Assembly: GCA_036227345.1 (NCBI GenBank)
Contig: CP109468.1
Span: 930,001 to 994,000, forward strand
DNA length: 64,000 nt
Direction of reading: 5' to 3'
Origin: Streptomyces sp. NBC_01463
Lineage (GTDB): Bacteria > Actinomycetota > Actinomycetes > Streptomycetales > Streptomycetaceae
Position numbers and translations under genes: made by a program. This document shows, piece after piece, positions 1 through 64,000 of this stretch. The first letter of the stretch is position 1, and every line of letters begins with the position of its first letter. Under the pieces are notes generated by a model. That model was not told where the DNA came from. It saw nothing but the letters and a program-made list of their open reading frames with translations, and did no database searches.

Positions 1-1707
1 GAGCACCCGGTGGCTGTCGTTGTCGCCGCCGATGTCGCACCAGATGATCTCGGGGTCGTAGCCCTCGATGAGCTCCAGCATCTGCGGGCCCTGGAACTCG
101 GTGACGTAGTCCCTGCCCGGCGTGTGGCCGGTGTACGGGACGGGCTCCAGGGTGTACGGGTTGCGCGGGGCGTGGCCCATCCACGGGTGGTCGGGGTTGA
201 ACCACTCGGGCATGGAGAAGTACAGCCCGCGGTGGAGCTCGGGGGTGTAGCGCCGGGAGGCGTCGAAGAGTTCCCTGATCACATCGCGCTTCGGCCCCAT
301 CTTCACCGAGTTGCGGTCGGAGAGCTTGGTGTCCCAGAGCGCGAAGCCCTCGTGGTGCTTGGAGGTGAGGACGTGGTACTGCGCGCCCGCGTCCCGGAAC
401 AGCTCCACCCAGGAGCGGGGGTCGAAGTGCTCGGCGCGGAACCGCGGGATGAAGTCGTCGTAGGCGAACGACTCGCCGTAGGTGTCCCGGTGGTGGGCGT
501 AGGTGGGGTTGCCGGGGTCCTGCATCTGGTTCCAGTACCACTCGGCGTACTGCGTGCCGACCGGTGCCCAGGCCGGTACGGAGTAGACGCCCCAGTGGAT
601 GAAGATGCCGAACTTCGCGTCCTGGAACCAGTAGGGCGCCTGGTGGGCGGAGAGGGACGCGTCGGTCGGCGTGTAGTCGGGGACGCCGAGGGTGAGCGAG
701 CGCCGGACGGTGGCCGCCTGCTGCCCGCGGCCGTGGGCGACCACACTGCCGTCCCGGGCGGTGCCGGGCGAGGTGCCCGGCCTGTTGCGGATGCCGATGC
801 GGACACGGGCCTGGTCGCCGGGGGCGAGGCGGGTGATGCGGGCGGGGGCGACGGTACGCGCCCCGGGGACGTCCACCGAGAGGGTGAGTCCGTCGGCGGC
901 GAGGATGCCCACCGTGCCCGCGTTGACGACGGTCGCCTCGACGCTCTGGGACCCGTGGTCCAGCAGCGAGGTGGTGGAGTGGGCGTCGCGGACCGCCAGC
1001 GCCCTTCCTTCCGCGGCCGGCTGGAGGGAGAGGGCGAAGACGTGCAGGCTGGCCTTGTTCTCCTCGGCGGGCCGCGTGGTGGGGAGCGTCAGGGCGACGA
1101 CGTCCCGTGCCGGGTCGAGCGCGATCTCGGAGACGGCGAGGGAGACCGGGTGCGGGTCCTTCGTGCCGTCGGGGGTGTACCGGTAGGCGGCGGTCAGCTC
1201 GCCGTTGCCCGCGTACCAGTCCGGTCCGGCGAGGCCCGGGGACGTCGTGGTGCCGTCGGCGTAGTGCACGGTGGCCTTGCCCGAGGCGGCGCCGTAGCTG
1301 CACGAGGTGATGAAGAGCGCGGAGAGATAGCGCCCCGGCGGGACGCCGATGCGCTGCCCGAGCGCCACGATGTTGTTCCTGGCCCCGGCCTCGGCGGCCG
1401 GGAAGCGGAACGTGGTGCCGGCTATCTCCCTTTCCCCCGCCGGGAGTTCCTCGCCGGGGAAGGTGTAGCCGGAGCCGTCGAAGTCGCCGCCGCGGGCCTC
1501 CGCGGTGTCGATGCCGTCGTTGTCGAACCAGTCGTCGAGGGGGACGGGAACGGCCGGGGGTACGGCCCCCCAGTCATTCCGGTGAAGGGGCTCGGGGGCG
1601 GCTGCGGGGTGCGGGGCCGCTTCGGCGGTGGCGGGGGTGAGCAGGGCGGCGCCGACTGCCGCCCCTGCCGTCATTCCGAGTACATGGCGCCTGGGAAGTT
1701 CGGTCAT
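1..1707 (-). CDS. Secreted alpha-L-fucosidase, GH29 (3' end cut by window edge)
   Basis: Removes terminal L-fucose from glycans outside the cell. The first 569 codons are present and the gene runs off the left edge. The N-terminus carries a twin-arginine signal (PRRHVLGM, then an Ala-rich hydrophobic stretch ending near TAEAA), so Tat export is likely. Residues about 50-300 form a beta-rich extension absent from minimal GH29 enzymes. The catalytic barrel starts near residue 315 (FIHWGVYS, LTSKHHEGF) and reaches PEIIWCDIGGD; Asp558 in WCD is the expected nucleophile. The ATG at 1707 has no clear Shine-Dalgarno; a CATCCGATG palindrome sits two bases upstream instead, which suggests tight repressor control. 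The family call is firm; exact linkage specificity cannot be read. Confidence 0.9.
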   Translation of the reverse strand, partial: MTELPRRHVLGMTAGAAVGAALLTPATAEAAPHPAAAPEPLHRNDWGAVPPAVPVPLDDWFDNDGIDTAEARGGDFDGSGYTFPGEELPAGEREIAGTTFRFPAAEAGARNNIVALGQRIGVPPGRYLSALFITSCSYGAASGKATVHYADGTTTSPGLAGPDWYAGNGELTAAYRYTPDGTKDPHPVSLAVSEIALDPARDVVALTLPTTRPAEENKASLHVFALSLQPAAEGRALAVRDAHSTTSLLDHGSQSVEATVVNAGTVGILAADGLTLSVDVPGARTVAPARITRLAPGDQARVRIGIRNRPGTSPGTARDGSVVAHGRGQQAATVRRSLTLGVPDYTPTDASLSAHQAPYWFQDAKFGIFIHWGVYSVPAWAPVGTQYAEWYWNQMQDPGNPTYAHHRDTYGESFAYDDFIPRFRAEHFDPRSWVELFRDAGAQYHVLTSKHHEGFALWDTKLSDRNSVKMGPKRDVIRELFDASRRYTPELHRGLYFSMPEWFNPDHPWMGHAPRNPYTLEPVPYTGHTPGRDYVTEFQGPQMLELIEGYDPEIIWCDIGGDNDSHRVL

Positions 1708-1709
1708 GA

Positions 1710-1718
1710 CATCCGATG
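1710..1718. promoter_or_regulatory. Candidate operator CATCCGATG before fucosidase start
   Basis: This is an odd-length palindrome (CATC, one base, GATG) ending two bases before the fucosidase ATG. A second copy lies at 1784-1792. The pair suggests a dimeric repressor site for the fucosidase gene; the regulator is not identified in this window. Confidence 0.4.
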
Positions 1719-1783
1719 ATTGGAGCGCGACGCGAACCTGTCAATGCAATCTTCCAGACAGAACGAAACACCCCTACCGCAGC

Positions 1784-1792
1784 CATCGGATG
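1784..1792. promoter_or_regulatory. Second CATCGGATG palindrome upstream of fucosidase
   Basis: It has the same CATC-N-GATG architecture as the copy at 1710-1718, about 74 bp further upstream of the fucosidase start. Two similar palindromes in a 140 bp gap are unlikely to be chance, but no binding evidence is available. Confidence 0.35.
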
Positions 1793-1811
1793 ACTGAGGA
1801 GAGAATCCGGT

Positions 1812-1840
1812 CCCGGCCGAGTGCGCGGCGCCCGGCCGGG
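1812..1840 (-). terminator. Hairpin after the ammonium transporter gene
   Basis: CCCGGCCG at 1812-1819 pairs perfectly with CGGCCGGG at 1833-1840, just past the amt stop codon. It lacks a T run, as is usual in Streptomyces terminators. It probably ends the urea operon transcript. Confidence 0.4.
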
Positions 1841-1850
1841 CCCGGTCCGC

Positions 1851-3200
1851 CTACCGGTTGTCCTCGCGGTTCCTCAGCAACGTACGGATCTGCTGGACGA
1901 GTTCGTCGTCCTCGGACGCCGGCTTGGCGGACACCAGTGCGCCGAGGCGCTCGGCGGTCTGGAAGTCGTACGCCCGCTCCTCCTCGTCGCCGGGGACGTT
2001 GTCGTACTCCTCCCCGGCACGGAACCCGACGGTCAGGTCGACAACCTTGGCGATGAGCCAGGTGAGGATGAACGAGAAGGCGATGACCGAGACGATCGCG
2101 ACGAGCTGCTTGCCCAGCAGCCCCCAGCCGCCGCCGTAGAAGAGCCCCTTCTTGCCGCTGATGCGCGCGGTGGCGAAGAGCCCCACCATGATCAGGCCGA
2201 TCAGTCCGCCGACCCCGTGCACGCCCACCACGTCGAGCGTGTCGTCCACGTTGAAGCGGAACTTGAGCGTGACCGCGAAGGCGCACACCGCACCGACGAC
2301 GAGGCCGGTGATGACCGCGCCGAGCGTGTTGATCTCACCGCAGGCCGGGGTGATGGCGACCATGCCGGCGACTGCGGAGGAGACGACGCCCATGGTGGTG
2401 ACCCTGCCGGTGCGCCACTTCTCCACCAGCGGCCAGGTGACCATGGCTCCGGCGGCGCCGAGCTGGGTGTTGATGAAGGCCGCGGCGGCGGTCCCCTGGT
2501 CGGTCAGCGCGGAACCGGAGTTGAAGCCGAACCAGCCGAACCAGAGGAGACCCACACCGATGACGACGAGCGGAATGTTGTTGGGCCGCTCCTCGCGGCG
2601 GGCGAAGTCCCGCGGTGCGCGCAGGACGAGGGCGACGGCGAGTCCGGCGACGCCCGAGTTGAGCTCCACCGGCAGTCCGCCGGCGAAGTCCAGGGCCCCG
2701 AGGTGCTTCACGATCCAGCCGTCCGTGTCGAACACCCAGTGCGCGATGGGGATGTAGACGATCAGCAGCCACAGCACGACGAAGACGAGCCAGCCCCGCA
2801 TCGTGGCGCGGTCGGCGATCGAGCCGCTGACGAGGGCCACCGTGATGACGGCGAAGCCCATCTGGAAGGTGCTGTAGACGTACGTGGGGATCGCGCCGGT
2901 CAGCGTGTTCAGCTCGATGTCGTGCATGAACACGTGGTCGAGGTTGCCGATGATGCCGGCGCCTCCGACGTCGGGGCCGAACGCCAGCGTGTAGCCGATG
3001 ACCCACCAGACGAGCGTGCCGAAGGCCAGTGCGGCGAAGCTCATCTTGATCATCATGAGCACGTGCCGGGTGCGCACCATGCCGCCGTAGAAGAACGCGA
3101 GGCCGGGCGTCATCAGCAGCACCATGGCCGTGGACGCCAGCAGCCAGGCGGTGTCCCCGGAGTCGTACGCGGCCGGCATCGGCGCGGGAGCGGTGTTCAT
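1851..3200 (-). CDS. amt: Ammonium transporter, Amt family
   Basis: Membrane channel of 449 residues that conducts ammonium/ammonia. The protein opens with a TM segment (TAWLLASTAMVLLMTPGLAFFYGG), the classic first helix of Amt proteins, and shows 11 or so hydrophobic helices, the FNSGSAL stretch and the C-terminal signature with conserved histidine (DVVGVHGVGGLIG). The cytoplasmic tail is acidic (RAGEEYDNVPGDEEER). The ATG at 3200 follows GAGGT with good spacing. It is the last gene of the urea operon, 50 bp after ureD, so it may recapture ammonia produced by the urease. No glnK or glnD follows here, unlike the usual amtB-glnK-glnD locus, which suggests this is an additional, urea-linked transporter. 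Confidence 0.95.
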   Translation of the reverse strand: MNTAPAPMPAAYDSGDTAWLLASTAMVLLMTPGLAFFYGGMVRTRHVLMMIKMSFAALAFGTLVWWVIGYTLAFGPDVGGAGIIGNLDHVFMHDIELNTLTGAIPTYVYSTFQMGFAVITVALVSGSIADRATMRGWLVFVVLWLLIVYIPIAHWVFDTDGWIVKHLGALDFAGGLPVELNSGVAGLAVALVLRAPRDFARREERPNNIPLVVIGVGLLWFGWFGFNSGSALTDQGTAAAAFINTQLGAAGAMVTWPLVEKWRTGRVTTMGVVSSAVAGMVAITPACGEINTLGAVITGLVVGAVCAFAVTLKFRFNVDDTLDVVGVHGVGGLIGLIMVGLFATARISGKKGLFYGGGWGLLGKQLVAIVSVIAFSFILTWLIAKVVDLTVGFRAGEEYDNVPGDEEERAYDFQTAERLGALVSAKPASEDDELVQQIRTLLRNREDNR

Positions 3201-3250
3201 CGGCGGATACCTCGTCGGGGTGGGGGACGGTGGAGGTGGTGCGGCGCGGT

Positions 3251-4210
3251 CTACGGTTTGCGCAGGTCGGGGGCCGGGTGCCCGGTGAGCAGGCGGCGGA
3301 CCGCCTGCCGGGCGGCCTCGTGCGCGGCGGCGACCCGGATCGGACTGTCGTCCAGCAGCCGTACCCAGGCGCCGCAGTCCCGGGGCAGGACGCTCACCCC
3401 GTACAGGACGCCGAGCCCGGCCAGCGCGTCGTGCAGGGTGTCGGCGATTTCGGTGGCGGGGACCCGGTCGGTCACCGCGAAGAGGGACGCGACATGGTCG
3501 TGGCCGGCGAACACCCCGGGACCGAGGGCCCCCTCGCCCTGCCGGCCGGGGACCAGACGCAGGGTGTCGACGGCGAGCAGGGTGCCGTCGGGGCGGCTGA
3601 TGTGCAGGTCGGTGGCGAGCACCCGGTAGGCGTGCCGTTCGCCGCGGGCGAGCCGTCCGGCGGTGACCGTCTCGCCGACGACGACGGTGGCGCCGGGTGC
3701 GACGGTCACCTCGGTGCGCTGGTAGAAGCGGGCGTCCTTGAACGGGATCAGCGGATCCGGCAGGTACTCGACGTAGCTCCCGGCCTCCGCCGTCAGATGC
3801 ACCCGCTGGCTCGCGTAGTCGTGCTCCATCCGGAAGACCTTGGTGGCGGCCTGGGTGGTCAGATGGACCTGGGTTTCCGGCCCGCAGCGGAAGTCCATCC
3901 GGTAGCGGTCCGCCTGGGCGATGCCGCCGCCGGTCGCCATCACGTAGACGTAGCTCATGCCGGGCAGTGCCGGGTCGATCCACAGCGGCCGCATGATCTG
4001 CAGCGGTGTCTTCTGGTAGCGCTCGACGAGTTCGGTGCGCCCGCCCCGTACGGCGAAGGCGAGGTCGAGGATGCCGACCTTGGCCGGCGAACCGGGGGCG
4101 AGGGTGTCCGGTACGGAGGCCAGGGCCGCCACGTCCGGGGGGACGCGGACCGCGGCGTAGTACTCCTCGGCGAGCCGGTCGGCGCGGGGCCGGTGCGGGG
4201 CGAGCGGCAT
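3251..4210 (-). CDS. ureD: Urease accessory protein UreD
   Basis: UreD/UreH scaffolds the urease apoprotein and, with UreF and UreG, delivers nickel to the active site. The 319-residue protein has the expected elements: a beta-rich core with LTTQAATKVFRM, the central YLPDPLIPFKDARFYQ segment and a GETVTAGRLARGE stretch. Start ATG at 4210 lies one base after the ureG stop codon, so the two are translationally coupled. In this operon UreD comes last of the accessory genes, before amt. The call is secure from motif and context. Confidence 0.95.
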   Translation of the reverse strand: MPLAPHRPRADRLAEEYYAAVRVPPDVAALASVPDTLAPGSPAKVGILDLAFAVRGGRTELVERYQKTPLQIMRPLWIDPALPGMSYVYVMATGGGIAQADRYRMDFRCGPETQVHLTTQAATKVFRMEHDYASQRVHLTAEAGSYVEYLPDPLIPFKDARFYQRTEVTVAPGATVVVGETVTAGRLARGERHAYRVLATDLHISRPDGTLLAVDTLRLVPGRQGEGALGPGVFAGHDHVASLFAVTDRVPATEIADTLHDALAGLGVLYGVSVLPRDCGAWVRLLDDSPIRVAAAHEAARQAVRRLLTGHPAPDLRKP

Positions 4211-4211
4211 G

Positions 4212-4832
4212 TCAGATCAGCACCTTGCGGCGCGATTCGAGGTAGACGGCGATGTCCTCGATCCCGACACCCGTGAGGCAGTCGGTGAGGACGACGGGCC
4301 GGTTGTCCCGCACCCGGTGCGCGTCCGACTCCATGACGTTGATGTCCGTGCGCACGTACTGCGCGATGTCGATCTTGTTGATGACCAGCAGGTCCGACTC
4401 GGTGATGCCGGGGCCGCGTTTACGGGGCATCTTCTCGCCCTCCGCGGTGTCCAGCACGAAGAGGAACAGGTCCACCAGGGCCGGGCTGAAGGTGAGCGTG
4501 AGGTTGTCGCCGCCGGACTCGTAGAGCAGCGTGTCCGTGTCCGGGTAGCGCTCCAGCATCTCCGCGCCGGCCGCCAGGTTCATCGTGGGGTCGTCGCGCA
4601 CGGCGGTGTGCGGGCAGGCCCCCGTCTCGACGCCGACGACCCGTCCGGGTTCCAGGACGCCGGCCAGGGTGCGGCGGACGTGCTGGGCGTCCTCCTGGGT
4701 GTAGATGTCGTTGGTGATGACGGCGGGGCGGTGGCCGCGTTCGATCAGCAGCGGGACCAGCGCCTCGATGAGCGCGGTCTTGCCGGATCCGACCGGTCCG
4801 CCGATGCCGACCCGCAGTACGTTGTCGTCCAT
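4212..4832 (-). CDS. ureG: Urease accessory GTPase UreG
   Basis: UreG couples GTP hydrolysis to nickel delivery to urease. It has 206 residues, normal for the family. The P-loop GPVGSGKT lies at residues 12-19, the nickel-binding Cys-Pro-His motif at 73-75, the switch region GGDNLT near 107, and the base-recognition motif NKID near 160. The N-terminus lacks the His-rich extension found in some UreG proteins. The ATG at 4832 is preceded by AGGAG five bases away. The ureF stop is 36 bp upstream. With no ureE gene visible, UreG must receive nickel from another donor; the His-rich protein at 7827-8663 is a candidate. Confidence 0.97.
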   Translation of the reverse strand: MDDNVLRVGIGGPVGSGKTALIEALVPLLIERGHRPAVITNDIYTQEDAQHVRRTLAGVLEPGRVVGVETGACPHTAVRDDPTMNLAAGAEMLERYPDTDTLLYESGGDNLTLTFSPALVDLFLFVLDTAEGEKMPRKRGPGITESDLLVINKIDIAQYVRTDINVMESDAHRVRDNRPVVLTDCLTGVGIEDIAVYLESRRKVLI

Positions 4833-4868
4833 GGTGCTCCTGTGATCGCTGGGTGGGTCGGGTGGATG

Positions 4869-5618
4869 TCAGCTCGCGAAGAGCCGGGCCTCGGCGCGCT
4901 CATGACGGCCCGACATGATGTCCGAGGCGAAGACGGTGGCGCCCACGTCGTCGAGTTCCCGCCGCAGCGCGGCCTCGGCGGTCTCCTCGATGACCGGCGC
5001 GGCACCCCGGATCAGGGTCTGGGCCGTGCGGTGGTCGGTCAGCCGCAGCCGCAGGGCGGCGCCCGCGAAGCTGACGCAGAACGCGAACAGGTCCGCCGCG
5101 ACGGCCTGCCGGACCGGTACCCGGGTGGCCGCGTAGATGACCCCCGCGGCCACCGCCTGGGTGCCGGGGGCCTCGCGGCGTACCACCCGGTCGAAGTAGT
5201 CGCCGATCTCGGGCCGGTCGAAGACCTCCCGGCCGAGGTCGAGGAGCTGACGGCCGGTCCGGGTGGCGGCCTGGCGCATCTCGCGGCCCAGTTTGGTGGC
5301 GAAGAGGTGCTCGTCGACGCGGACGGCGGCCGCCGGGTCGCCCGCCGCCGTCGCGCGGTGGGCGAGGGCCAGCGCGGTGGCGTCGGCGGGGCCGACGCCG
5401 TGCAGCAGCAGGTCCCTGAGCAGCAGCGGCAGGCTGTCCGGATCGACCGCCCCGGCCTGCGCGAAGCCCTCCAGGCTGTGCGACAGCGTGTAGAAGCCGC
5501 TCGGGAACGCCGAGTCGGTCAGCTGGAGGCTGACCAGCAGCGGCCCGAGTCCCGTTCCGGCCCCGGTCGTCGCGCCCGCGGTGTCTGCCGCCGGGGTGTC
5601 GCCCTCGTTGCGGTACAT
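4869..5618 (-). CDS. ureF: Urease accessory protein UreF
   Basis: UreF is the helical activator that joins UreD and UreG in the urease maturation complex. The 249-residue protein shows the family's start of fold, LTDSAFPSGFYTLSHSLEG (residues 32-50), and an all-alpha remainder ending RHERAEARLFAS. An Ala/Thr/Gly-rich N-terminal stretch of about 25 residues precedes the conserved core. The ATG at 5618 sits five bases after the ureC stop codon, implying coupled translation. An in-frame extension upstream overlaps ureC and is not real. Confidence 0.95.
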   Translation of the reverse strand: MYRNEGDTPAADTAGATTGAGTGLGPLLVSLQLTDSAFPSGFYTLSHSLEGFAQAGAVDPDSLPLLLRDLLLHGVGPADATALALAHRATAAGDPAAAVRVDEHLFATKLGREMRQAATRTGRQLLDLGREVFDRPEIGDYFDRVVRREAPGTQAVAAGVIYAATRVPVRQAVAADLFAFCVSFAGAALRLRLTDHRTAQTLIRGAAPVIEETAEAALRRELDDVGATVFASDIMSGRHERAEARLFAS

Positions 5619-5623
5619 CGGCC

Positions 5624-7348
5624 CTAGACCAGGAAGAACAGGTGGTTGAGGGGCAGCGTCTCGGCCGGGTCGATGGTGGCGACCTTGCCGTTGAGCGTGA
5701 CCCTGAACGTCTCCGGATCGACCTGGATGTCCGGCAGGGCGTCGTTGCGGACCATGTTGTGCTTGCCGATGGTGCGGGTGCGGCGCACCGGCAGGACCTG
5801 GCGCTCCAGGCCGAGTGCGGCCGGGACCCCGGCGGCGATGCCCGCCTGGGACATGAAGGTGGCGTGCGTCGCCTGCATCGCCCTGCCGTACTGGCCGAAC
5901 ATCGGCCGGTAGATGACGGGCTGCGGGGTCGGCAGCGAGGCGTTGGGGTCGCCCATCTGCGCCCACGAGATGATGCCGCCCTTGATCACCATCTTCGGCT
6001 TGGCGCCGAAGGAGTGGATGGGCCAGAGCACGATGTCGGCGAGCTTGCCCTTCTCGATCGATCCGACGTGGTCGGAGATCCCGGAGGCGATCGCCGGGTT
6101 GATGGTGACCTTGGCGAGGTAGCGCAGCACCCGCTGGTTGTCGTTGCGGGCCGAGTCGCCCTCCAGCGTGCCGAGTTTGTCCTTGCAGTGGTGCGCGGTC
6201 TGGAAGGCCCGGGTGACGGACTCGCCGATCCGGCCCATGGCCTGGGAGTCGGAGGAGAAGATGCTGATCACGCCGAGGTCGTGCAGCACCGACTCGGCGG
6301 CGATCGTCTCGGCCCGGACCCGGCTGTCGGCGAAGGAGACGTCCTCGGGGATGTCATGGCTGAGGTGGTGGCAGACCATGACCATGTCGAGGAGCTCGTC
6401 CACCGAGTTCTTGGTGTACGGCAGCGTCGGGTTGGTGGAGGACGGCAGGACGTTCGGCTCACCGGCGATGCGCAGGATGTCGGGGGCGTGGCCGCCGCCC
6501 GCGCCCTCGCTGTGGAAGGTGTGGATGGCCCGGCCGTCGATCGCGGAGCGGGTGTCCTCGAAGAAGCCGCTCTCGTTCAGGCTGTCGGTGTGGATGGAGA
6601 CCTGGACGTCGTACGCGTCGGCGACGTTCAGCGCGTTGTCGATGACGGCCGGCGTGGCGCCCCAGTCCTCGTGCACCTTGAGCCCGCAGGCACCGGCCAC
6701 CACCTGCTCGTTGAGCGCCTCCGGCAGGCTGCCGTTGCCCTTGCCCATGATGCCGAGGTTGACCGGCATGCTCTCAGCGGCCTGGAGCAGCTTGCCGATG
6801 TTGTACGGGCCGGGGGTGCAGGTGGTGCCGTTGGACCCGTCCGAGGGACCGGTGCCACCTCCGATGAGGGTGGTGATGCCGTTGGTCAGCGCCTGCTCGG
6901 CCTGTTGCGGGGCGATCAGGTGGACGTGGGTGTCGATCGCGCCGGCGGTGGCGATGAGGTGTTCGCCCGCGATGGCCTCCGTGCCCGGGCCGATGACCAG
7001 GTCCGGGTCGACGTTGTTCTGCGTCTGCGGGTTGCCGGACTTGCCGATGCCGACGATGAAGCCGTCCTTGATGCCGATGTCGCACTTGACGATGCCCACC
7101 ATCGGGTCGATGACCACGACGTTGGTGATGACGGTGTCGAGCGCGCCCTGGGCGGCGGTGGCCTGCGGGTCGGCCGCCATGCCGTCGCGCATGGTCTTGC
7201 CGCCGCCGTAGACGACCTCGTCGCCGTACAGGCCCTCGCTGTAGTCCTTCTCGACCTCGACGACGAGGTTCGTGTCGGCGAGGTGGAAGCGGTCGCCGAC
7301 CGTGGGGCCGAACATGTCGGTGTACTGCTTGCGCGGCAGGATGGGCAT
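5624..7348 (-). CDS. ureC: Urease alpha subunit UreC
   Basis: The catalytic subunit hydrolyses urea to ammonia and carbamate in the cytoplasm using two nickel ions. It has 574 residues, the normal bacterial length. All metal ligands are visible: His141 and His143 in THVH, the carbamylated Lys224 in GLKVHEDWG, His253, His279 in [10 protein letters not shown], and Asp367 in SSDSQAMGR. The mobile flap with its cysteine and histidines ([13 protein letters not shown]) spans about 323-335. The ATG at 7348 overlaps the ureB stop codon (TGATG), a tight coupling that fits the fixed subunit ratio. Confidence 0.98.
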
Positions 7349-7830
7349 CAGCGCGAACCCTTCTTCTTTTCCTTGGTGGCCTTCGAAGCCGCTGCGGACT
7401 TGGATCCCTTGGCGGGAGCCTTCGGCCCCTTGGCGGGAGGCTTGGCACCGGGGGTGTTCTGCGCGCCCTGGAATCCCTGCTCGATGGCCTTGCGGACGGC
7501 CTCGACGCGGGCGGGGTGGGAGGCGAGGCTGCCGTTCAGCAGGCCGCTGAAGCCGACGAGACGGCCGGTGCCGGCGTACGCGCACAGCTCCACCTCGCGC
7601 GAGCCGCCGGGCTCGAACCGCACGGAGGTGCCGGCGGCGATGTTGAGGTGCATGCCGAGCGTCTCCTGGCGGTCGAACGACAGCGCCGAGTTGACCTCGA
7701 AGAAGTGGTAGTGGGAACCGACCTGCACGGCACGGTCACCGGTGTTGCTCACGGTGAGCTTCAGCGTGCGGCGGCCCGCGTTCAGCTCGATGGGGTCCTT
7801 GCCGTACAGATACTTCTGACGGAACGTCAT
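7348..7830 (-). CDS. ureB: Urease beta subunit UreB with lysine-rich tail
   Basis: UreB is a structural subunit of the urease complex. Residues 1-105 match the family ([33 protein letters not shown]). At 160 residues the protein is about 50 longer than typical stand-alone UreB. Residues 128-160 form a disordered Lys/Ala/Pro-rich tail ([17 protein letters not shown], then KEKKKGSR) with ten lysines, resembling the tails of bacterial histone-H1-like proteins. The start ATG at 7830 overlaps the stop codon of the upstream chelatase-like gene (ATGA). Function of the tail is unknown. Confidence 0.96.
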
Positions 7831-8663
7831 GCGATGCTCCTGACGACTGGGTCCGCGCCGGGGGCTGCGGACGGGTGGTGGTGCGGATGCCCGGTGCCGT
7901 GCTCGTGGGGGTGCGCGTGGTCGTGCCCCTCGCCCGGTGGGTGGGTGTGGGAGTGCCCATGGTTCTCGGCCGCGGTCAGCCCGGTCGCGATGCCGTCGTC
8001 GCCGTGTTCGTGCCACCGTCGCCGGGCGTCGGCGACGCGCTCGGCCAGTACGCGTCGCAGCGCGGACGCCGGTACGAGCGGACCGGCCGGCTCGACCGGC
8101 AGCGCGCCCTCCTCGGGCACCTGGGGCAGCGCGAACGCGGCCGGGAGCAGCGTCACCCGCTCCGCGCCGAGCAGCCGGCACCGCCGCACGCCCTCGGCCG
8201 GGTCCGGGTCTCCCCCGGTGAACGCCACCTCGACGAGTCCGCGCCGGCCGTAGCGGCGTACCAGTGCGGCGATCCGGTACAGCTCGGCGTCCTCGAACGG
8301 ATCGCCCGACGGGGCGGTGAGCAGCAGCGCGCAGGACTCGGGCACCCGGCCGGCCGCCGCCCGCAGCCAGCCGGTCAGGTGCTGGGCGGTGCCGAACGGC
8401 TCGGCGAGCACGGTGGTGCCGCGCTCGGCCGCGGGTACGGCACGCAGCGTCCGGGCGGTGTCCGCGACGAGTTCGGGATCGCGGCCGAGCGTCATGGGGA
8501 CGACGACGGTCTCCTCGCCCCGGCGCCCGTGCGCGGTGACGCTCCGGAACAGCTCGCGCCCGTTCGACACGACGTCGACGCCGGCGTCGAGGACCCCGTC
8601 GAGCGCCCGCCCGTGGGCGGCCTCGTGGCCGCACACGGCGACGACGGCACAGTGCTCGGCCAC
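7827..8663 (-). CDS. CbiX/sirohydrochlorin-chelatase-like protein with His-rich tail, inserted between ureA and ureB
   Basis: The 278-residue protein resembles the CbiX/SirB chelatase fold: an N-terminal strand and loop with histidines ([15 protein letters not shown]), a central [21 protein letters not shown], and a repeated alpha/beta half ([22 protein letters not shown]). The second active-site histidine usual in CbiX (position of GYH in VPLLLSAGYH-type motifs) is not seen. The C-terminal 60 residues are extremely His-rich ([20 protein letters not shown] followed by [10 protein letters not shown]), as in metal-storage tails of UreE. The GTG start at 8663 is five bases after the ureA stop, and its TGA overlaps the ureB ATG. 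No ureE is seen in the operon, so a nickel-handling role is inferred; the substrate is unproven. Confidence 0.8.
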
Positions 8664-8667
8664 GGGT

Positions 8668-8973
8668 TCAGCCGCCGATGGGGTCGTGGCAGGACACAAG
8701 CTTGGTCCCGTCCACGAAGGACGCCTCGACCTGCAGCAGGCCGAGCATCTCCCGTACCCCGTCCATGGTGTCGGCCTCGCCCACGACATGGCGGCCCAGT
8801 TCCATGCAGTCCGCGACGGTCCTGCCGTCGCGGGCCGCCTCGAGGATCGCCTCCGTGATCAGCGCGACCGACTCGCTGTAATTGAGCTTGAGACCGCGGT
8901 CCTGGCGCTTGCGGGCCAGGTCGGCCACGACGTAGACGAGCAGTTTGTCGATCTCGCGAGGTGCGAGGTTCAT
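8668..8973 (-). CDS. ureA: Urease gamma subunit UreA
   Basis: Smallest urease structural subunit, 101 residues, close to the family norm. The sequence is a textbook match: [31 protein letters not shown], and the C-terminal [12 protein letters not shown]. The ATG at 8973 follows GAGGAAGG. The gene lies 59 bp after the urea transporter and five bases before the chelatase-like gene. ureA and ureB are separate here, not fused as in some other Streptomyces urease loci. Confidence 0.97.
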
Positions 8974-9032
8974 CGTCAGTACCTTCCTCGGTGATGTACG
9001 GGTGGAGCCAGGGGCTCCGGTGGGCAGGGCGG

Positions 9033-10007
9033 TCATTCGCTCCGGCGCAGGCGGGGCAACAGGGGTACGGCCGCCATCAGCACCCAGGTGGTGAGAATGA
9101 ACGGCCAGGTGAAGGTGTGGCCGCCGAACGGTTTGAAGAAGGACGTCAGCGACGCGGTGAGGCCGGTGGTGGCCGCAGCGCCGAACAGGGCGTAGACCCC
9201 GGTCCAGACGGTGTTGGCCATGAACACGGCGCCGATGGCGATCGCGACGAGCACCGCGTTGTATCCGTAGATGCCGTTGGCGATCAGCTCCGTCGGCGCG
9301 CCCAGCAGCCACGCGGCGGCGATCCCGGCCGCGCTGCCGGCGGCCGCGTAGAGCACGACGCGCAGGCCGGCCAGCGCGAGGCCGACGAGCATGATCAGGC
9401 CGACGTACCAGCTCTCGACCAGGAAGATCTGGGAGACGTTGTTGAAGAACGCGTGCCACAGCGCATCCCACGACCACGCGGTGTCGCCGGTCGTGGTGCT
9501 CGACACGGCGGCCGGCGCGCCGTGCCAGACGCGGGCGAAGGACGGGGCGCCGACCACCATGACGCCGGAGACCAGGCAGAAGGGCGCGGTCAGCGGGGTG
9601 AGGCCGTACGGCGCGAGGAAGGTGCCGAGGGCCGCCATCAGCAGGGTGCACATGATGGCGCCCACGACGGTCAGCACATAGGTGGCGGGGTGGTTGCCGA
9701 GTGAGGAGACGAGGGCGATGCCGGTCAGACAGCCCGCGTACCCCTGGAGTCCGAGGGCGATGCTCCCCCGGTCGACGGCCAGCGCGCAGGCGGTGGCCGT
9801 GGCGATCAGGGTGCCCAGGGTGGCGAACAGGCCCGTCTCCCACCCCGCCGCCCAGAGTCCGGCGAGGATGAACGCGCCGGTCGCCAGGCCGGGCTGGAGG
9901 TCGACCTGGCCCACGCCGCGCAGCGAGGCCAGCAGGTAGGCGGACGGGCGGCGGCGCTCCAGCCGCCGGACGATGTCCGGCTCGGCGAGGGGCAAGGCGT
10001 GCTCCAA
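9033..10007 (-). CDS. Urea transporter, UT family
   Basis: Channel-type urea permease of about 324 residues with roughly ten TM helices. The sequence holds the family's repeated pore motifs ([15 protein letters not shown] and [17 protein letters not shown]) and the ESWYVGL stretch. It is the first gene of the urea operon and supplies the substrate. The in-frame start is uncertain: reading begins at a TTG (10007) with a poor ribosome site, while an ATG at 10054 with an excellent site (GGCAGGAG at 10069-10062) is out of frame by one base. A base gained or lost in the C-rich run near 10024 would fuse them. Either the TTG is used or the sequence holds an indel. Confidence 0.88.
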
Positions 10008-10193
10008 CGGCTCGGCAGAAGGGGGCCGCAGCGGCGCAAACGACGCGCAGGCATATGACTACTCCTGCCATCAATACATAAGGCGATCGGATAGTCGCGC
10101 TGCGTCGTCCCCGGGTAGACCACTCGGGTAGAGCCCCGGACCGCCCCGCGCGCTCGGTCCGGGCCGCCCGGGCCCGCTCCGTAGGTTCGCGGC

Positions 10194-10664
10194 ATGGACC
10201 GGAAGATGCCGCTGCACCGACGCACCCACCCCGATCACCATCCGGGGGTGCAGCTGTCGGTCGTCGGCGCCGTCGCGGTCGGCGGCGCCGCCGGGGCCGT
10301 TGCCCGGTACGGCGCCGAGCGCCTGTGGCCGAACGGGACGTCGGCCTTCCCGTGGACGATCCTGCTGGTCAACACGGTGGGCTGTTTTCTGATGGGCGTC
10401 CTGATGGTCACCCTGAAGCTGCGCTTCCCCGGCGCACCCCGGCTGGTCAGCCCGCTGCTCGGCACCGGTGTGCTGGGCGGGTTCACCTCGTTCTCGCACT
10501 ACACGGACAACGTGCGGGAGCTGTTCGGGAACCATCGGCCCGGCTACGCGGTCGGCTGTCTGCTGCTGACCGTGGTGGCCGCACTGGCGGCCGTGACGGC
10601 GGGCGCCTTCGCCACCCACGTCGCCTTCGGGCGCTCCCGCGGCACGGCGAGCGACGCCTCATGA
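10194..10664 (+). CDS. crcB: Fluoride exporter subunit CrcB (first of pair)
   Basis: Small four-helix membrane protein (156 residues) that forms a dual-topology or heterodimeric fluoride channel and expels fluoride. Family motifs are clear: [11 protein letters not shown], the N-x-x-G pore motif in [10 protein letters not shown], and [13 protein letters not shown] with the phenylalanine-box residues. A His/Arg-rich cytoplasmic leader of about 20 residues precedes helix 1. The stop overlaps the ATG of the second crcB (ATGA), so the two subunits are made together, consistent with a heterodimer of oppositely oriented subunits. Confidence 0.95.
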
Positions 10665-11035
10665 CCGACTGGCTGCTCGTCCTCGCCGGCGGGCTCGTGG
10701 GGGCGCCGCTGCGCTATCTCCTCGGGGTGGACGCGAAGTTCCGCCTCCACTCCCTCTTTCCCTGGGGCACCTTCGCGGCCAACGCGGGCGCGGCCCTGAT
10801 CCTCGGCTTCGTCGCCGAGGCGGCGACCGACGGGGACCTCGGGACCCGGCTGAACCTGCTGCTCGCCACCGGCTTCTGCGGGGCCCTGTCGACCTGGTCG
10901 ACGTTCTCCTACGAGCTGCTCACCCTGACCTCGGCCCGCCGGCTGGCCTTGGCGGCGGGCTATCTGCTGCTCACCGTGTGCGCGGGGGTGGGACTCTCGT
11001 TCGCCGGGGCCGCCGTCGCCGACGCCGTCTTCTGA
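10661..11035 (+). CDS. crcB: Fluoride exporter subunit CrcB (second of pair)
   Basis: Partner of the preceding gene, 124 residues with four TM helices. It keeps the essential Asn in the FAANAGAALILG segment and the GFCGALSTWSTFSYE segment that corresponds to TSFS in the partner. The leading arginine motif is GAPLRYLLG. Paired crcB genes are common in Gram-positive bacteria and form a heterodimeric channel. Start ATG 10661 is chosen because it overlaps the upstream stop; the longer open frame from 10325 is a shadow of the first crcB. Confidence 0.94.
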   Translation: MTDWLLVLAGGLVGAPLRYLLGVDAKFRLHSLFPWGTFAANAGAALILGFVAEAATDGDLGTRLNLLLATGFCGALSTWSTFSYELLTLTSARRLALAAGYLLLTVCAGVGLSFAGAAVADAVF

Positions 11036-11056
11036 CCAGCGCGGCACCCGGCACGA

Positions 11057-11103
11057 CCGAGCTCCGGCCCCCGCCCCTCTTCGGGGTGCGGACCGGAGCT
11101 CGG
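11057..11103. terminator. Bidirectional hairpin between crcB pair and the 58-residue gene
   Basis: CCGAGCTCCGG (11057-11067) pairs perfectly with CCGGAGCTCGG (11093-11103), and an inner GCCCC/GGGGT arm extends the stem. It lies between convergent genes and can stop transcription from both sides. Confidence 0.75.
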
Positions 11104-11113
11104 GTGGAAGCGC

Positions 11114-11290
11114 TCAGTCGATGCCGGGCAGGATGTGCGGCTCGGCGAGGTCGTCCTCGTAGCCGGCCAGCCGGATCGGCGCGGACCTGGCCCAGACCTC
11201 GATGTTGCGGAGCTTCTCGGGCCTGCGGGCCCGCTCTCCGTACCGTTCGGCCGGTCGCTTCTCGTGCTTCGTCAGTTCCGGTGTCGTCAC
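11114..11290 (-). CDS. Small conserved-looking protein of unknown function (58 aa)
   Basis: A 58-residue, highly charged protein read from GTG 11290, which is preceded by AAAGGAG with ideal spacing. The N-terminal half is basic (KHEKRPAERYGERARRPEK), the C-terminal half ends RLAGYEDDLAEPHILPGID. There is no signal peptide, membrane segment or cysteine. Third positions are strongly G/C, as in real genes here. It stands alone between two terminators, so it is its own transcription unit. I do not recognise the family; a structured small protein is possible and a peptide precursor cannot be excluded. Confidence 0.65.
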   Translation of the reverse strand: MTTPELTKHEKRPAERYGERARRPEKLRNIEVWARSAPIRLAGYEDDLAEPHILPGID

Positions 11291-11571
11291 CGCGCACTCC
11301 TTTGTGTCGCGTAGCCCCGGGCGAATGCGACGCTCCGGCTTCATATCCGGTGGTCGACCGCCCGTGATGCGGGGCAGGGCAGGATCTTTTCGGTCGCGGT
11401 GGCGCCGGGTACGGGGCGGGACGGCGGCCCGGTTGACGGGCCTGTCCCAGGACGGCCGAGGAACCTTCGTGGATCCCTTGGTGGCGTCCGTTCCCCTCAG
11501 AGTAACCAAATGAGCGCATCCATGCTCGATGGAACGTGTGCTCTGGGTCACTTTCAGCCACCGAGCAGCGA
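11291..11571. other. Intergenic region upstream of the 58-residue gene
   Basis: About 280 bp without a supported gene. It must hold the promoter of the 58-residue gene on the minus strand. An AT-richer patch around 11505-11515 (minus strand TTGGTTACTCT) is the best promoter-like stretch, but no clean -35/-10 pair can be assigned. Confidence 0.3.
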
Positions 11572-11609
11572 AAAGACCCGGCCGGGGAGTGTTCCCGGGC
11601 CGGGTCTTT
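11572..11609 (-). terminator. Terminator after the SDR gene
   Basis: AAAGACCCGGCC (11572-11583) pairs perfectly with GGCCGGGTCTTT (11598-11609), with further pairing of the inner CCGGGG. It lies downstream of the minus-strand SDR gene that ends at 11688. Confidence 0.75.
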
Positions 11610-11687
11610 CGAGGGGGGCGTGAGGCTGCGGCGGGTGTGACGCCACGGACGCCGTGGGACTCACGGAAGCCGTGGGGCAGCCGGTGA

Positions 11688-13172
11688 CTACCAGTTGGCG
11701 GGGGCGTAGTCCTTCAGGAAGCAGCCGTACATCGCCTCGCCGGCTTCGCCGCGGACGATCGGATCGTAGACGCGGGCGGCACCGTCGACGAGGTCGAGCG
11801 GGGCGTGGAAACCCTCCTCGGCCAGGCGCACCTTGTCGGGGTGCGGGCGTTCGTCGGTGATCCAGCCGGTGTCGACGGCGGTCATCAGGATGCCGTCCTT
11901 CTCGAACATCTCCTGGGCGCTGGTCCGGGTCAGCATGTTCAGCGCGGCCTTGGCCATGTTGGTGTGCGGGTGGCCCGCGCCCTTGTAGCCGCGGCCGAAC
12001 ACGCCCTCCATCGCGGAGACGTTGACCACGTAGGCGTGCCGGGCCGCCGTGGCCGCCATCGCCGGGCGGAGCCTGCTGATCAGGATGAACGGCGCGGTGG
12101 AGTTGCAGAGCTGGACTTCCAGCAGCTCGATCGGCTCGACCTCGTCGACTGTCTGGATCCAGCTGTTGGTGTGGTGCAGGTCCGGGACGAGCCCGCCCGC
12201 GTCGATCGCGGTGCCGGCGGCGATCCGCTCCAGCGAGGCCGAACCGGTCACCAGGGCGAGGTCGGTGACGTCCTGCGCGCTCAGCCCGTCCTTGCGGGCG
12301 GCCGGCAGCGCCGCCACCCGGTCGACGCTGCCGCTGCCGAAGGTGCCGATCACCTCGGCGGCCGGAAGCTCACCCGCGGGCAGCGGGGCCGACTCCGCGC
12401 CGAGCAGTTCGCTGTACGCCTGCGGGGAGCGGCGGACCGTCTGCGCGGCGTTGTTGATCAGGATGTCCAGCGGTCCCTCGGCGGCCACCGAGTCGGCCAG
12501 CGCGACGACCTGGGCCGGGTCCCGCAGATCGATCCCGACGATCTTCAGGCGGTGGATCCACTCGTCGCTGTCCGGCATCGCCTTGAAGCGGCGGATCGCG
12601 TCGTTGGGGAAGCGCGTGGTGATCGTGGTGTGCGCGCCGTCGCGGAGCAGCCGCAGCGCGATGTACATGCCGATCTTGGCGCGGCCGCCGGTGAGCAGCG
12701 CCCGGCGGCCTGTGAGGTCGGTGCGGGCGTCGCGCCGGGCGCGGTTCTCCCGGGCGCACGACTGGCAGAGCTGGTGGTAGAACGCGTCGACCTCGACGTA
12801 CCGCGTCTTGCAGATGTAGCAGGACCTGGGCCGCTGGAGGACGCCCGCGATCTCGGCGGTGGCGGAGGAGGACGGCAGGACGCCCTGGGTCTCGTCGTCG
12901 ATGCGCTCGGCCGAGCCGGTCGCCGTCGCCTCGGTCACGGCCTTGTCGTGGGCGGTCTTGGCGGCGCGGCGCTCCTGGCGGCGGCGCTGCTTCACCGTGC
13001 GGTAGACGCCGGCGGTGGCGCGGCGTACCGCGATGGCGTCCGGGTGGTCGACCTCGATGGAGTCGAGCTCGTCGAGCACGCTCAGGCAGACGGCCAGCCG
13101 CTGCGGGTCGATACCGGGACCGAACTCCTCGATACCGGGCACGAGCTCCGGGCCGTCCTCTGTCACCGTCAT
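11688..13172 (-). CDS. SDR-family protein fused to an N-terminal zinc-finger module
   Basis: A 494-residue fusion. Residues 1-110 are helical and charged; 118-139 hold a likely zinc site (Cys118, Cys121, His133, Cys136, Cys139); from 155 on a Rossmann SDR domain begins with TGGRAKIG at 161-168, then NNAAQT. The usual catalytic Tyr-x-x-x-Lys reads TNMAK, with Thr in place of Tyr, so ordinary dehydrogenase chemistry is doubtful. An insertion after NNAA enlarges the domain by about 100 residues. The ATG at 13172 follows AGAGGAA. It diverges from the SigB-type sigma gene. Substrate unknown. Confidence 0.85.
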   Translation of the reverse strand: MTVTEDGPELVPGIEEFGPGIDPQRLAVCLSVLDELDSIEVDHPDAIAVRRATAGVYRTVKQRRRQERRAAKTAHDKAVTEATATGSAERIDDETQGVLPSSSATAEIAGVLQRPRSCYICKTRYVEVDAFYHQLCQSCARENRARRDARTDLTGRRALLTGGRAKIGMYIALRLLRDGAHTTITTRFPNDAIRRFKAMPDSDEWIHRLKIVGIDLRDPAQVVALADSVAAEGPLDILINNAAQTVRRSPQAYSELLGAESAPLPAGELPAAEVIGTFGSGSVDRVAALPAARKDGLSAQDVTDLALVTGSASLERIAAGTAIDAGGLVPDLHHTNSWIQTVDEVEPIELLEVQLCNSTAPFILISRLRPAMAATAARHAYVVNVSAMEGVFGRGYKGAGHPHTNMAKAALNMLTRTSAQEMFEKDGILMTAVDTGWITDERPHPDKVRLAEEGFHAPLDLVDGAARVYDPIVRGEAGEAMYGCFLKDYAPANW

Positions 13173-13506
13173 TGCCGTTCCTCTGTTGCTTGTGCCGCCG
13201 GATTCTCTCGGCGGACCGTGGCGCGCCGCCGAGCCGGGCTCACGAGGACTGACGTCCACGGGACTGAGGTCCGGCCGCGGGCTTCTGCGCGAAGCCGCCG
13301 CACTGCGGGCCGAACGCCCCCGTCAAGTTTGCCATGTCCCGGGTGCTGCTCCATTCGGGTGCGGGAGCGGTTCCTCCCTGCGCCCGGGCCCGTCCCGCGG
13401 GAGTGCCGAAACGGCGGCCGAAAAAGAATCGCATCCAGGAGGCATGACCCCGTCATTAGCGGGCACACGAGGTCCAACGCACTTGGCAACATGGAGGGGC
13501 GACATC
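13173..13506. other. Divergent promoter region, SDR and sigma factor genes
   Basis: 334 bp between two divergent starts, so it must carry both promoters. I see no clear GGGTAC-type SigB promoter and no strong TTGACA/TATAAT pair. The sigma gene's ribosome site is AGGGG at 13494-13498. Confidence 0.35.
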
Positions 13507-14397
13507 ATGACGAGCACGACGGAGCAGGCCGGCACCATCCTCGGCGGGACGGGCACGCTGCCCGGGCAGAGCGGTGCGGAGGCTTCGGAGCTGCCCTGGA
13601 TCGAGGACACCGGCAAGGTGGCCCCGAAGGACGCGCGTGCTCTGTCGAAGGTGTTCCTCGACCGTCTGCAGGTCCTCGAGGAGGGCACGCACGAGTACCA
13701 GTACGCGCGCAACACCCTCATCGAGATGAACCTCACCCTGGTGCGGTTCGCCGCCTCGCGGTTCCGCAACCGGGGCGGCGACGACACCGAGGACATCATC
13801 CAGGTCGGCACGATCGGGCTGATCAAGGCCATCGACCGGTTCGACCTCTCGCGCGAGGTCGAGTTCGCCACCTTCGCCGTCCCCTACATCGTCGGGGAGA
13901 TCAAGCGCTTCTTCCGGGACACCACCTGGGCGGTGCACGTGCCGCGACGGCTCCAGGAGCTGCGGGTCGACCTCGCCAAGGCCAAGGAGCAGCTCGCCGC
14001 GGACCTGGACCGCGACCCGACGGTCAAGGAGCTCGCCGACCACCTCGACCTTCCCGAGGAGGAGATCATCGAGGGGCTCGTCGCGGCCAACGGCTATTCG
14101 GCCGGTTCCCTGGACACCCCGTCGGCCGAGACCGACGCCGGCAACGACCAGCGGTCCTTCGCCGACGTGATCGGCGAGCCCGACCCCGGGATGGAGACCG
14201 TCGAGAACCTCCACACACTGGCGCCGCTGCTGGAGCAGCTCGACGACCGCGAGCGCAGGATCGTGCAGATGCGCTTCGGCCAGGAGATGACGCAGTCCCA
14301 GATCGGTGCCGAGCTCGGGGTCTCGCAGATGCACGTCTCCCGGCTGATCGCGCGCATCGTCAAGCAGCTGCGGGCGGGGATGTCCGTCGAGGCGTGA
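13507..14397 (+). CDS. RNA polymerase sigma factor, SigB/SigF subfamily
   Basis: Alternative sigma factor of 296 residues with regions 2, 3 and 4. Region 2 is clear (NLTLVRFAASRF, GTIGLIKAIDRFDLSREVEFATFAVPYIVGEIKRFF), region 3 follows (VPRRLQELRVDL) and region 4 holds the DNA-binding helix-turn-helix (TQSQIGAELGVSQMHVSRLI). Short length and these motifs place it with the stress/sporulation sigmas of Streptomyces, which are controlled by anti-sigma ATPases and STAS antagonists. Members of both partner types lie at 18179-18634 and 20533-21012. The ATG at 13507 follows GGAGGGG. Confidence 0.95.
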   Translation: MTSTTEQAGTILGGTGTLPGQSGAEASELPWIEDTGKVAPKDARALSKVFLDRLQVLEEGTHEYQYARNTLIEMNLTLVRFAASRFRNRGGDDTEDIIQVGTIGLIKAIDRFDLSREVEFATFAVPYIVGEIKRFFRDTTWAVHVPRRLQELRVDLAKAKEQLAADLDRDPTVKELADHLDLPEEEIIEGLVAANGYSAGSLDTPSAETDAGNDQRSFADVIGEPDPGMETVENLHTLAPLLEQLDDRERRIVQMRFGQEMTQSQIGAELGVSQMHVSRLIARIVKQLRAGMSVEA

Positions 14398-14425
14398 CCT
14401 TCGGCACATGAGAGCATCCCGTCCT

Positions 14426-14632
14426 ATGGATCTCTCCCCACTGGAACTGGCCGTGCACCGGCTTCGTGACGCCGAGGCGGCAGCGGACGCCGGGCGCGCG
14501 GACGTCGAACTGGAAGCGGTGCTCGCGGTCCGCGCGGGCGCGGACATCGACGCGGTGTCCGGGCTCGCCGGCATCACCCCGCACGATCTGCTCAGGCTGG
14601 AGAAGCTCACCGGGGACATCCCCCCGAGCTGA
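14426..14632 (+). CDS. Small hypothetical protein downstream of the sigma factor
   Basis: A 68-residue acidic, alanine-rich helical protein beginning MDLSPLELAVHRLRDAEA. The second half (VLAVRAGADIDAVSGLAGITPHDLLRLEKLTG) resembles a short helix-turn-helix, but this is only an impression. It starts 28 bp after the sigma gene and is followed by a terminator, so the two probably form one transcript. Third positions are G/C rich. Function unknown. Confidence 0.6.
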   Translation: MDLSPLELAVHRLRDAEAAADAGRADVELEAVLAVRAGADIDAVSGLAGITPHDLLRLEKLTGDIPPS

Positions 14633-14665
14633 ACCACCAGCGCCCGGACAACCTTCATCAGCCGG

Positions 14666-14697
14666 ACGACGCCCGACCGCACAGCGGCGGGCGTCGT
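14666..14697 (+). terminator. Terminator after sigma factor and small gene
   Basis: ACGACGCCCG (14666-14675) pairs with CGGGCGTCGT (14688-14697), extended inward by CCGC/GCGG pairing around an ACA loop. It is followed by a short T-containing stretch. Confidence 0.7.
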
Positions 14698-14756
14698 TCA
14701 CATATGCTGCGGGGCGACGACGGGCAGCCCGCTCGGGCGCGACGAGAGGGTGAACC

Positions 14757-16019
14757 GTGGCTGAGATGCGTACCAGCTCCCCCACCCGGCATCCGGTTGC
14801 GGCGGCGTTTCCGCTGCAGACCGGCTCCGCACCGGCCGGCCGGCCCTCCGTCTGGGACCTCAACGCCGCCATCCTCCTGGTCGAGGACGACGCCGGCGAC
14901 GCCCTGCTCGTCGAGGAGATGCTCGCCGACGGCGAGCTGGACTCCGCGCTCACCTGGTGCAAGAACCTGACCGAGGCGCTCACCTTCCTCCGCGGCCACC
15001 GGACCCCCGTCTGTGTCCTGCTGGACCTGCACCTTCCCGACGTCAACGGCCTGAGTGCCGTGAACCGGATCCTGGAGACCACTCCGGACGCCGCCATCGT
15101 GGTGCTGACCGGCCTGGCGGAGGCCGAGGCGGGGCTCGACGCGGTGGCCACCGGTGCGCAGGACTATCTCGTCAAGGGGCGGATCGACCCGCAGGCACTG
15201 TCGCGCGCGGTCCGCTACGCCCTCCAGCGCAAGCAGGTCGAGCGGGCGGCGGCGGCCCTGCGCGCCACCCAGCTGATGGCCCAGGAGAACGCGCGCCTCG
15301 AACGGGGGCTGCTGCCCGTCCCGCTGCTCAACGACGACGGCTTCGAGGCCGTCGCCACGTACGAGCCGGGCCGTGCCCACGGACTGCTCAGCGGCGACTT
15401 CTACGATGTGGTCCAGAGACCCGACGGCACCGTCCACGCCGTGATCGGTGACGTGTCCGGGCACGGTGCGGCGGAGGCAGCCCTCGGGGTCTGCCTGCGG
15501 GTGGCCTGGCGCACCGCGGTGCTGTGCGACACCGGCCAGCTCGAACAGCTCGCGCTGCTGGAGGAGATACTCGTCGCCGAGCGTTCCGACCCCCATGTCT
15601 TCGCGACCGTCACCTCGCTCGTCTTCCCGCCCGGCGGGGACCACGTCCGCATCGTCAGGGCGGGACACCCGGGGCTCCTGGTACGCAACGGCACGGACAT
15701 CGACTGGGTGGAGCCCGAGGGCGGCATCGCGCTCGGGCTGCTGCCGGGCCACGGCCAGTGGATCTCGACCGAGCACGCGCTGGCGCCGGGCTCCGGTCTC
15801 GTACTCTTCACCGACGGCCTCTTCGAGGGGCGCACCGGACCGGACACCCGGCTGGGCGAGGAAGGACTGCTGGCCATGGCCCGGGACCGGTCCCGACTGC
15901 CGGCGCGGCCGTTCGTCGACGCGCTGGTCGCCGGCGCCACCGAAGGGGCGGCCCCTTACGGCGGCCTCGCCGACGATGTGGCCGTGCTGCATCTCGCCTG
16001 GAAAAGGAACACCTCATGA
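14757..16019 (+). CDS. Response regulator with C-terminal SpoIIE-type PP2C phosphatase
   Basis: A 420-residue output protein that probably dephosphorylates an anti-sigma antagonist when phosphorylated. The receiver domain spans about 38-150: acidic pocket EDD at 43-45, phosphoacceptor Asp90 in LLDLHLPD, Lys140 in LVKGR. A helical linker (RKQVERAAAALRA) leads to the PP2C domain (about 190-415) with metal-binding SGDFYD, GDVSGHG, FTDGLFE and ADDVAVL. All catalytic residues are intact. The GTG at 14757 is taken as start; an ATG lies three codons later. Its stop overlaps the start of the kinase gene, so a direct phosphorelay partnership is likely. Confidence 0.93.
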   Translation: MAEMRTSSPTRHPVAAAFPLQTGSAPAGRPSVWDLNAAILLVEDDAGDALLVEEMLADGELDSALTWCKNLTEALTFLRGHRTPVCVLLDLHLPDVNGLSAVNRILETTPDAAIVVLTGLAEAEAGLDAVATGAQDYLVKGRIDPQALSRAVRYALQRKQVERAAAALRATQLMAQENARLERGLLPVPLLNDDGFEAVATYEPGRAHGLLSGDFYDVVQRPDGTVHAVIGDVSGHGAAEAALGVCLRVAWRTAVLCDTGQLEQLALLEEILVAERSDPHVFATVTSLVFPPGGDHVRIVRAGHPGLLVRNGTDIDWVEPEGGIALGLLPGHGQWISTEHALAPGSGLVLFTDGLFEGRTGPDTRLGEEGLLAMARDRSRLPARPFVDALVAGATEGAAPYGGLADDVAVLHLAWKRNTS

Positions 16020-17638
16020 GCAGTGACTCGTCGGACGACACCCCGCAGCGGCCCGGACGGCTGGCGCGGCTGTCGGTCCAGAACTGGGTCCATCTGATCC
16101 TGGGCGCCTTCGTCCTGGTCGTGTGCGGCTGCCTGGTGGTCGGCGGACTCGTCCTGGCCCGAATATCCGACCGGACCACCGAACTCGTCGACCGCATCCA
16201 GCCCGCCCGCTCGGCCTCCTTCCAGCTGCAGAACGCGCTGCTCGACCAGGAGACCGGGGTCCGCGGCTTCGCCCTCACCGGCGACCCCTCCTTCCTCCAG
16301 CCGTACGCGGACGGGAAGGTCGACGAGCAGCTGCGCCTGCGGCGGGTCCGCGACGCCATGGGCGGCGGCGACCCGTACGACCGCGATCTGGACCGGATCG
16401 CCGCCGCCTCGGCGCAGTGGCGCAAGCAGCACGCCGAACCGCTGATCGCCGCGGTCCGGCGGGACGGCCCGGAGAGCCGGTCGTCGACCAGGAGCGCCGG
16501 AAGCAAGGCGGCCTTCGACATGCTCCGGCGGCTCTACACCGCGCAGCAGACCCATCTCGACACCGCCAGGGATCACGCGCGTGCCCAGCTCAATGACGCA
16601 CGCGCCACCCGTGACAAGGCCCTGATCGCGTTGGTGGCCTGCTTCATCGTGTGCGTGATCGCCCTGAGTCTGCTGCTGCACCGGGTGGTGGGCCGGCCAC
16701 TGAACGCACTGGCCGAGGCCTCCCGCCAGGTGCGGTCCGGCACCTTCCGGCGGCGGATCCAGGTGCGCGGGCCGTCCGACGTACGGGCCGTGGCGGCCGC
16801 CGTCGAGGACATGCGGTGCCGGCTGGTCGAGGAGCTCGACGCCTCCCAGGAGCGCGAGGAGCTGCTGGCGCAGCAGACGGAGGAGCTCCGCCGCTCCAAC
16901 TCCGAGCTGGAGCAGTTCGCCTATGTCGCCTCGCACGACCTCCAGGAGCCGCTGCGGAAGGTCGCGTCCTTCTGCCAGCTGCTGGACAAGCGGTACGGGA
17001 ACGAGCTGGACGGGCGCGGCAAGCAGTACATCGACTTCGCGGTCGACGGCGCCAAGCGCATGCAGGTGCTCATCAACGACCTGCTGACCTTCTCCCGGGT
17101 CGGCCGGGTCCATGACAGCTGGAACGCCGTCGATCTCGACCGCGCGCTGGACCGGGGCCTGGCCAATCTGGCAATGGTCATCGAGGAGTCGGGCACCACG
17201 GTCGTGCGGGAGGACCCGCTGCCGGAGGTGAACGGCGACGCGACGACGCTCGCGATGATCTGGCAGAACCTGATCGGGAACGCGGTGAAGTTCCGCCGTC
17301 CGGACGAGCCGAGCGTCATCACGGTCGGCTGCGTGCGGGAGGAGGACGTCTGGCACTTCACCGTGACGGACAACGGCATCGGGATCGCCCCCGAGTTCGC
17401 CGAGAAGGTCTTCGTCATCTTCCAGCGTCTGCACGCCCGCGACGAGTACGACGGCACGGGCATCGGACTCGCCCTCTGCCGCAAGATCATCGAGTTCCAC
17501 GGCGGCCGGATCTGGCTCGACCCCGAACCCCGCCAGGGAACCCGCATCCACTTCTGCCTGCCCGCCGACGCCGAAACCTCCCCGGCAGCCGCCGGGGAGA
17601 CGGCGGGCCCCGACGAGATCCCCGGAGACACCGCGTGA
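16016..17638 (+). CDS. Membrane histidine kinase with CHASE3 sensor domain
   Basis: A 540-residue kinase. One TM helix lies near 25-49, an extracytoplasmic CHASE3-type domain at about 50-198 (ALLDQETGVRGFALTGDPSFL), a second TM at 200-222, then HAMP (VVGRPLNALAEA), a short coiled coil, HisKA with phospho-His307 in YVASHDLQEPLRKV, and the ATPase domain with N box (NLIGNAVKF), G1 (DNGIGI) and G2 (GTGIGLALCRK). The HDLQEPLR form is typical of bacteriophytochrome-like kinases that signal to single-domain regulators. The ATG overlaps the upstream stop, and the gene's own stop overlaps the next start. Confidence 0.95.
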   Translation: MSSDSSDDTPQRPGRLARLSVQNWVHLILGAFVLVVCGCLVVGGLVLARISDRTTELVDRIQPARSASFQLQNALLDQETGVRGFALTGDPSFLQPYADGKVDEQLRLRRVRDAMGGGDPYDRDLDRIAAASAQWRKQHAEPLIAAVRRDGPESRSSTRSAGSKAAFDMLRRLYTAQQTHLDTARDHARAQLNDARATRDKALIALVACFIVCVIALSLLLHRVVGRPLNALAEASRQVRSGTFRRRIQVRGPSDVRAVAAAVEDMRCRLVEELDASQEREELLAQQTEELRRSNSELEQFAYVASHDLQEPLRKVASFCQLLDKRYGNELDGRGKQYIDFAVDGAKRMQVLINDLLTFSRVGRVHDSWNAVDLDRALDRGLANLAMVIEESGTTVVREDPLPEVNGDATTLAMIWQNLIGNAVKFRRPDEPSVITVGCVREEDVWHFTVTDNGIGIAPEFAEKVFVIFQRLHARDEYDGTGIGLALCRKIIEFHGGRIWLDPEPRQGTRIHFCLPADAETSPAAAGETAGPDEIPGDTA

Positions 17639-18078
17639 CCAACCCCGTGCAGCCCATCGAGGTCCTTCTCGTCGAGGACGACCCCGGCGACGAACTCATG
17701 ACGCGTGAGGCGTTCGAGGACAACAAGATCCGCAACACGCTCCACGTGGTCCGCGACGGGCAGGAGGCGCTCGACTTCCTCTACTGCCGCGGCGCGTACG
17801 GCGACGCCCCGCGTCCCGATCTGATCCTGCTCGACCTGAACCTGCCCAAGTACGACGGGCGCCAGGTGCTGGAGCAGATCAAGCAGGACCCCGAGCTCTC
17901 GCTCATCCCCGTCGTCGTGCTGACCACGTCCTCCGCCGAGGAGGACATCCTGCGCAGCTACAAACTGCACGCCAACGCCTACGTCACGAAGCCGGTCGAC
18001 CTCGACCAGTTCATCGCGGCGGTCCGCCAGATCGACGAGTTCTTCGTGACTGTGGTGCGGCTCCCCGGACGTGCGTAA
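17635..18078 (+). CDS. Single-domain response regulator (Rcp1-like)
   Basis: A 147-residue receiver domain without output domain. Acidic pocket EDD at 14-16, phosphoacceptor Asp67 in LLDLNLPKYDG, Thr in VVVLTTSS, and Lys in YVTKPVD. The FLYCRGAY-type insertion is shared with regulators that pair with HDLQEPLR kinases. The GTG at 17635 overlaps the kinase stop (GTGA). The three genes from 14757 form one translationally coupled operon; this regulator may act as a phosphate shuttle between kinase and the phosphatase-linked receiver. Confidence 0.95.
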   Translation: MTNPVQPIEVLLVEDDPGDELMTREAFEDNKIRNTLHVVRDGQEALDFLYCRGAYGDAPRPDLILLDLNLPKYDGRQVLEQIKQDPELSLIPVVVLTTSSAEEDILRSYKLHANAYVTKPVDLDQFIAAVRQIDEFFVTVVRLPGRA

Positions 18079-18097
18079 CATCTGCTGACATCACCGG

Positions 18098-18122
18098 GAG
18101 TGGGATCTCCCGACGCGGGTAC
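18098..18122 (+). promoter_or_regulatory. Candidate SigB-type promoter (GAGT-N15-GGGTAC)
   Basis: GAGT at 18098-18101 and GGGTAC at 18117-18122, spaced 15 bases, fit the published Streptomyces SigB consensus GNNT-N14-16-GGGTA(C/T). It lies 57 bp upstream of the RsbW-like ATPase gene, a natural target of the SigB regulon. Confidence 0.5.
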
Positions 18123-18178
18123 ACGACCAGCGAGAAGAGAGGTCCGAGGCCTCCCCCGCTGCGCCCTGGCTGGAGCAC

Positions 18179-18634
18179 ATGAACGAACAGGCCATCTCCC
18201 GGCCGGACGACTCCCCCAGGAGCTGTCCGCCCACGGAGGCACTGCACAGCGCCGAGGTGTTCGGCGGTGAACCGGGGTGCATCGCCCAGGCGCGCGCCCT
18301 GGCCGACCGCTTTCTCGCGCGGCTCGTGGCCGAGTGGATGGCCGTGCTCGGCCCGCACACCCGCAACGATCTGATGCTCGCCGTCAGCGAGCTGGTCACC
18401 AACGCCGACCGCTACAGCCACGGTCCCTACCTGCTGGAGCTGGAGGGCACCGCCGAGCGCGTCAGCGTCACGGTGTACGACAGCAGCAGCGCGCTCCCGG
18501 TCTTCTACTCCCCCGACCCCGGCCGGCTCGGCGGCCACGGCATGGAGATCGTCGTGGCCCTGTGCGACCGTCTGACGGCCGAGCGGGTGCCGGTCGGCAA
18601 GCGCATCCGTGCCGAGTTCATGCTCAGCAGCTGA
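18179..18634 (+). CDS. RsbW-like ATP-binding protein (anti-sigma kinase family)
   Basis: A 151-residue GHKL ATPase of the RsbW/SpoIIAB group. Conserved boxes are visible: N box in LMLAVSELVTNADRYS and G box in GRLGGHGMEIV. Such proteins bind SigB-type sigma factors and phosphorylate STAS antagonists, though many Streptomyces paralogues have lost one activity. The ATG at 18179 is chosen as the only in-frame candidate before the domain; the upstream Shine-Dalgarno is weak. A SigB-type promoter lies upstream. It sits between the phosphorelay operon and a second phosphatase, pointing to a partner-switching module. Confidence 0.88.
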   Translation: MNEQAISRPDDSPRSCPPTEALHSAEVFGGEPGCIAQARALADRFLARLVAEWMAVLGPHTRNDLMLAVSELVTNADRYSHGPYLLELEGTAERVSVTVYDSSSALPVFYSPDPGRLGGHGMEIVVALCDRLTAERVPVGKRIRAEFMLSS

Positions 18635-18662
18635 TCGGCCCCGGCGTCGCACGGCCGTGCGG

Positions 18663-19838
18663 TCAGCCGTCGCTCCCCTGTCTGCCGAACCAGTCGATGC
18701 AGACGACCAGCGCGTCATCGAGCGTGTCCGCCTCGCGGTAGTCCGCGAGTTCGCGCAGGACGGCTCCCGGTACCGACGCCGCGGGCAGCAGCCGTGTCGC
18801 GAGGATCACCCGGGCCAGGCCGCGTTCCGCGTACGCCTCGCCCTGAGGCGACACGGTGTCGTACACCCCGTCGCTGACGAGCAGCAGCCGGTCGCCGGGG
18901 AGTGCCTGGAGCTTCTGCGCCACGTACTGCGACTCCTCGAACATGCCGAGCGGCAGCTGGGCGTCCAGCTCCACCCGGGAGACCGTCCGGCCGCGCAGCC
19001 GCCACAGCTGCGGGGAGCCCGCGTCCACCGCGCCGATCCTGCCGGTGGCGAGGTCGAAGCGGAGCAGCAGGGTCGACACATGGGCGCTGCCGCGGTGCTG
19101 CTCGTAGAGCGCCTGGTCGGCGAGGGCGGCCTGGTCCGCGATGCCGATCCCGGCCCTTCTGGCGTTGCGCAGCGCGTTCACGGCGAGGTTGGTGAGCAGG
19201 GAGGCCTGGATGCCCTCGCCCAGGCCGTTGGTCACCGAGACGGTCAGGTGGTCGCCGTCCGCGGCCCAGTCGAAGTTGTCCCCGTGGATGCCGTAGGCCG
19301 GCTCCAGCTGCGCCCCGATGGCGTACTCGGCCGCGATGAAGGCCCGGGCGGGGAGCAGCTGCCACTGCATCTCGGCGGCGAGCGTGAGCCGGGTGATGCG
19401 GCGGGCCCGCCGGTAGTGGTCGGTGTCCCGTTCGGCCACGACGATCTCGTGACCCAGAAGATCCGCCACGTGGGCCAGTTCGTCCATGGTCTGCGGGGTG
19501 ACCGCGTCGGCCGGGAGGCGGACGCTGAGGATTCCGAGGCGCTCGCCCCGTACCGTCACGGGAAAGTGGTGGTCGGCCTCGCCGCCGTGGCCGACGGGCT
19601 CCTCGTGGTGGCGCTGGCTGCCGAAGGCCCGGCCCTGCGGGCTGTTGTGCATCGACAGGGCCCGTTCGTGCTCCGGTGCGGTGCCGACCGGCTTGAGCAC
19701 GGTCATCCCGTAGTCCGCCAGCAGCAGCTGCACGGACCGGGCGCCGTACGCGGCGGCGAGTGCGTCGCGCACCGTCTCCGCCAAGGCGTGCGGCGGGGCT
19801 GCGCGTACGGCTCGTTCGATTTCGGTACGGGCGTTCAC
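18663..19838 (-). CDS. PP2C (SpoIIE-type) phosphatase with N-terminal GAF-like domain
   Basis: A 391-residue cytoplasmic protein. A GAF-like sensor spans roughly 20-165 and the PP2C domain 175-390 (GDNFDW, LLLVSDGVYDT, TLDDALVV). The segment that normally reads GDVSGHG reads TNGLGEG here, so one metal-binding Asp is replaced by Asn; such variants recur in Streptomyces, and activity is uncertain. The GTG start at 19838 is preceded by a modest GCGGAAG. The gene faces the RsbW-like ATPase gene end to end (28 bp apart). Likely substrate class: phospho-STAS proteins, by analogy. Confidence 0.87.
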   Translation of the reverse strand: MNARTEIERAVRAAPPHALAETVRDALAAAYGARSVQLLLADYGMTVLKPVGTAPEHERALSMHNSPQGRAFGSQRHHEEPVGHGGEADHHFPVTVRGERLGILSVRLPADAVTPQTMDELAHVADLLGHEIVVAERDTDHYRRARRITRLTLAAEMQWQLLPARAFIAAEYAIGAQLEPAYGIHGDNFDWAADGDHLTVSVTNGLGEGIQASLLTNLAVNALRNARRAGIGIADQAALADQALYEQHRGSAHVSTLLLRFDLATGRIGAVDAGSPQLWRLRGRTVSRVELDAQLPLGMFEESQYVAQKLQALPGDRLLLVSDGVYDTVSPQGEAYAERGLARVILATRLLPAASVPGAVLRELADYREADTLDDALVVCIDWFGRQGSDG

Positions 19839-19918
19839 GGGCTTCCGCTCAATCTTCGTCGGGTGACAGGGATGGGGCCGGGCTGACAGGAGGACGCTTC
19901 GGATGACAGAGTGGATGG

Positions 19919-20431
19919 ATGCCCCACCGCACCGGCCTTCCTCACCGTCTCGAACGGGTTTCGGAGGACGTCTGCGCCGCCGCCGAACTGCTGGAGGTGC
20001 TGTGGGGGCGGGGCCAGGAGGCCGCACCGCCCGGCACGGTCTCGCCGTCGCAGCTGCGGGCCCTGCTCGTGATCGAGCGGCAGGAGGGCAGCAACCTCCG
20101 CTCGCTCGGCGAGGCGCTCGGTTCGCGTGCGCCGTCGGTGAGCAGGCTCTGCGACCGGATGGAGGCCATGGGCCTCGTCCAGCGGGACCCGAGCCCGACG
20201 AGCCGCCGTGAGGTCGAGCTCTGGCTGACCGTACGGGGCCGCGCCCTGCTCGAGGAGTGCCGGGCGATCCGCACGCGTGAGCTCTCCGCCGTGCTGGAGC
20301 GGATGCAGCCGGCCGAGGTCGCGGCGCTCGCCGACGGGCTCGCCGCGTTCCGCTCGGCAGCCTCTCAGCGGCTCACCTCCGGCCGGAGCCCGGCCGACCG
20401 GCTCCGCGAGGACATCGCCGACAGCGCCTAG
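19919..20431 (+). CDS. MarR-family transcriptional regulator
   Basis: A 170-residue winged-helix protein: SPSQLRALLVIERQEGSNLRSL leads into the recognition helix region (APSVSRLCDRMEAMGLVQRD) and the wing (SRREVELWLTVRGRALLEE). The start at 19919 has a poor ribosome site, whereas an ATG at 19903 has AGGAGG upstream but is in another frame, so the true N-terminus is unsettled. It is divergent from the PP2C gene and upstream of the STAS gene, which it may regulate. Confidence 0.85.
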   Translation: MPHRTGLPHRLERVSEDVCAAAELLEVLWGRGQEAAPPGTVSPSQLRALLVIERQEGSNLRSLGEALGSRAPSVSRLCDRMEAMGLVQRDPSPTSRREVELWLTVRGRALLEECRAIRTRELSAVLERMQPAEVAALADGLAAFRSAASQRLTSGRSPADRLREDIADSA

Positions 20432-20479
20432 GTTCATCCAGCCCCTGCTTCCGCGTACCGAGGCACTCCTGGAGGGGGT

Positions 20480-20502
20480 GCGTACGTTGATCATTGGGGT
20501 AC
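20480..20502 (+). promoter_or_regulatory. GGGTAC promoter-like element before the STAS gene
   Basis: GGGTAC at 20497-20502 is preceded by GCGT at 20480-20483 with a 13-base spacer, one base short of the SigB consensus range. It lies 31 bp before the STAS gene start. Weak support on spacing alone, strengthened by context. Confidence 0.35.
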
Positions 20503-20524
20503 AGATTGTTGCCCCATGAAGAAT

Positions 20525-20540
20525 GTTGTCAAATGGCAAC
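20525..20540. promoter_or_regulatory. Imperfect palindrome GTTGTCAAATGGCAAC at STAS gene start
   Basis: GTTG and CAAC arms flank an 8-base centre that includes the proposed ATG. It could be a site for the MarR protein encoded just upstream, blocking transcription or translation. Inference only. Confidence 0.3.
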
Positions 20541-21012
20541 TGTTACTTCTATCGTTGGCCCACACCCGCCGCGAGCAGGGACGGACTTGCACCGGACCGT
20601 CCACATCAACCGGCTTTCTCCCCGCCATCCAGTGCATCACGAGGTGACCGTGCTTCCATCCCCCAGCGCCGGCAGAGCCATGAGAATCGTCCCACGCCAG
20701 GACCACGGAGCGCTGGTCCTCGGCGTGACAGGTGACCTCGACATCGACAACGTCGGTCCGCTCGGCGCCGCGCTGGAGAGCGCGGCGTCGGACGGCGACA
20801 CGCCGGTCGTCGTCGACCTCTCCGACGTGAGTTTCGCGGACTCGACGACGGTGAACGTGCTGCTTCAGGGCCAGACCCTGCTGGGTCCCCGGCTGCGGCT
20901 CGCCGCGCCGTCCCCGTTCATGGAGCGGCTCATCGGGGTGCTGGGCCTCGACAGCGCCCTGCCGGTCTTCCCGACCGTCGCCGAGGCGATCGACCCGCCA
21001 CTGCCCGCCTGA
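20533..21012 (+). CDS. STAS-domain anti-sigma factor antagonist
   Basis: A 159-residue protein whose C-terminal 105 residues form a STAS domain (ALVLGVTGDLDIDNVGPL, VVVDLSDVSFADSTTVNVLL). The Ser in the FADSTT loop is the position phosphorylated by RsbW-type kinases. A 50-residue Pro/His-rich N-terminal leader precedes the domain; the start could be further in. The ATG at 20533 is the first in-frame ATG. A GGGTAC-type element lies upstream. Together with the sigma factor and RsbW-like ATPase it completes the partner-switching set in this region. Confidence 0.85.
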   Translation: MATVTSIVGPHPPRAGTDLHRTVHINRLSPRHPVHHEVTVLPSPSAGRAMRIVPRQDHGALVLGVTGDLDIDNVGPLGAALESAASDGDTPVVVDLSDVSFADSTTVNVLLQGQTLLGPRLRLAAPSPFMERLIGVLGLDSALPVFPTVAEAIDPPLPA

Positions 21013-21024
21013 GTCCACGACGCG

Positions 21025-21064
21025 CGAGCGCCCTTCCCCCCACGGACGGGGGGAAGGGCGCTCG
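21025..21064. terminator. Bidirectional terminator between STAS and GH92 genes
   Basis: A perfect 17-bp stem: CGAGCGCCCTTCCCCCC (21025-21041) with its complement at 21048-21064. It separates convergent genes. Confidence 0.85.
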
Positions 21065-21084
21065 TGTGCCGTGCGGTGGCCGTC

Positions 21085-23448
21085 TCAGCCCAGTGCGGGC
21101 GGAGCATCCTCGGGCGACGTACCCCACGCTGACGGCTCGCCGCCCACCGTGAAGGAGAGCGAGCGGGCCGAGCGGATGTCGTCCGTCGTGAGGTAGGTGC
21201 GCGACTGCGGCGCACCGTCGAGCCGGGCCGACTGGATGTAGCGGTCGGTGTCCGAGGCTCCGGGCGCGCTCACCGTGAGCGACCCGCGCGGGTAGTACCG
21301 GCGGTCGAGCTTGATGTCGACGCGCTCGAAGGCGGGCGTGGACAGACCCCAGGTGTCGGTGCCCGGCTGGACCGGGAAGACGCCGATCGAGGAGAGCACC
21401 ATCCAGGCGGACATGGTGCCGAGGTCGTCGTTGCCCGTCATGCCGGTCGGTCCGTTGGTGAAGAGCGTCAGGGCCGCGTGGACCACGTCGGTGGTCTTCC
21501 ACGGCTGGCCGGTGGACAGGTAGGTGTACGGGGCGATCAGGTCGGGCTCGTTCTGCGGGTTGTACTTGTCGGCGTTGTAGTACGCGTACGGGCCGTTGAC
21601 CCACACCTCGCGCGCGGTCTTCGCCGGGTCGGCGAGGAGCTGGTCGTACGCGAAGAAGGAGTCGAGCCGCTGGTTGGCCGCGTCCTTGCCGCCGATCAGG
21701 TCGACCATGCCGGGGATGTCCTGCGGCACCATCCACTGGTACTGCCAGGACGTGCCCTCATGGAAGCCCTCGCTCTCGGCCGGGTCGGCCGGGCCGGTGA
21801 AGGCGCCGGAGGCGTCACGGGCCCGGAAGAAGCCGGTCGAGGGGTCGAATATCTTCCGGTAGTTCTGGGCGCGCGCGTCGTAGCGGGCGGCGTCGGCCTT
21901 GTGACCGAGGTCGCGGGCCATCTCGGCGAGCATGCCGTCGGACAGGGCGTACTCCAGCGTGGCGGAGGCGCCGTGGTCGTAGTCCGAGTCGCCGGGCTTG
22001 GCGTGCGGACGGTCCTTGATGTACGGGGCGTAGCCGTCCTTCAGGTACTCGACGTTGGCCTCGCGGCCCACCGGCGCGGAGTCCGTGGCCGGCACCCCGT
22101 CGGCGTTCTTCTTCAGGGCGCGGTACGCCTCCTCCTCGTACCCCTTCAGCAGGCCCTGCTGGTAGGCGTTGGTGAGGAAGGGGGTGACCGGGTCACCGGT
22201 CATGATGTTCGTCTCGACCGTGCCGTAGCCCCACTTGGGCAGCCAGCCGCTCTCGGCGTCGATCCGCAGGACGGATATCGCCATGTCGCGGGACTCGCGC
22301 GGGGCGAGCAGCGAGAGCAGCTGGGCCTGGGTGCGGTAGGTGTCCCAGAGGGACCAGTTCTGGTAGTACGTGAAGGCCCCGTGCGCATCGACAGCGCGGT
22401 GGGTCTTCTGGTCCCAGCCGGTGTAGCGGCCGTCCACGTCGCTGCCGACGTTGGGTGCGAGGAATGACCGGTAGAGGGAGGAGTAGAAGGTGCGGCGGAG
22501 TTCGTCGCTGCCGCCCTGGGCCTTCACGCCTTCGAGACGGTCCTCCCAGCTGCGCTGCGCGGCGCGTTCGACGTGGTCGAAGCTGCGGCCGCCCTCGGCG
22601 CGGAGGTTGAGCGCGGCGCCCTTGGCGTCGACGTAGCTCAGGGCGGTGGTCGCCTCGACGGTGCGGTCCTTGCTGGTGTCGAAGCGCAGCCAGGCGCCGT
22701 TGCGGGCGTCGGTGGCCGAGGACTTCTTCGAGCCCTCGGTGACGGTGTCGCCGTTCCAGGTGCCGGACGTGGTGAACGACCGGTCGAAGTGGGTGACGGT
22801 GTAGACCGTGTACGCCTTGGTGTCCTGGCAGAAGCCGCTGCCCTTGATCGCGGTCCGCACGGTCCGGTTGTCGAGGATCTCGACCTCGGAGGAGAGCGTC
22901 TTGTGCAGCGACTGGCCCGCGTTGAGCAGGACGTTGGCCTTGTCGGTGGCCGGGAAGGTGTAGCGCTGCACGCCGGTGCGCTGCGTCGCGGTCAGTTCGG
23001 CGTCGATGCCGGTCTTGAGCCCGACCCTGTAGTAGCCGGGGCTCGCCTTCTCGTCGTCGTGGCTGAACTCGGCAGCGTACTTCGCGTAGTCGGTCTCGGT
23101 GACGTCACCGGTGGTGGGCAGGGTCGGCAGGTCGCCGCCCAGGCCGCAGCCGACGCCGGAGAGGTGGACCGAGGAGAAGCCGCGGATGTGGTTCTCGCCG
23201 TAGTCGTACCCGGTGTTGTGGCCGGTGTCCGGGGAGAGCTGCACCATGCCGAAGGGCACGGATGCGCCGGGGTAGGTGTTGCCCTCGTTCTGGGTGCCGA
23301 TGAACGGATTGACCAGGTCGGTCAGCCGGCCGTCGGCCCGGGGCGCGGCCTGGGCCGTGGCCCCGGTGGTGAGGACACCGCCCAGGAGCGCGACGGCGGC
23401 GAGTGCGGCCGCCGGGCCGCGCAGGCGCGGCCGTGGGATCCGGTGCAT
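21085..23448 (-). CDS. Secreted alpha-mannosidase, GH92
   Basis: A 787-residue exo-alpha-mannosidase, probably acting on alpha-1,2-type mannose of fungal or plant glycans outside the cell. A Sec signal peptide ends near TAQAAPRADG. The GH92 fold begins with LVNPFIGTQNEGNTYPGASVPFG and includes FSSVHLSGVGCG, the N-W-S-L-W-D-T-Y-R segment, PKWGYGTVETNIMTGDP, EGTSWQYQWMVPQDI, and GNDDLGTMSAWMVLSSIG, all family hallmarks. The ATG at 23448 follows AAGGAGTATCCCC. A perfect GACAACGTTGTC operator lies 16 bp upstream of the start. It follows the GH2 gene in the same direction but beyond a terminator, so it is transcribed separately. Confidence 0.95.
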   Translation of the reverse strand: MHRIPRPRLRGPAAALAAVALLGGVLTTGATAQAAPRADGRLTDLVNPFIGTQNEGNTYPGASVPFGMVQLSPDTGHNTGYDYGENHIRGFSSVHLSGVGCGLGGDLPTLPTTGDVTETDYAKYAAEFSHDDEKASPGYYRVGLKTGIDAELTATQRTGVQRYTFPATDKANVLLNAGQSLHKTLSSEVEILDNRTVRTAIKGSGFCQDTKAYTVYTVTHFDRSFTTSGTWNGDTVTEGSKKSSATDARNGAWLRFDTSKDRTVEATTALSYVDAKGAALNLRAEGGRSFDHVERAAQRSWEDRLEGVKAQGGSDELRRTFYSSLYRSFLAPNVGSDVDGRYTGWDQKTHRAVDAHGAFTYYQNWSLWDTYRTQAQLLSLLAPRESRDMAISVLRIDAESGWLPKWGYGTVETNIMTGDPVTPFLTNAYQQGLLKGYEEEAYRALKKNADGVPATDSAPVGREANVEYLKDGYAPYIKDRPHAKPGDSDYDHGASATLEYALSDGMLAEMARDLGHKADAARYDARAQNYRKIFDPSTGFFRARDASGAFTGPADPAESEGFHEGTSWQYQWMVPQDIPGMVDLIGGKDAANQRLDSFFAYDQLLADPAKTAREVWVNGPYAYYNADKYNPQNEPDLIAPYTYLSTGQPWKTTDVVHAALTLFTNGPTGMTGNDDLGTMSAWMVLSSIGVFPVQPGTDTWGLSTPAFERVDIKLDRRYYPRGSLTVSAPGASDTDRYIQSARLDGAPQSRTYLTTDDIRSARSLSFTVGGEPSAWGTSPEDAPPALG

Positions 23449-23463
23449 GGGGATACTCCTTCG

Positions 23464-23475
23464 GACAACGTTGTC
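23464..23475. promoter_or_regulatory. Perfect palindrome GACAACGTTGTC (LacI-type operator) before GH92
   Basis: A 12-bp perfect palindrome with the central CG typical of LacI-family operators, 16 bp upstream of the GH92 ATG. Similar sites lie before the GH2 gene (26231) and the GH43 gene (49704). Confidence 0.65.
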
Positions 23476-23529
23476 AGAGCGCGATCATTCTTGGTTCCCC
23501 GTTGATGTGCGTCAAGGGGTCGGACGGCG

Positions 23530-23567
23530 CCGCTCCGGTCCGCCCCCTGCGGGGCGGACCGGAGCGG
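23530..23567 (-). terminator. Terminator after the GH2 gene
   Basis: A perfect 17-bp stem, CCGCTCCGGTCCGCCCC (23530-23546) with its complement (23551-23567), around a CTGC loop. It lies ten bases past the GH2 stop codon. Confidence 0.85.
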
Positions 23568-23576
23568 CCTCGTGGA

Positions 23577-26183
23577 TCAGGCCGCGGGGCAGCCCGCCAC
23601 GACCGCCTTCGAGGCGTCGCGGATCAGCGCCTGCTGGGCGTCGTGGACCCGCTTCACATCGGGCTTGACGACCCTGCGGTCGTAGGTGAGCAGACCGTTG
23701 AGCTCACCCTCCACGTCGGAGATCTGCGTGTACACGGCGCCGTTGCTGCCCTTGCAGGCCAGCGCGTGCACCTCGTCGAGCTTGGTGAGGTAGTCGTCGG
23801 TGTAGGTGGCCGGGTCGACCGCGACGTACGACTGCTGCACGGCCCAGGCGTGGCCGGGCACCGCGAGCCCGAGTCCGCCGTACTCGCCGCTGACCAGGGC
23901 CCGTCGGCCGTCCGGCTCCGGGAGCGCGGGGCTCGGGTAGCCGTGTTCGTCGATGATGTCGCCGGTGCCGCCGTCGACGCCCAGGTTGATGCCGGACATG
24001 CTGTTGACCAGCCGCGTCGGGTCCCAGGCCTTGGCCTGGTCGGCGATGCGGGCCTCGTCGTACTGGCCCCAGCCCTCGTTGAAGGTGACCCACATGACGA
24101 CGGACGGGTGGCCGGCGTGTTCGTCGATCATCTCCTTCATCTCGTGCTCGTACTCGGCGCGCGCGGCGGCCGACGGGTTGACGGTGTTCATCGCGGGCAT
24201 GTCCTGCCAGACCATCAGGCCCAGCTTGTCCGCCCAGTAGAACCAGCGGTCGGGCTCGACCTTGATGTGCTTGCGGACCGAGTTGAAGCCCATCGCCTTG
24301 TGCATCTTCAGGTCGTACGCGAGTGCCTCGTCGGTGGGCGCGGTGTGCAGCCCGTCCGGCCAGAACCCCTGGTCGAGGGTGGCCATCAGGAAGACCGGCT
24401 TGCCGTTGAGGACGGTGCGCTGGGTGCCGTTCACCTTCTCGACGGCGATGGACCGCATCCCGAAGTAGCTGCCGACCCGGTCGGATCCGACGGTGACCTT
24501 CAGCTGGTAGAGGTGCGGGTCGTCAGCCGACCACAGGTGTGCGTCCGGGACGCGGACCTTGAGCGCCGAGCCGGTCCGGCCGGTGGCCGAGCCCACCTTG
24601 CGCTTGCCGTCGTACACGGTCGCCGTGAACGGGACGCCGTTCCGTACGCCGCGCGCCTCGACGGAGACGTTCCCGCCCGGGACATCAGGGGTGATCTTCA
24701 GCGAGTCGGCGTGGTCGGCCGCGACCGGCTCCATCCAGACGGTCTGCCAGATGCCGGACGACGGGGTGTACCAGATGCCGCTGGGGTCCAGGCGCTGCTT
24801 GCCCATCGGCGGGTTCTCGCCGTCCTCGGCGTCCGTCGGGTCGTAGACGCCGACGATCAGCTCCTGGGTCCGGCCGGGCTTCAGCGCGTCGGTGACATCG
24901 GCGCTGAACTTGTCGTAGCCGCCCTTGTGTTCGGTGACCTTGTGCCCGTTGACGTACACCTCGGACTGCCAGTCCACGGCACCGAAGTTCAGCCGGAGCC
25001 GCTGGCCGGAGCCGACCTTCCAGTTCTTCGGGACGGTGAAGGTGCGGCGGTACCACATCCGGTCCTCGTGCCGTTCGATCCCGGACAGCTGGGACTCGAC
25101 CGGGTACGGGACGAGGATCTTCTCGCCGAGCTTCCTGCCCACCGGGGGCCGCTCCCCCGCCTTCGCCGCGGCGAACTCCCAGGAGCCGTTGAGGTTCTGC
25201 CAGTTGTCACGGGTGAGCTGGGGGCGCGGGTACTCGGGCAGGGCGTTCTTCGGCCCCACCTCGTCGGCCCACTTCGTGGTCAGCTGGTACGTGGAGTGGT
25301 TGGGCCCGCTGGACCAGAAGGCGCCGACCTGCTTGCCGTCCTCGCCGGCCAGGGCGCCGTCCCCGTCGTAGCGGATGTCGGCGAGCCCGGTGGCGTCGCC
25401 CGCCTTGTTCCCGACCACCGGCTCCTTGAGGGCGACGGTCAGGCTGCGCGGGTCGGCGGGGTCGGCCCTGACCGCCCCGAGCGGCCACTCCGCGCCGCCG
25501 ATCACGGCGTCGAGGTGGTTCACCAGACCGGCCGGAAGCGTGCCCAGCTTCTGGGCGAAGTCGAGCTTGAGGGTGCGGCCGTCGGCGAGCACGGTGGCGC
25601 CGATGGCCCCGTCGTACGCGAAGTCGTCCGGCAGCCGGAAGGCGGACTGCGGTACGGGCACCTTGGTGCCGCCCGGTTCGGTCCACTTGAGATGGAGGTT
25701 GGAGCCTCCCTCGTGCTCGAAGTACTCCACCTTGAAGTCGTAGGCCTTCCCGGCGGTCAACTCGACCGGCTGGGAGGTCTGTTCCTTCTCCCAGTCGTCG
25801 ACCCAGTGGTCGATGACCGGCTTTCCGTCGATCCAGAGCCGGAAGCCGTTGTCCCCGGTCATCGAGAACGTATGGCTCCCGGTCTTCTCCGGCACGATCT
25901 TCCCGGTCCACCGGATGCTGGCGTCGTCGGCCTGCCCGGTGGCCGACGTCAGCCGCGACTCCAGGGTCGGGAAGTCGATGGAGGGGTCGAATCCGGTGGC
26001 CTTGAGCTCCCCGAAGTCGAAGGCACCGGGGGCGGACTGGGTGTAGTACTCCCCCTTCAGCCCCTGCACCTCGGGAGCGTCCCCGGGGTCCGTTCCGGCC
26101 GCCGATGCGGCTGGTACGGCGGACAGGCCGGCAGCCCCCACGACGGCTGCCAGGAACAGAATCAGTCTCTTGTCGATGCGCAC
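23577..26183 (-). CDS. Secreted PA14-GH2 glycoside hydrolase
   Basis: An 868-residue exported GH2-family hydrolase, probably a beta-galactosidase, beta-mannosidase or beta-glucuronidase type enzyme; sequence alone does not settle which. A Sec signal peptide (LILFLAAVVGAAGLSAVPAASA) is followed by a PA14 carbohydrate-binding domain at about 40-180 (FTGDNGFRLWIDGKPVIDHW-like), then the GH2 sugar-binding, sandwich and barrel domains. Glu703 in VTFNEGWG is the acid/base and Glu767 in VSGEYGG the likely nucleophile. The GTG at 26183 is chosen because GGAGGATCC lies directly before it; the longer frame to 26294 lacks this. A TACAACGTTGGA operator lies 47 bp upstream. Confidence 0.93.
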   Translation of the reverse strand: MRIDKRLILFLAAVVGAAGLSAVPAASAAGTDPGDAPEVQGLKGEYYTQSAPGAFDFGELKATGFDPSIDFPTLESRLTSATGQADDASIRWTGKIVPEKTGSHTFSMTGDNGFRLWIDGKPVIDHWVDDWEKEQTSQPVELTAGKAYDFKVEYFEHEGGSNLHLKWTEPGGTKVPVPQSAFRLPDDFAYDGAIGATVLADGRTLKLDFAQKLGTLPAGLVNHLDAVIGGAEWPLGAVRADPADPRSLTVALKEPVVGNKAGDATGLADIRYDGDGALAGEDGKQVGAFWSSGPNHSTYQLTTKWADEVGPKNALPEYPRPQLTRDNWQNLNGSWEFAAAKAGERPPVGRKLGEKILVPYPVESQLSGIERHEDRMWYRRTFTVPKNWKVGSGQRLRLNFGAVDWQSEVYVNGHKVTEHKGGYDKFSADVTDALKPGRTQELIVGVYDPTDAEDGENPPMGKQRLDPSGIWYTPSSGIWQTVWMEPVAADHADSLKITPDVPGGNVSVEARGVRNGVPFTATVYDGKRKVGSATGRTGSALKVRVPDAHLWSADDPHLYQLKVTVGSDRVGSYFGMRSIAVEKVNGTQRTVLNGKPVFLMATLDQGFWPDGLHTAPTDEALAYDLKMHKAMGFNSVRKHIKVEPDRWFYWADKLGLMVWQDMPAMNTVNPSAAARAEYEHEMKEMIDEHAGHPSVVMWVTFNEGWGQYDEARIADQAKAWDPTRLVNSMSGINLGVDGGTGDIIDEHGYPSPALPEPDGRRALVSGEYGGLGLAVPGHAWAVQQSYVAVDPATYTDDYLTKLDEVHALACKGSNGAVYTQISDVEGELNGLLTYDRRVVKPDVKRVHDAQQALIRDASKAVVAGCPAA

Positions 26184-26229
26184 GGATCCTCCTTGGTGAG
26201 GAAGGGTGGCGGCTCGCTGCCACACGATG

Positions 26230-26241
26230 TACAACGTTGGA
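26230..26241. promoter_or_regulatory. TACAACGTTGGA operator before GH2
   Basis: The 8-bp core CAACGTTG (26232-26239) is a perfect palindrome. The minus-strand form TCCAACGTTGTA matches the site before GH43 at 49704-49715 in 11 of 12 positions, suggesting one LacI-type regulator for these exported hydrolases. Confidence 0.6.
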
Positions 26242-26433
26242 AGGAATGGCAGTTGGCATGACAACACGCCGGACGCGGCGCTGTCCAGGTCCATGACAAG
26301 CCCCGGTGCGGGGCGGAGGAGAGCCGGAAGAGCCCAGGTCAGAGCCCTGGACAGGACGGTGTGGAGCGGATCGCCACACCGCCTTTAGGCGTGCCCGGGA
26401 ACTCCGCGCAAAGGCAGCGGGCCAGACGGTGGG

Positions 26434-27075
26434 TCAGACGAGCTGGTAGAGGCTCTTGGCGACGAGCCAGAATCCGGCCAGCAGGGACAACGTCACGATC
26501 ACCTGGTCCTGGTGGCTCTCCATCCACTCGCGCAGCGCGGCGAGTTCCGACCGCGCCCGTGCGGGCCGGAAGGTCGCGTAGAGCTCCATCGCCAGCAGGC
26601 CGCAGGTGGCCAGCAGACAGAAGACCAGCAGCGCCACGTACGAGGCGAGGGAGGTCAGGTGCGCCTGGACGACGGTGGCTGCGCCCGCCGCGACCAGGCC
26701 CCAGGGCTGCAGGATGACGCCCAGTCCGGCGGCGGTCCACCCGGAGACGCTGTCAAGCCGCGCCAGCCACTTGGGCGTCCGGCGCGGCCGGTTGCGCCGG
26801 CGCCGTTTCAGCTCCGCGTACGCCACCATGCCGAGGCCCAGCAGGAGTTTGAGCGCCAGGGCGAGGGTGGAGGGGGCGCTCCTGGGTGCGGGCGGCTTGC
26901 CACCGGTCAGCAGGATCACCGCGGCGAGGACCAGGACCAGACAGCCGAGCCAGGCCAGGATGAACGCCAGCCCCTTGCGCACTCCACGGGGCGCGGAGAG
27001 CAGCAGGATGAACGCGCTGTTGTGCAGGGGACCCAGATTGATGGCCACCCCGATGACGACGAGATCCAGAACCAT
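26434..27075 (-). CDS. GAP/Sap-family polytopic membrane protein
   Basis: A 213-residue membrane protein with about six TM helices, resembling the GAP (Sap, sulfolipid-1-addressing) family that in mycobacteria assists glycolipid export. The N-terminal helix-loop (GPLHNSAFILLLSAPRGVRKGLAFILAWLG) is the recognisable signature. A basic loop (KRRRRNRPRRTPKWLARLD) follows helix 3. The ATG at 27075 is chosen; an in-frame TTG lies 17 codons upstream. It follows the FhuF-like gene by 47 bp. Substrate unknown. Confidence 0.75.
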   Translation of the reverse strand: MVLDLVVIGVAINLGPLHNSAFILLLSAPRGVRKGLAFILAWLGCLVLVLAAVILLTGGKPPAPRSAPSTLALALKLLLGLGMVAYAELKRRRRNRPRRTPKWLARLDSVSGWTAAGLGVILQPWGLVAAGAATVVQAHLTSLASYVALLVFCLLATCGLLAMELYATFRPARARSELAALREWMESHQDQVIVTLSLLAGFWLVAKSLYQLV

Positions 27076-27122
27076 GCGCGGCGCTCCGCTCTCCGTCGAC
27101 TTCGCAACCTGTTCGGCCGCCC

Positions 27123-27836
27123 TCAACCTCCGTCGGAGCGCCCGGGCAGCCTGCGCGGGGCCTCGTCGAAGACGCAGTCACCGCACAGTCCGCCGCCCGG
27201 CAGACGGTAGTAGAGGCAGCAGGTGTTCCGCCGGAAGGCCGGTCCGTGCGGCGCCCCCGTGTCGCGCAGGTCCGGGTGGTCGAAGAGCTCCGCGGCCAGG
27301 GCGCGGGTGCGCGCGGCGACGTCCGCACGGCCGTGGGCCCTTGCCCACACGATCAGTTGGCGCACCGCTCCCGCCAGTGCGGATCCGGCGTTGCCCCACA
27401 GCAGCCGGACCGGGACCGGGGTGTCCCGCCGGATCGCCGCGCCGAGCGGTTCGAGGTGGCCGTACTGCACGACCTCCCGGATCCGGGCGGCGGAGCCCTG
27501 AAGGGTCTCGACGGAGGCCGGCCACAGGTCGTCGGGGGCGGCCGCACGGGGGTCCCAGTACAGGCTGTCGGCCCGCACGGCGGGAAAGCCGCCCGTCACG
27601 GCCGCAGGTCCCAGCGCGACGGACCAGAGCCGCGCGGCGAGCCCCAGCTGCGCGACGGACGCGGCGACGCGCCGTTCGGACGTCCCGAGGCGTTCGGCGA
27701 CGGTGTCGATGCGGGCCGTGAGCGGTGCGTCCTCCCCCGCGTACAGCCGTGCCAGCGGCAGGTGCCCGTCGCCCGGCACCGGCCCCGACCGCAACGTGAA
27801 GAACCCGCCCGGGGAGACCTCCTCGTCCTCGCTCAT
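27123..27836 (-). CDS. FhuF-like (2Fe-2S) ferric reductase-type protein
   Basis: A 237-residue protein whose C-terminus holds the FhuF iron-sulfur motif Cys-Cys-x10-Cys-x2-Cys (TCCLYYRLPGGGLCGDCVF). FhuF-type proteins reduce ferric siderophores after uptake to release iron. The rest is helical, ending in RRNTCC directly before the cluster. The ATG at 27836 follows GGGGGAG; an in-frame extension upstream has no ribosome site. No siderophore transporter lies beside it. Confidence 0.85.
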   Translation of the reverse strand: MSEDEEVSPGGFFTLRSGPVPGDGHLPLARLYAGEDAPLTARIDTVAERLGTSERRVAASVAQLGLAARLWSVALGPAAVTGGFPAVRADSLYWDPRAAAPDDLWPASVETLQGSAARIREVVQYGHLEPLGAAIRRDTPVPVRLLWGNAGSALAGAVRQLIVWARAHGRADVAARTRALAAELFDHPDLRDTGAPHGPAFRRNTCCLYYRLPGGGLCGDCVFDEAPRRLPGRSDGG

Positions 27837-28063
27837 CGCCGGTTCACTCCCCCTCCGCCCGGCCACCTGGTGTGACGTCCCGCATACCCGCGGTGCCGCG
27901 GCTCGCGGTTCACCGTACCCGTGCGGGATGATCGTTCTGACGTCGGCCACAGGGAGGACTACCGTCGGGAGGAGGACACCGGGACCACTCCCGTACTACC
28001 AAAGCAGTACGTCGAATCGCCGTCTCAGGGACGACGACGCGGCGGCTTTGAAGGGAGATCGTG

Positions 28064-29434
28064 GTGTACATGAGTTCCCTCGCGTTGTCCGTGCTGCTGT
28101 CACTGGTCTCCGCGGTCGCCTACGCGGCCGGGGCGATCGTCCAGGAGCGCGTGGCCACGGCCTCCGACGGCCGCTCACTCGCACCGCTGCGCGACCGGGT
28201 CTGGTGGGCCGCGGTCGCGCTGAACGGCGTGGGCGCCGTGCTCCACGTGGTGGCCCTGGCCTACGGTCCGCTGAGTCTCGTGCAGCCGCTGGGCGCCCTG
28301 ACCATCGTCTTCGCCCTGCCGATGGCCGCTGTCTTCGTCCGCCGCAAGGCGGGAGCGACCGCCTGGCGCGGCGCGATCATGGCGACCGTGGGTCTGGCGG
28401 GGCTGCTGGCCCTGACCGGAGGTTCCGACGCGCACGGCCTGGGCGGTCCGCAGCAGCTGATGCTCGCCGTCGTGACGTTCGGTGCGGTGGCCGCGCTCAT
28501 CCTGCTCGCGAAGGCCATGCGCCGGCCGGTGATGCGCAGTGTGGTCCTGGCCGGGGCGGCGGGCGTCGCCTTCGGTATCGCGTCGGTGTACACGAAGACC
28601 GTGGCCATGGAATGGACCTCGGGCTCGGTCGGCGCGGGCCTGCCGACGCTGCTGGTGATCGCGGCGCTCGCGGCGTCCGGGCTGCTGCTCTCCCAGGCCG
28701 CGTACCGGGGCGCGGGCCTGACCGCCCCGCTCGCCACGGTGACCGTGGTGAACCCGGTGGTGGCGGCCGCGGTCGGCATCACACTGTTCGGTGAGCAGTT
28801 CCGGCACGGCACCCTGGGCACGCTGCTCGCCCTGCTCTGCGGTGCCGTCGCGGCCGGTGGCCTGATCATGCTCACCACGGAGCGGATGGGGGCGGAGCAC
28901 CGCGAGGACCGGGGTACGGCAGACGACGCCACGCGGCCGCAAGCGGAGGCGGACCCGGTTCCGGACGCCACCGATCCCCCGGCGCAGGGGCGCACTGCCT
29001 CGGGAGCCGGTGTGGCCGCGCAGTCGGCGGCGTCCTCGTCCGCAGGTGATCCGGGTGAGGGCGACGGGGATTTCGGCGGGCCCGCCGGCTCGCCGGACCA
29101 GGCGGGCACCGCGGCGGACCGGGTGCTCGCGCCGGCGGACGCGGTGGGCGGCGCGCTGCCGCAGCCGGCCAGGTCGACGACGCCGACCGTGGTGACCTTT
29201 CCCGAGCGCGTGGGACCGATGCCGTCGGCGACGGCCGTGGAGACGTATCCGGCGCCACTGCCGTTGCCCGTGCGGATGCCGCTGGAGCGCCGGGTGGGTC
29301 AGGTCGAGTTCGGACCGGACGCCCGGCCGGCCGGCGCGCGAAAGGCCGGGTCGTCCGCGGCGTCCACCGCTTCTGCCGTCGAGGCCGGTGACCGGCCCGG
29401 CGTTCAGACCCTGACGCCGCCCGCCCGGAGGTAG
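28064..29434 (+). CDS. DMT-superfamily membrane protein with long disordered tail
   Basis: A 456-residue protein with nine to ten TM helices (residues 5-275) arranged as in EamA/DMT transporters (AVAYAAGAIVQERVA, GPLSLVQPLGALTIVFALP). The last 175 residues are acidic, Pro/Ala-rich and disordered, ending with a conserved-looking VTFPERVGPMPSA patch. Three start codons cluster at 28061-28070; GTG 28064 has the best spacing to AAGGGAG. Its 3' end overlaps the convergent M23 peptidase gene by 31 bp. Substrate unknown. Confidence 0.8.
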   Translation: MYMSSLALSVLLSLVSAVAYAAGAIVQERVATASDGRSLAPLRDRVWWAAVALNGVGAVLHVVALAYGPLSLVQPLGALTIVFALPMAAVFVRRKAGATAWRGAIMATVGLAGLLALTGGSDAHGLGGPQQLMLAVVTFGAVAALILLAKAMRRPVMRSVVLAGAAGVAFGIASVYTKTVAMEWTSGSVGAGLPTLLVIAALAASGLLLSQAAYRGAGLTAPLATVTVVNPVVAAAVGITLFGEQFRHGTLGTLLALLCGAVAAGGLIMLTTERMGAEHREDRGTADDATRPQAEADPVPDATDPPAQGRTASGAGVAAQSAASSSAGDPGEGDGDFGGPAGSPDQAGTAADRVLAPADAVGGALPQPARSTTPTVVTFPERVGPMPSATAVETYPAPLPLPVRMPLERRVGQVEFGPDARPAGARKAGSSAASTASAVEAGDRPGVQTLTPPARR

Positions 29435-30738
29435 GCCAGCGGGTCGATGTCGGAACCGTAGCCGGGGCCCGTGCGGACCTCGAAGTGCAGGTGCGGGCCC
29501 GTGACGTTGCCGGTGGAGCCGGAGCGGGCGATGCGCTGCCCCCCGCCCACGTGCTGCCCCGAACGCACGAGGAGCGACGACAGGTGCGCGTACTGGCTGT
29601 ACTTGCCGTCGCCGTGCCGGATGACGATCTGGTAGCCGTACGCCCCCGCCCAGCCCGCCGAGACCACGGTGCCGGGCGCCACCGCCTTCACCGAAGTGCC
29701 GGTGGGCACCGGGAAGTCGACGCCCGTGTGATAGCCGCTCGACCAGGAACCCGCCTGGTGGTACGGGGTCCCGGTGCGCGCCGCCACGGGGGCGGTGAGC
29801 CCGGAGTGCTTCTCCGCCCGCTCGGTCTTGTGGCTCTCGGTCTTCTTCGGCTTCGGCTTCGGTCTCGCCTGCTGTGTCTGCTTGGGCTGTGCGGCCGGCT
29901 TGGGCGGTGCCGTCCGCTTGGGCTGTGTCCGCTGCTTCTGCTCGGCCGCCTGCTGCTTCTGCCGCTCGGCCGACTCCTTGTGCTCCGGCTGCGCCTGCTT
30001 CTTGGGCGCGGCCGATTCCTTCGGCCTGGCCCGGGGCGCGGTGTCCGTCTTCGGCGCGGTGCCGGCGATGGTGCGCGGGGCCCCGGTCAGGTCGAGGCTC
30101 AGCCGCTGGCCCGGGAAGATCAGGTCCGGGTCGTCGCCGACGACCTTGCGGTTCGCCGAGTAGAGCCGCTGCCAGCCGCCTTCGAGGTGCCGGTCGGCCG
30201 CGATCCCGGAGAGCGAGTCGCCGCGCGCCACGGTGTACGCGTCACGCTTGCCCGGCACCGTGGTCGGGGTGGCGGGCGCCGAGGTCCGCTTCACCTCGGC
30301 CCTCTTCGGCGTCACGGGCCGAGTCCGCTCGGTCTGCGGGCTGATGTCGGGGGTGCCGCCGCCGCGCGTGAGGCCCGCCTTGCCGGAGCAGACCGGCCAG
30401 GCGCCCGGCCCCTGCCCGTCGAGGACCTTCTCCGCGATGGCGATCTGCTGGTCCCTGCTGGCCAGGTCCGCGCGCGACGCATAGGCCGTGCCGCCGTACG
30501 CCGCCCAGGTCGACCGGGTGAACTGCAGGCCGCCGAAGTAGCCGTTGCCGGTGTTGATGTGCCAGTTGCTGGTGGATTCGCACGCGGCGACCTTGTCCCA
30601 CACATCACCTGACGCCGCGCCGGCCGATGCGGCGGTGATCAGCGGGAGCGCAAGGCCCGCACCACCCGCCGTGACCGTCAGCGAGGCACGGTTGATGCGG
30701 CTCGGCTGGTATCTGCGGTGCCGTCCGTTCGCGGCCAT
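29404..30738 (-). CDS. Secreted cell-wall hydrolase: Rpf-like transglycosylase, LysM, M23 peptidase
   Basis: A 444-residue exported peptidoglycan hydrolase. After a signal peptide (LALPLITAASAGAASG) comes a resuscitation-promoting-factor-type domain at 44-118 (WDKVAACESTSNWHINTGNG, YFGGLQFTRSTWAAYGG), a LysM domain near 165-215 (YTVARGDSLSGIA), a long Lys/Pro/Gln linker, and an M23 metallopeptidase domain with HTGVDF and HLHFEVR zinc motifs. The Glu in CES is the expected transglycosylase catalyst. The ATG at 30738 is followed by a Tat/Sec-like basic region. Likely role: cell-wall remodelling during germination or growth. Confidence 0.95.
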   Translation of the reverse strand: MAANGRHRRYQPSRINRASLTVTAGGAGLALPLITAASAGAASGDVWDKVAACESTSNWHINTGNGYFGGLQFTRSTWAAYGGTAYASRADLASRDQQIAIAEKVLDGQGPGAWPVCSGKAGLTRGGGTPDISPQTERTRPVTPKRAEVKRTSAPATPTTVPGKRDAYTVARGDSLSGIAADRHLEGGWQRLYSANRKVVGDDPDLIFPGQRLSLDLTGAPRTIAGTAPKTDTAPRARPKESAAPKKQAQPEHKESAERQKQQAAEQKQRTQPKRTAPPKPAAQPKQTQQARPKPKPKKTESHKTERAEKHSGLTAPVAARTGTPYHQAGSWSSGYHTGVDFPVPTGTSVKAVAPGTVVSAGWAGAYGYQIVIRHGDGKYSQYAHLSSLLVRSGQHVGGGQRIARSGSTGNVTGPHLHFEVRTGPGYGSDIDPLAYLRAGGVRV

Positions 30739-30889
30739 GAATTGGCTCCCCCACAGGCAGTAGGACACGTCGCAAGCGGTCAACTTATGTGCAGACAGCG
30801 GGTGATGACAAGAGCACAGCGAGTTCCGGCCACGGCCGCGCACGGGGCTCCGGACACCCCCGCCCGCGGCGGTCCCCCATTGACACGGT

Positions 30890-30938
30890 CGCCGTCGGCC
30901 AGCGACGCTGGGCGCGACAGACCGGGAGAGCGCTCTCC
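30890..30938 (+). promoter_or_regulatory. GH3 promoter (TTGACA) with GGAGAGCGCTCTCC operator
   Basis: TTGACA at 30890-30895 is a perfect -35 box; the -10 is not clear. The 14-bp perfect palindrome GGAGAGCGCTCTCC at 30925-30938 resembles CebR-type operators (TGGGAGCGCTCCCA) of Streptomyces. Three more copies lie at 33460, 42740 and 44252. Confidence 0.7.
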
Positions 30939-30975
30939 GATCGGTGGGGAGCGGGGGTGAAGGGGCAGGGCCGCC

Positions 30976-33486
30976 ATGACGGACGAAGAGATCGATCCGC
31001 TGCTGGAGAAGCTCGACGCGGCGCAGAAGGTACGTCTGCTGACCGGCGCGAGCACCTGGCGCACACACGCCGAACCGGCCGTCGCACTGCGCCCCCTCAC
31101 CCTCTCCGACGGACCCGCCGGGGTACGCGGCGAGACCTGGGACGAGCGGCAGACCTCGCTGGTCCTGCCGTCCCCGACCGCGCTGGCCGCGTCCTGGGAC
31201 GAGCGCCTGCTCACGGATCTCGGTGCGCTGCTCGCGGCGGAGGCCCGGCGCAAGGGAGTGGACGTGCTTCTCGCCCCCACGCTGAATCTGCACCGGTCCC
31301 CGCTGGGCGGCCGGCACTTCGAGTGCTTCTCCGAGGACCCGCTCCTCACCGGGCGGACCGGTGCCGCGCTGATCAAGGGCATCCAGTCCGGCGGGGTCGC
31401 CGCCACCGCCAAGCACTTCGTCGCCAACGACGCCGAGACGGACCGGCTGAATGTCGATGTCCGCATGGACGAACAGACGCTCCACGAGCTCTATCTCGCC
31501 CCGTTCGAGGCCGCGGTGGAGGCCGGCGTGTGGGCGGTCATGTCCGCGTACAACAAGGTCGGAGGCGTCACCATGTCGGCCTCCCCGCTGCTGGCGGACC
31601 CGCTGAAGGAGGAGTGGGGCTTCGAGGGGCCCGTGGTCTCCGACTGGGGCGGGCTGCGCACCCTTCTGGACACCGCGCGCTCCGCGCAGGACCTGGCGAT
31701 GCCGGGACCCGACAGCCCGTGGGCGGCCGGTCTGCTCGCCGCACTGGAACAGGGCCTGGTGTCCCCGGGCGCGGTCGACGACAAGGTGCGGCGGCTGCTC
31801 CGGCTCGCCGGGCAGGTGGGCGCGCTCGGCGCGCCCGGTCCGGTGTGGCGGCCGGTGGTGGCGCCCGGGGCACAGCGGGCGCTGCTGCGCCGGGCCGTCA
31901 CGGCGGGCTCGGTACTGCTCCGCAACGAGGGGGGTCTGCTGCCGCTGGACCGCGCGGGTCTGCGTTCGGTCGCGGTCATCGGTCCGCACGCCACGGCGGT
32001 TCGCATCCAGGGCGGGGGCAGCGCGGAGGTGTTCCCCGACGCGGTGGTGACACCGCTGGCCGGGATCGAGGCGGCGCTCGAAGGAGCGGCGACGGTGACG
32101 TACCACCCGGGCCTGCCGCCGTCCGACCGTCCGCTCCCCCTCGCCCTGGACCACTCGCGCGATCCGCGGACCGGCGAACCGGGCGTGCTCGTCCGGCTGC
32201 TGGACGCCGACGGGGAGGAACTCCACGCCGAGCACCGGCTGTCCGGACGGATCGTGGAGCCCTCGGTCGTGCTCGCCGACGCTGCCGCCGTGGAGATCCG
32301 CGCCCTGTTCCGGCCCGCAGACGGCGGCGTGTGGACCTGGGCGATGGGCGGCTGGGGCAGCCTCTCACTGACCGTGGACGGAAGGGAGCTGCTCTCCGGA
32401 AGGTTCCCGCTGGACAGCGACGATCCGACCCGGGTCCATGTCGCCCCACCCCTGCGCTCCGTGCGGGCCGAACTGGCCGCGGGCGAGGAGGTGGAGGTGG
32501 TGGCACGGCGCTCGCTCGACCCCGGGACGGGTGTGGCGACGGTGCTGGCCGCCGCGCCGCCGGCCGGGGACGCGGCGTCGGCGCTCGCCCGGGCGGTGGC
32601 CGCCGCGCGGGCGGCCGATGTCGCGGTGGTGGTCGTGGGCACGACGGAGGAGAGCGAGTCGGAGGGGCACGACCGGGAGAGCCTCGCCCTGCCGGAGGGC
32701 CAGGACGCGCTGGTACGGGCCGTGGCGCGGGCCAATCCGCGCACGGTGGTCGTGGTGAACTCGGGCGGCCCGGTCGCCCTGCCCTGGCACACCCGGGTAC
32801 CCGCGCTGCTGCTCACCTGGTTCCCTGGCCAGGAGGCCGGGGACGGGCTGGCGGACGTCCTGTTCGGGCGGGCCGAGCCGGGTGGCCGGCTGCCGACCAC
32901 CTGGGGCGCCGCCCAGGACGACGTACCGGTGCTCGGCACCACCCCCGCGCCCGACGGGCGGCTGCACTACGAGGAGGGCCCGCACATCGGCTACGCGGCC
33001 TGGCTGCGGTCCGGGGCCTCGCCCGCTTACTGGTTCGGGCACGGCCTCGGCTACACGGACTGGGAGTACGGGACGCTGACCGCCCCGGACACGGTCCGGG
33101 CCGGGGACGCCTTCGACGTACGCGTACGGGTCCGCAACACGGGACGGCGGCGCGGCCGCGAAGTGGTCCAGGTGTACGTGACCAGGAGCGGGTCGGCGGT
33201 CGAGCGGCCGGCCCTGCGCCTGATCGGGTACGCGGCGGTCGAGGCGGATCCCGGCGAGAGCGTGGTCGCGGTGGTCCGGGTGTCGGGGCGGGCCCTCGCG
33301 CACTGGTCGGTCGCGCGCCACGGGTGGGACACGGAGGCGGGCGGCTTCACGCTGCTGAGCGGCCGTTCGGCGGGCGATCTGCCGCTGACCGCCTCCCTGA
33401 CCGCCGTCCCGGCGCACACCCCGGCCGGTACGGGCTCCGGTAACGGTTCGGATCGCGATGGAGAGCGCTCTCCGCTGATGCTATAA
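30976..33486 (+). CDS. GH3 beta-glucosidase-type hydrolase, intracellular
   Basis: An 836-residue GH3 enzyme without signal peptide, so it acts on imported oligosaccharides. The (alpha/beta)8 domain holds KH at 146-147 and nucleophile Asp223 in VVSDWGG. A beta-rich PA14-like insert lies at about 400-510, followed by the second catalytic domain (LTWFPGQEAGDGLADVLFG, GGRLPTTW) and a C-terminal fibronectin-III domain. Start ATG 30976 follows a purine-rich GGGGCAG. The last codons overlap an operator (33460-33473) and the gene is followed after 8 bp by its LacI-type regulator. Beta-glucosidase is the best guess; xylosidase activity is possible. Confidence 0.93.
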   Translation: MTDEEIDPLLEKLDAAQKVRLLTGASTWRTHAEPAVALRPLTLSDGPAGVRGETWDERQTSLVLPSPTALAASWDERLLTDLGALLAAEARRKGVDVLLAPTLNLHRSPLGGRHFECFSEDPLLTGRTGAALIKGIQSGGVAATAKHFVANDAETDRLNVDVRMDEQTLHELYLAPFEAAVEAGVWAVMSAYNKVGGVTMSASPLLADPLKEEWGFEGPVVSDWGGLRTLLDTARSAQDLAMPGPDSPWAAGLLAALEQGLVSPGAVDDKVRRLLRLAGQVGALGAPGPVWRPVVAPGAQRALLRRAVTAGSVLLRNEGGLLPLDRAGLRSVAVIGPHATAVRIQGGGSAEVFPDAVVTPLAGIEAALEGAATVTYHPGLPPSDRPLPLALDHSRDPRTGEPGVLVRLLDADGEELHAEHRLSGRIVEPSVVLADAAAVEIRALFRPADGGVWTWAMGGWGSLSLTVDGRELLSGRFPLDSDDPTRVHVAPPLRSVRAELAAGEEVEVVARRSLDPGTGVATVLAAAPPAGDAASALARAVAAARAADVAVVVVGTTEESESEGHDRESLALPEGQDALVRAVARANPRTVVVVNSGGPVALPWHTRVPALLLTWFPGQEAGDGLADVLFGRAEPGGRLPTTWGAAQDDVPVLGTTPAPDGRLHYEEGPHIGYAAWLRSGASPAYWFGHGLGYTDWEYGTLTAPDTVRAGDAFDVRVRVRNTGRRRGREVVQVYVTRSGSAVERPALRLIGYAAVEADPGESVVAVVRVSGRALAHWSVARHGWDTEAGGFTLLSGRSAGDLPLTASLTAVPAHTPAGTGSGNGSDRDGERSPLML

Positions 33487-33487
33487 A
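33459..33487 (+). promoter_or_regulatory. Operator and promoter of the LacI gene, inside the GH3 3' end
   Basis: GGAGAGCGCTCTCC lies at 33460-33473, overlapping the expected -35, and TATAAA at 33482-33487 is the -10. Transcription would begin at about 33494-33495, the ATG itself, predicting a leaderless mRNA; no Shine-Dalgarno is present. The arrangement implies autorepression. Confidence 0.6.
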
Positions 33488-33494
33488 TGCGCTC

Positions 33495-34589
33495 ATGACG
33501 GATGATCTGCGCTCGGCCGGAACACCCACCCTTGAGGACGTGGCGAGGGCGGCCGGTGTCTCCCGCGCCACCGTCTCCCGGGTGATCAACGGCGTACGGA
33601 ATGTCGACCCGGTGATCCAGGAGGCCGTGCGCCGGGCGGTCGCCCTCACCGGGTACGCGCCCAACCGCGCGGCCCGCTCGCTGGTGACCCGGCGCACCGA
33701 CGCCATCGCCCTGGTGGTGTCCGGTGCGGGTGTGGAGCCGGAACCGGCCGCCGTCGGGCAGGCCGCGGACCCGGCCGACCCCGAGAACGGCTCGTCCTTC
33801 ACCGCGCAGGTCTTCGCCGACCCGTTCTTCGGCCGGGTGGTGACCGGGGTGGTCAACTACCTCAGGCCGCGCGGGATGCACCCGGTGCTGATGTTCGCCG
33901 AGACCTCACGGGCGCGCGAGGACGTGGTCTCGTTCCTGCGCCAGGGCAGCGCGGACGGGGCGCTGGTCGTCTCGACCCACGCGGAGGACCCGCTGCCCGG
34001 TCTGCTCACGGACGCGGGCCTGCCCGCGGTGCTGTACGCCCGGCCCGCCAGGCCGGTCCGGATCAGCTATGTCGACCTCGCCCACCAGGACGGTGCCCGG
34101 CTGGCCGCCGAACACCTGCTGGCGCGGGGCTGCCGCCGCATCGCGACCATCGCCGGCCCCCTCGACGTGCCGGCCGGGCAGGAGCGGCTGGCCGGCTTCC
34201 GCGACACGATGGCGCGCAGCGGGCATCCGTACATCCCGATCGCCGAGGGGCAGTTCACCCAGGAGAGCGGCGAGGCGGCGATGGAGCGGCTGCTGGTGGA
34301 GCACCCCGATCTGGACGCGGTGTTCGCCGCCAACGACCTGATGGCGATGGGCGCCTGCCATGTCCTGCGCGAACACGGCAAGCGGGTGCCCGAGGACGTC
34401 GCGGTGATCGGCTTCGACGACAGCAGCGCGGCATCCGCCTGCCGCCCGCCCCTGACCACGATCCGCCAGCCGGTGGAGGCGATGGCCGCCGAGATGGCCC
34501 GGCTGCTGATCGACCGGCTGTCGAAGCCGGACGGGGCGGCGACGTCGGTGATCTTCGAACCCGCGCTGGTGGTACGCGACTCGGCGTAG
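33495..34589 (+). CDS. LacI-family repressor of the GH3/DUF1996 regulon (inferred)
   Basis: A 364-residue LacI-type regulator. The N-terminal helix-turn-helix and hinge are canonical (TLEDVARAAGVSRATVSRVING, GYAPNRAARSLVTRRT), and the periplasmic-binding-like core follows (VFADPFFGRVVTGV, FAANDLMAMGA, VIGFDD). An unusual Pro/Glu-rich insert of about 25 residues sits after the first strand (near 80-105). Operators flank the GH3 gene, one within its own promoter. By analogy to CebR it should release DNA on binding cellobiose or a related sugar. The ATG at 33495 has no ribosome site and probably serves as a leaderless start. Confidence 0.92.
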   Translation: MTDDLRSAGTPTLEDVARAAGVSRATVSRVINGVRNVDPVIQEAVRRAVALTGYAPNRAARSLVTRRTDAIALVVSGAGVEPEPAAVGQAADPADPENGSSFTAQVFADPFFGRVVTGVVNYLRPRGMHPVLMFAETSRAREDVVSFLRQGSADGALVVSTHAEDPLPGLLTDAGLPAVLYARPARPVRISYVDLAHQDGARLAAEHLLARGCRRIATIAGPLDVPAGQERLAGFRDTMARSGHPYIPIAEGQFTQESGEAAMERLLVEHPDLDAVFAANDLMAMGACHVLREHGKRVPEDVAVIGFDDSSAASACRPPLTTIRQPVEAMAAEMARLLIDRLSKPDGAATSVIFEPALVVRDSA

Positions 34590-34695
34590 CCCGTCGCCGG
34601 ACGGAGTACGGCTCGGACCTGGCATCGGCCGCCGCCCCGGGTGTCGTGCTGCCCCGCCGCGGCGGAAGGGATCAGGCCCTCCCCCGCCCCTCGCC

Positions 34696-36054
34696 TCACC
34701 CCGTGGCGCCCGACGTCGACCGTGGGCTCTCCCTGCTCCGTACCGCGTCCGCGGCGGTCCGGAAACCCGGTGCCGGAGGGGTGGTCCGGGGCTCGGGGGA
34801 CGGACGGGTGCCGCCTCTCGCCAGGAAGTCGGAGAGGGGCAGTGTCGCGGCGCCGACCGTGACCGCGTCGGGTCCCAGACGGCCCATCTCGATCGCCGTG
34901 CGGGCCGCGGCGTGCCGGAGCGCGTACTCCTGCGCGTAGCGGCGGATGTCGGGCAGCAGGTGCGGGCCGATCAGCAGGCCCGCCCAGCCGCCGAGCAGGA
35001 TGCGCTCGGGCAGGAAGAGGTTGATCAGGTCGCCCAGCGCCGCGCCCAGGCATTCGGCCGTCTCGTCGAGCAGGGAGACGGCCACCGGGTCGGGATCGCC
35101 TCCCGGACCGGGGTAGGCGGCGGCCAGCAGGGCGGCGAGGGCGGTCTCGTCGTCGGCGTCGGCGGGCAGCGGGCCGCCCGCCTCGTGCCAGCGCTCCCGC
35201 ATCGCCTCTGCGCCCGCGTACGCCTCGAGGCAGCCGATCGAGCCGCACCGGCAGCGGCGGCCGCGCAGTTGCACGGTGGTGTGGCCCCATTCGAGGGCCA
35301 TGCTGCTGCGGTCCTCGTCGAGCAGGTCGCCGTGGTTGACGCACGCGCCGACGCCGGAGCCGATGAGGGCCACGGCCGAGACCCCCGCGCCCCGTCCGCC
35401 GCCGAACCACATCTCGGCCTGCCCGAGCGTCTTGGCGCCGTTGTCGATGAAGAAGGGGACCTCCGGCGGGACCCGGACCGCGTCGCGGAGCAGCCGCTCG
35501 AAGGGGACGGCGCTCCAGTCGATCGTCTGGCCGTGGACGACGGACCCCACGTCGCCGACCGCACCGTCCGGCGCGTCGCGCTCGATGATGCCCGGAACGC
35601 CGATCCCGATGCCCAGCAGCGCGCGCGGGTCGGCGCCGGCGTCGCGCAGGACGTCGGCGACCCCGCTGCGGACGTGGCCGACGATGCGGTCGACATCGTA
35701 GCCGTGCTGGGCCAGCAGGCGTTCGGTGCGGGCCAGTTCGGTGAGGGCGAGGTCGAAGAGCTCCACCCTGATCCGGGTCTCGCCGATGTCGATGCCGATC
35801 AGGAGGCCGCCCCCGGGGGCGACGCGCAGCAGCGTGCGGGGACGGCCGCCGTCGGAGTCGACGACGCCGGCCTCCTCCAGGAGGCCCTCCGCGGCGAGTT
35901 CCGCGACGACGTTGCTGATGGAACCTGAACTCAGCCCCGTCGCGGGACCGAGCTCCTGGCGGCTCAGCGGGCCGTCGAAATACAACCGTTGCAATACCCT
36001 CGCCCGGTTGCCCCGTCGCAGGTCACGCACGGTCCGTCTGTTGCGCTCAGCCAT
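34696..36054 (-). CDS. ROK-family transcriptional repressor
   Basis: A 452-residue ROK regulator with an N-terminal winged helix (SRQELGPATGLSSGSISNVVAELAAEGLL) and a sugar-kinase-like core (GIDIGETRIRVELFD, GIGIGVPGI). The zinc site expected of ROK proteins is present (RCRCGSIGCLEAYAG). The C-terminal 50 residues are Pro/Ser/Arg-rich. It diverges from the ABC importer/GH1 operon, whose promoter at 36096-36124 overlaps a CTTAA...TTAAG palindrome. Regulation of that operon by its sugar is the natural inference. Confidence 0.93.
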   Translation of the reverse strand: MAERNRRTVRDLRRGNRARVLQRLYFDGPLSRQELGPATGLSSGSISNVVAELAAEGLLEEAGVVDSDGGRPRTLLRVAPGGGLLIGIDIGETRIRVELFDLALTELARTERLLAQHGYDVDRIVGHVRSGVADVLRDAGADPRALLGIGIGVPGIIERDAPDGAVGDVGSVVHGQTIDWSAVPFERLLRDAVRVPPEVPFFIDNGAKTLGQAEMWFGGGRGAGVSAVALIGSGVGACVNHGDLLDEDRSSMALEWGHTTVQLRGRRCRCGSIGCLEAYAGAEAMRERWHEAGGPLPADADDETALAALLAAAYPGPGGDPDPVAVSLLDETAECLGAALGDLINLFLPERILLGGWAGLLIGPHLLPDIRRYAQEYALRHAAARTAIEMGRLGPDAVTVGAATLPLSDFLARGGTRPSPEPRTTPPAPGFRTAADAVRSRESPRSTSGATG

Positions 36055-36095
36055 GTGGCTCCTTCCCTTCCCGCAACATACCGCGACCGCGGGAC

Positions 36096-36140
36096 TTGAC
36101 GCGACCTTCTCTCACCTCTTAAATCACGTCATAAATTAAG
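36096..36140 (+). promoter_or_regulatory. Promoter and candidate operator of the ABC/GH1 operon
   Basis: TTGACG (36096-36101) and TTAAAT (36119-36124) are spaced 17 bases, a good -35/-10 pair. CTTAA (36118-36122) and TTAAG (36136-36140) form an inverted repeat covering the -10, well placed for repression by the divergent ROK protein. Confidence 0.6.
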
Positions 36141-36199
36141 CCCTGAAGGTCGTTCGGTTCTCGAACACGACCTTCGTCCCCGGAAAGGGGCCATCCCTC

Positions 36200-37513
36200 A
36201 TGCGCAACATCAGAGCCGCAGCAGCCGCCACCCTCGCGATCTCCATCGCCGCCGGAGTCACCGGCTGCGGAGGCGGTACGTCCTCGGGCGGCGGCAGCAA
36301 CGATTCGCCCAAGACCCTCACGTACTGGGCGTCCAACCAGGGCCCCAGCATCGAGGCCGACAAGAAGATCCTGACCCCCGAGCTGAAGAAGTTCGAGGAG
36401 CAGACCGGCATCAAGGTCAAGCTGGAGGTCGTCCCCTGGGCCGACCTGCTCAACCGGATCCTCGCGGCCACCACGTCCGGTCAGGGCCCGGACGTCCTGA
36501 ACATCGGCAACACCTGGTCGGCCTCGCTCCAGGCGACGGGCGCGCTCCTGCCCTGGGACAAGGCGAACTTCGACGCGATCGGCGGCCGGGACCGCTTCGT
36601 CGACTCGGCGGTCGCCTCGGCCGGCGCGGAGGGCAAGGACCCCTCCGCGGTGCCGCTGTACTCGCTCGCGTACGCCCTGTACTACAACAAGAAGAGCTTC
36701 GCCGAGGCCGGCATCAGCAAGCCCCCGGCCACCTGGGACGAGCTGGTCGAGGACGGCAAGAAGCTCTCCAAGGACGGCAAGTGGGGCCTGGGCGCCGAGG
36801 GCGCCAACCTCTCCAACAACATCCACCAGACCTTCGTCCTGGGCCAGCAGCACGGCTCGGACTTCTTCGACGCCGCCGGCAAGGCGACGTTCACCTCCGA
36901 CGGTGCCGTCGCCGCCGTGAAGCAGTACATCGACTTCATGGCCAAGGACAAGATCATCGCGCCGGGCAACGCCGAGTACGCCCAGAACCAGTCCCTGACG
37001 GACTTCGCCAAGGGCAAGACCGCGATGGTGCTGTGGCAGGCCGCCGCCTCGACCTTCGCCTCCCAGGGCATGAAGCCCGAGGACTGGGGCGCGGCCCCCG
37101 TGCCCGTCGCGTCCGGCACCCCCGGCCAGGGCAAGAACATCAACTCCATGGTCGCCGGCATCAACATGGCGGTGTTCAAGAACACCAAGAACATCGACGG
37201 CGCCAAGAAGTTCGTGAAGTTCATGACGAGCGACGCCGAGCAGAAGCTGCTCAACAAGACCTACGGGTCCATCCCGCCGGTCAAGACCGCCCAGGCCGAC
37301 GCCGCCTTCTCGGCGCCCGACCTCGCGGTCCTGCGCGACACGCTGGCCAAGAGCGCGGCCCCGCTGCCGCAGGTGCCCAACGAGTCGCAGTTCGAGACCG
37401 CCGTCGGCACCGCGGTCAAGGAGCTGTGGGCCGACGCCGCAGCCGGACGCCCCGTGACCACCGAATCCGTCAAGGCGCGCCTCGAAAAGGCCCAGCAGAC
37501 GATGCAGCAGTAA
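36200..37513 (+). CDS. ABC transporter sugar-binding lipoprotein
   Basis: A 437-residue extracytoplasmic solute-binding protein of family 1 (ExtracellSolBind). The lipobox is VTGC with lipidated Cys23, followed by a Gly/Ser linker. The body has the usual features: LTYWASNQGPS, KLEVVPWADLLNRILAA, TWDELVEDGKKL, and a C-terminal LEKAQQTMQQ. It delivers oligosaccharides, by context beta-glucosides such as cellobiose, to the two permeases that follow. The ATG at 36200 follows AAAGGGG. The operon lacks an ATPase gene; in Streptomyces MsiK usually supplies it. Confidence 0.94.
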   Translation: MRNIRAAAAATLAISIAAGVTGCGGGTSSGGGSNDSPKTLTYWASNQGPSIEADKKILTPELKKFEEQTGIKVKLEVVPWADLLNRILAATTSGQGPDVLNIGNTWSASLQATGALLPWDKANFDAIGGRDRFVDSAVASAGAEGKDPSAVPLYSLAYALYYNKKSFAEAGISKPPATWDELVEDGKKLSKDGKWGLGAEGANLSNNIHQTFVLGQQHGSDFFDAAGKATFTSDGAVAAVKQYIDFMAKDKIIAPGNAEYAQNQSLTDFAKGKTAMVLWQAAASTFASQGMKPEDWGAAPVPVASGTPGQGKNINSMVAGINMAVFKNTKNIDGAKKFVKFMTSDAEQKLLNKTYGSIPPVKTAQADAAFSAPDLAVLRDTLAKSAAPLPQVPNESQFETAVGTAVKELWADAAAGRPVTTESVKARLEKAQQTMQQ

Positions 37514-37523
37514 GGCACTCCTC

Positions 37524-38534
37524 ATGACCGCCACCGTGACCACCGACAGCCGAACGGAAAAGTCGGACAGGGTGACGAGCCGGGGCACCGGGGGTGCGCG
37601 CAGGAGACTGCCGCGCATCCCCGACCGGATCCGCCAGGGCGGACTGCCCTATCTCCTGCTCCTGCCGGCCGTGCTCCTCGAACTCCTCGTCCATGTGATC
37701 CCGATGATCATCGGGATCGTGATGAGCTTCCGCCAGCTCACGCAGTTCTACATCAACAACTGGGGCGGGGCGCCCTGGTCCGGCTTCGACAACTACCGCA
37801 TCGCCGTCGACGTCAACGCCCCGATCGGCGAGGCACTGCTCCACTCGTTCTTCGTCACCTGCGTCTTCACGTTCTTCGCCGTCGGCCTGGCGTGGCTGTT
37901 CGGTGTCGCGGCGGCGATCATGCTGCAGGAGAACTTCCGCGGCCGCGGCTTCCTGCGGGCGATCTTCCTCGTCCCGTACGCCCTGCCGGTCTACGCGGCA
38001 GTCATCACCTGGGCGTTCATGTTCCAGCGGGACAACGGCCTGGTCAACCACGTACTCCACGACCAGCTGGGCATCACCGACCAGCCGTCGTTCTGGCTGA
38101 TCGGCGACAACAGCATCTACGCGCTGATCGTCGTCTCGGTCTGGAAGGGCTGGCCGTTCGCCTTCCTCATCGTGATGGCGGGTCTGCAGAACATCCCGCG
38201 CGAGCTGTACGAGGCCTCCGCCATCGACGGCGCCGGCATCTGGCAGCAGATCCGCAAGATCACGCTGCCGGCGCTGCGCCCGGTCAACCAGGTCCTCGTG
38301 CTCGTCCTGTTCCTGTGGACGTTCAACGACTTCAACACCCCGTACGTCCTGTTCGGGAAGGCGGCGCCCGAGAACGCGGACCTCATCTCGATCCACATCT
38401 ACCAGTCGTCGTTCGTCACCTGGAACTTCGGCACCGGATCCGCGATGTCCGTGCTCCTGCTGCTGTTCCTGCTCGTCGTGACGGCCGTCTACCTGCTCAT
38501 CACCTCGCGCGGAAGGAAGGGTGCAGATGCCTAG
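37524..38534 (+). CDS. ABC sugar transporter permease (MalF-like)
   Basis: A 336-residue inner-membrane permease with six TM helices. The EAA loop that contacts the ATPase is visible (LYEASAIDGAGIWQQIRKITLP). The N-terminal 40 residues are basic and cytoplasmic. It starts 10 bp after the binding protein and its stop overlaps the next permease's start (ATGCCTAG). It pairs with the following MalG-like permease in a beta-glucoside importer. Confidence 0.95.
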   Translation: MTATVTTDSRTEKSDRVTSRGTGGARRRLPRIPDRIRQGGLPYLLLLPAVLLELLVHVIPMIIGIVMSFRQLTQFYINNWGGAPWSGFDNYRIAVDVNAPIGEALLHSFFVTCVFTFFAVGLAWLFGVAAAIMLQENFRGRGFLRAIFLVPYALPVYAAVITWAFMFQRDNGLVNHVLHDQLGITDQPSFWLIGDNSIYALIVVSVWKGWPFAFLIVMAGLQNIPRELYEASAIDGAGIWQQIRKITLPALRPVNQVLVLVLFLWTFNDFNTPYVLFGKAAPENADLISIHIYQSSFVTWNFGTGSAMSVLLLLFLLVVTAVYLLITSRGRKGADA

Positions 38535-39435
38535 CCATGCCCAGCCGGCCGCACTGTCGAGAGCGGCGAAATCGAGATCGCGTTCCCGGTCGCCGATGGC
38601 CGCGCCGCAGTCCTTCCTCTGGACCCGCCGCGTCATCCTGACCTTCCTGGCGGCCTTCGCGCTGCTGCCCGTCTACGTGATGGTCAGCAGCTCGCTCAAG
38701 CCGCTCCAGGACGTGTCGGGGAAGTTCCACTGGATCCCGTCCGGGCTGACCGTCAAGCCGTACTTCGACATCTGGGACACCGTCCCGCTCGCCCGGTACT
38801 TCGTCAACTCGCTGGTCGTGGCGGGCACCGCAACGGTTCTCTCGGTGATCATCGCGGTGTTCTCGGCCTACGCCGTGAGCCGCTACAAGTTCCGCGGCAA
38901 GCGCGTCTTCACCGTCACGGTGCTCTCCACCCAGATGTTCCCGGGCATCCTCTTCCTGCTCCCGCTGTTCCTCATCTTCGTCAACATCGGGAACAGCACC
39001 GGTATCGCCCTGTACGGCTCGCGCGGCGGACTGATCCTCACGTATCTGACGTTCTCGCTGCCGTTCTCCATCTGGATGCTCATCGGGTACTTCGACTCGA
39101 TCCCGAGGGATCTGGACGAGGCCGCGCTCGTCGACGGCTGCGGACCGCTCGGCGCCCTGTTCCGGGTCGTCGTGCCGGCCGCGGTGCCCGGCATCGTCGC
39201 CGTCGCCGTCTACGCGTTCATGACGGCCTGGGGCGAGGTCCTCTTCGCCTCCGTCATGACCAACGACACCACCCGCACGCTGGCCGTCGGTCTGCAGGGC
39301 TACGCCACGCAGAACGACGTCTACTGGAACCAGGTCATGGCCGCCTCGCTCGTCGTCAGCGTGCCGATCGTCGCCGGATTCCTGCTCCTCCAGCGCTACC
39401 TCGTCGCCGGCCTCACCGCTGGAGCCGTCAAGTGA
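38527..39435 (+). CDS. ABC sugar transporter permease (MalG-like)
   Basis: A 302-residue permease with six TM helices and the EAA motif [25 protein letters not shown]. The ATG at 38527 has AGGAAGG six bases upstream and overlaps the end of the previous gene; a GTG at 38521 is the alternative start. The serine/arginine-rich N-terminal leader ([12 protein letters not shown]) is unusual but short. Its stop overlaps the GTG of the GH1 gene, binding transport and hydrolysis in one operon. Confidence 0.95.
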
Positions 39436-40814
39436 CCACTTCGGAAAGGAAGTCAGTGAACGACCTCAGCGCCCTCCCGGCCGACTTCACCTGGGGCGTC
39501 GCCACAGCCGCGTACCAGATCGAGGGAGCCGTGGCCGAGGACGGCCGCGCCCCCTCCATCTGGGACACCTTCTCCCACACCCCCGGCAAGGTGGCCGGCG
39601 GCGACACCGGCGACGTGGCCTGCGACCACTACCACCGGGTCCCGCAGGACATCTCCCTGATCAAGGAGGTGGGGGCGGGCGCGTACCGCTTCTCGCTCGC
39701 CTGGCCGCGGATCGTGCCGGGCGGCGACGGGCCGGTCAACGGAGCCGGTCTCGACTTCTACGACCGGCTGGTGGACGGCCTCCTCGACGCCGGCATCACC
39801 CCGTTCGCCACGCTCTACCACTGGGACCTGCCGCAGGCACTCCAGGACCGCGGCGGCTGGACGGTCCGGGAGACCGCCGAGCACTTCGCCGCGTACACCT
39901 CGGTCGTCGTGGACCGCCTCGGTGACCGCGTGAAGGACTGGGCGACGCTCAACGAACCGCTCTGCTCGGCGTGGATCGGTCATCTCGAGGGCACGATGGC
40001 GCCGGGTCTCACCGACCTGACCGCCGCCGTCCGCGCCTCGTACCACCTGCACCTCGGCCACGGGCTCGCCGTTCAGGCGATCCGGGCCGCGTCCCCGGAC
40101 GCCCGCGTCGGCATCGTCAACAACCTCAGCCCGGTGGAGGCCGCCACCGACCGCGAGGCCGACCGGGAAGCCGCCGTGCGCGGCGACGGGCACATCAACC
40201 GCTGGTGGCTCGACCCGATCCTGGGACGCGGCTACCCGCAGGACATGGTCGATCTGTACGGAGTCGAGCTCCCGGTCCAGGACGGCGACATGGAGCTCAT
40301 CTCCGCGCCGCTCGACTGGATGGGCGTGAACTACTACTTCCGCCAGGTCGTCACCGCCGACGCGACCGGACCCGTCCCGCACGCCAAGCAGGTCTACCTC
40401 CCCGGCTCCCGCCACACCCACATGGACTGGGAGGTCCACGCCGCGGGCCTGGAGCAGCTCCTGCTCCGCCTGACCGAGGAGTACGGCGTCCAGCGCCTGT
40501 ACGTCACCGAGAACGGCTCGGCCTACCAGGACGTCGTCCTCGCCGACGGTTCGGTGCACGACCCGGAGCGCACCCAGTACCTGGAGGAGCACCTGGCCGC
40601 CTGCGCCCGCGCCGTCCGCAAGGGCGCCCCGCTCGCCGGGTACTTCGCCTGGTCCCTGCTGGACAACTTCGAGTGGGCGTACGGCTACGACAAGCGGTTC
40701 GGCCTGGTCCACGTCGATTACGCGACGCAGCGCCGCACCGTCAAGAGCAGTGGCCGGCGCTACGCCGAGCTGATCGCGGAAGCGACCGCGGGCCGCTCGC
40801 GCAAGGCCGCCTGA
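39432..40814 (+). CDS. GH1 beta-glucosidase, intracellular
   Basis: A 460-residue GH1 enzyme without signal peptide, so it splits imported beta-glucosides (cellobiose or similar) in the cytoplasm. Acid/base Glu175 lies in TLNEP and nucleophile Glu360 in YVTENG. Other family marks include the N-terminal [15 protein letters not shown] and C-terminal [20 protein letters not shown]. The GTG at 39432 overlaps the permease stop; a second GTG at 39456, with GGAAGT upstream, is the alternative start. It is the last gene of the importer operon and is followed by a terminator. Confidence 0.96.
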
Positions 40815-40846
40815 CCCCCGGCTCCTGACGCGAACCACCCCAGCGA

Positions 40847-40882
40847 CCTCCGGCCGCGGCGGACGACCGCCGCCGCCGGAGG
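40847..40882 (+). terminator. Terminator after GH1 operon
   Basis: CCTCCGGCCGCGGCGG (40847-40862) pairs with CCGCCGCCGCCGGAGG (40867-40882), one mismatch, followed by TTT. Confidence 0.75.
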
Positions 40883-41025
40883 TTTCGCGCTGCCCGGGCA
40901 ACGGGTGGACCAGCGACTCCTTGCCGCCTCCGTCACCCGCCGAGAAGGCACCTGACCGGATCGAACCGCATCGGTCGGGTGCGGCCGGCGTCCTTACGGC
41001 AGGGTTGGCGTCGAAAGGAGACCTC

Positions 41026-41895
41026 GTGATCTCGGTACTCAACCAGCTTGTCGGTCTCGTCGAGGAACACCTCACCGAGGAGCTCGACGTCGGCCGGCTG
41101 GCCAGGGAACTCGGCACGACCGAGTACCACCTGCGCCGGATGTTCTCGTCACTGGCCGGTATGCCGCTGTCGGAGTACGTACGCCGACGCCGCATGACCG
41201 TCGCCGCAGCCGACGTGATCCGCGGCGAGGACGACCTGCTGGGCATCGCTGTCCGGCACGGATACGGCTCGACCGAGGCGTTCGGGCGCGCGTTCCGCTC
41301 GGTCCACGGCGCCGGGCCCCGTGACGTGCGCCGCGACGGAGGTCCTCTGCGCACACAACCACGGATCAGGATCCGCCTGACCGTCGAAGGGAGCATCCCC
41401 ATGGACACCCGCCTCGTCGAACGCCCCGCGTTCCGCCTGATCGGGCACGCAGCCCGGGTTCCGCTCATCCACCGGGGCGTCAACCCGCACATCCAGCAGC
41501 ACATCACGTCACTGCCTCCGGAGGAACACCCCCGGCTGAAGGCCCTCGGCGACACCGAACCGGCGGGCCTGCTGCAGGTCAGCGACGAAGTCGACCCCGA
41601 CGGAACGGAGGGGAGCGAACTGACCTACCTGCACGGGGTCGCCGTCTCACGGGACACGTCGGCCCCCGACGACCTGGACGCCATCGAGGTACCGGCCGGC
41701 CGGTGGGCGGTCTTCCGCACCACCGGGCCTCATCCGCAGGCCCTGCAGACGACCTGGGCCGCGACCGCGACCGAGTGGTTCCCCTCCAACCCCTGGCGCC
41801 TGCGGTCAGGGCCCTCGATCGTCGCGGTCCTCGAACGGGCGGACGACTTCACCACCGCGACCTGCGAACTGTGGCTGCCCGTCGAACCGGCATGA
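41026..41895 (+). CDS. AraC-type regulator with GyrI-like effector domain
   Basis: A 289-residue protein. The N-terminal 105 residues are an AraC DNA-binding domain with two helix-turn-helices (LDVGRLARELGTTEYHLRRMFSS, DDLLGIAVRHGYGSTEAFGRAFRSVHG). The C-terminal part (from about 125) is a GyrI-like/SOUL-type small-molecule-binding domain (RLVERPAFRLIGHAARVPL, VPAGRWAVFRTTGPHPQAL). This order is typical of AraC-GyrI regulators responding to drugs or metabolites. The GTG at 41026 is supported by AAAGGAG. It converges on a TetR gene 23 bp away. Confidence 0.9.
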   Translation: MISVLNQLVGLVEEHLTEELDVGRLARELGTTEYHLRRMFSSLAGMPLSEYVRRRRMTVAAADVIRGEDDLLGIAVRHGYGSTEAFGRAFRSVHGAGPRDVRRDGGPLRTQPRIRIRLTVEGSIPMDTRLVERPAFRLIGHAARVPLIHRGVNPHIQQHITSLPPEEHPRLKALGDTEPAGLLQVSDEVDPDGTEGSELTYLHGVAVSRDTSAPDDLDAIEVPAGRWAVFRTTGPHPQALQTTWAATATEWFPSNPWRLRSGPSIVAVLERADDFTTATCELWLPVEPA

Positions 41896-41918
41896 CGCAC
41901 GACGGTCACGGGACGGCC

Positions 41919-42518
41919 TCACGGTCGGCGTCCGGCCCCGCCGGTCGCCGACGGCCAGTTCACCAGCAGGAAGTGCAGGGCCTCGACCGCACGCTCCCAG
42001 GACGTCTGCACGGCCCGCGGCGCACCGAATCCGCCGTCGGCCTCCAGGGCGGTGAATCCGTGGAAGGTGCTGCGCAGCAGCCGTACCGCGTCCGTGAGAT
42101 CCGGTTCCGTCAGGCCGTAGGCACGCAGCATCGACGAGGTGGTCTCGATGGTGCGGTGGTACGCGGGGGCTTCGGCGACGACGGCGGGGTCGACCCGCAT
42201 CCGTGTCGCCTCGTACCGGCCCGGGCACGCCAGCGCGAAGGACCGGTAGGCGTCGGCGAACGCGATCAGCGCGTCCTTCCCGGCCCGGCCGGCCACCGCC
42301 GCCTCGATCCGGTCGATGAACTCCCCCGCGGCCAGCAGCGCGACCCGGGTGCGGAGATCCTGCAGGTTCTTCACGTGGGAGTACAGGCTGGCGTCCTTGA
42401 CGCCGAAGCCGCGGGCCAGCGCGGAGATGGTGACCTTGTCGAAGCCGGCCGAGTCGGCCAGATCGGCCGCCGCCGCCACGACCCGGTCGGTCGTGAGCCC
42501 CGCGCGAACCATCCCCAC
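41919..42518 (-). CDS. TetR-family regulator (TetR_C WHG subfamily)
   Basis: A 199-residue repressor. The N-terminal helix-turn-helix is ISALARGFGVKDASLYSHVKN, and the C-terminal half has the WHG-type effector domain (STFHGFTALEADGGFG). The start is GTG 42518 or, two codons in, ATG 42512. The upstream region 42525-42575 is AT-richer and probably holds its promoter. No obvious target gene is adjacent; the AraC gene on the other side converges on it. Confidence 0.88.
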   Translation of the reverse strand: MGMVRAGLTTDRVVAAAADLADSAGFDKVTISALARGFGVKDASLYSHVKNLQDLRTRVALLAAGEFIDRIEAAVAGRAGKDALIAFADAYRSFALACPGRYEATRMRVDPAVVAEAPAYHRTIETTSSMLRAYGLTEPDLTDAVRLLRSTFHGFTALEADGGFGAPRAVQTSWERAVEALHFLLVNWPSATGGAGRRP

Positions 42519-42614
42519 CCCCGTCGACGTACTGCTGCCTAGACCCCTTAGCTTTTCCCCGAATATACACAGGCGGAAGCGCTGGGGGCGTGCGTCCCGG
42601 CTGCGCAGGTCATC

Positions 42615-42654
42615 AGCCCGCGGTGGTCACGGATGGCCGTGACCACCGCGGGCT
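42615..42654. terminator. Strong hairpin upstream of TetR gene
   Basis: AGCCCGCGGTGGTCACGG (42615-42632) pairs perfectly over 18 bp with 42637-42654. Probably ends minus-strand transcripts coming from the DUF1996 gene. Confidence 0.75.
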
Positions 42655-42739
42655 TGTGCACCGCGCCGACAGCGGGGAGTGGGACGGCGCGGGCAGTCAG
42701 GAGGTGCGATGACGGGCCGGGGACGACACGTAGGCGCAC

Positions 42740-42753
42740 GGAGAGCGCTCTCC
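42740..42753. promoter_or_regulatory. GGAGAGCGCTCTCC operator copy downstream of DUF1996
   Basis: A perfect copy of the 14-bp palindrome found before GH3, the LacI gene and the DUF1996 gene. It lies past the 3' end of DUF1996, so DNA looping with the site at 44252 or an unrecognised promoter is possible. Confidence 0.55.
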
Positions 42754-42833
42754 TCGGTGGACGTCAGGCGGCCACCGAGAAGAGCGATCCGGGGTGATCC
42801 AGGATCGAATCACGGTCCGGTCCGGTCAGGGCC

Positions 42834-42925
42834 GGGTTCAGGATCTGGATCTCCGAACCCGGATCCTGAACCCGGATCCTGGATCTGGATTCTGGATTCT
42901 GGATCTGGATTCTGGATCTGGATCA
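42834..42925. repeat. Hairpin plus GGATCTGGATTCT short-period repeat at DUF1996 3' end
   Basis: From 42834 the DNA reads GGGTTCAGGATC, later GGATCCTGAACCC, an inverted repeat of 12 bp. It runs into at least seven head-to-tail copies of six- or seven-base units of the GGATCTG/GGATTCT type up to the DUF1996 stop codon (42923-42925). The period-6 stretch translates as alternating hydrophobic/hydrophilic residues in two frames, but it is outside a supported gene. It probably acts as a terminator with an expanded simple repeat. Confidence 0.7.
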
Positions 42926-44071
42926 GGGAAGTTCGTAGTTCTCGTCGAGCGCGGCGCCGCGGTCCGCGTTCGTCTGGTCGTAGCCGCGGGCGTCGCACTG
43001 GAGGCCACCGATGATGCAGTGGTCGACCAGGGCGTCGAGCGTGGCGTCGTCCCAGGCGTTGAAGAAGTCGTAGTGGAAGCTGTGACCGGTGCCGCTGGCC
43101 AGCCTCACCTTCGACATGTCGCCGTTGACCGGCCAGGCCATCTTGAACTCGATCATCGGCAGGGCGACGGGGTGGGAGGCCGGGCAGACGTTCTGGTTGG
43201 CGCCCTGAGCCTTCGGATAGGCCATGTGTGCCTGGTGGTCGGGGGTGTCGAGGTGCAGGCCGTCCCAGCAACTGGGGGCCTGCATACGGATGTTGAGCTG
43301 GACATCGCGGTCGGTCGGGCAGTACGCCGGGAAGTCGACGTTGTGGTACTGGTTCTGGCACTCCCAGCCCTCGACCATGCCCGGGTGGTCACGGAACTGC
43401 TCGGCCGTCTGCATCGGACTGCCGACGACGAACCGCAGCCCCTTCGGGAAGGGCCGCACGCTGGTGTAGTCGGTGACTCCCGCCTTGTAGTAGATGGTCT
43501 GCGGCCCGACGGGGCGGACCTCCTTGTCGCCGTTGTAGAGGGTCGGCATCCAGTACGCGGACAGGTCACCGGGCGCCTTGCATGCGGTGCCGCCCGCGCC
43601 GAGGGACGCCGTGGTGCTGTTGGCGTTCGTGGTGTCGTTGCCCATGAACGTGTGGTTGTGGGACTTACCGGCCTGACCGGGGAAGACGATCGGGTCGTCC
43701 GGGGCGGTGTGGTTGACCGAGCAGTTCGCCTGGAACTCGTGGAAGTAGCGGTGCGGGGGCAGTTCCGCGGACGGCTGGACGCCGGTGACCGGCGGGACGG
43801 CGGGGATGTAGCCGTCGCCGTCCGGGTCGTCCCCGAAGGCCACCGGCGCGGCCGCGGCCATCACGTGGCCCTGCATCGCATGGGTCGCCGCTGCGGGGCG
43901 TTCCGCCGCGCGGGGTGCCGCGTCGGCGCGGCCGGCATCCGTGATCGCGTTGAATCCCATGGCCACCAGGGCCAGGGACGCCACACCCGCCAGGATCGAT
44001 ACGAGCCTCGTGCTGCGCCGCGCTCTCGGACGGGGTCGTTCCGGTGAGGGTCTTGCCGGTCTTGTCTCCAT
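42923..44071 (-). CDS. Exported DUF1996 protein
   Basis: A 382-residue secreted or membrane-anchored protein. A single TM/signal segment (TRLVSILAGVASLALVAMGFNAI) follows a basic N-terminus. The DUF1996 domain spans about 110-370 (YFHEFQANCSVNHTAPDDP, PGQAGKSHNHTFMGND, YWMPTLYN, HSFHYDFFNAWDD) with many histidines that suggest a metal or carbohydrate site. Family members occur in fungi and Streptomyces, often near carbohydrate-active genes; the activity is unknown. ATG 44071 is preceded by GGAGGT; ATG 44083 is the alternative. The promoter at 44277-44305 carries the GH3-type LacI operator. Confidence 0.85.
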   Translation of the reverse strand: METRPARPSPERPRPRARRSTRLVSILAGVASLALVAMGFNAITDAGRADAAPRAAERPAAATHAMQGHVMAAAAPVAFGDDPDGDGYIPAVPPVTGVQPSAELPPHRYFHEFQANCSVNHTAPDDPIVFPGQAGKSHNHTFMGNDTTNANSTTASLGAGGTACKAPGDLSAYWMPTLYNGDKEVRPVGPQTIYYKAGVTDYTSVRPFPKGLRFVVGSPMQTAEQFRDHPGMVEGWECQNQYHNVDFPAYCPTDRDVQLNIRMQAPSCWDGLHLDTPDHQAHMAYPKAQGANQNVCPASHPVALPMIEFKMAWPVNGDMSKVRLASGTGHSFHYDFFNAWDDATLDALVDHCIIGGLQCDARGYDQTNADRGAALDENYELP

Positions 44072-44446
44072 GCGGACCTCCATGCCGCTCTGCGCCGCAC
44101 CCATCGGGTGTGCGGCGCGGGGAAAGAGTGGTGCTGGATGGTGCAGGTGCGGATCAGGTGTCGGTACTGCCGGTACCGGCCTGGTGCCGGTGCGGCCGCG
44201 CGCCGGGAGCGAATTCCGATCGAGCCCGGGCCGGGGCCCGGGTTCCGACGGGAGAGCGCTCTCCGAAGTGTGGTCAGTGTTGCGCCGTCGCTGAGGGAGT
44301 GTCAAGAGTTGGTGAACTACGGCCGGGTGCGTCCGGTTGGCGTTCGGATGCGGAAGGCGGTGCGGCGGCGTCCGGGCCGGGCCTGACGTGCGGTCGCGCC
44401 CGGCCCCTGTCCGGCGGGCGACGCCGATCCCCTGCGGGTGGCGCCG
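44072..44446. other. DUF1996 upstream region
   Basis: 375 bp without a gene, between the DUF1996 start and the HD gene's 3' end. It holds the DUF1996 promoter and LacI-type operator (44252-44305); I see nothing else. Confidence 0.5.
44252..44305 (-). promoter_or_regulatory. DUF1996 promoter with overlapping LacI-type operator
   Basis: On the minus strand TTGACA (44305-44300) and AACACT (44282-44277) are spaced 17 bases. The palindrome GGAGAGCGCTCTCC lies at 44252-44265, at or just after the expected transcription start, a classical repression position. Confidence 0.65.
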
Positions 44447-45043
44447 TCAGGCGTATACGGGGAAGGACGCCTGGTGGGTGAGGCGCCGGTCGGCCCCGTC
44501 ACCGATCCTGCCGAGGATCTCGTCGAGCGCGAGGAACTCCTCCCACCGCTCCCTGCCGCTCGCGCGGACCAGACGGGTGACGACCAGGTCCTCCAGTGCG
44601 GTGACGCGTTTGTTCTTCCAGATCTTGTCGGCGGTACTGACGAGCACGTCCTCGAAACCCGCACCGGGGTCGGTCCAGGAGGCGTGGGTGCCGGCGAAGC
44701 GGGCCAGGGCCGGGGCGAAACCGCGGGACAGCAGGAGGTCCCGCCCGGCCTCCTCGTGCGCGGACCCGGGTCCGGTGAGCTCGGCGGGGTGCAGGACCTT
44801 GCCCACGTCGTGGGTGGCCGCCCCGAACAGCACGGCCTCGCGGTCGAAGGGCAGGCCGGGGCAGTGGAGCACCACCCAGTCGGCCAGCTGCACGGCGACA
44901 TCGTGGACGAGACGCAGGTGCGCCGCGAGCCGCGGTGGCGCGGACAGCTCCCGCAGCAGGTCCGCGGCGTCCTGCGGGAGCGGCCTGAGCGGTGGGGTGC
45001 CCTCGTCGTCCAGGGCGCGTGACAGCGCGTCGGGGTCCGGCAT
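44447..45043 (-). CDS. HD-domain protein
   Basis: A 198-residue cytoplasmic protein with an HD-type metal-dependent phosphohydrolase fold. His in LRLVHDVAVQL begins the metal site, and the HD doublet lies in LFGAATHDVGKVLHP; HASW follows. No nucleotide-cyclase or GYP signature is visible. ATG 45043 is chosen; the longer in-frame reading to 45325 crosses the 19-bp duplication at 45051-45088 and lacks a ribosome site. Substrate unknown. Confidence 0.8.
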   Translation of the reverse strand: MPDPDALSRALDDEGTPPLRPLPQDAADLLRELSAPPRLAAHLRLVHDVAVQLADWVVLHCPGLPFDREAVLFGAATHDVGKVLHPAELTGPGSAHEEAGRDLLLSRGFAPALARFAGTHASWTDPGAGFEDVLVSTADKIWKNKRVTALEDLVVTRLVRASGRERWEEFLALDEILGRIGDGADRRLTHQASFPVYA

Positions 45044-45050
45044 CACGACA

Positions 45051-45088
45051 GAGTACGGGCGCCCGCCGTGAGTACGGGCGCCCGCCGT
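45051..45088. repeat. 19-bp perfect tandem duplication
   Basis: GAGTACGGGCGCCCGCCGT occurs twice in direct head-to-tail succession (45051-45069, 45070-45088). It lies between the HD gene start and gnd. Each copy contains a GGGCGCCC palindrome, so a duplicated protein-binding site is possible. Confidence 0.8.
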
Positions 45089-45248
45089 GCCGGGGCGGGC
45101 TGTCAGCCGTCCGGCCCCGGCGCTGAACAGGCCGTCCCCCGTCCTCGTATCCATACTGGACAGCGCAGCACCTCGGGCCCGCCGCCGCCCCCAGGCCTCC
45201 GGCGGCCCGGTCTCCCCCGCCTCCCCGACAGACAGCAGGAGCAGACAG

Positions 45249-46688
45249 ATGAGCGCCACTGCGCAGATCGGCGTCACCGGACTCGCGGTGATGGGCCGCA
45301 ACCTGGCCCGCAACTTCGCCCGCAACGGCTACACGGTCGCGGTGCACAACCGCACGGCCGCGAAGACCGACGCACTGGTGGAGGAGTTCGGCGACGAGGG
45401 AACCTTCGTGGCCGCGCACACCCCGGAGGAGTTCGTCGCCGCGCTGGAACGGCCGCGGCGCCTGGTCGTCATGGTGAAGGCGGGCGAGCCCACGGACGCG
45501 GTGATCCAGGAGTTCGCCGCGTTGCTGGACGACGGCGATGTGATCATCGACGGCGGCAACGCCCACTTCGAGGACACCCGGCGCCGCGAGAAGGACCTGC
45601 GCGAGCGCGGCATCCACTTCGTCGGCGCGGGCATCTCGGGCGGTGAGGAGGGGGCGCTGAACGGGCCGAGCATCATGCCGGGCGGTTCCGCCGAATCGTA
45701 CGAGTCACTGGGGCCGATGCTGCAGAAGATCGCGGCGAAGGCGCAGGACGGCGCACCCTGCACCACACACATCGGGCCGGACGGCGCCGGTCACTTCGTG
45801 AAGATGGTGCACAACGGCATCGAGTACGCCGACATGCAGCTCATCGCGGAGGCCTACGACCTGCTGCGTACGGTCGCGGGATACTCCCCCGCGAAGATCT
45901 CGGAGACGTTCCGCGACTGGAACACGGGCCGCCTCGACTCGTATCTGATCGAGATCACGGCCGAGGTCCTGTCCCACACCGACGCCGCCACCGGCAAGCC
46001 GTTCGTCGACATCGTGCAGGACCGGGCGGAGCAGAAGGGCACCGGCCGCTGGACCGTACAGATCGCTCTCGACCTGGGCGTTCCCGTCTCCGGCATCGCC
46101 GAGGCCGTCTTCGCCCGCTCGGTCTCCGGCCACGCCGCCCTCCGGGACGCCTCACGCCATCTCGCCGGACCGGCAGTCCGCGAGCTCGACGGGGACGAGG
46201 CGGCGGCGTTCGCCGACCAGGTCGAGCAGGCACTGTACGCGTCGAAGATCGTCGCCTACACCCAGGGCTTCCACGAGATCGCGGCCGGCAGCGAGCAGTA
46301 CGACTGGAACATCGACCTCGGCAAGGTCGCCGCGATCTGGCGCGGCGGATGCATCATCCGGGCAGCCTTCCTGGACCGCATCACCAGCGCCTACGAGGCG
46401 CAGCCCGACATGCCGAGTCTCCTCTCCGACAAGAGCTTCGCCCAGGAGATCGCCGCCGCGCAGGACGACTGGCGCGCCGTGATCGCCACCGCCGTCACCC
46501 AGGGCGTCCCCACGCCCGCCTTCGCCGCCACCCTCGCCTACTACGACTCCCTGCGCGCCGAACGCCTCCCTGCCGCGCTCACCCAGGGCCAGCGCGACTA
46601 CTTCGGCGCACACACCTACCACCGCACCGACCGCGAGGGCACCTTCCACACCCTCTGGGGCGGCGACGGCAGCGAGGTCGAAAGCTGA
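45249..46688 (+). CDS. gnd: 6-phosphogluconate dehydrogenase, decarboxylating
   Basis: Oxidative pentose phosphate enzyme (479 residues) converting 6-phosphogluconate to ribulose-5-phosphate with NADP+. The dinucleotide motif is GLAVMGRNLARNFARNG (residues 9-25), the family signature GAGISGGEEGALNGPSIMPGG follows near 127, then AGHFVKMVHNGIEYADMQL, and the long helical C-terminal domain with the tail TDREGTFHTLWGGDG. The ATG at 45249 follows CAGGAGCAG. The length is that of the long, E. coli type. A decayed copy of just the tail lies at 52421-52498. Confidence 0.97.
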   Translation: MSATAQIGVTGLAVMGRNLARNFARNGYTVAVHNRTAAKTDALVEEFGDEGTFVAAHTPEEFVAALERPRRLVVMVKAGEPTDAVIQEFAALLDDGDVIIDGGNAHFEDTRRREKDLRERGIHFVGAGISGGEEGALNGPSIMPGGSAESYESLGPMLQKIAAKAQDGAPCTTHIGPDGAGHFVKMVHNGIEYADMQLIAEAYDLLRTVAGYSPAKISETFRDWNTGRLDSYLIEITAEVLSHTDAATGKPFVDIVQDRAEQKGTGRWTVQIALDLGVPVSGIAEAVFARSVSGHAALRDASRHLAGPAVRELDGDEAAAFADQVEQALYASKIVAYTQGFHEIAAGSEQYDWNIDLGKVAAIWRGGCIIRAAFLDRITSAYEAQPDMPSLLSDKSFAQEIAAAQDDWRAVIATAVTQGVPTPAFAATLAYYDSLRAERLPAALTQGQRDYFGAHTYHRTDREGTFHTLWGGDGSEVES

Positions 46689-46805
46689 CCGGTACCGGGG
46701 AACCGCCCGGTGGCGGTCGGTGGTCCGCTCGGGGTTCGCGAGGGGGCTGAGGAGACCCGAACTGCGCCGCGGCCCGGTGTCCCGGTGTGGGCGGACGAGG
46801 CGAGC

Positions 46806-47213
46806 CTAGAAGGTCGCCCGCCGTCGCGGCGGCGGGCAGGCGTACAGGTCGAGGATCTCCGGCTGCGGGGCGACACCGGGGCCGCCGGCGCGTACCCAGG
46901 CCGCGATGTCCTCGGTGGCTTCCGGGTCGTTGACCAGACCCAGCCATACCGGCCTGGCACCGGCGGCCCGGCCCACGGCGGAGGGTTGCACCACGATGAC
47001 GTTTGCCTGGTCGCACACGTCGAGGCAGGCGGAAACACGTACGGGTGCCTCGGAGCGCAGTCGCGCCGTCTGCGCTGCGTGATCGATTCCGGTCACCTTT
47101 GCGCTGCCGCAACAGCAGTCGCGGCACACGACGATCCGGCACGGTATCGGGTCGGCCACCGTCCGCGCCGCCACGGCGTCGTCGGAGGTTCCTTCGTTCG
47201 GCCTTTCGGGCAC
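46806..47213 (-). CDS. Thioredoxin-like (2Fe-2S) ferredoxin-type protein under B12 riboswitch
   Basis: A small redox protein whose cysteines match thioredoxin-fold (2Fe-2S) ferredoxins: CRIVVCRDCCCGS early and VRVSACLDVCDQANVIVVQPS later, then WLGLVND and a short C-terminal tail. Such genes in Streptomyces often sit with cobalt uptake or cobalamin genes. A complete cobalamin riboswitch lies upstream at 47263-47411, so B12 should switch expression off. Start is set at GTG 47213, just below the riboswitch; the N-terminal 25 residues are poorly conserved-looking, and a later GTG is possible. Longer readings overlap the riboswitch and are not credible. Confidence 0.8.
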   Translation of the reverse strand: MPERPNEGTSDDAVAARTVADPIPCRIVVCRDCCCGSAKVTGIDHAAQTARLRSEAPVRVSACLDVCDQANVIVVQPSAVGRAAGARPVWLGLVNDPEATEDIAAWVRAGGPGVAPQPEILDLYACPPPRRRATF

Positions 47214-47262
47214 GCCGAACCGCCCTCTCTCCGGGGAGATCCGCCCCGGTGTCCGTCGAGGA

Positions 47263-47411
47263 GGCGACCGCGTGAGTTTCCTGGCTCTCGGGTCGGAGCT
47301 CGCCCCGTCCTTCCCACCCGCGTGGGGCAGTGGAGTTTCCGGGATCCGCTCGCCGATCACAGTGGCGGGACCGCGCCGGATTCACACCGGCTTCCTCGGA
47401 CCGCAGTCGCC
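47263..47411 (-). promoter_or_regulatory. Cobalamin (B12) riboswitch
   Basis: Minus-strand RNA with a closing P1 helix, GGCGACTGCG (47411-47402) with CGCGGTCGCC (47272-47263), one G-U pair. The conserved core GAAGCCGGTGTGAATCCGG (near 47395) and GGTCCCGCCACTGTGA follow, and the B12 box reads GAGCCAGGAAACTCACGCG (near 47287-47270). These are the diagnostic elements of class-I cobalamin riboswitches. Confidence 0.9.
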
Positions 47412-47734
47412 CTGTCGTCGGCCATCATCGCATTCGGCAGACGCCCCTGGTCACGCTCGTGCGCACCGCACGGCAGGCTGGGCCGCCCGTCCGGCCGCCG
47501 GCATACGTCGGTGTGTTGCTCCCTTCCGAGTCCGCGAGCCACCGCTCGCTTCACTCACCCTTGCGGGGCGGGGCTGCTCCAACCAGGGCCCGTGACCTGC
47601 GTTCTTGATCCGGGTGGGTGGGGGAAGGATCAAGCCGGAGCGCGAATGATTCAAGCGCCGGCACAGGACGGGGATCGTCGGTCCCCCTCCCCCGCCCGGC
47701 TCGGACCGCAGCCCCGCAGCCGCTTCCCGGTCGC
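47412..47734. other. Gene-free region above the riboswitch
   Basis: 323 bp that must contain the riboswitch promoter on the minus strand. A small hairpin CTTGATCC (47604-47611)/GGATCAAG (47627-47634) is the only structure seen and may end the DUF6328-type gene transcript. Confidence 0.4.
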
Positions 47735-48343
47735 TCAGTCGTCGCGGCGCCCCGAGCGCATCTTGAGGATGAGCGGGAGTACGAACCAGGCCCCTGCGAA
47801 CCACGCCATGACGGCGCCGACGAGTATCTCCGCCAGAAGGTCGGTGAGTACGGTGTGCAGCAGGAGAAGGAGCGTGCAGCCGATGGTCAGTGCGAGCAGG
47901 ACCATGCCGCACACCATGAACCGGCCTGCGACGGCCACCACTTCGTCCTTCATCCGGGAGCCGGAAAGGAACCGGTGCAGCGCGACGGGCGCTATGAGTG
48001 CTCCGATGGCGGCGGCACCGAGGACGACAGTGATGACGTAGACACGGTGGTCGAAGTCACCCAGCCTTTCGAATCTCTGCGTGAACGCGACGCTGAGCAG
48101 GAAGCCGAAGAGGATCTGGATACCGGTCTGTGCGACCCTCGTCTCCTGCAGAATCTCGTTCCAGCGGCGGTTGACCCGCTCCCTGGGATCCTCTTCCTCG
48201 ATCCCCTTCGGGTTCCCCGCGTTCTCATCGGCCGGCGGGTGCGTCCTCTCCCGGCTCACGCCTTCCGCCGCGGGCGCGGACGCACCGCGCTCGACGGGTC
48301 TGCCGCCCTTCGTGTCCAGGGGCGCAGAGTCCAATGGCTTCAT
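47735..48343 (-). CDS. DUF6328-type membrane protein
   Basis: A 202-residue membrane protein with four TM helices (about residues 75-195), preceded by a charged, disordered N-terminus of 60 residues. Sequence WNEILQETRVAQTGIQILFGFLLSVAFTQRF, followed by YVITVVLGAAAIGALIAPVALHRFL, is characteristic of a widespread actinobacterial small membrane family (DUF6328 as I recall it). The ATG at 48343 follows GGGAGGAGG with good spacing. Function unknown. Confidence 0.8.
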   Translation of the reverse strand: MKPLDSAPLDTKGGRPVERGASAPAAEGVSRERTHPPADENAGNPKGIEEEDPRERVNRRWNEILQETRVAQTGIQILFGFLLSVAFTQRFERLGDFDHRVYVITVVLGAAAIGALIAPVALHRFLSGSRMKDEVVAVAGRFMVCGMVLLALTIGCTLLLLLHTVLTDLLAEILVGAVMAWFAGAWFVLPLILKMRSGRRDD

Positions 48344-48424
48344 GATGCCTCCTCCCATTGGAACTCATGTGCCCTTGTTGGACATGCCTACGCACTGCAT
48401 CCACGGCACCCGGCCCGACAGCCG

Positions 48425-48462
48425 GCTGAGCTCGGACCGTTCCCCCACGGTCCGGGCTCAGC
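48425..48462 (-). terminator. Terminator after the GH43 gene
   Basis: GCTGAGCTCGGACCGT (48425-48440) pairs with 48447-48462 with one mismatch around a TCCCCC loop. It lies downstream of the minus-strand GH43 gene that ends at 48583. Confidence 0.75.
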
Positions 48463-48582
48463 GCTGTTCGTCCTGACTCCCGTTGCCTCGGAGACGCACG
48501 CTCCTCCGCTCGCGCGGCGCGCGCCCATCAGCCGCTTCCGGGAGGACACCGGCCCGCTCCGGTTCCACGGGCCCCCGCCGCT

Positions 48583-49650
48583 CTACTCGAAGAACTTGAG
48601 GCTCCAGCCCGTGTCGGTGGTCGGGCCGGGGACATTCGCGCGGCTGTAGGTGGTGTTGCCCCACCAGGCGAACGTGCCGGTGTACCAGTACCGGTTCTCC
48701 CACGCGTAAGGCGTCCCCTTCGGCACCGCGTGGAACATCGAGGGGAATCGGGGGCCGGCGGGCGGGCTGGTGCCGATGTCGCCGTTGAGCAGGACGAAGC
48801 TGTGGTGGCCGGGCCCGTTGACGTACAGCGTCGGATCCCAGCCGGACATCATCGTCGCCCGGTTCGAGCCGAACAGGCAGCCGTTGGACTTGTACCAGTC
48901 CCATACGTACGTCGGGTCGCCCCCGGGGCGCAGGCGCAGGTCGGCCAGGCAGTACTGGTCGCTCCAGCTGCCGTTGGCGGAGTACACGATGTGCAACTGC
49001 CCGTTCGGGTCCTTGATGGCCTCGGGGGCCTCGTTGATGAACGGGTTGCCCACCACCCGTTCCCAGCTCTCCCGCGGCTGCGAGATGACGTGGCGTGCGC
49101 CGGTCGGTGCGGTGGGACTGCTCATGCGTGCGATGTAGAGGTTCTGCTCGACGTTGGTGTCACCGGCCCAGCCGGACCAGACGAACCAGCGCTGCCCGCC
49201 GAAGGTGAACAGGGTCCCGTCGATGGCCCACTTGCCGTCCGGCAGGGCCAGTTGGCTCTCCCCGGTGTAGCCGCTGTCCGGGTTCGCCGAGCTGATGACG
49301 TACATCCGGTGGGCCGCGCCCCGGCCGGCCGAGAAGTAGATGTAGTAGCGGTCGCCGTCCGTGACGATCTCCGGAGCCCAGACCTCACCGTGTCCGGCCG
49401 TGTCCGACCACACCTGCCGGGCGGGCGCGGATGCAAGCGCGGCCGTCGAGGACGCCTGCCGCACGGCGATGCCGCCACCGGCCGACTGCACCGATATGTA
49501 GGTGGTGCCGACCCGGATCACGCTCGGGTCGGCCGCCCTGATGGTCTGTTCCGCCCGCGCCTGCTCCGCGGACGACAAGGACATGACGACGGCGAGCACG
49601 CCGGACAACGCCAGGACGGCGGCGCGGGAAAGATGGCGAGTGAGTTTCAT
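48583..49650 (-). CDS. Secreted GH43-type arabinofuranosidase/arabinanase
   Basis: A 355-residue exported five-blade beta-propeller. Signal peptide at 8-35 (AAVLALSGVLAVVMSLSSAEQARA). Blade motifs: AADPSVIRVG (catalytic Asp), EVWAPEIVTDGDRYYIYFSAG, ALPDGKWAIDGTLF, FINEAPEAIKD (catalytic Glu), TMMSGWDPT. The profile resembles exo-1,5-alpha-L-arabinofuranosidases of GH43 from Streptomyces. ATG 49650 is used; an in-frame extension to 49752 is not supported. A TACATCGTTGGA operator lies 54 bp upstream, shared with the GH2 gene. Confidence 0.88.
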   Translation of the reverse strand: MKLTRHLSRAAVLALSGVLAVVMSLSSAEQARAEQTIRAADPSVIRVGTTYISVQSAGGGIAVRQASSTAALASAPARQVWSDTAGHGEVWAPEIVTDGDRYYIYFSAGRGAAHRMYVISSANPDSGYTGESQLALPDGKWAIDGTLFTFGGQRWFVWSGWAGDTNVEQNLYIARMSSPTAPTGARHVISQPRESWERVVGNPFINEAPEAIKDPNGQLHIVYSANGSWSDQYCLADLRLRPGGDPTYVWDWYKSNGCLFGSNRATMMSGWDPTLYVNGPGHHSFVLLNGDIGTSPPAGPRFPSMFHAVPKGTPYAWENRYWYTGTFAWWGNTTYSRANVPGPTTDTGWSLKFFE

Positions 49651-49703
49651 GGTCCCGTTCCAAGGTCGGCCTCCGCTGCGACGCACGAGTCGGCGGCAGC
49701 GTT

Positions 49704-49715
49704 TACATCGTTGGA
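49704..49715. promoter_or_regulatory. TACATCGTTGGA operator before GH43
   Basis: Minus-strand TCCAACGATGTA differs by one base from the GH2 site (TCCAACGTTGTA). It lies 54 bp upstream of the GH43 start and 144 bp from the divergent YdcF-like gene. Confidence 0.55.
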
Positions 49716-49858
49716 CGAGCGCCCTCGCAGCATTCCAATTTGCCCTGAGCATGTCAATCGTTCGTACGCATCGCCCGCCTCCGGCCCCGGACCCTCCGCG
49801 CCCCTCCGCGTCGATGATCCGGCCTCCTCAAGGGCGCTCTCGGCCCTCCGCCTAGCAT

Positions 49859-50869
49859 GTGCGCATGTTGGCCTACGTCCCGGCGTTCCTGATCTTCGTC
49901 GTCTTCTGTGTCGGCACACTCCGCGAACGCCGGCGTTTCAGCAACGCCGTCCTTCTGGGACTGTCGCTCACCTTCGCCGCGACCGCCTGGCTCGCCGGGC
50001 TCGCCCGATCGCAGCCCGCCACGGGGCGGGAGATCGGCATCGTGCTCCTCGTCCTCGTGGCGCTGGGCGTCGCCATCCTGTCCTGGTTCCTGATCTCCAA
50101 CGGCGTGACGATGGTCCGCAAGGAGGGCAGAAGCCCCGCCAACCTCCTGTCCCTGCTCACAGGCCTTGCCCTGGTGGGCCTTCTCGCACTGATGATCACC
50201 GCGCTGATCCTGAAGAACGACACGCTGGTGGTGGTGACAGGCACCGTGCTCGCCCTGGCCGGCTACATCGCCTTCCTGTTCGTCTGCTTCGTCGTCTACG
50301 CATTCCTCTACGGCCGCCTCCACTTCCACCGCAGGGCCGACTACGTGGTGGTGCTCGGAGCCGGTCTCATCAACGGCACCACGGTGTCGCCGCTGCTGGC
50401 CGGCCGACTGGATCGGGCCCGGACCGTGCACACGAAGCTGACGGCTCGCGGCAGGCAGCCCGTACTGCTCGCCTCCGGCGGCCAGGGGCCCGACGAAAAG
50501 CTGCCGGAGTCACACGCGATGGCCGAGTACCTGATCGAGCGCGGATTCCCGGCCGCCCTGATCGAACGCGAGGACCGCTCGACGACGACCGAGGAGAATC
50601 TGCGGTACAGCAAGTCGATCATGGAGAAGGCCAATCCCGACTACCGGTGTCTCGTGGTCACGAACAACTACCACGTCTTCCGCGCCGCGGTGACGGCCCG
50701 CCGGACGGGGGTCAGGGGCCACGTCGTCGGTTCGCCCACTGCCGCGTACTTCTGGCCCAGCGCGATGATCCGTGAGTTCGTCGCCATCTTCCTGACGTAC
50801 TGGCGCACCAACCTGGCCATCTGCCTGCTCCTCGTCCTGGGCGGTGCATGCATCTGGCTGCTCAGCTGA
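49859..50869 (+). CDS. YdcF/SanA-family membrane protein (DUF218)
   Basis: A 336-residue protein with about four N-terminal TM helices, a cytoplasmic or periplasmic DUF218 domain (DYVVVLGAGLINGTTVSPLLAGRLDRA, ASGGQGPDEKLPESHAMAEYLIERG, RSTTTEENLRYS, VTNNYHVFRAAVTARR) and a final TM helix. The G-x-G and D-T-T/N-Y-H positions define the family, linked in other bacteria to envelope maintenance. GTG 49859 or ATG 49865 is the start. It diverges from the GH43 gene. Confidence 0.9.
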   Translation: MRMLAYVPAFLIFVVFCVGTLRERRRFSNAVLLGLSLTFAATAWLAGLARSQPATGREIGIVLLVLVALGVAILSWFLISNGVTMVRKEGRSPANLLSLLTGLALVGLLALMITALILKNDTLVVVTGTVLALAGYIAFLFVCFVVYAFLYGRLHFHRRADYVVVLGAGLINGTTVSPLLAGRLDRARTVHTKLTARGRQPVLLASGGQGPDEKLPESHAMAEYLIERGFPAALIEREDRSTTTEENLRYSKSIMEKANPDYRCLVVTNNYHVFRAAVTARRTGVRGHVVGSPTAAYFWPSAMIREFVAIFLTYWRTNLAICLLLVLGGACIWLLS

Positions 50870-51094
50870 TCAGGGCCTGCCGAGTGTCCTGGAGCAAGGC
50901 GCCCGCGAGCGCATGACGGCGGTTGCTCGGACGAGCGCCTGTCCCGGCGCGGCCTCCCCCGTGACGGCCGCTCACGAACCGTCGTCCCCTGTCGAGACCG
51001 CCCGGATGACGGGTGCGGGAGGAGCAGGAGAAGACTCCACCGGGCAGGGCGGCGGCCGCGTGTGACGGCTGCTTCCAGGGGCAGACGGGGATCC

Positions 51095-51679
51095 ATGGCT
51101 GTCCTGAGAAGAATCTCCCGCCCGTTGCTGGCCACCCCGTTCGTCATCGAGGGGGTGCGTGCGCTGCGCAAACCGCTCCCCCTCGCGACGGGCGCCGAGT
51201 CATGGGCACGGCGCCTCGGGGCCCGTATCGACGATCCTCCGCACGTCGTGAGGCTCAACGCCGCGGTGCAGATCGGTGCGGGCGGACTGCTCGCGCTGGG
51301 GCGTCTCCCTCGTACCGCCTCCCTCGTCCTGGCCGCCGGCCTCGTGCCGGCCACCCTCGCCGAGCACGCGTGGTGGAAGGAGGAGGACCCGGACCTGCGG
51401 AAGGACCAGCTCCTCGAATTCGTCCAGCGCATCGGCCTGTTCGGCGCCCTGCTGCTCAGCGCGGCCGACACCCACGGCAAACCGTCGGCGGCCTACCGTG
51501 CTCGCACCGTGACCGCGCGCGGCCGGAAGAAGGCCCACCGCGCGACGGCGAAGGCGGGCGGACACGTGCACGCGGCGATCGGCACGGTCGGCTCCGGCGC
51601 CTCGGCGGCCGCGAGCGGTACGGGGCGGGCCATGCACTCCGCCGCCGGTTCCGCACGCGCGAAGCTGCCGCACCGGTAG
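51095..51679 (+). CDS. DoxX-family membrane protein
   Basis: A 194-residue membrane protein. The DoxX fold with four helices is recognisable: RPLLATPFVIEGVRALRKP at the start, RIDDPPHVVRLNAAVQIGAGGLLALG, and the conserved end FVQRIGLFGALLLSAADT. The C-terminal 55 residues are Lys/Arg/Ala/Gly-rich and probably cytoplasmic (KKAHRATAKAGG). The family includes quinol-linked and stress proteins; role unknown. ATG 51095 is chosen; a GTG at 51062 is in frame. Confidence 0.85.
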   Translation: MAVLRRISRPLLATPFVIEGVRALRKPLPLATGAESWARRLGARIDDPPHVVRLNAAVQIGAGGLLALGRLPRTASLVLAAGLVPATLAEHAWWKEEDPDLRKDQLLEFVQRIGLFGALLLSAADTHGKPSAAYRARTVTARGRKKAHRATAKAGGHVHAAIGTVGSGASAAASGTGRAMHSAAGSARAKLPHR

Positions 51680-51847
51680 CACGCGTCGGGTCCCCCCGAT
51701 GCGTGCACTTACCTCCCGGTCATACGTCTGATCAGCGCGTTCGCGGGCAAGAGATGTCCAGTCGGAGGGGCGTGAGGCCGAGCGTCACCGCCCCGAGGAG
51801 ACCCTTGCGGGTCCGTGAACCATCATCACGTCGAAAGGCCACCAGCG

Positions 51848-52360
51848 ATGCCTCCTGTGACCGAGCAATGGGAAGACGTACTCAGCACCCGTTTCGCCCT
51901 GGGTGGGAGCCACCCTGCCGTGCGTGCGGTGGCGGCCTTCTCGGCCGAATCGGGGTTCTTCGCCACTGCGGGCCGCCAGGGCGAGGACGGCCGGCAGTTC
52001 TTCGGCGGCGCCGCCGGACAGGGAGACCCGCAGCCGGAATCCGGCACGGCCGACGTTCCGGACCGGGCTGAGATGGCGGCGCTGTGGACGGCCGGCGAAG
52101 AGGCCGGCCGCTCTCCGACGCTCCGGCTCGCCGGGGTGGTGTGGCACCGTGAGGAACTGGACCGGATCGCGGACGCGGTGACAGGGACCGAACTCGACCT
52201 GGCGCTCCTGCGCGACGGGAACCGCGTCATGTGGGTCGCGAGAACCGGGCAGGACATCTGCGTTCTCGTCCTCGTCGACGGGGACGACGAGGGTCACGCG
52301 GCCGAAGCGCGTTCCCTCTCCCTCGACTTCGACTCCTTCCTGGTCGGCCAGGGCTACTGA
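51848..52360 (+). CDS. Hypothetical protein, Streptomyces-type
   Basis: A 170-residue soluble protein without signal or TM segments. The first part (MPPVTEQWEDVLSTRFALGG) leads into an acidic Gly/Ala-rich region and a C-terminal half with alternating hydrophobic strands (LDLALLRDGNRVMWVARTGQDICVLVLVDG). It looks like a compact alpha/beta protein, but I do not recognise the family. A GTG at 51815 is an alternative start. Third positions are G/C-rich, supporting a real gene. Confidence 0.65.
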   Translation: MPPVTEQWEDVLSTRFALGGSHPAVRAVAAFSAESGFFATAGRQGEDGRQFFGGAAGQGDPQPESGTADVPDRAEMAALWTAGEEAGRSPTLRLAGVVWHREELDRIADAVTGTELDLALLRDGNRVMWVARTGQDICVLVLVDGDDEGHAAEARSLSLDFDSFLVGQGY

Positions 52361-52420
52361 TCCACGGGCCGGGGAGGTCGGCAGCCCGGCCGGCCGGGCG
52401 CGGCATCAGGGCACTTGCCG

Positions 52421-52498
52421 GACTACCACCGCGTCGACCGCGAGGGTTCCTTCCACACGTTGCGGGGCAGGGACCTGTCGGAGGTCGACGCGGGCTGA
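52421..52498 (+). pseudogene. Decayed tail of a second 6-phosphogluconate dehydrogenase gene
   Basis: The 26 codons DYHRVDREGSFHTLRGRDL plus SEVDAG and a stop align with the C-terminus of the intact gnd (TYHRTDREGTFHTLWGGDG, then SEVES). About 19 of 26 positions are identical or similar. Nothing upstream resembles the rest of the enzyme, so this is a remnant of a lost or recombined paralogue, about 5.8 kb from the intact copy. Confidence 0.85.
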
Positions 52499-52554
52499 TC
52501 CGGCACCACGTCTCCGCCTCCGGACCGTCCCCCGGGAGACCCCAAACGCACCCC

Positions 52555-53193
52555 TTGATCACCGCCGCACCGGCCTTCGCCGGTGTGGCCATGCTCATCA
52601 ACATGGCACCCGGTCCCGACACGCTGCTCGTTGTCCGGACGTCCGTGGCCCAGGGCAGGCCAGAAGGCCTGGCCGCCGCCCTGGGCATCGTCACCGGATG
52701 CGTCGGCTGGGGCATCGCGACGGCCGTCGGACTGACCGCGGTGCTGACCGCGTCGCACCTGGCGTACGACACGCTCCGCATCTGCGGCGCCGCCTACCTC
52801 GTCCATCTGGGGGCCACGGCCCTCTGGCGTTCCAGAAGGCCGGCCGGCCCCGAACCGTCCGAGCGGACCACCGGCCCGGCCGGCCGCATGGCGGCATTTC
52901 GCAGGGGAATGGGGACGAATCTCCTCAATCCCAAGGCGGGCGTGTTCTACATGAGCCTGATCCCGCAGTTCGTCCCGCATGGCGCGCAGATGTTCGGCAC
53001 GACGCTGCTCTTCACCGCCATCGATGTGATCGAGCTGGCTGCCTGGTACTGGCTCCTCTCCGGTGCCGCCACGGCACTGGGCGAGCGCATCCGACGTCCG
53101 GCGTTCCGCCGCCGCCTCGAACAGGTCACCGGCGTCGCCTTCCTCGGCTTCGGCGCCTCCCTCCTGACCGACCGCGCACAGCCCATGGGGTGA
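52555..53193 (+). CDS. LysE/RhtB-type amino-acid exporter
   Basis: A 212-residue membrane protein with six TM helices. The family signature APGPDTLLVVRTSVAQGRPEGLAAALGI lies at the N-terminus, and GMGTNLLNPKAGVFYMSLIPQF in the middle. Such proteins export amino acids or their analogues. The start is unclear: TTG 52555 gives the normal family N-terminus (LITAAPAFAGVAMLINMAPGPD) but has no good ribosome site, and the sequence before it belongs to the gnd remnant, so a recombination may have removed the original 5' end. Convergent with the MerR gene, 4 bp apart. Confidence 0.85.
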   Translation: MITAAPAFAGVAMLINMAPGPDTLLVVRTSVAQGRPEGLAAALGIVTGCVGWGIATAVGLTAVLTASHLAYDTLRICGAAYLVHLGATALWRSRRPAGPEPSERTTGPAGRMAAFRRGMGTNLLNPKAGVFYMSLIPQFVPHGAQMFGTTLLFTAIDVIELAAWYWLLSGAATALGERIRRPAFRRRLEQVTGVAFLGFGASLLTDRAQPMG

Positions 53194-53197
53194 CGGA

Positions 53198-54154
53198 TCA
53201 AGCTGCCGTGCGGGTACGCAACGCCATCCGGAACCAGTCCAGTTCGGGTGACAGCGGCTCCGGTGCGGGCCATCGGTTGATCACCGCGAGCAGGCGGAGA
53301 TACCGCTCCCTGCGCGGGTCGTTCACCGTGTCGAGACGGGCTGCCAGCCGCCGCCGGAGAGCGGCGTCGTCCGGACGTCCGCAGAGTTGCGCGTATGCGG
53401 CCGTCACCGCGTCGACCACGGGTCCGGCCTGCGCGGACCCCGGGTCGACACCCGCGGCGCGGGCCGGGGCGGCATGGCCGTGGATCACCGCTTCGGCATC
53501 ACGGACGGGGAGCCCCGCGGCACGTCCCGCACGGCGGGCCACTTCCGTCCGGTCAGCCATGTGGTGCCCTGTCGTGCGCCGCATGCAGGCGCGGAAATCG
53601 GCGTCCTGGGACAGTTCGGCCAGTTCGATCCACGCCTCCGTCTCCTCCTCCGAGGGGTCATCGGGCAGTTGCGGCGTCATCGACCGCGCGACACCCGCCA
53701 GATGTGTCACCGCCCCGGCGTCGCTGAACACCTCGTCCAGGAACTCGCGGATCAGTGCCTGTCGTTCGTCCTCGGAGAGCCTGGCCAGTCGGTGCATGCG
53801 ATCCATCTCCTCAGGGGTCGATTCGCGTCTGGCGGCCGCCATGAGTACGGCGCGTCGCGCACTCAGCACCCGGATCTGCACCGCGAGCGCCTCCGCGTGC
53901 GCTGCCGCGAGGTCTGTCAGCGGGGTGTCCCGGTCCAGCGCCCCACGGATCGTGGACAGCCCGATGCCGAGCGAGCGCAGCGTCCGCACCAGATTCAGAC
54001 GGGCCACGGCCTCGGGGCCGTAGCGTCGGTAACCGGCCGCGTTGCGGCCGGCGGGCGGCACGATCCCGCGGTCCGAGTAGGAGCGGACGGTCCTGACCGT
54101 GAGTCCGGTCCGCCGCGCAAGCTCACCGATCGAGAGATGTGTGTCGCCGTTCAT
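53198..54154 (-). CDS. MerR-family regulator with long C-terminal domain
   Basis: A 318-residue protein: MerR winged helix at 8-75 (LSIGELARRTGLTVRTVRSYSDRGI), a helix-coil dimerisation segment, then a helical C-terminal effector-type region with no obvious metal-binding cysteines. A GTCTCCCCCGGGGGGAGAC palindrome at 54170-54188, just upstream of its start, is a candidate MerR operator. It diverges from the DinB gene, which it may also control. Confidence 0.85.
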   Translation of the reverse strand: MNGDTHLSIGELARRTGLTVRTVRSYSDRGIVPPAGRNAAGYRRYGPEAVARLNLVRTLRSLGIGLSTIRGALDRDTPLTDLAAAHAEALAVQIRVLSARRAVLMAAARRESTPEEMDRMHRLARLSEDERQALIREFLDEVFSDAGAVTHLAGVARSMTPQLPDDPSEEETEAWIELAELSQDADFRACMRRTTGHHMADRTEVARRAGRAAGLPVRDAEAVIHGHAAPARAAGVDPGSAQAGPVVDAVTAAYAQLCGRPDDAALRRRLAARLDTVNDPRRERYLRLLAVINRWPAPEPLSPELDWFRMALRTRTAA

Positions 54155-54169
54155 GTGCCCCACTCTTCC

Positions 54170-54188
54170 GTCTCCCCCGGGGGGAGAC
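54170..54188. promoter_or_regulatory. GTCTCCCCCGGGGGGAGAC palindrome, MerR-type operator
   Basis: A near-perfect 19-bp palindrome between the divergent MerR (start 54154) and DinB (start 54273) genes. MerR proteins bind such dyads between the -35 and -10 boxes. Confidence 0.55.
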
Positions 54189-54272
54189 TCAAGCGGGCGG
54201 CCCGGGCGGTCTTGTTGGTCCCCCACCGAATGTCAGTGGCTTCCCGGACCCCGACCGTTCATGCTCGTGGTC

Positions 54273-54887
54273 ATGTCAGACACCACCCGCACCGGCACCC
54301 ACACGAGCCCGTCCCCGGAGCCCGCTTCCGGGACCGCGGTCACCCGGCAGTACGGCTGGGCCAACATGTTCGTCCACCCCGACGACGAGCCGCGCGCCGA
54401 CGGGAACTTCAGCGGCGAACGGGACACGCTCGCCGGCTTCCTGCGCGATCAGAGGCTCACCCTGGAGATGAAGTGCGCCGGCCTCGACGCGGCCGCTCTG
54501 GCGCGGCGGGCCTCGGAGCCGTCCACCCTGTCGCTCCTGGGCCTGGTGCGCCATCTGGCCGACGTGGAGCTGCACTGGTTCCGTCGCGTGATGGCCGGCC
54601 AGGACGTGGAGCGCGCCTACCGCACCGCCGCCGACCGTGACGCCGACTTCAACGGGGCGGTACCGGATGCGGAGGTCGTCGCGGAGGCGTGGGCCAGGTG
54701 GCGGGGCGAAGTCGCGTTCGCGGAGGAGTTCGTGGCCGGGGCGCCCGATCTCGGCGTCGTCGCCCTGGGGGGTGACGAACCCGTGGAACTGCGGGTCGTG
54801 CTGGTCCACATGATCGAGGAGTACGCCCGGCACAACGGGCACGCCGACTTCCTGCGCGAGCGGATCGACGGACGCGTGGGCCAGTAG
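54273..54887 (+). CDS. DinB/DUF664 family protein
   Basis: A 204-residue four-helix-bundle protein of the DinB superfamily, actinobacterial DUF664 branch, which includes mycothiol-dependent S-transferases. Metal-ligand histidines are in LVRHLADVELHWFRRV and MIEEYARHNGHADFLRE. A 35-residue N-terminal leader (TGTHTSPSPEPASG) is disordered. ATG 54273 and ATG 54261 are both possible starts. Gene context with a MerR regulator suggests an inducible detoxification role. Confidence 0.88.
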   Translation: MSDTTRTGTHTSPSPEPASGTAVTRQYGWANMFVHPDDEPRADGNFSGERDTLAGFLRDQRLTLEMKCAGLDAAALARRASEPSTLSLLGLVRHLADVELHWFRRVMAGQDVERAYRTAADRDADFNGAVPDAEVVAEAWARWRGEVAFAEEFVAGAPDLGVVALGGDEPVELRVVLVHMIEEYARHNGHADFLRERIDGRVGQ

Positions 54888-55051
54888 GGGGGACCGCCCG
54901 GCCAGGACCGGCCGGGCGGCGGTCGCCCGGCCGGGTGACCCGGGGTGCGGCGGGACCGCGGGTGTGGGTAAGTGGCAGCGGGTCCCGCTGTCCTCATCGG
55001 CGGCGGGCTGCCACCGTGCCGTACCGCCGAGCCAGCTCATGGAGCCGCCGC

Positions 55052-56122
55052 ATGCCCGAGACCACCGAGGAGCGGGCCGCGGCGCAGCCCGTCGTCGCGC
55101 CGCTGACCAGTGCGGCCCTGATCCTGGTCGCCACGATCGAGCCAGGCGGTGAACCGGCCGTCCGTGAGGCGCTGCCGGACCTGGCGGCGTTCGCCCGCTC
55201 CATCGGGTTCCGCTTCCCGGATGCCGGACTGGTCTGTGTGACCGGGTTCGGCTCCGCCGCCTGGGACCGGCTGTTCTCCGGCCCGCGGCCGGCCTCGCTG
55301 CACCCGTTCCAGGAGTTGCGCGGGCCCCGGCATCACGCCCCCGCGACCCCGGGCGACCTGCTGTTCCACATCCGGGCCGAGCGGATGGACGTGTGCTGGG
55401 AGTGGGCGTCGCAGCTGCTGGACCGGCTGGGCGCCGCGGTGAAGGTCGTCGACGAGACGCACGGGTTCCGGTACCTCGACCACAGGGATCTGCTCGGGTT
55501 CGTCGACGGTACCGAGAACCCGGTGGGCGACGAGGCCCGCTCGGCGGCCCTGGTGGGGGACGAGGACCCGGATTTCGCGGGCGGCAGCTATGTCGTCGTA
55601 CAGAAGTACCTGCACGACCTCACCTCGTGGAACACCTTGTCGACCGAGGAGCAGGAGCGGGTGATCGGGCGGACCAAGCTCACGGACATCGAGCTCGCCG
55701 ACGACGTCAAGCCCGCCGACTCGCACGTCGCGCTGAACACCATCACCGATCCGGACGGCACGGAGCGCGACATCCTGCGTGCCAACATGCCGTTCGGGAA
55801 CTTCGGGCAGGGCGAGTTCGGTACGTACTTCATCGGGTACGCCGCCGACCCCGACGTCACCGAACGGATGCTCCGCAACATGTTCCTCGGTGATCCTCCC
55901 GGCACCCACGACCGCATCCTCGACTTCTCGACCGCGGTCACCGGCACGCTCTTCCACGCCCCCGGCGCCGACTTCCTCGGCGCACCGCCCCCGTCGCCCG
56001 CCTCCGTCGCGGCCGCTCCCCGGCCGGAGCCGGCGTCCGCGCCGGTGGCCGGGGCCGTGGTCACGCCGGTGGCCCGGGACGGTTCGCTGCGCATCGGCAG
56101 CCTGCAAGAAAGCGTCCAGTGA
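55052..56122 (+). CDS. Dye-decolourising peroxidase (DyP) with encapsulin-targeting tail
   Basis: A 356-residue haem peroxidase of the DyP family. Conserved residues are in place: GFVDGTENP with catalytic Asp152, haem ligand His225 in DSHVALN, distal Arg243 in ILRANMPFG, then GQGEFGTYFIGYA. Residues 312-341 are a flexible Ala/Pro linker and the C-terminus ends DGSLRIGSL (about 343-351), matching the cargo-loading peptides that dock proteins inside encapsulin shells (consensus DGSLxIGSL). The next gene is the encapsulin. The ATG at 55052 is the only plausible start before the domain. Cytoplasmic, no signal peptide. Confidence 0.95.
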   Translation: MPETTEERAAAQPVVAPLTSAALILVATIEPGGEPAVREALPDLAAFARSIGFRFPDAGLVCVTGFGSAAWDRLFSGPRPASLHPFQELRGPRHHAPATPGDLLFHIRAERMDVCWEWASQLLDRLGAAVKVVDETHGFRYLDHRDLLGFVDGTENPVGDEARSAALVGDEDPDFAGGSYVVVQKYLHDLTSWNTLSTEEQERVIGRTKLTDIELADDVKPADSHVALNTITDPDGTERDILRANMPFGNFGQGEFGTYFIGYAADPDVTERMLRNMFLGDPPGTHDRILDFSTAVTGTLFHAPGADFLGAPPPSPASVAAAPRPEPASAPVAGAVVTPVARDGSLRIGSLQESVQ

Positions 56123-56919
56123 TGAACAACCTCCACCGCGAACTCGCCCCTGTCACCCAGGCCGCCTGGGACCAGATCGAAGAGGAGGCCCGGCGCACCT
56201 TCAGCCGTCATCTCGCCGGGCGCCGCGTCGTCGACGTCAGCGGTCCGGAGGGTCCGCAGCTGGCGGCGGTCGGCGACGGGCATCTGCGGGACATCGATCC
56301 GCCCACCCCCGACGTCCTCGCCCGGGCCCGTACGTCGATGCCGGTCATCGAGTGGCGGGTGCCGTTCAGCGTGACGCGGGCGGCCGTCGACGACGTCGAG
56401 CGCGGCTCGGACGACAGTGACTGGCAGCCCGTCAAGGACGCGGCCCGCACCTGTGCGTTCGCCGAGGACATGGCGATCATCGACGGCTACGCCGCGGCCG
56501 GGATCGCCGGGCTGCGGGACGGTTCCTCGCACACACCGCTGCCGTTGCCCGCCGATGCCCGCGACTATCCGGCGACGGTGAGCCAGGCGCTGACCCGGCT
56601 GCGGCTCGCCGGTGTCGACGGACCGTACCGGCTGCTGCTGGGAGCGGACGCGTTCACGGAGGCGACCGAGACGTCCGACCACGGATATCCCGTCTCCACG
56701 CATCTGGCCCGGCTGCTGGACGACCAGATCCTGTGGGCGCCCGCTGTCGCGGGCGGGGTGCTGCTGTCCACCCGGGGCGGCGACTTCGAGCTGTGCCTGG
56801 GCGAGGACCTGTCCATCGGATACCTGGACCACGACGCGACCGACATCCGGCTGTACTTCCACCAGTCGTTCACCTTCCGGATGCTGACCCCCGAGGCGGT
56901 CGTCCCGATCATCGCCTGA
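56122..56919 (+). CDS. Family 1 encapsulin shell protein
   Basis: A 265-residue shell protein with the HK97-like fold that self-assembles into a nanocompartment. Characteristic pieces are NLHRELAPVTQAAWDQIEEEA at the N-terminus (cargo-binding helix), GRRVVDVSGPEG, TRAAVDDVERGSDDSDW, VGDGHLRD in the P-domain region, and the terminal FRMLTPEAVVPIIA. Its ATG overlaps the DyP stop codon (TGATG), so cargo and shell are co-translated. The likely role is peroxide or aromatic-compound detoxification inside a shell, by analogy with known DyP encapsulins. Confidence 0.95.
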   Translation: MNNLHRELAPVTQAAWDQIEEEARRTFSRHLAGRRVVDVSGPEGPQLAAVGDGHLRDIDPPTPDVLARARTSMPVIEWRVPFSVTRAAVDDVERGSDDSDWQPVKDAARTCAFAEDMAIIDGYAAAGIAGLRDGSSHTPLPLPADARDYPATVSQALTRLRLAGVDGPYRLLLGADAFTEATETSDHGYPVSTHLARLLDDQILWAPAVAGGVLLSTRGGDFELCLGEDLSIGYLDHDATDIRLYFHQSFTFRMLTPEAVVPIIA

Positions 56920-56962
56920 CCGGCGGCGGTTCCCCGGCCGTGCGCTCGTATGCTCGGCTGCC

Positions 56963-58594
56963 ATGACGAGCAGTACGCCCCACTCGCCGGAGCCCGCGAT
57001 CGCGCTGCGCGAGGTCCTGGCCTTCGACGACAGCGGAACCTTGCGGGCCGTGCTGGTCCCGGCCGGCCCCGATGCCGGGGTACGGGGTGTGGCGGTCGGT
57101 GACGAGGGCGCCGCGCAGCCGCTCGACGGGTGTCTGGTGCTGGTCGTCGGTGCCCCGGCGGCCTCCGCCGGGGCCGCCGACGCGGTGCGCGAGGCCGCCC
57201 GGCACGGCGCGTCGGGGGTGGTGCTGCGCGACACGCCGGGGGTGGCCACGGCGCCGGAGGTGCTGGCCGCCGCCGAGGAGACGGGCATCGCCCTGCTGAC
57301 GCGTGCCGAGTGGGCCACCTGGGCGGACACCGCCGCCCTGTTGCGATCGGCGCTGGTGTGCGCGCGGGCGGGCCTCGACGACGGGGCGCCGGGCATCGCG
57401 GCGAGCGGTGCGGAGAGCCTGACCGCGCTCGCCGACGCCGTCGCCGCGGACACCGGCGGCTCGATCACCATCGAGGACACCCGGTTCCGGGTGCTGGCCC
57501 ACTCCGCCACCGGGCCGGAGGCGGACGGGCTGCGCCGGTCGACGATCCTGGGCGGCCGGGTGCCGCGGTGGCGGGTCGCCGAGCTGCGCCGGAGCGGGAT
57601 GCTGCGGCTCCTGTGGACGTCCCGGGACGTGATCCACCGCGCCGCGGACGCCGACGGCCCCGAACGCCTGATCATCGCGGTCCGCAGCGGCCCCGAGGTG
57701 CTCGGCTCCATCTGGGCCGCCGCGGACGGGCGCGCCCTGTCCCCGCACGCATCGGGCGCGCTGCGCCGGGCGGCGGAGGTCGCCGCGCCCCTCCTGGTCC
57801 GGCACCGGCTGCGCGAGAGCGGGGCGGTGCGGCGCCGGGAGCTCGCGCTGCGCGGTCTGCTGGACGGGGACGGGGACGCCCGCACCCATGCCTGGTCGCT
57901 GGGGCTGTCACCCGACGCGGCCTGTGCGGTGGTGGTCGTCGACCGCGACGCCGCGGCGCCGGCGGGCGACCGCACGCTCGATGTCCTCGCGCTGCACGCC
58001 GTGTCGTACCGGCCCTCGGTGCAGGTGCTGCGCGACGGTGACCGGCTGTTCGCGCTGCTGCCCGTCGGCGTGGGCCGGGAGCGGGACGCGCTGGGCCTGG
58101 CCAGGGAGCTCGCGACACTCGCCCCGTCGCTGCCCGGCGGCGTACCGGTGCTGGCGGGTGCCGGTCCGGTGGCGGCCACCGCGCTGCGGGTGCGGGCCTC
58201 GTGCGAGGAGGCCGCGCTGATCGTACGGGTACTGCGGGAACGGGCGGCCCGTGCGGACGGGGCCGGTCCCGACCGGTACGCGGACGCTGCGGCTGTCGGC
58301 CCTTCGCTGGATGTCGTGCGGGTGCTGGACGCGGTCCGGCCGGTGTGGGAGGCGGGCGGCGGGCCGGTGCACGAGCTGGTGCGGGCCGATCTGGCGGCGG
58401 GCGGTGAGCTGGTCCGTACCCTGTCCGCCTACCTCGACGCGTCGGGCGACGTGGCCCGGGCGGCGGCCCGGCTCATGGTGCATCCCAACACGCTGCGGTA
58501 CCGGCTGCGGCGCGTCCGGGAGCGGTTCGGGGTGGACCTGGACGACCCCGACACCCGGCTGCTGATCACGCTCGCCGTCCGCCTCACCGGATAG
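56963..58594 (+). CDS. PucR-type transcriptional regulator
   Basis: A 543-residue regulator: N-terminal PucR-type domain (LREVLAFDD, VLVVGAPAASAG), a middle domain (ADAVAADTGGSITIEDTRFRVLAH), a GGDEF-like region (CAVVVVDRDA) and the C-terminal PucR helix-turn-helix (LSAYLDASGDVARAAARLMVHP, NTLRYRLRRVRERFGVDL). PucR proteins control catabolism, e.g. of purines or proline. It starts 43 bp after the encapsulin and faces the same way as the decarboxylase gene 88 bp downstream, a possible target. Confidence 0.88.
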   Translation: MTSSTPHSPEPAIALREVLAFDDSGTLRAVLVPAGPDAGVRGVAVGDEGAAQPLDGCLVLVVGAPAASAGAADAVREAARHGASGVVLRDTPGVATAPEVLAAAEETGIALLTRAEWATWADTAALLRSALVCARAGLDDGAPGIAASGAESLTALADAVAADTGGSITIEDTRFRVLAHSATGPEADGLRRSTILGGRVPRWRVAELRRSGMLRLLWTSRDVIHRAADADGPERLIIAVRSGPEVLGSIWAAADGRALSPHASGALRRAAEVAAPLLVRHRLRESGAVRRRELALRGLLDGDGDARTHAWSLGLSPDAACAVVVVDRDAAAPAGDRTLDVLALHAVSYRPSVQVLRDGDRLFALLPVGVGRERDALGLARELATLAPSLPGGVPVLAGAGPVAATALRVRASCEEAALIVRVLRERAARADGAGPDRYADAAAVGPSLDVVRVLDAVRPVWEAGGGPVHELVRADLAAGGELVRTLSAYLDASGDVARAAARLMVHPNTLRYRLRRVRERFGVDLDDPDTRLLITLAVRLTG

Positions 58595-58682
58595 GTTGAC
58601 CCTGCTCCGTGCGGTCCGTTGGCCGCCCGGACAAGGGCCTGCACCGATGTTGTCCTGCCGGACAGAGACCTGTGGGGCGACC

Positions 58683-60056
58683 ATGTCCGACGCTGACTCC
58701 ATGAGCCTTTCCCCGTTCCCCTGCGCCCCTTCCTCCTCCGTGCGTGTCGCGGCCGCGGTCCGCCACGCCGTCGCGACCGGTCTGCTCGGTGAGTCCGGCC
58801 CGGTCGCCGGGTTCGTGGACACGGACGGGGTACGCGACTCCGTCGCCGCACTCCACGAGGCGTTCGCGGGGGTGCCCGGGGTGCTCCACACGTTCGCCGC
58901 GAAGGCGGCGTCGCTCGTGCCCGTGCTGCGGCTCCTGGCGGAGTGCGGCATGGGCTGCGAGGTGGCGAGCCCGGGCGAGCTGCGGATCGCGCTCGACGCC
59001 GGGTTCGCGCCGTCCCGGATCGTCCTCGACTCCCCCGCCAAGACGCGTGAGGAGATCCGCCGGGCGCTGGCGCTCGGGGTGGCGCTCAACGCCGACAACC
59101 TCGACGAGGTGGACCGGATCGCCTCGCTGCGGCCCTCGAACGCGGCGTCCGTCGTCGGGCTCCGGGTCAACCCCCAGGTGGGCGGCGGGTCCATCGGTGC
59201 GATGAGCACGGCGACGGCCACCTCCAAGTTCGGCGTGGCGCTGCGCGATCCCGGCGCGCGCGAGCGGGTCGTCGAGGCGTTCGCGGCGCACCCGTGGCTG
59301 ACCCGGCTGCACGCCCACGTCGGTTCGCAGGGCTGCTCCCTGGAGCTGATCGCGGCGGGCATCGGCGAGACGTACCGGCTGGCCGAGGAGATCAACACCC
59401 TGCTCGGCCGCCGGCAGATCACCGGACTCGACATCGGCGGCGGCCTCCCGGTCAACTTCGCCGACGACGAGGTCCGGCCCACCTTCGCCGCCTATGCGGC
59501 GGCCCTGCGCGCGGCGGTGCCGGGGCTGTTCGACGGGCGGTACGAACTCGTCACCGAGTTCGGCAGGTCGCTGCTGGCCAAGAACGGTTTCATCGGCGCG
59601 CTGGTGGAGTACACGAAGGACGCCGGGGGCCGCCGGATCGCGCTCACGCACGCGGGTGCCCAGACCGCCACCCGTACCGTCTTCATGCCGGACGCCTGGC
59701 CGCTGCGGGTCGGCGCGTTCGGCTCCGACGGGCGACCGAAGGCCGGACCGTCGCTCGTGCAGGACATCGCGGGCCCGTGCTGCTTCGCCGGGGACGTCGT
59801 CGCGCACGCCAGGGAGCTGCCCGAACTGCGGGAGGGCGACTACGTGGTGCTGTACGACACCGGCGCGTACTACTTCTCCACGCCATGGGCCTACAACAGT
59901 CTGCCGCGGCCCGCGGTGTACGGATTCCGCACGGAGGCGGGTCCGGACGGGCCCTCGGTCCGTTTCGCCGCGGTGCGCGACGCCCAGTCGCTGGACTCGA
60001 TCTCGGCGGAGAGCGGTCTGGCCCACGCGGACGCGCTGCTCCACTTTCCTTCCTGA
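58683..60056 (+). CDS. Fold-type III PLP decarboxylase (diaminopimelate decarboxylase-like)
   Basis: A 457-residue PLP enzyme of the LysA/ornithine-decarboxylase fold. The PLP lysine lies in LHTFAAKAASLVPVL, followed by GMGCEVASPGEL, the HVGSQG loop, the phosphate-binding GGGLPVNFA and the catalytic CCFAGDVV with Cys. The LysA-type C-terminal motif DTGAYYFS is present. The alternative spelling of the lysine motif (AAKAAS rather than AVKAN) and lack of lysine-biosynthesis neighbours argue for a different amino-acid substrate. ATG 58683 follows GGGG; an upstream in-frame extension is not credible. Confidence 0.88.
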   Translation: MSDADSMSLSPFPCAPSSSVRVAAAVRHAVATGLLGESGPVAGFVDTDGVRDSVAALHEAFAGVPGVLHTFAAKAASLVPVLRLLAECGMGCEVASPGELRIALDAGFAPSRIVLDSPAKTREEIRRALALGVALNADNLDEVDRIASLRPSNAASVVGLRVNPQVGGGSIGAMSTATATSKFGVALRDPGARERVVEAFAAHPWLTRLHAHVGSQGCSLELIAAGIGETYRLAEEINTLLGRRQITGLDIGGGLPVNFADDEVRPTFAAYAAALRAAVPGLFDGRYELVTEFGRSLLAKNGFIGALVEYTKDAGGRRIALTHAGAQTATRTVFMPDAWPLRVGAFGSDGRPKAGPSLVQDIAGPCCFAGDVVAHARELPELREGDYVVLYDTGAYYFSTPWAYNSLPRPAVYGFRTEAGPDGPSVRFAAVRDAQSLDSISAESGLAHADALLHFPS

Positions 60057-60127
60057 GCCGTACGGGAGACGACCGCCACCGGCCCGCCGCGCGGTCGGGA
60101 AACGGTCACGTTCACGCCCTCCCAATT

Positions 60128-60159
60128 TAGTAGCCATGTACATAGTAGCCATGTACTGT
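60128..60159 (+). promoter_or_regulatory. Tandem TAGTAGCCATGTACA repeat and GTACAT/ATGTAC palindrome before MarR
   Basis: The 15-bp unit occurs twice (60128-60142, 60143-60157 with one change). GTACAT (60138-60143) and ATGTAC (60151-60156) form an inverted repeat. TACTGT at 60154-60159 is a possible -10, which would make the MarR mRNA nearly leaderless. Fits an autoregulatory MarR operator. Confidence 0.55.
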
Positions 60160-60166
60160 ATCGGTC

Positions 60167-60652
60167 ATGAGCAACGCACCTGAGGGTCCGACCCCCGGCT
60201 TCCTGGTCTGGCGCCTGTCGATGAAGTGGCGGGTGGCCATGGACCGGGCACTGGGGCCGCTCGGGCTGACGCACGCGCAGTACTCCGTACTGGGGTCGCT
60301 GCTGGGAATGCAGCGGTCGGGGCTGCGGCCCAGCCAGCGCGCCCTGGCCGACCACACCGGGCTCGAAGCGCTCTACGTCTCGAAGCTGGCGCGCAGCCTG
60401 GAGGCGGCCGGCCTCGTCGAGCGGGCCACCGACCCCGCGGACACCCGCGCCGTCCGGCTCTCCCTGACCGACGAGGGCCTCGCGGTCGCCGGCCGCGCGG
60501 TCGACGTGGTGCGCGAACTCGTCGACGGGCTGCTCACACCCCTGGGCGGCCTGGACGGCCCGGGCACCGAGGCCTTCACCCAGACACTCACGGCACTGCT
60601 CGATGTGCCGGTTCCCGCAGTCTCCGCTTCGTCCACCGAGGAGTCATCATGA
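60167..60652 (+). CDS. MarR-family regulator, first of a coupled pair
   Basis: A 161-residue MarR protein with winged helix (LTHAQYSVLGSLLGMQR, ALADHTGLEALYVSKLARSLEAAGLVER, DTRAVRLSLTDEGLAV). The ATG at 60167 lacks a Shine-Dalgarno. Its stop codon overlaps the start of a second winged-helix gene (ATGA). The duplicated operator upstream suggests autoregulation. No efflux pump is adjacent. Confidence 0.92.
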   Translation: MSNAPEGPTPGFLVWRLSMKWRVAMDRALGPLGLTHAQYSVLGSLLGMQRSGLRPSQRALADHTGLEALYVSKLARSLEAAGLVERATDPADTRAVRLSLTDEGLAVAGRAVDVVRELVDGLLTPLGGLDGPGTEAFTQTLTALLDVPVPAVSASSTEESS

Positions 60653-61092
60653 GCACCGCACCGACCGTCAACGGACAGATCATCGGCCAGGCCCACTACG
60701 CCACGCGCGCCGTCCTGGAACGGCTGCTGGCGGAGACCGGCGCCACCTTCCACCAGTCCGTCGCGCTCAACGCGGCGGCGGACAGCGACGGGGGCATCGA
60801 GCGCGACCGGCTGGTCGAGCGGATGACCTCCACCCTGAAGACCGACCCCACGACCGTCGGAGCGGCCCTGTCCGAACTGGTCGCGCAGGGACTGCTGGAG
60901 CAGCGGCCGGCCGATGGGGCGCGGCTGGTCCTGACGGCCGCGGGCAAGGAGGCGCACGGCGCGCAGCGGTCCGGGATCGCCGGGATCACCGCCCGGCTGT
61001 ACGCGGACCTGCCGGCCGAGGACCTGGTGACGGCCGGCCGGGTGCTGACCGAGGTCACGGCGCGCGCCAACGCCGTGCTGGCCGAGGGCTGA
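60649..61092 (+). CDS. MarR-like winged-helix protein, second of the pair
   Basis: A 147-residue protein with similar architecture: VLERLLAETGATFHQSVALNAAA, then a winged-helix-like region (TTVGAALSELVAQGLLEQ, RLVLTAAGKEAHG). It may dimerise with the upstream protein. ATG 60649 overlaps the previous stop. Target unknown. Confidence 0.85.
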   Translation: MSTAPTVNGQIIGQAHYATRAVLERLLAETGATFHQSVALNAAADSDGGIERDRLVERMTSTLKTDPTTVGAALSELVAQGLLEQRPADGARLVLTAAGKEAHGAQRSGIAGITARLYADLPAEDLVTAGRVLTEVTARANAVLAEG

Positions 61093-61119
61093 GCCCTTCG
61101 GCGGCCGGCAGCGGTGCGG

Positions 61120-61344
61120 TCAGCCGACCGGTGAGGGTTCCGGCTCGGGCGGCGGCACCGGCTCGGGGTTCGGCGCGGGCGGCTGCGGGATCGGGTCGGG
61201 CGCCGGACCGGGCGGCGTGGGCCCCGGCGGCGTCGGTCCCGGGCCGGGCGGAACCGGTGTCGGCTCCGGCAGCGGCTGGGGCGGCCCCGGGATCGGACCG
61301 GGGGTGGGCGCCGGCGGTACGGGGTCGGGGAACGGATGGGTCAT
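61120..61344 (-). CDS. Proline-rich miniprotein (74 aa)
   Basis: A 74-residue protein that is almost half proline, with PTPGPIPGPPQPLPEPTPVP-type repeats. It has no signal peptide or membrane segment. Low-complexity G/C-rich DNA can mimic this composition, but the start ATG, a full open frame and recurrence of similar short genes in Streptomyces support it modestly. Function unknown. Confidence 0.45.
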   Translation of the reverse strand: MTHPFPDPVPPAPTPGPIPGPPQPLPEPTPVPPGPGPTPPGPTPPGPAPDPIPQPPAPNPEPVPPPEPEPSPVG

Positions 61345-61449
61345 CTGGGGCCTCCGATCGGTCGGGGGTGGATCTCTTCCACCGTCTCCCGGAGCGGCTG
61401 CCCGCGCCCGGCGAGTCCATACGTTCGGGCTGCGGATGCTCCGACCGGC

Positions 61450-62088
61450 TCAGCGTGCGGCCGCGGCCCTCGCGGCGTCCAGACCCGGCCGCGGGCTGGA
61501 CAGGACGGGGATCCGGGTGGTCGTACGGGCTGCCGCGCCCGCCATGGAGACCTGGGCCAGCACGATGACGTCGGCGTCCGTCACGGCGTCGGCGGCGGCC
61601 GCGATCCGCTCCAGGTAGCCGTCGTGGTCCCCGGCCTCGAAGCGCTCCCACGCCCCGTCGACCAGGACGGTGCGCACGTCCACGTCCCGCTCCCCCGCCC
61701 GCTCGGCCTCCTGGACGAGCAGGGCGCGGGTCGGCTGAAGGGTGGCGTGGTGGGCCGCCAGGACCGTGACCCGTCCGGCACGGACCGCCGCGGCCGCCAT
61801 CGGCCGGTCGACGCGCAGGACCGGGACGCCGAGCCGGACACCGACGGACTCGGCGACCCCGCCGAGCGTCGAACAGGTGCAGAGCACGGCCGCGGCCCCC
61901 TCGGCGACGGCGTCGGCGACCAGCGCCTCGACGTCGGCCGCCACCGTTTCCGGCCCGGACTCCCCCGCCCGGTCGAGGAGGTCCTTGTGCACGAGGTGGC
62001 GCAGGACGAGCCCCGGGTGGTGGGCGTCGCGCAGGGCGTCGAACACGGGGACGTGGGCCGGGGAGGTGTGCAGGAGTGCGAGGCTCAT
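61450..62088 (-). CDS. Asp/Glu racemase superfamily protein with one catalytic Cys missing
   Basis: A 212-residue protein of the aspartate/glutamate/hydantoin racemase fold. The first catalytic cysteine is in LCTCSTLGGVAE; the second position reads VLAQVSMAG with no cysteine, so two-base racemisation is not possible in the usual way. The family includes arylmalonate decarboxylases and maleate isomerases, which use a single or altered pair. ATG 62088 (alternative GTG 62097). Substrate unknown. Confidence 0.82.
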   Translation of the reverse strand: MSLALLHTSPAHVPVFDALRDAHHPGLVLRHLVHKDLLDRAGESGPETVAADVEALVADAVAEGAAAVLCTCSTLGGVAESVGVRLGVPVLRVDRPMAAAAVRAGRVTVLAAHHATLQPTRALLVQEAERAGERDVDVRTVLVDGAWERFEAGDHDGYLERIAAAADAVTDADVIVLAQVSMAGAAARTTTRIPVLSSPRPGLDAARAAAAR

Positions 62089-62137
62089 CCGCCTCACGCT
62101 ACCGGCGCCTCCGCTCCCGTCCGCCGGGGGCGGTGCC

Positions 62138-62500
62138 TCAGTAGAGCTCGGGGTGGGAGGCGAGCTGCTCCTTCGCCCGCTCGACCAGTTCCGCCGGGGC
62201 CTCGGGTGCCTTGTCGGGGTGGCGCGACGCCCACTTCGCGGCGTACGGGCAGAGCGGGACGACGGGCACGCCGTCCCGGGCCGCGAGGGCGTAGAACTCC
62301 CTGACCAGGGCGCCGCCGATGCCCTTGCCCTCGTGTCCCGGCTCGACGACGGTGTGCACGGCGACGAGCGCGGCGGGCGTCCCGTCCATCACGAAGTAGT
62401 CGATGACGCCGGCCGCTTCGCCGTCCACGGACGCGAGCAGCCTGCCCGCCGCCCGGTCGTCACGGATATCGGGCCCGGTCTGTCCGCTCTGCTCTGCCAT
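62138..62500 (-). CDS. Small GNAT-type acetyltransferase (GCN5-related, YjdJ/NATD1-like)
   Basis: A 120-residue single-domain protein. Motifs resemble N-acetyltransferase-like small proteins: GVIDYFVMDGTPAALVAVHTVV, EPGHEGKGIGGALVREFYALA (acetyl-CoA loop), and VVPLCPYAAKWASRHPD at the end. Substrate unknown. It lies 30 bp before panD in the same direction. Confidence 0.9.
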   Translation of the reverse strand: MAEQSGQTGPDIRDDRAAGRLLASVDGEAAGVIDYFVMDGTPAALVAVHTVVEPGHEGKGIGGALVREFYALAARDGVPVVPLCPYAAKWASRHPDKAPEAPAELVERAKEQLASHPELY

Positions 62501-62530
62501 GGCGGTCGCTCCCTCGCTGAGTGGGGCGCG

Positions 62531-62956
62531 TCAGCGCGCCGCGGGTACGGCGTGCGGACTGCGCTCGGTGTCGGTCCCCGGCACGGGCGCGGAGGCGTCG
62601 GCACCGAGCTCGACGATCCGGTTGCCCGCGTCGACATGGACGATACGCGGAACCAGCCCGCGCGCCTCGGCGTCGTCGACCTGCGCGTAGCTGATCAGGA
62701 TGACCAGGTCCCCGGGGTGCACGAGGTGGGCGGCGGCGCCGTTGATCCCGATGACGCCGGAGCCGCGCTCGCCCTCGATGACGTACGTCTCCAGGCGGGC
62801 GCCGTTGTCGATGTCGACGATGTGGACGAGCTCGCCGGGCAGCAGGTCGGCGGCCTCCATCAGCGCGGCGTCGACCGTGACGGACCCGACGTAGTGCAGG
62901 TCGGCCTGGGTCACGGTGGCACGGTGGATCTTGGACTTGAACATGGTGCGCAACAT
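62531..62956 (-). CDS. panD: Aspartate 1-decarboxylase precursor
   Basis: Makes beta-alanine from aspartate for pantothenate and CoA synthesis. The precursor is cleaved at Gly24-Ser25 (HYVGSVTVD) to form the pyruvoyl group. Sequence [42 protein letters not shown] and [11 protein letters not shown] is textbook. At 141 residues it is slightly longer than usual, with a C-terminal extension ([14 protein letters not shown]). ATG 62956 follows GGGAGTGCC. Confidence 0.95.
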
Positions 62957-63316
62957 CGAGGCACTCCCGTAAGCAGGCTCCCTGCCTGCATTCTTGCAGG
63001 TCAAGTGCATTTTCCTTACCTTACAACGAGTCGCATGTCCGGTCAGCTTTCGCTGGGGTTCCGAGGACTGATGCTGACCAATCGCTGACTCTTCCGACGC
63101 GCAGTCAGGCTTTGCTGGAGAGCTTCGCCATCCCTCCTGGACTTCACCGCGACGACTGCACAAGCCTACGCAGCAGCCTCCGAAGGGTGTCCGTGATCAC
63201 CGTCACTCCGGCGGTCCGGGCCGAGGCAGGAGCGAGGGCGGTCACAGGGGATCCGGACTGCGACCATCTTGGGTCAGCCGACCCAAGCCCCTCGCCCCCT
63301 CCAGGAGGAGCCACCA
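62957..63316. other. Lower-GC intergenic region after panD start
   Basis: 360 bp without a supported gene. A minus-strand TTGACC near 63002 may belong to the panD promoter. A hairpin CTTGGGTC (63268-63275)/GACCCAAG (63280-63287) lies 30 bp before the small gene at 63317. GC content falls compared with the rest of the window. Confidence 0.4.
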
Positions 63317-63445
63317 ATGGTTCAACAGGAATGCGAGGGGCCGAAGCCGCACGGCAACATAGCCGCGGATCGTCGTGTTGACCGAACTACCGCTGAAGTA
63401 TTCGCAGTTCCGGGCGAGTGGTGCCAGATTCCCGGCCATGCGTGA
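63317..63445 (+). CDS. Small ORF (42 aa) with strong ribosome site, unknown function
   Basis: MVQQECEGPKPHGNIAADRR starts at an ATG with AGGAGGAG at ideal spacing, but only about 60% of third positions are G/C, much lower than neighbours. The protein is hydrophilic, with two cysteines. It may be a leader, a recently acquired gene or non-coding. Directly preceded by a hairpin. Confidence 0.4.
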   Translation: MVQQECEGPKPHGNIAADRRVDRTTAEVFAVPGEWCQIPGHA

Positions 63446-63593
63446 TGCGGGCGGTACTGCCAGGGATCTGGTGGACTTCGTGCTGCCAGAGGCTGGGGAG
63501 GCCGAGTCACCACCACGGCCGCTGATGCTTCGCATGTGTGCAGGTGCCGAATCGTCCCCCGGTCGCCATGATCGGTCCTGAGGGCGCACATGC

Positions 63594-63965
63594 GTGACCG
63601 TTCAGGAGAGGCAGGAGGCCGTGCCGTGTGCCCTGACCATCCCCGGTAACCGCCGGATCCCGCAGGCGGCCACGGAGCCGTCCGAATCGGCCAGGAGGGC
63701 CGCCATGTCCGAGAAGCCGGGCCCCGTCCCGCGGCCGACGGTGCACGCCGTTCCCGAGGAGGGGCGGGCGGTGGGCGGGAAGGCGGCCCGTCACCGCCTT
63801 CCGCTGGCACGTCACATGACCCACGAGGGGGCGAAGGACCTGCCGAGCCCCTCGGCCGGTCCAGCGGTCCGGTACGCGCGCCGGATCCCGGAGCGCGTAC
63901 CGGTCGGCCGAGGCCGAACGGGTGAGTCCTTGCTGCGGGCGCGGACCGTGAAGGCGGCGGCGTGA
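63594..63965 (+). CDS. Hypothetical protein (123 aa)
   Basis: Read from GTG 63594 (GAGGG eight bases upstream). High G/C third positions support translation. The sequence is basic, with AMSEKPGPVPRPTVHAVPEEG in the middle and a poly-Ala end; no recognisable domain or TM segment. The start may be an internal ATG near 63704. Possibly the 5' part of a larger Streptomyces-specific gene. Confidence 0.4.
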   Translation: MTVQERQEAVPCALTIPGNRRIPQAATEPSESARRAAMSEKPGPVPRPTVHAVPEEGRAVGGKAARHRLPLARHMTHEGAKDLPSPSAGPAVRYARRIPERVPVGRGRTGESLLRARTVKAAA

Positions 63966-64000
63966 CCGCCCCCAGGCGTCCGGCCGAGGCCGAAAGCAAG

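Follow-up and report, generated by a model that had tools for sequence, protein, structure and literature searches.

Why should a urease operon carry, between the genes for its gamma and beta subunits, a histidine-tailed protein with the fold of a class II chelatase? Urease is a model for the way in which cells load enzymes with nickel, and the operon in question lies, with all its features on the minus strand, in a window of 64,000 nucleotides from Streptomyces sp. NBC_01463. Its genes run in the order urea transporter, upstream of ureA (9033..9995; PF03253, E 1.4e-81), ureA for urease gamma (8668..8973; PF00547, E 1.7e-40), gene X (7827..8663), ureB for urease beta (7348..7830; PF00699, E 7.2e-40), ureC for urease alpha (5624..7348; TIGR01792, 893.8 bits against a cut-off of 680), ureF (4869..5618, with an inferred start; PF01730, E 2.2e-33 over 4869-5546), ureG (4212..4832; TIGR00101, 245.3 bits against a cut-off of 204.2; N-terminus MDDNVLRVGIGGPVGSGKT), ureD (3251..4210; PF01774, E 2.4e-53) and a last gene (1851..3200, its start likewise inferred) which we take, from its sequence, to be ammonium-transporter-like. 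All of the urease genes score above their Pfam cut-offs, as does the urea transporter, and the succession of ureD and a homologue of the ammonium-transporter-like gene is common to many related loci. X has an intact frame of 278 residues with a GTG start; it begins 4 bases after the ureA stop codon and overlaps ureB by ATGA, confirming the view of the first-pass annotation that it is a real gene locked between the two.

An AlphaFold2 model confidently predicts the class II chelatase fold for X, with a core formed by residues 1-226 (7986..8663), and a search of solved structures with this model recovered chelatases. The CbiX/SirB-like fold that had been proposed at the outset is thus borne out by the model. 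UreE was not among the fold-search matches listed, a result that has no bearing on likeness to UreE. By sequence, a search of solved structures with X gave chance matches only, with no chelatase among them, and the sole Pfam match up to E 0.1 is to CbiX, at 18.9 bits and so below the curated cut-off of 22. Like CbiX-L and SirB, X has a bilobal fold and usually the first catalytic histidine: His13 (codon 8625..8627), aligned by hhalign with the first catalytic histidine of CbiX, is found in 72 of the 78 urease-linked X sequences and is replaced in three (by R, Y or P). Unlike them, X does not have the catalytic histidine pair in one lobe. The column aligned with the second catalytic histidine, which had already been noted as missing, is occupied by E, R, G, K or A in 69 or more of the 78, and one linked sequence has a histidine at the nearby column 62. 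Also absent are the HGS/TR motif of the chelatases and, throughout the 278 residues, CxxC, the Fe-S cysteine motif that precedes the tail.

These losses make it very improbable that X is an active tetrapyrrole chelatase, for sirohaem, cobalamin or a nickel tetrapyrrole, that stands in a urease operon by chance. The genome encodes three CbiX/SirB proteins elsewhere, each with both catalytic histidines, and there is no tetrapyrrole gene among the named operon neighbours. The F430 nickel chelatase CfbA is again unlike X, being described as small, with a symmetrical His-pair active site and sirohydrochlorin as substrate. The ordinary CbiX proteins of the genus, represented by L001 from the same genome and by L022, have an MNCDSC motif and a His-rich tail, and probably show what the ancestor of X was like.

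The C-terminal region of X is rich in histidine, as is that of CbiX-L. The tail proper, residues 235-263 (7875..7961), holds 13 histidines and is modelled with low confidence, being probably disordered. Of the 20 histidines in X, 14 lie within 60 residues of the C-terminus, a clustering with P = 1.7e-6; the tail first reported is thus real, although the count of some 18 then given for those residues was too high. A median of 15 histidines follows residue 232 in the 78 urease-linked sequences. Tail length differs among them, and L235, L245, L227 and L224, which read as intact, have 5-7 histidines after that residue. In the core, R36, G60, R61, H95, R101 and D125 are each invariant in 78/78 linked sequences. 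Unlinked X homologues occur in one genus (L247, 1601-2335; L248, about 1647-2252), with no urease genes near them within the stretches fetched. Both are without the His tail, and in both Gln replaces His95 (codon 8379..8381 in the window). Since both features are lost in the unlinked copies, which represent one lineage, we take them to belong to the function in urease operons.

Could X merely store nickel or buffer it against toxicity, being produced in parallel with urease and freeing Ni(II) to the cytosol without docking to UreG? Low-complexity His tails of differing length fit such a function, and tight coupling to ureA and ureB would scale X with the enzyme. There is also a parallel in CbiX-L, where, according to PMC7689651, cobalt insertion works without the C-terminal region that carries the His stretch, and metal storage and delivery have been proposed for that region. 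A pure store, however, needs none of the six invariant core residues, which lie a long way from the tail along the sequence, and by itself it leaves unexplained the state of UreG described below. We consider this explanation unlikely.

The position of X is conserved over a wide range of genomes. A search of 150 genus genomes at E 0.001 gave X matches in 33, strong in 13 (14 copies) and weak in the other 20; these 20 were treated as ordinary CbiX/SirB, L022 being the one weak match, from genus or class, that was read. A survey of the class found X matches in 50 of 394 genomes at E 1e-6. Five of these are strong and fall in three families, and the other 45, at E 7e-13 or worse, were again treated as ordinary CbiX/SirB; one such weak match, L099, has no urease neighbours. 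Wherever both flanks are present the order is ureA-X-ureB (26/26 loci, at least one pair of which is from the same species), with the 4-base overlap between X and ureB in 21 of the 26, and six further loci end at a contig edge with ureA adjoining X. The same order is found in all three strong class matches outside the genus, which belong to two other families. In Streptomycetaceae, X was matched in 46/200 genomes and 7/17 genera, and the order holds for 44/46 loci outside the genus (44 genomes). The survey of urease operons that had been suggested as a check thus shows the ureA/ureB-locked position to be held across several actinobacterial families, at least four with the Speluncibacteraceae locus L058 included. 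Protein listings of X matches also name Kitasatospora, Nocardioides, Streptosporangium, Cellulomonas, Georgenia, Mumia and Amycolatopsis, where operon context was not read for each. The operon is found on a Streptomyces plasmid as well (NZ_CP108509.1), complete from the urea transporter through the ammonium-transporter-like gene. A plasmid of Embleya sp. NBC_00896 (NZ_CP108777.1) carries X, ureB and a urea-transporter fragment; neither ureA nor ureC was matched in the stretch fetched there, perhaps a decaying operon.

Does X take the place of UreE, as the first-pass annotation supposed? The absence of UreE stands: a ureE elsewhere in the genome, which was to count against the idea, was not matched by the UreE_N profile (PF02814), and X itself gave no match to it. 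The idea of a replacement has to be restated, since no UreE was found in 150 genus genomes; UreE_N likewise found none in G452, G464 and G521. UreE as an actinobacterial norm is ruled out, with matches in 8/394 class genomes at E 0.001 (7 above the cut-off) and none among the five X genomes. Besides ureA of the X operon the genome has three more urease gamma genes, and the regions round them are without X. This, together with the result for the genus, implies that a missing UreE is not special to the X operon. The fourth urease (L100, 5176-7538, in the C1:2655244 region of the same genome) comprises ureA, ureB and ureC, and the window's ureD, ureF and ureG found no match within 14 kb around it. 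X resembles UreE as a urease-operon protein with a His-rich C-terminal tail, and differs from it in having no UreE domain match. The UreE fold is also a different one, and ureE usually follows ureC.

The key difference appears to lie in UreG. A study by Haas and colleagues (PMC2770081) reports that a His stretch in UreG goes with absent ureE, as in Mycobacterium, S. coelicolor and S. avermitilis (its Table 1). The exceptions given there are Bradyrhizobium japonicum and Frankia CcI3, for both of which HypB is proposed. The UreG of the window (N-terminus MDDNVLRVGIGG) has no His stretch, and so is not of the His-rich kind. We compared 83 operons, taking as a stretch two or more histidines before the P-loop and reading from the nearest or the farthest start. 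None of the 32 X operons has a stretch from the nearest start and one has it from the farthest (L042), and all three UreE operons are without one. Where X and UreE are both missing, UreG has a stretch in 38/48 operons from the nearest ATG, 41/48 from the farthest and 44/48 with the C-tail. Stretch-bearing and stretch-free UreG differ by presence of X with a Fisher P of 2.4e-14, a value that ignores the kinship of the operons. In the enlarged X set, UreG is without a stretch in 74/76 operons (nearest start) or 72/76 (farthest), the exceptions being L229 and L232 and, by the farthest start, also L042 and L203; given conserved GTG starts, the stretches of L229 and L232 are likely to be artefacts. 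Three X-less operons of the same urease clade (L131-L133) have UreG starting MHDPTQVKGSHHHDHD or similar, with the stretches HHHDHD, HHHSHDD and HHHHDD, and an X-less operon in the genome of the window (L097) has UreG beginning MHLDHSHPG. Judged from these sequences, what is special to the X operon is a UreG without the His stretch that goes with UreE absence elsewhere.

Some features of the comparison bear on these counts. Seven of the 48 operons without X or UreE have no N-terminal stretch in UreG either, or four once the C-tail is counted. The operons L166, L167, L168 and L171 have none of X, UreE and the UreG stretch, and upstream starts would add histidines in L167, L168 and L171. Counting histidines in the 45 codons upstream of the P-loop (X operons 18/32, other operons 42/45, same-clade X-less operons 3/3, UreE operons 1/3) separates the groups poorly, because non-coding sequence gets read in operons with a short UreG, and start-based counts were used in its place. 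The set left out eight ureC loci without a ureG match, L162 (no P-loop) and four duplicates, and the enlarged set, in addition, L212, whose UreG frame is broken, L247 and L248, which lack ureG, and three duplicates. L109 was labelled as having X by hand, X being on another contig of its genome, and the 40 class operons compared are about every third of those listed.

How many evolutionary events does this pattern represent? At E 1e-50, ureC is found in 141/150 genus genomes. Seventeen copies share 76% identity or more with that of the window, and the rest, among the matches listed, do not exceed 61%. Fourteen of the 17 come with an X, which in G130 lies on a different contig, and every strong X match in the 150 genomes goes with a same-clade ureC. 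In the class, ureC is present in 168/394 genomes, and the five copies with at least 70% identity come from just those five genomes whose X match is strong. Trees of ureC (82 rows) and of five proteins (22 rows) place all included X operons in one clade together with L131-L133, the same-clade operons without X, in which ureA and ureB nearly adjoin. L131-L133 branch inside the X clade, but the AU test does not reject a single clade for X (p-AU 0.42), so that a loss of X in L131-L133 is not certain. Counting supported branches gives one independent contrast between X and the UreG His stretch, and counting all branches gives two; this is too few for significance, which would take at least six concordant contrasts, and the Fisher P therefore overstates the pattern. 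The pattern has the predicted direction, with thin evolutionary support from these sequence comparisons.

The small number of contrasts and the three close operons without X would suit the view that X is a hitchhiker that plays no part in nickel supply, the UreG pattern reflecting shared ancestry and nickel arriving by another route such as HypA/HypB; HypB has indeed been proposed for UreE-less genomes without a UreG stretch (PMC2770081). A hitchhiker would not be expected between the same two flanking genes in at least four families, with invariant core residues, nor to have lost its tail and His95 outside urease operons, and we regard this explanation as hardly credible. More can be said for X as a scaffold or regulatory factor in the assembly of UreA, UreB and UreC, the tail being secondary: its unusual site between two small structural genes, the frequent 4-base overlap with ureB and the strict linkage all accord with it. 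Such a factor is not predicted to be exchanged for a His-rich UreG, as in the three same-clade operons, and this makes the scaffold improbable.

We conclude, with a probability of roughly 60%, that X is a carrier or buffer of nickel for urease maturation, derived from a CbiX-type cobalt chelatase. The analysis shows its predicted fold, the broken catalytic pair, the tail, the place in the operon and the complementarity with the UreG stretch; we infer its origin, metal, partner and direction of transfer. The likeliest course is that a copy of an ancestral CbiX with a His tail entered a urease operon and there lost the second catalytic histidine and the HGS/TR motif, while the tail stayed on as a nickel antenna. 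Together with a core site round the invariant His95, the tail would gather Ni(II), which X would hand to UreG, or to UreG-UreF-UreD on apo-urease, a job that elsewhere is done by UreE or by the His-rich extension of UreG. A precedent is the transfer of nickel from UreE to UreG in H. pylori, described in PMC7055735, and the storage and delivery proposed for the His-rich region of CbiX-L (PMC7689651) also favours the carrier. The same source has the His tail of Klebsiella UreE as dispensable in vivo, and for this reason the core site of X may outweigh its tail. X looks like a third way of supplying nickel to UreG, beside UreE, in whose three operons UreG is without a stretch too, and His-rich UreG, where the GTPase itself bears the stretch; here it is carried by a separate chelatase-fold protein. 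The stronger proposal, that an actinobacterial B12 cobalt chelatase became a dedicated urease nickel chaperone by this third route, with its site round His95 and interchangeable with the UreG stretch, we put at even odds. The nickel-carrier reading is weakened by the three ureases of the genome without X, the varying tails, the Klebsiella result, the few contrasts and the 7/48 exceptions. Overall, the interpretation first offered is supported in part, by fold, tail, position and the lack of UreE_N, with the replacement of UreE recast.

No description of an X-like urease protein was found in the open-licence full-text literature, nor any mention of one in the available parts of PMC2667541 and PMC4531530, and X is probably an undescribed nickel carrier. 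The X operons add a large set of exceptions to the UreG rule stated in PMC2770081, and a candidate that may explain them. If the nickel-carrier reading is correct, a metallochaperone can arise from a chelatase scaffold, and many proteins named sirohydrochlorin chelatase or CbiX would be misnamed (373 X matches at E 0.001 or better, not all checked).

Finally, some individual loci depart from the usual form. In L240 and L246 the His tail of X is apparently out of frame, in L242 X has no stop before ureB, and in L212 it is ureG whose frame is broken; these breaks are either true repeat slippage or assembly errors. Long open frames in L242 and L246 suggested a fusion of X with UreC, which was rejected, ureB intervening in another frame. 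An Omnitrophota match (L059) was likewise rejected as a relative of X, its alignment covering residues 235-256 only. In the window itself, UreB continues for about 60 residues past the end of its beta domain, at about residue 100, into a Lys/Ala-rich end (7351-7530).
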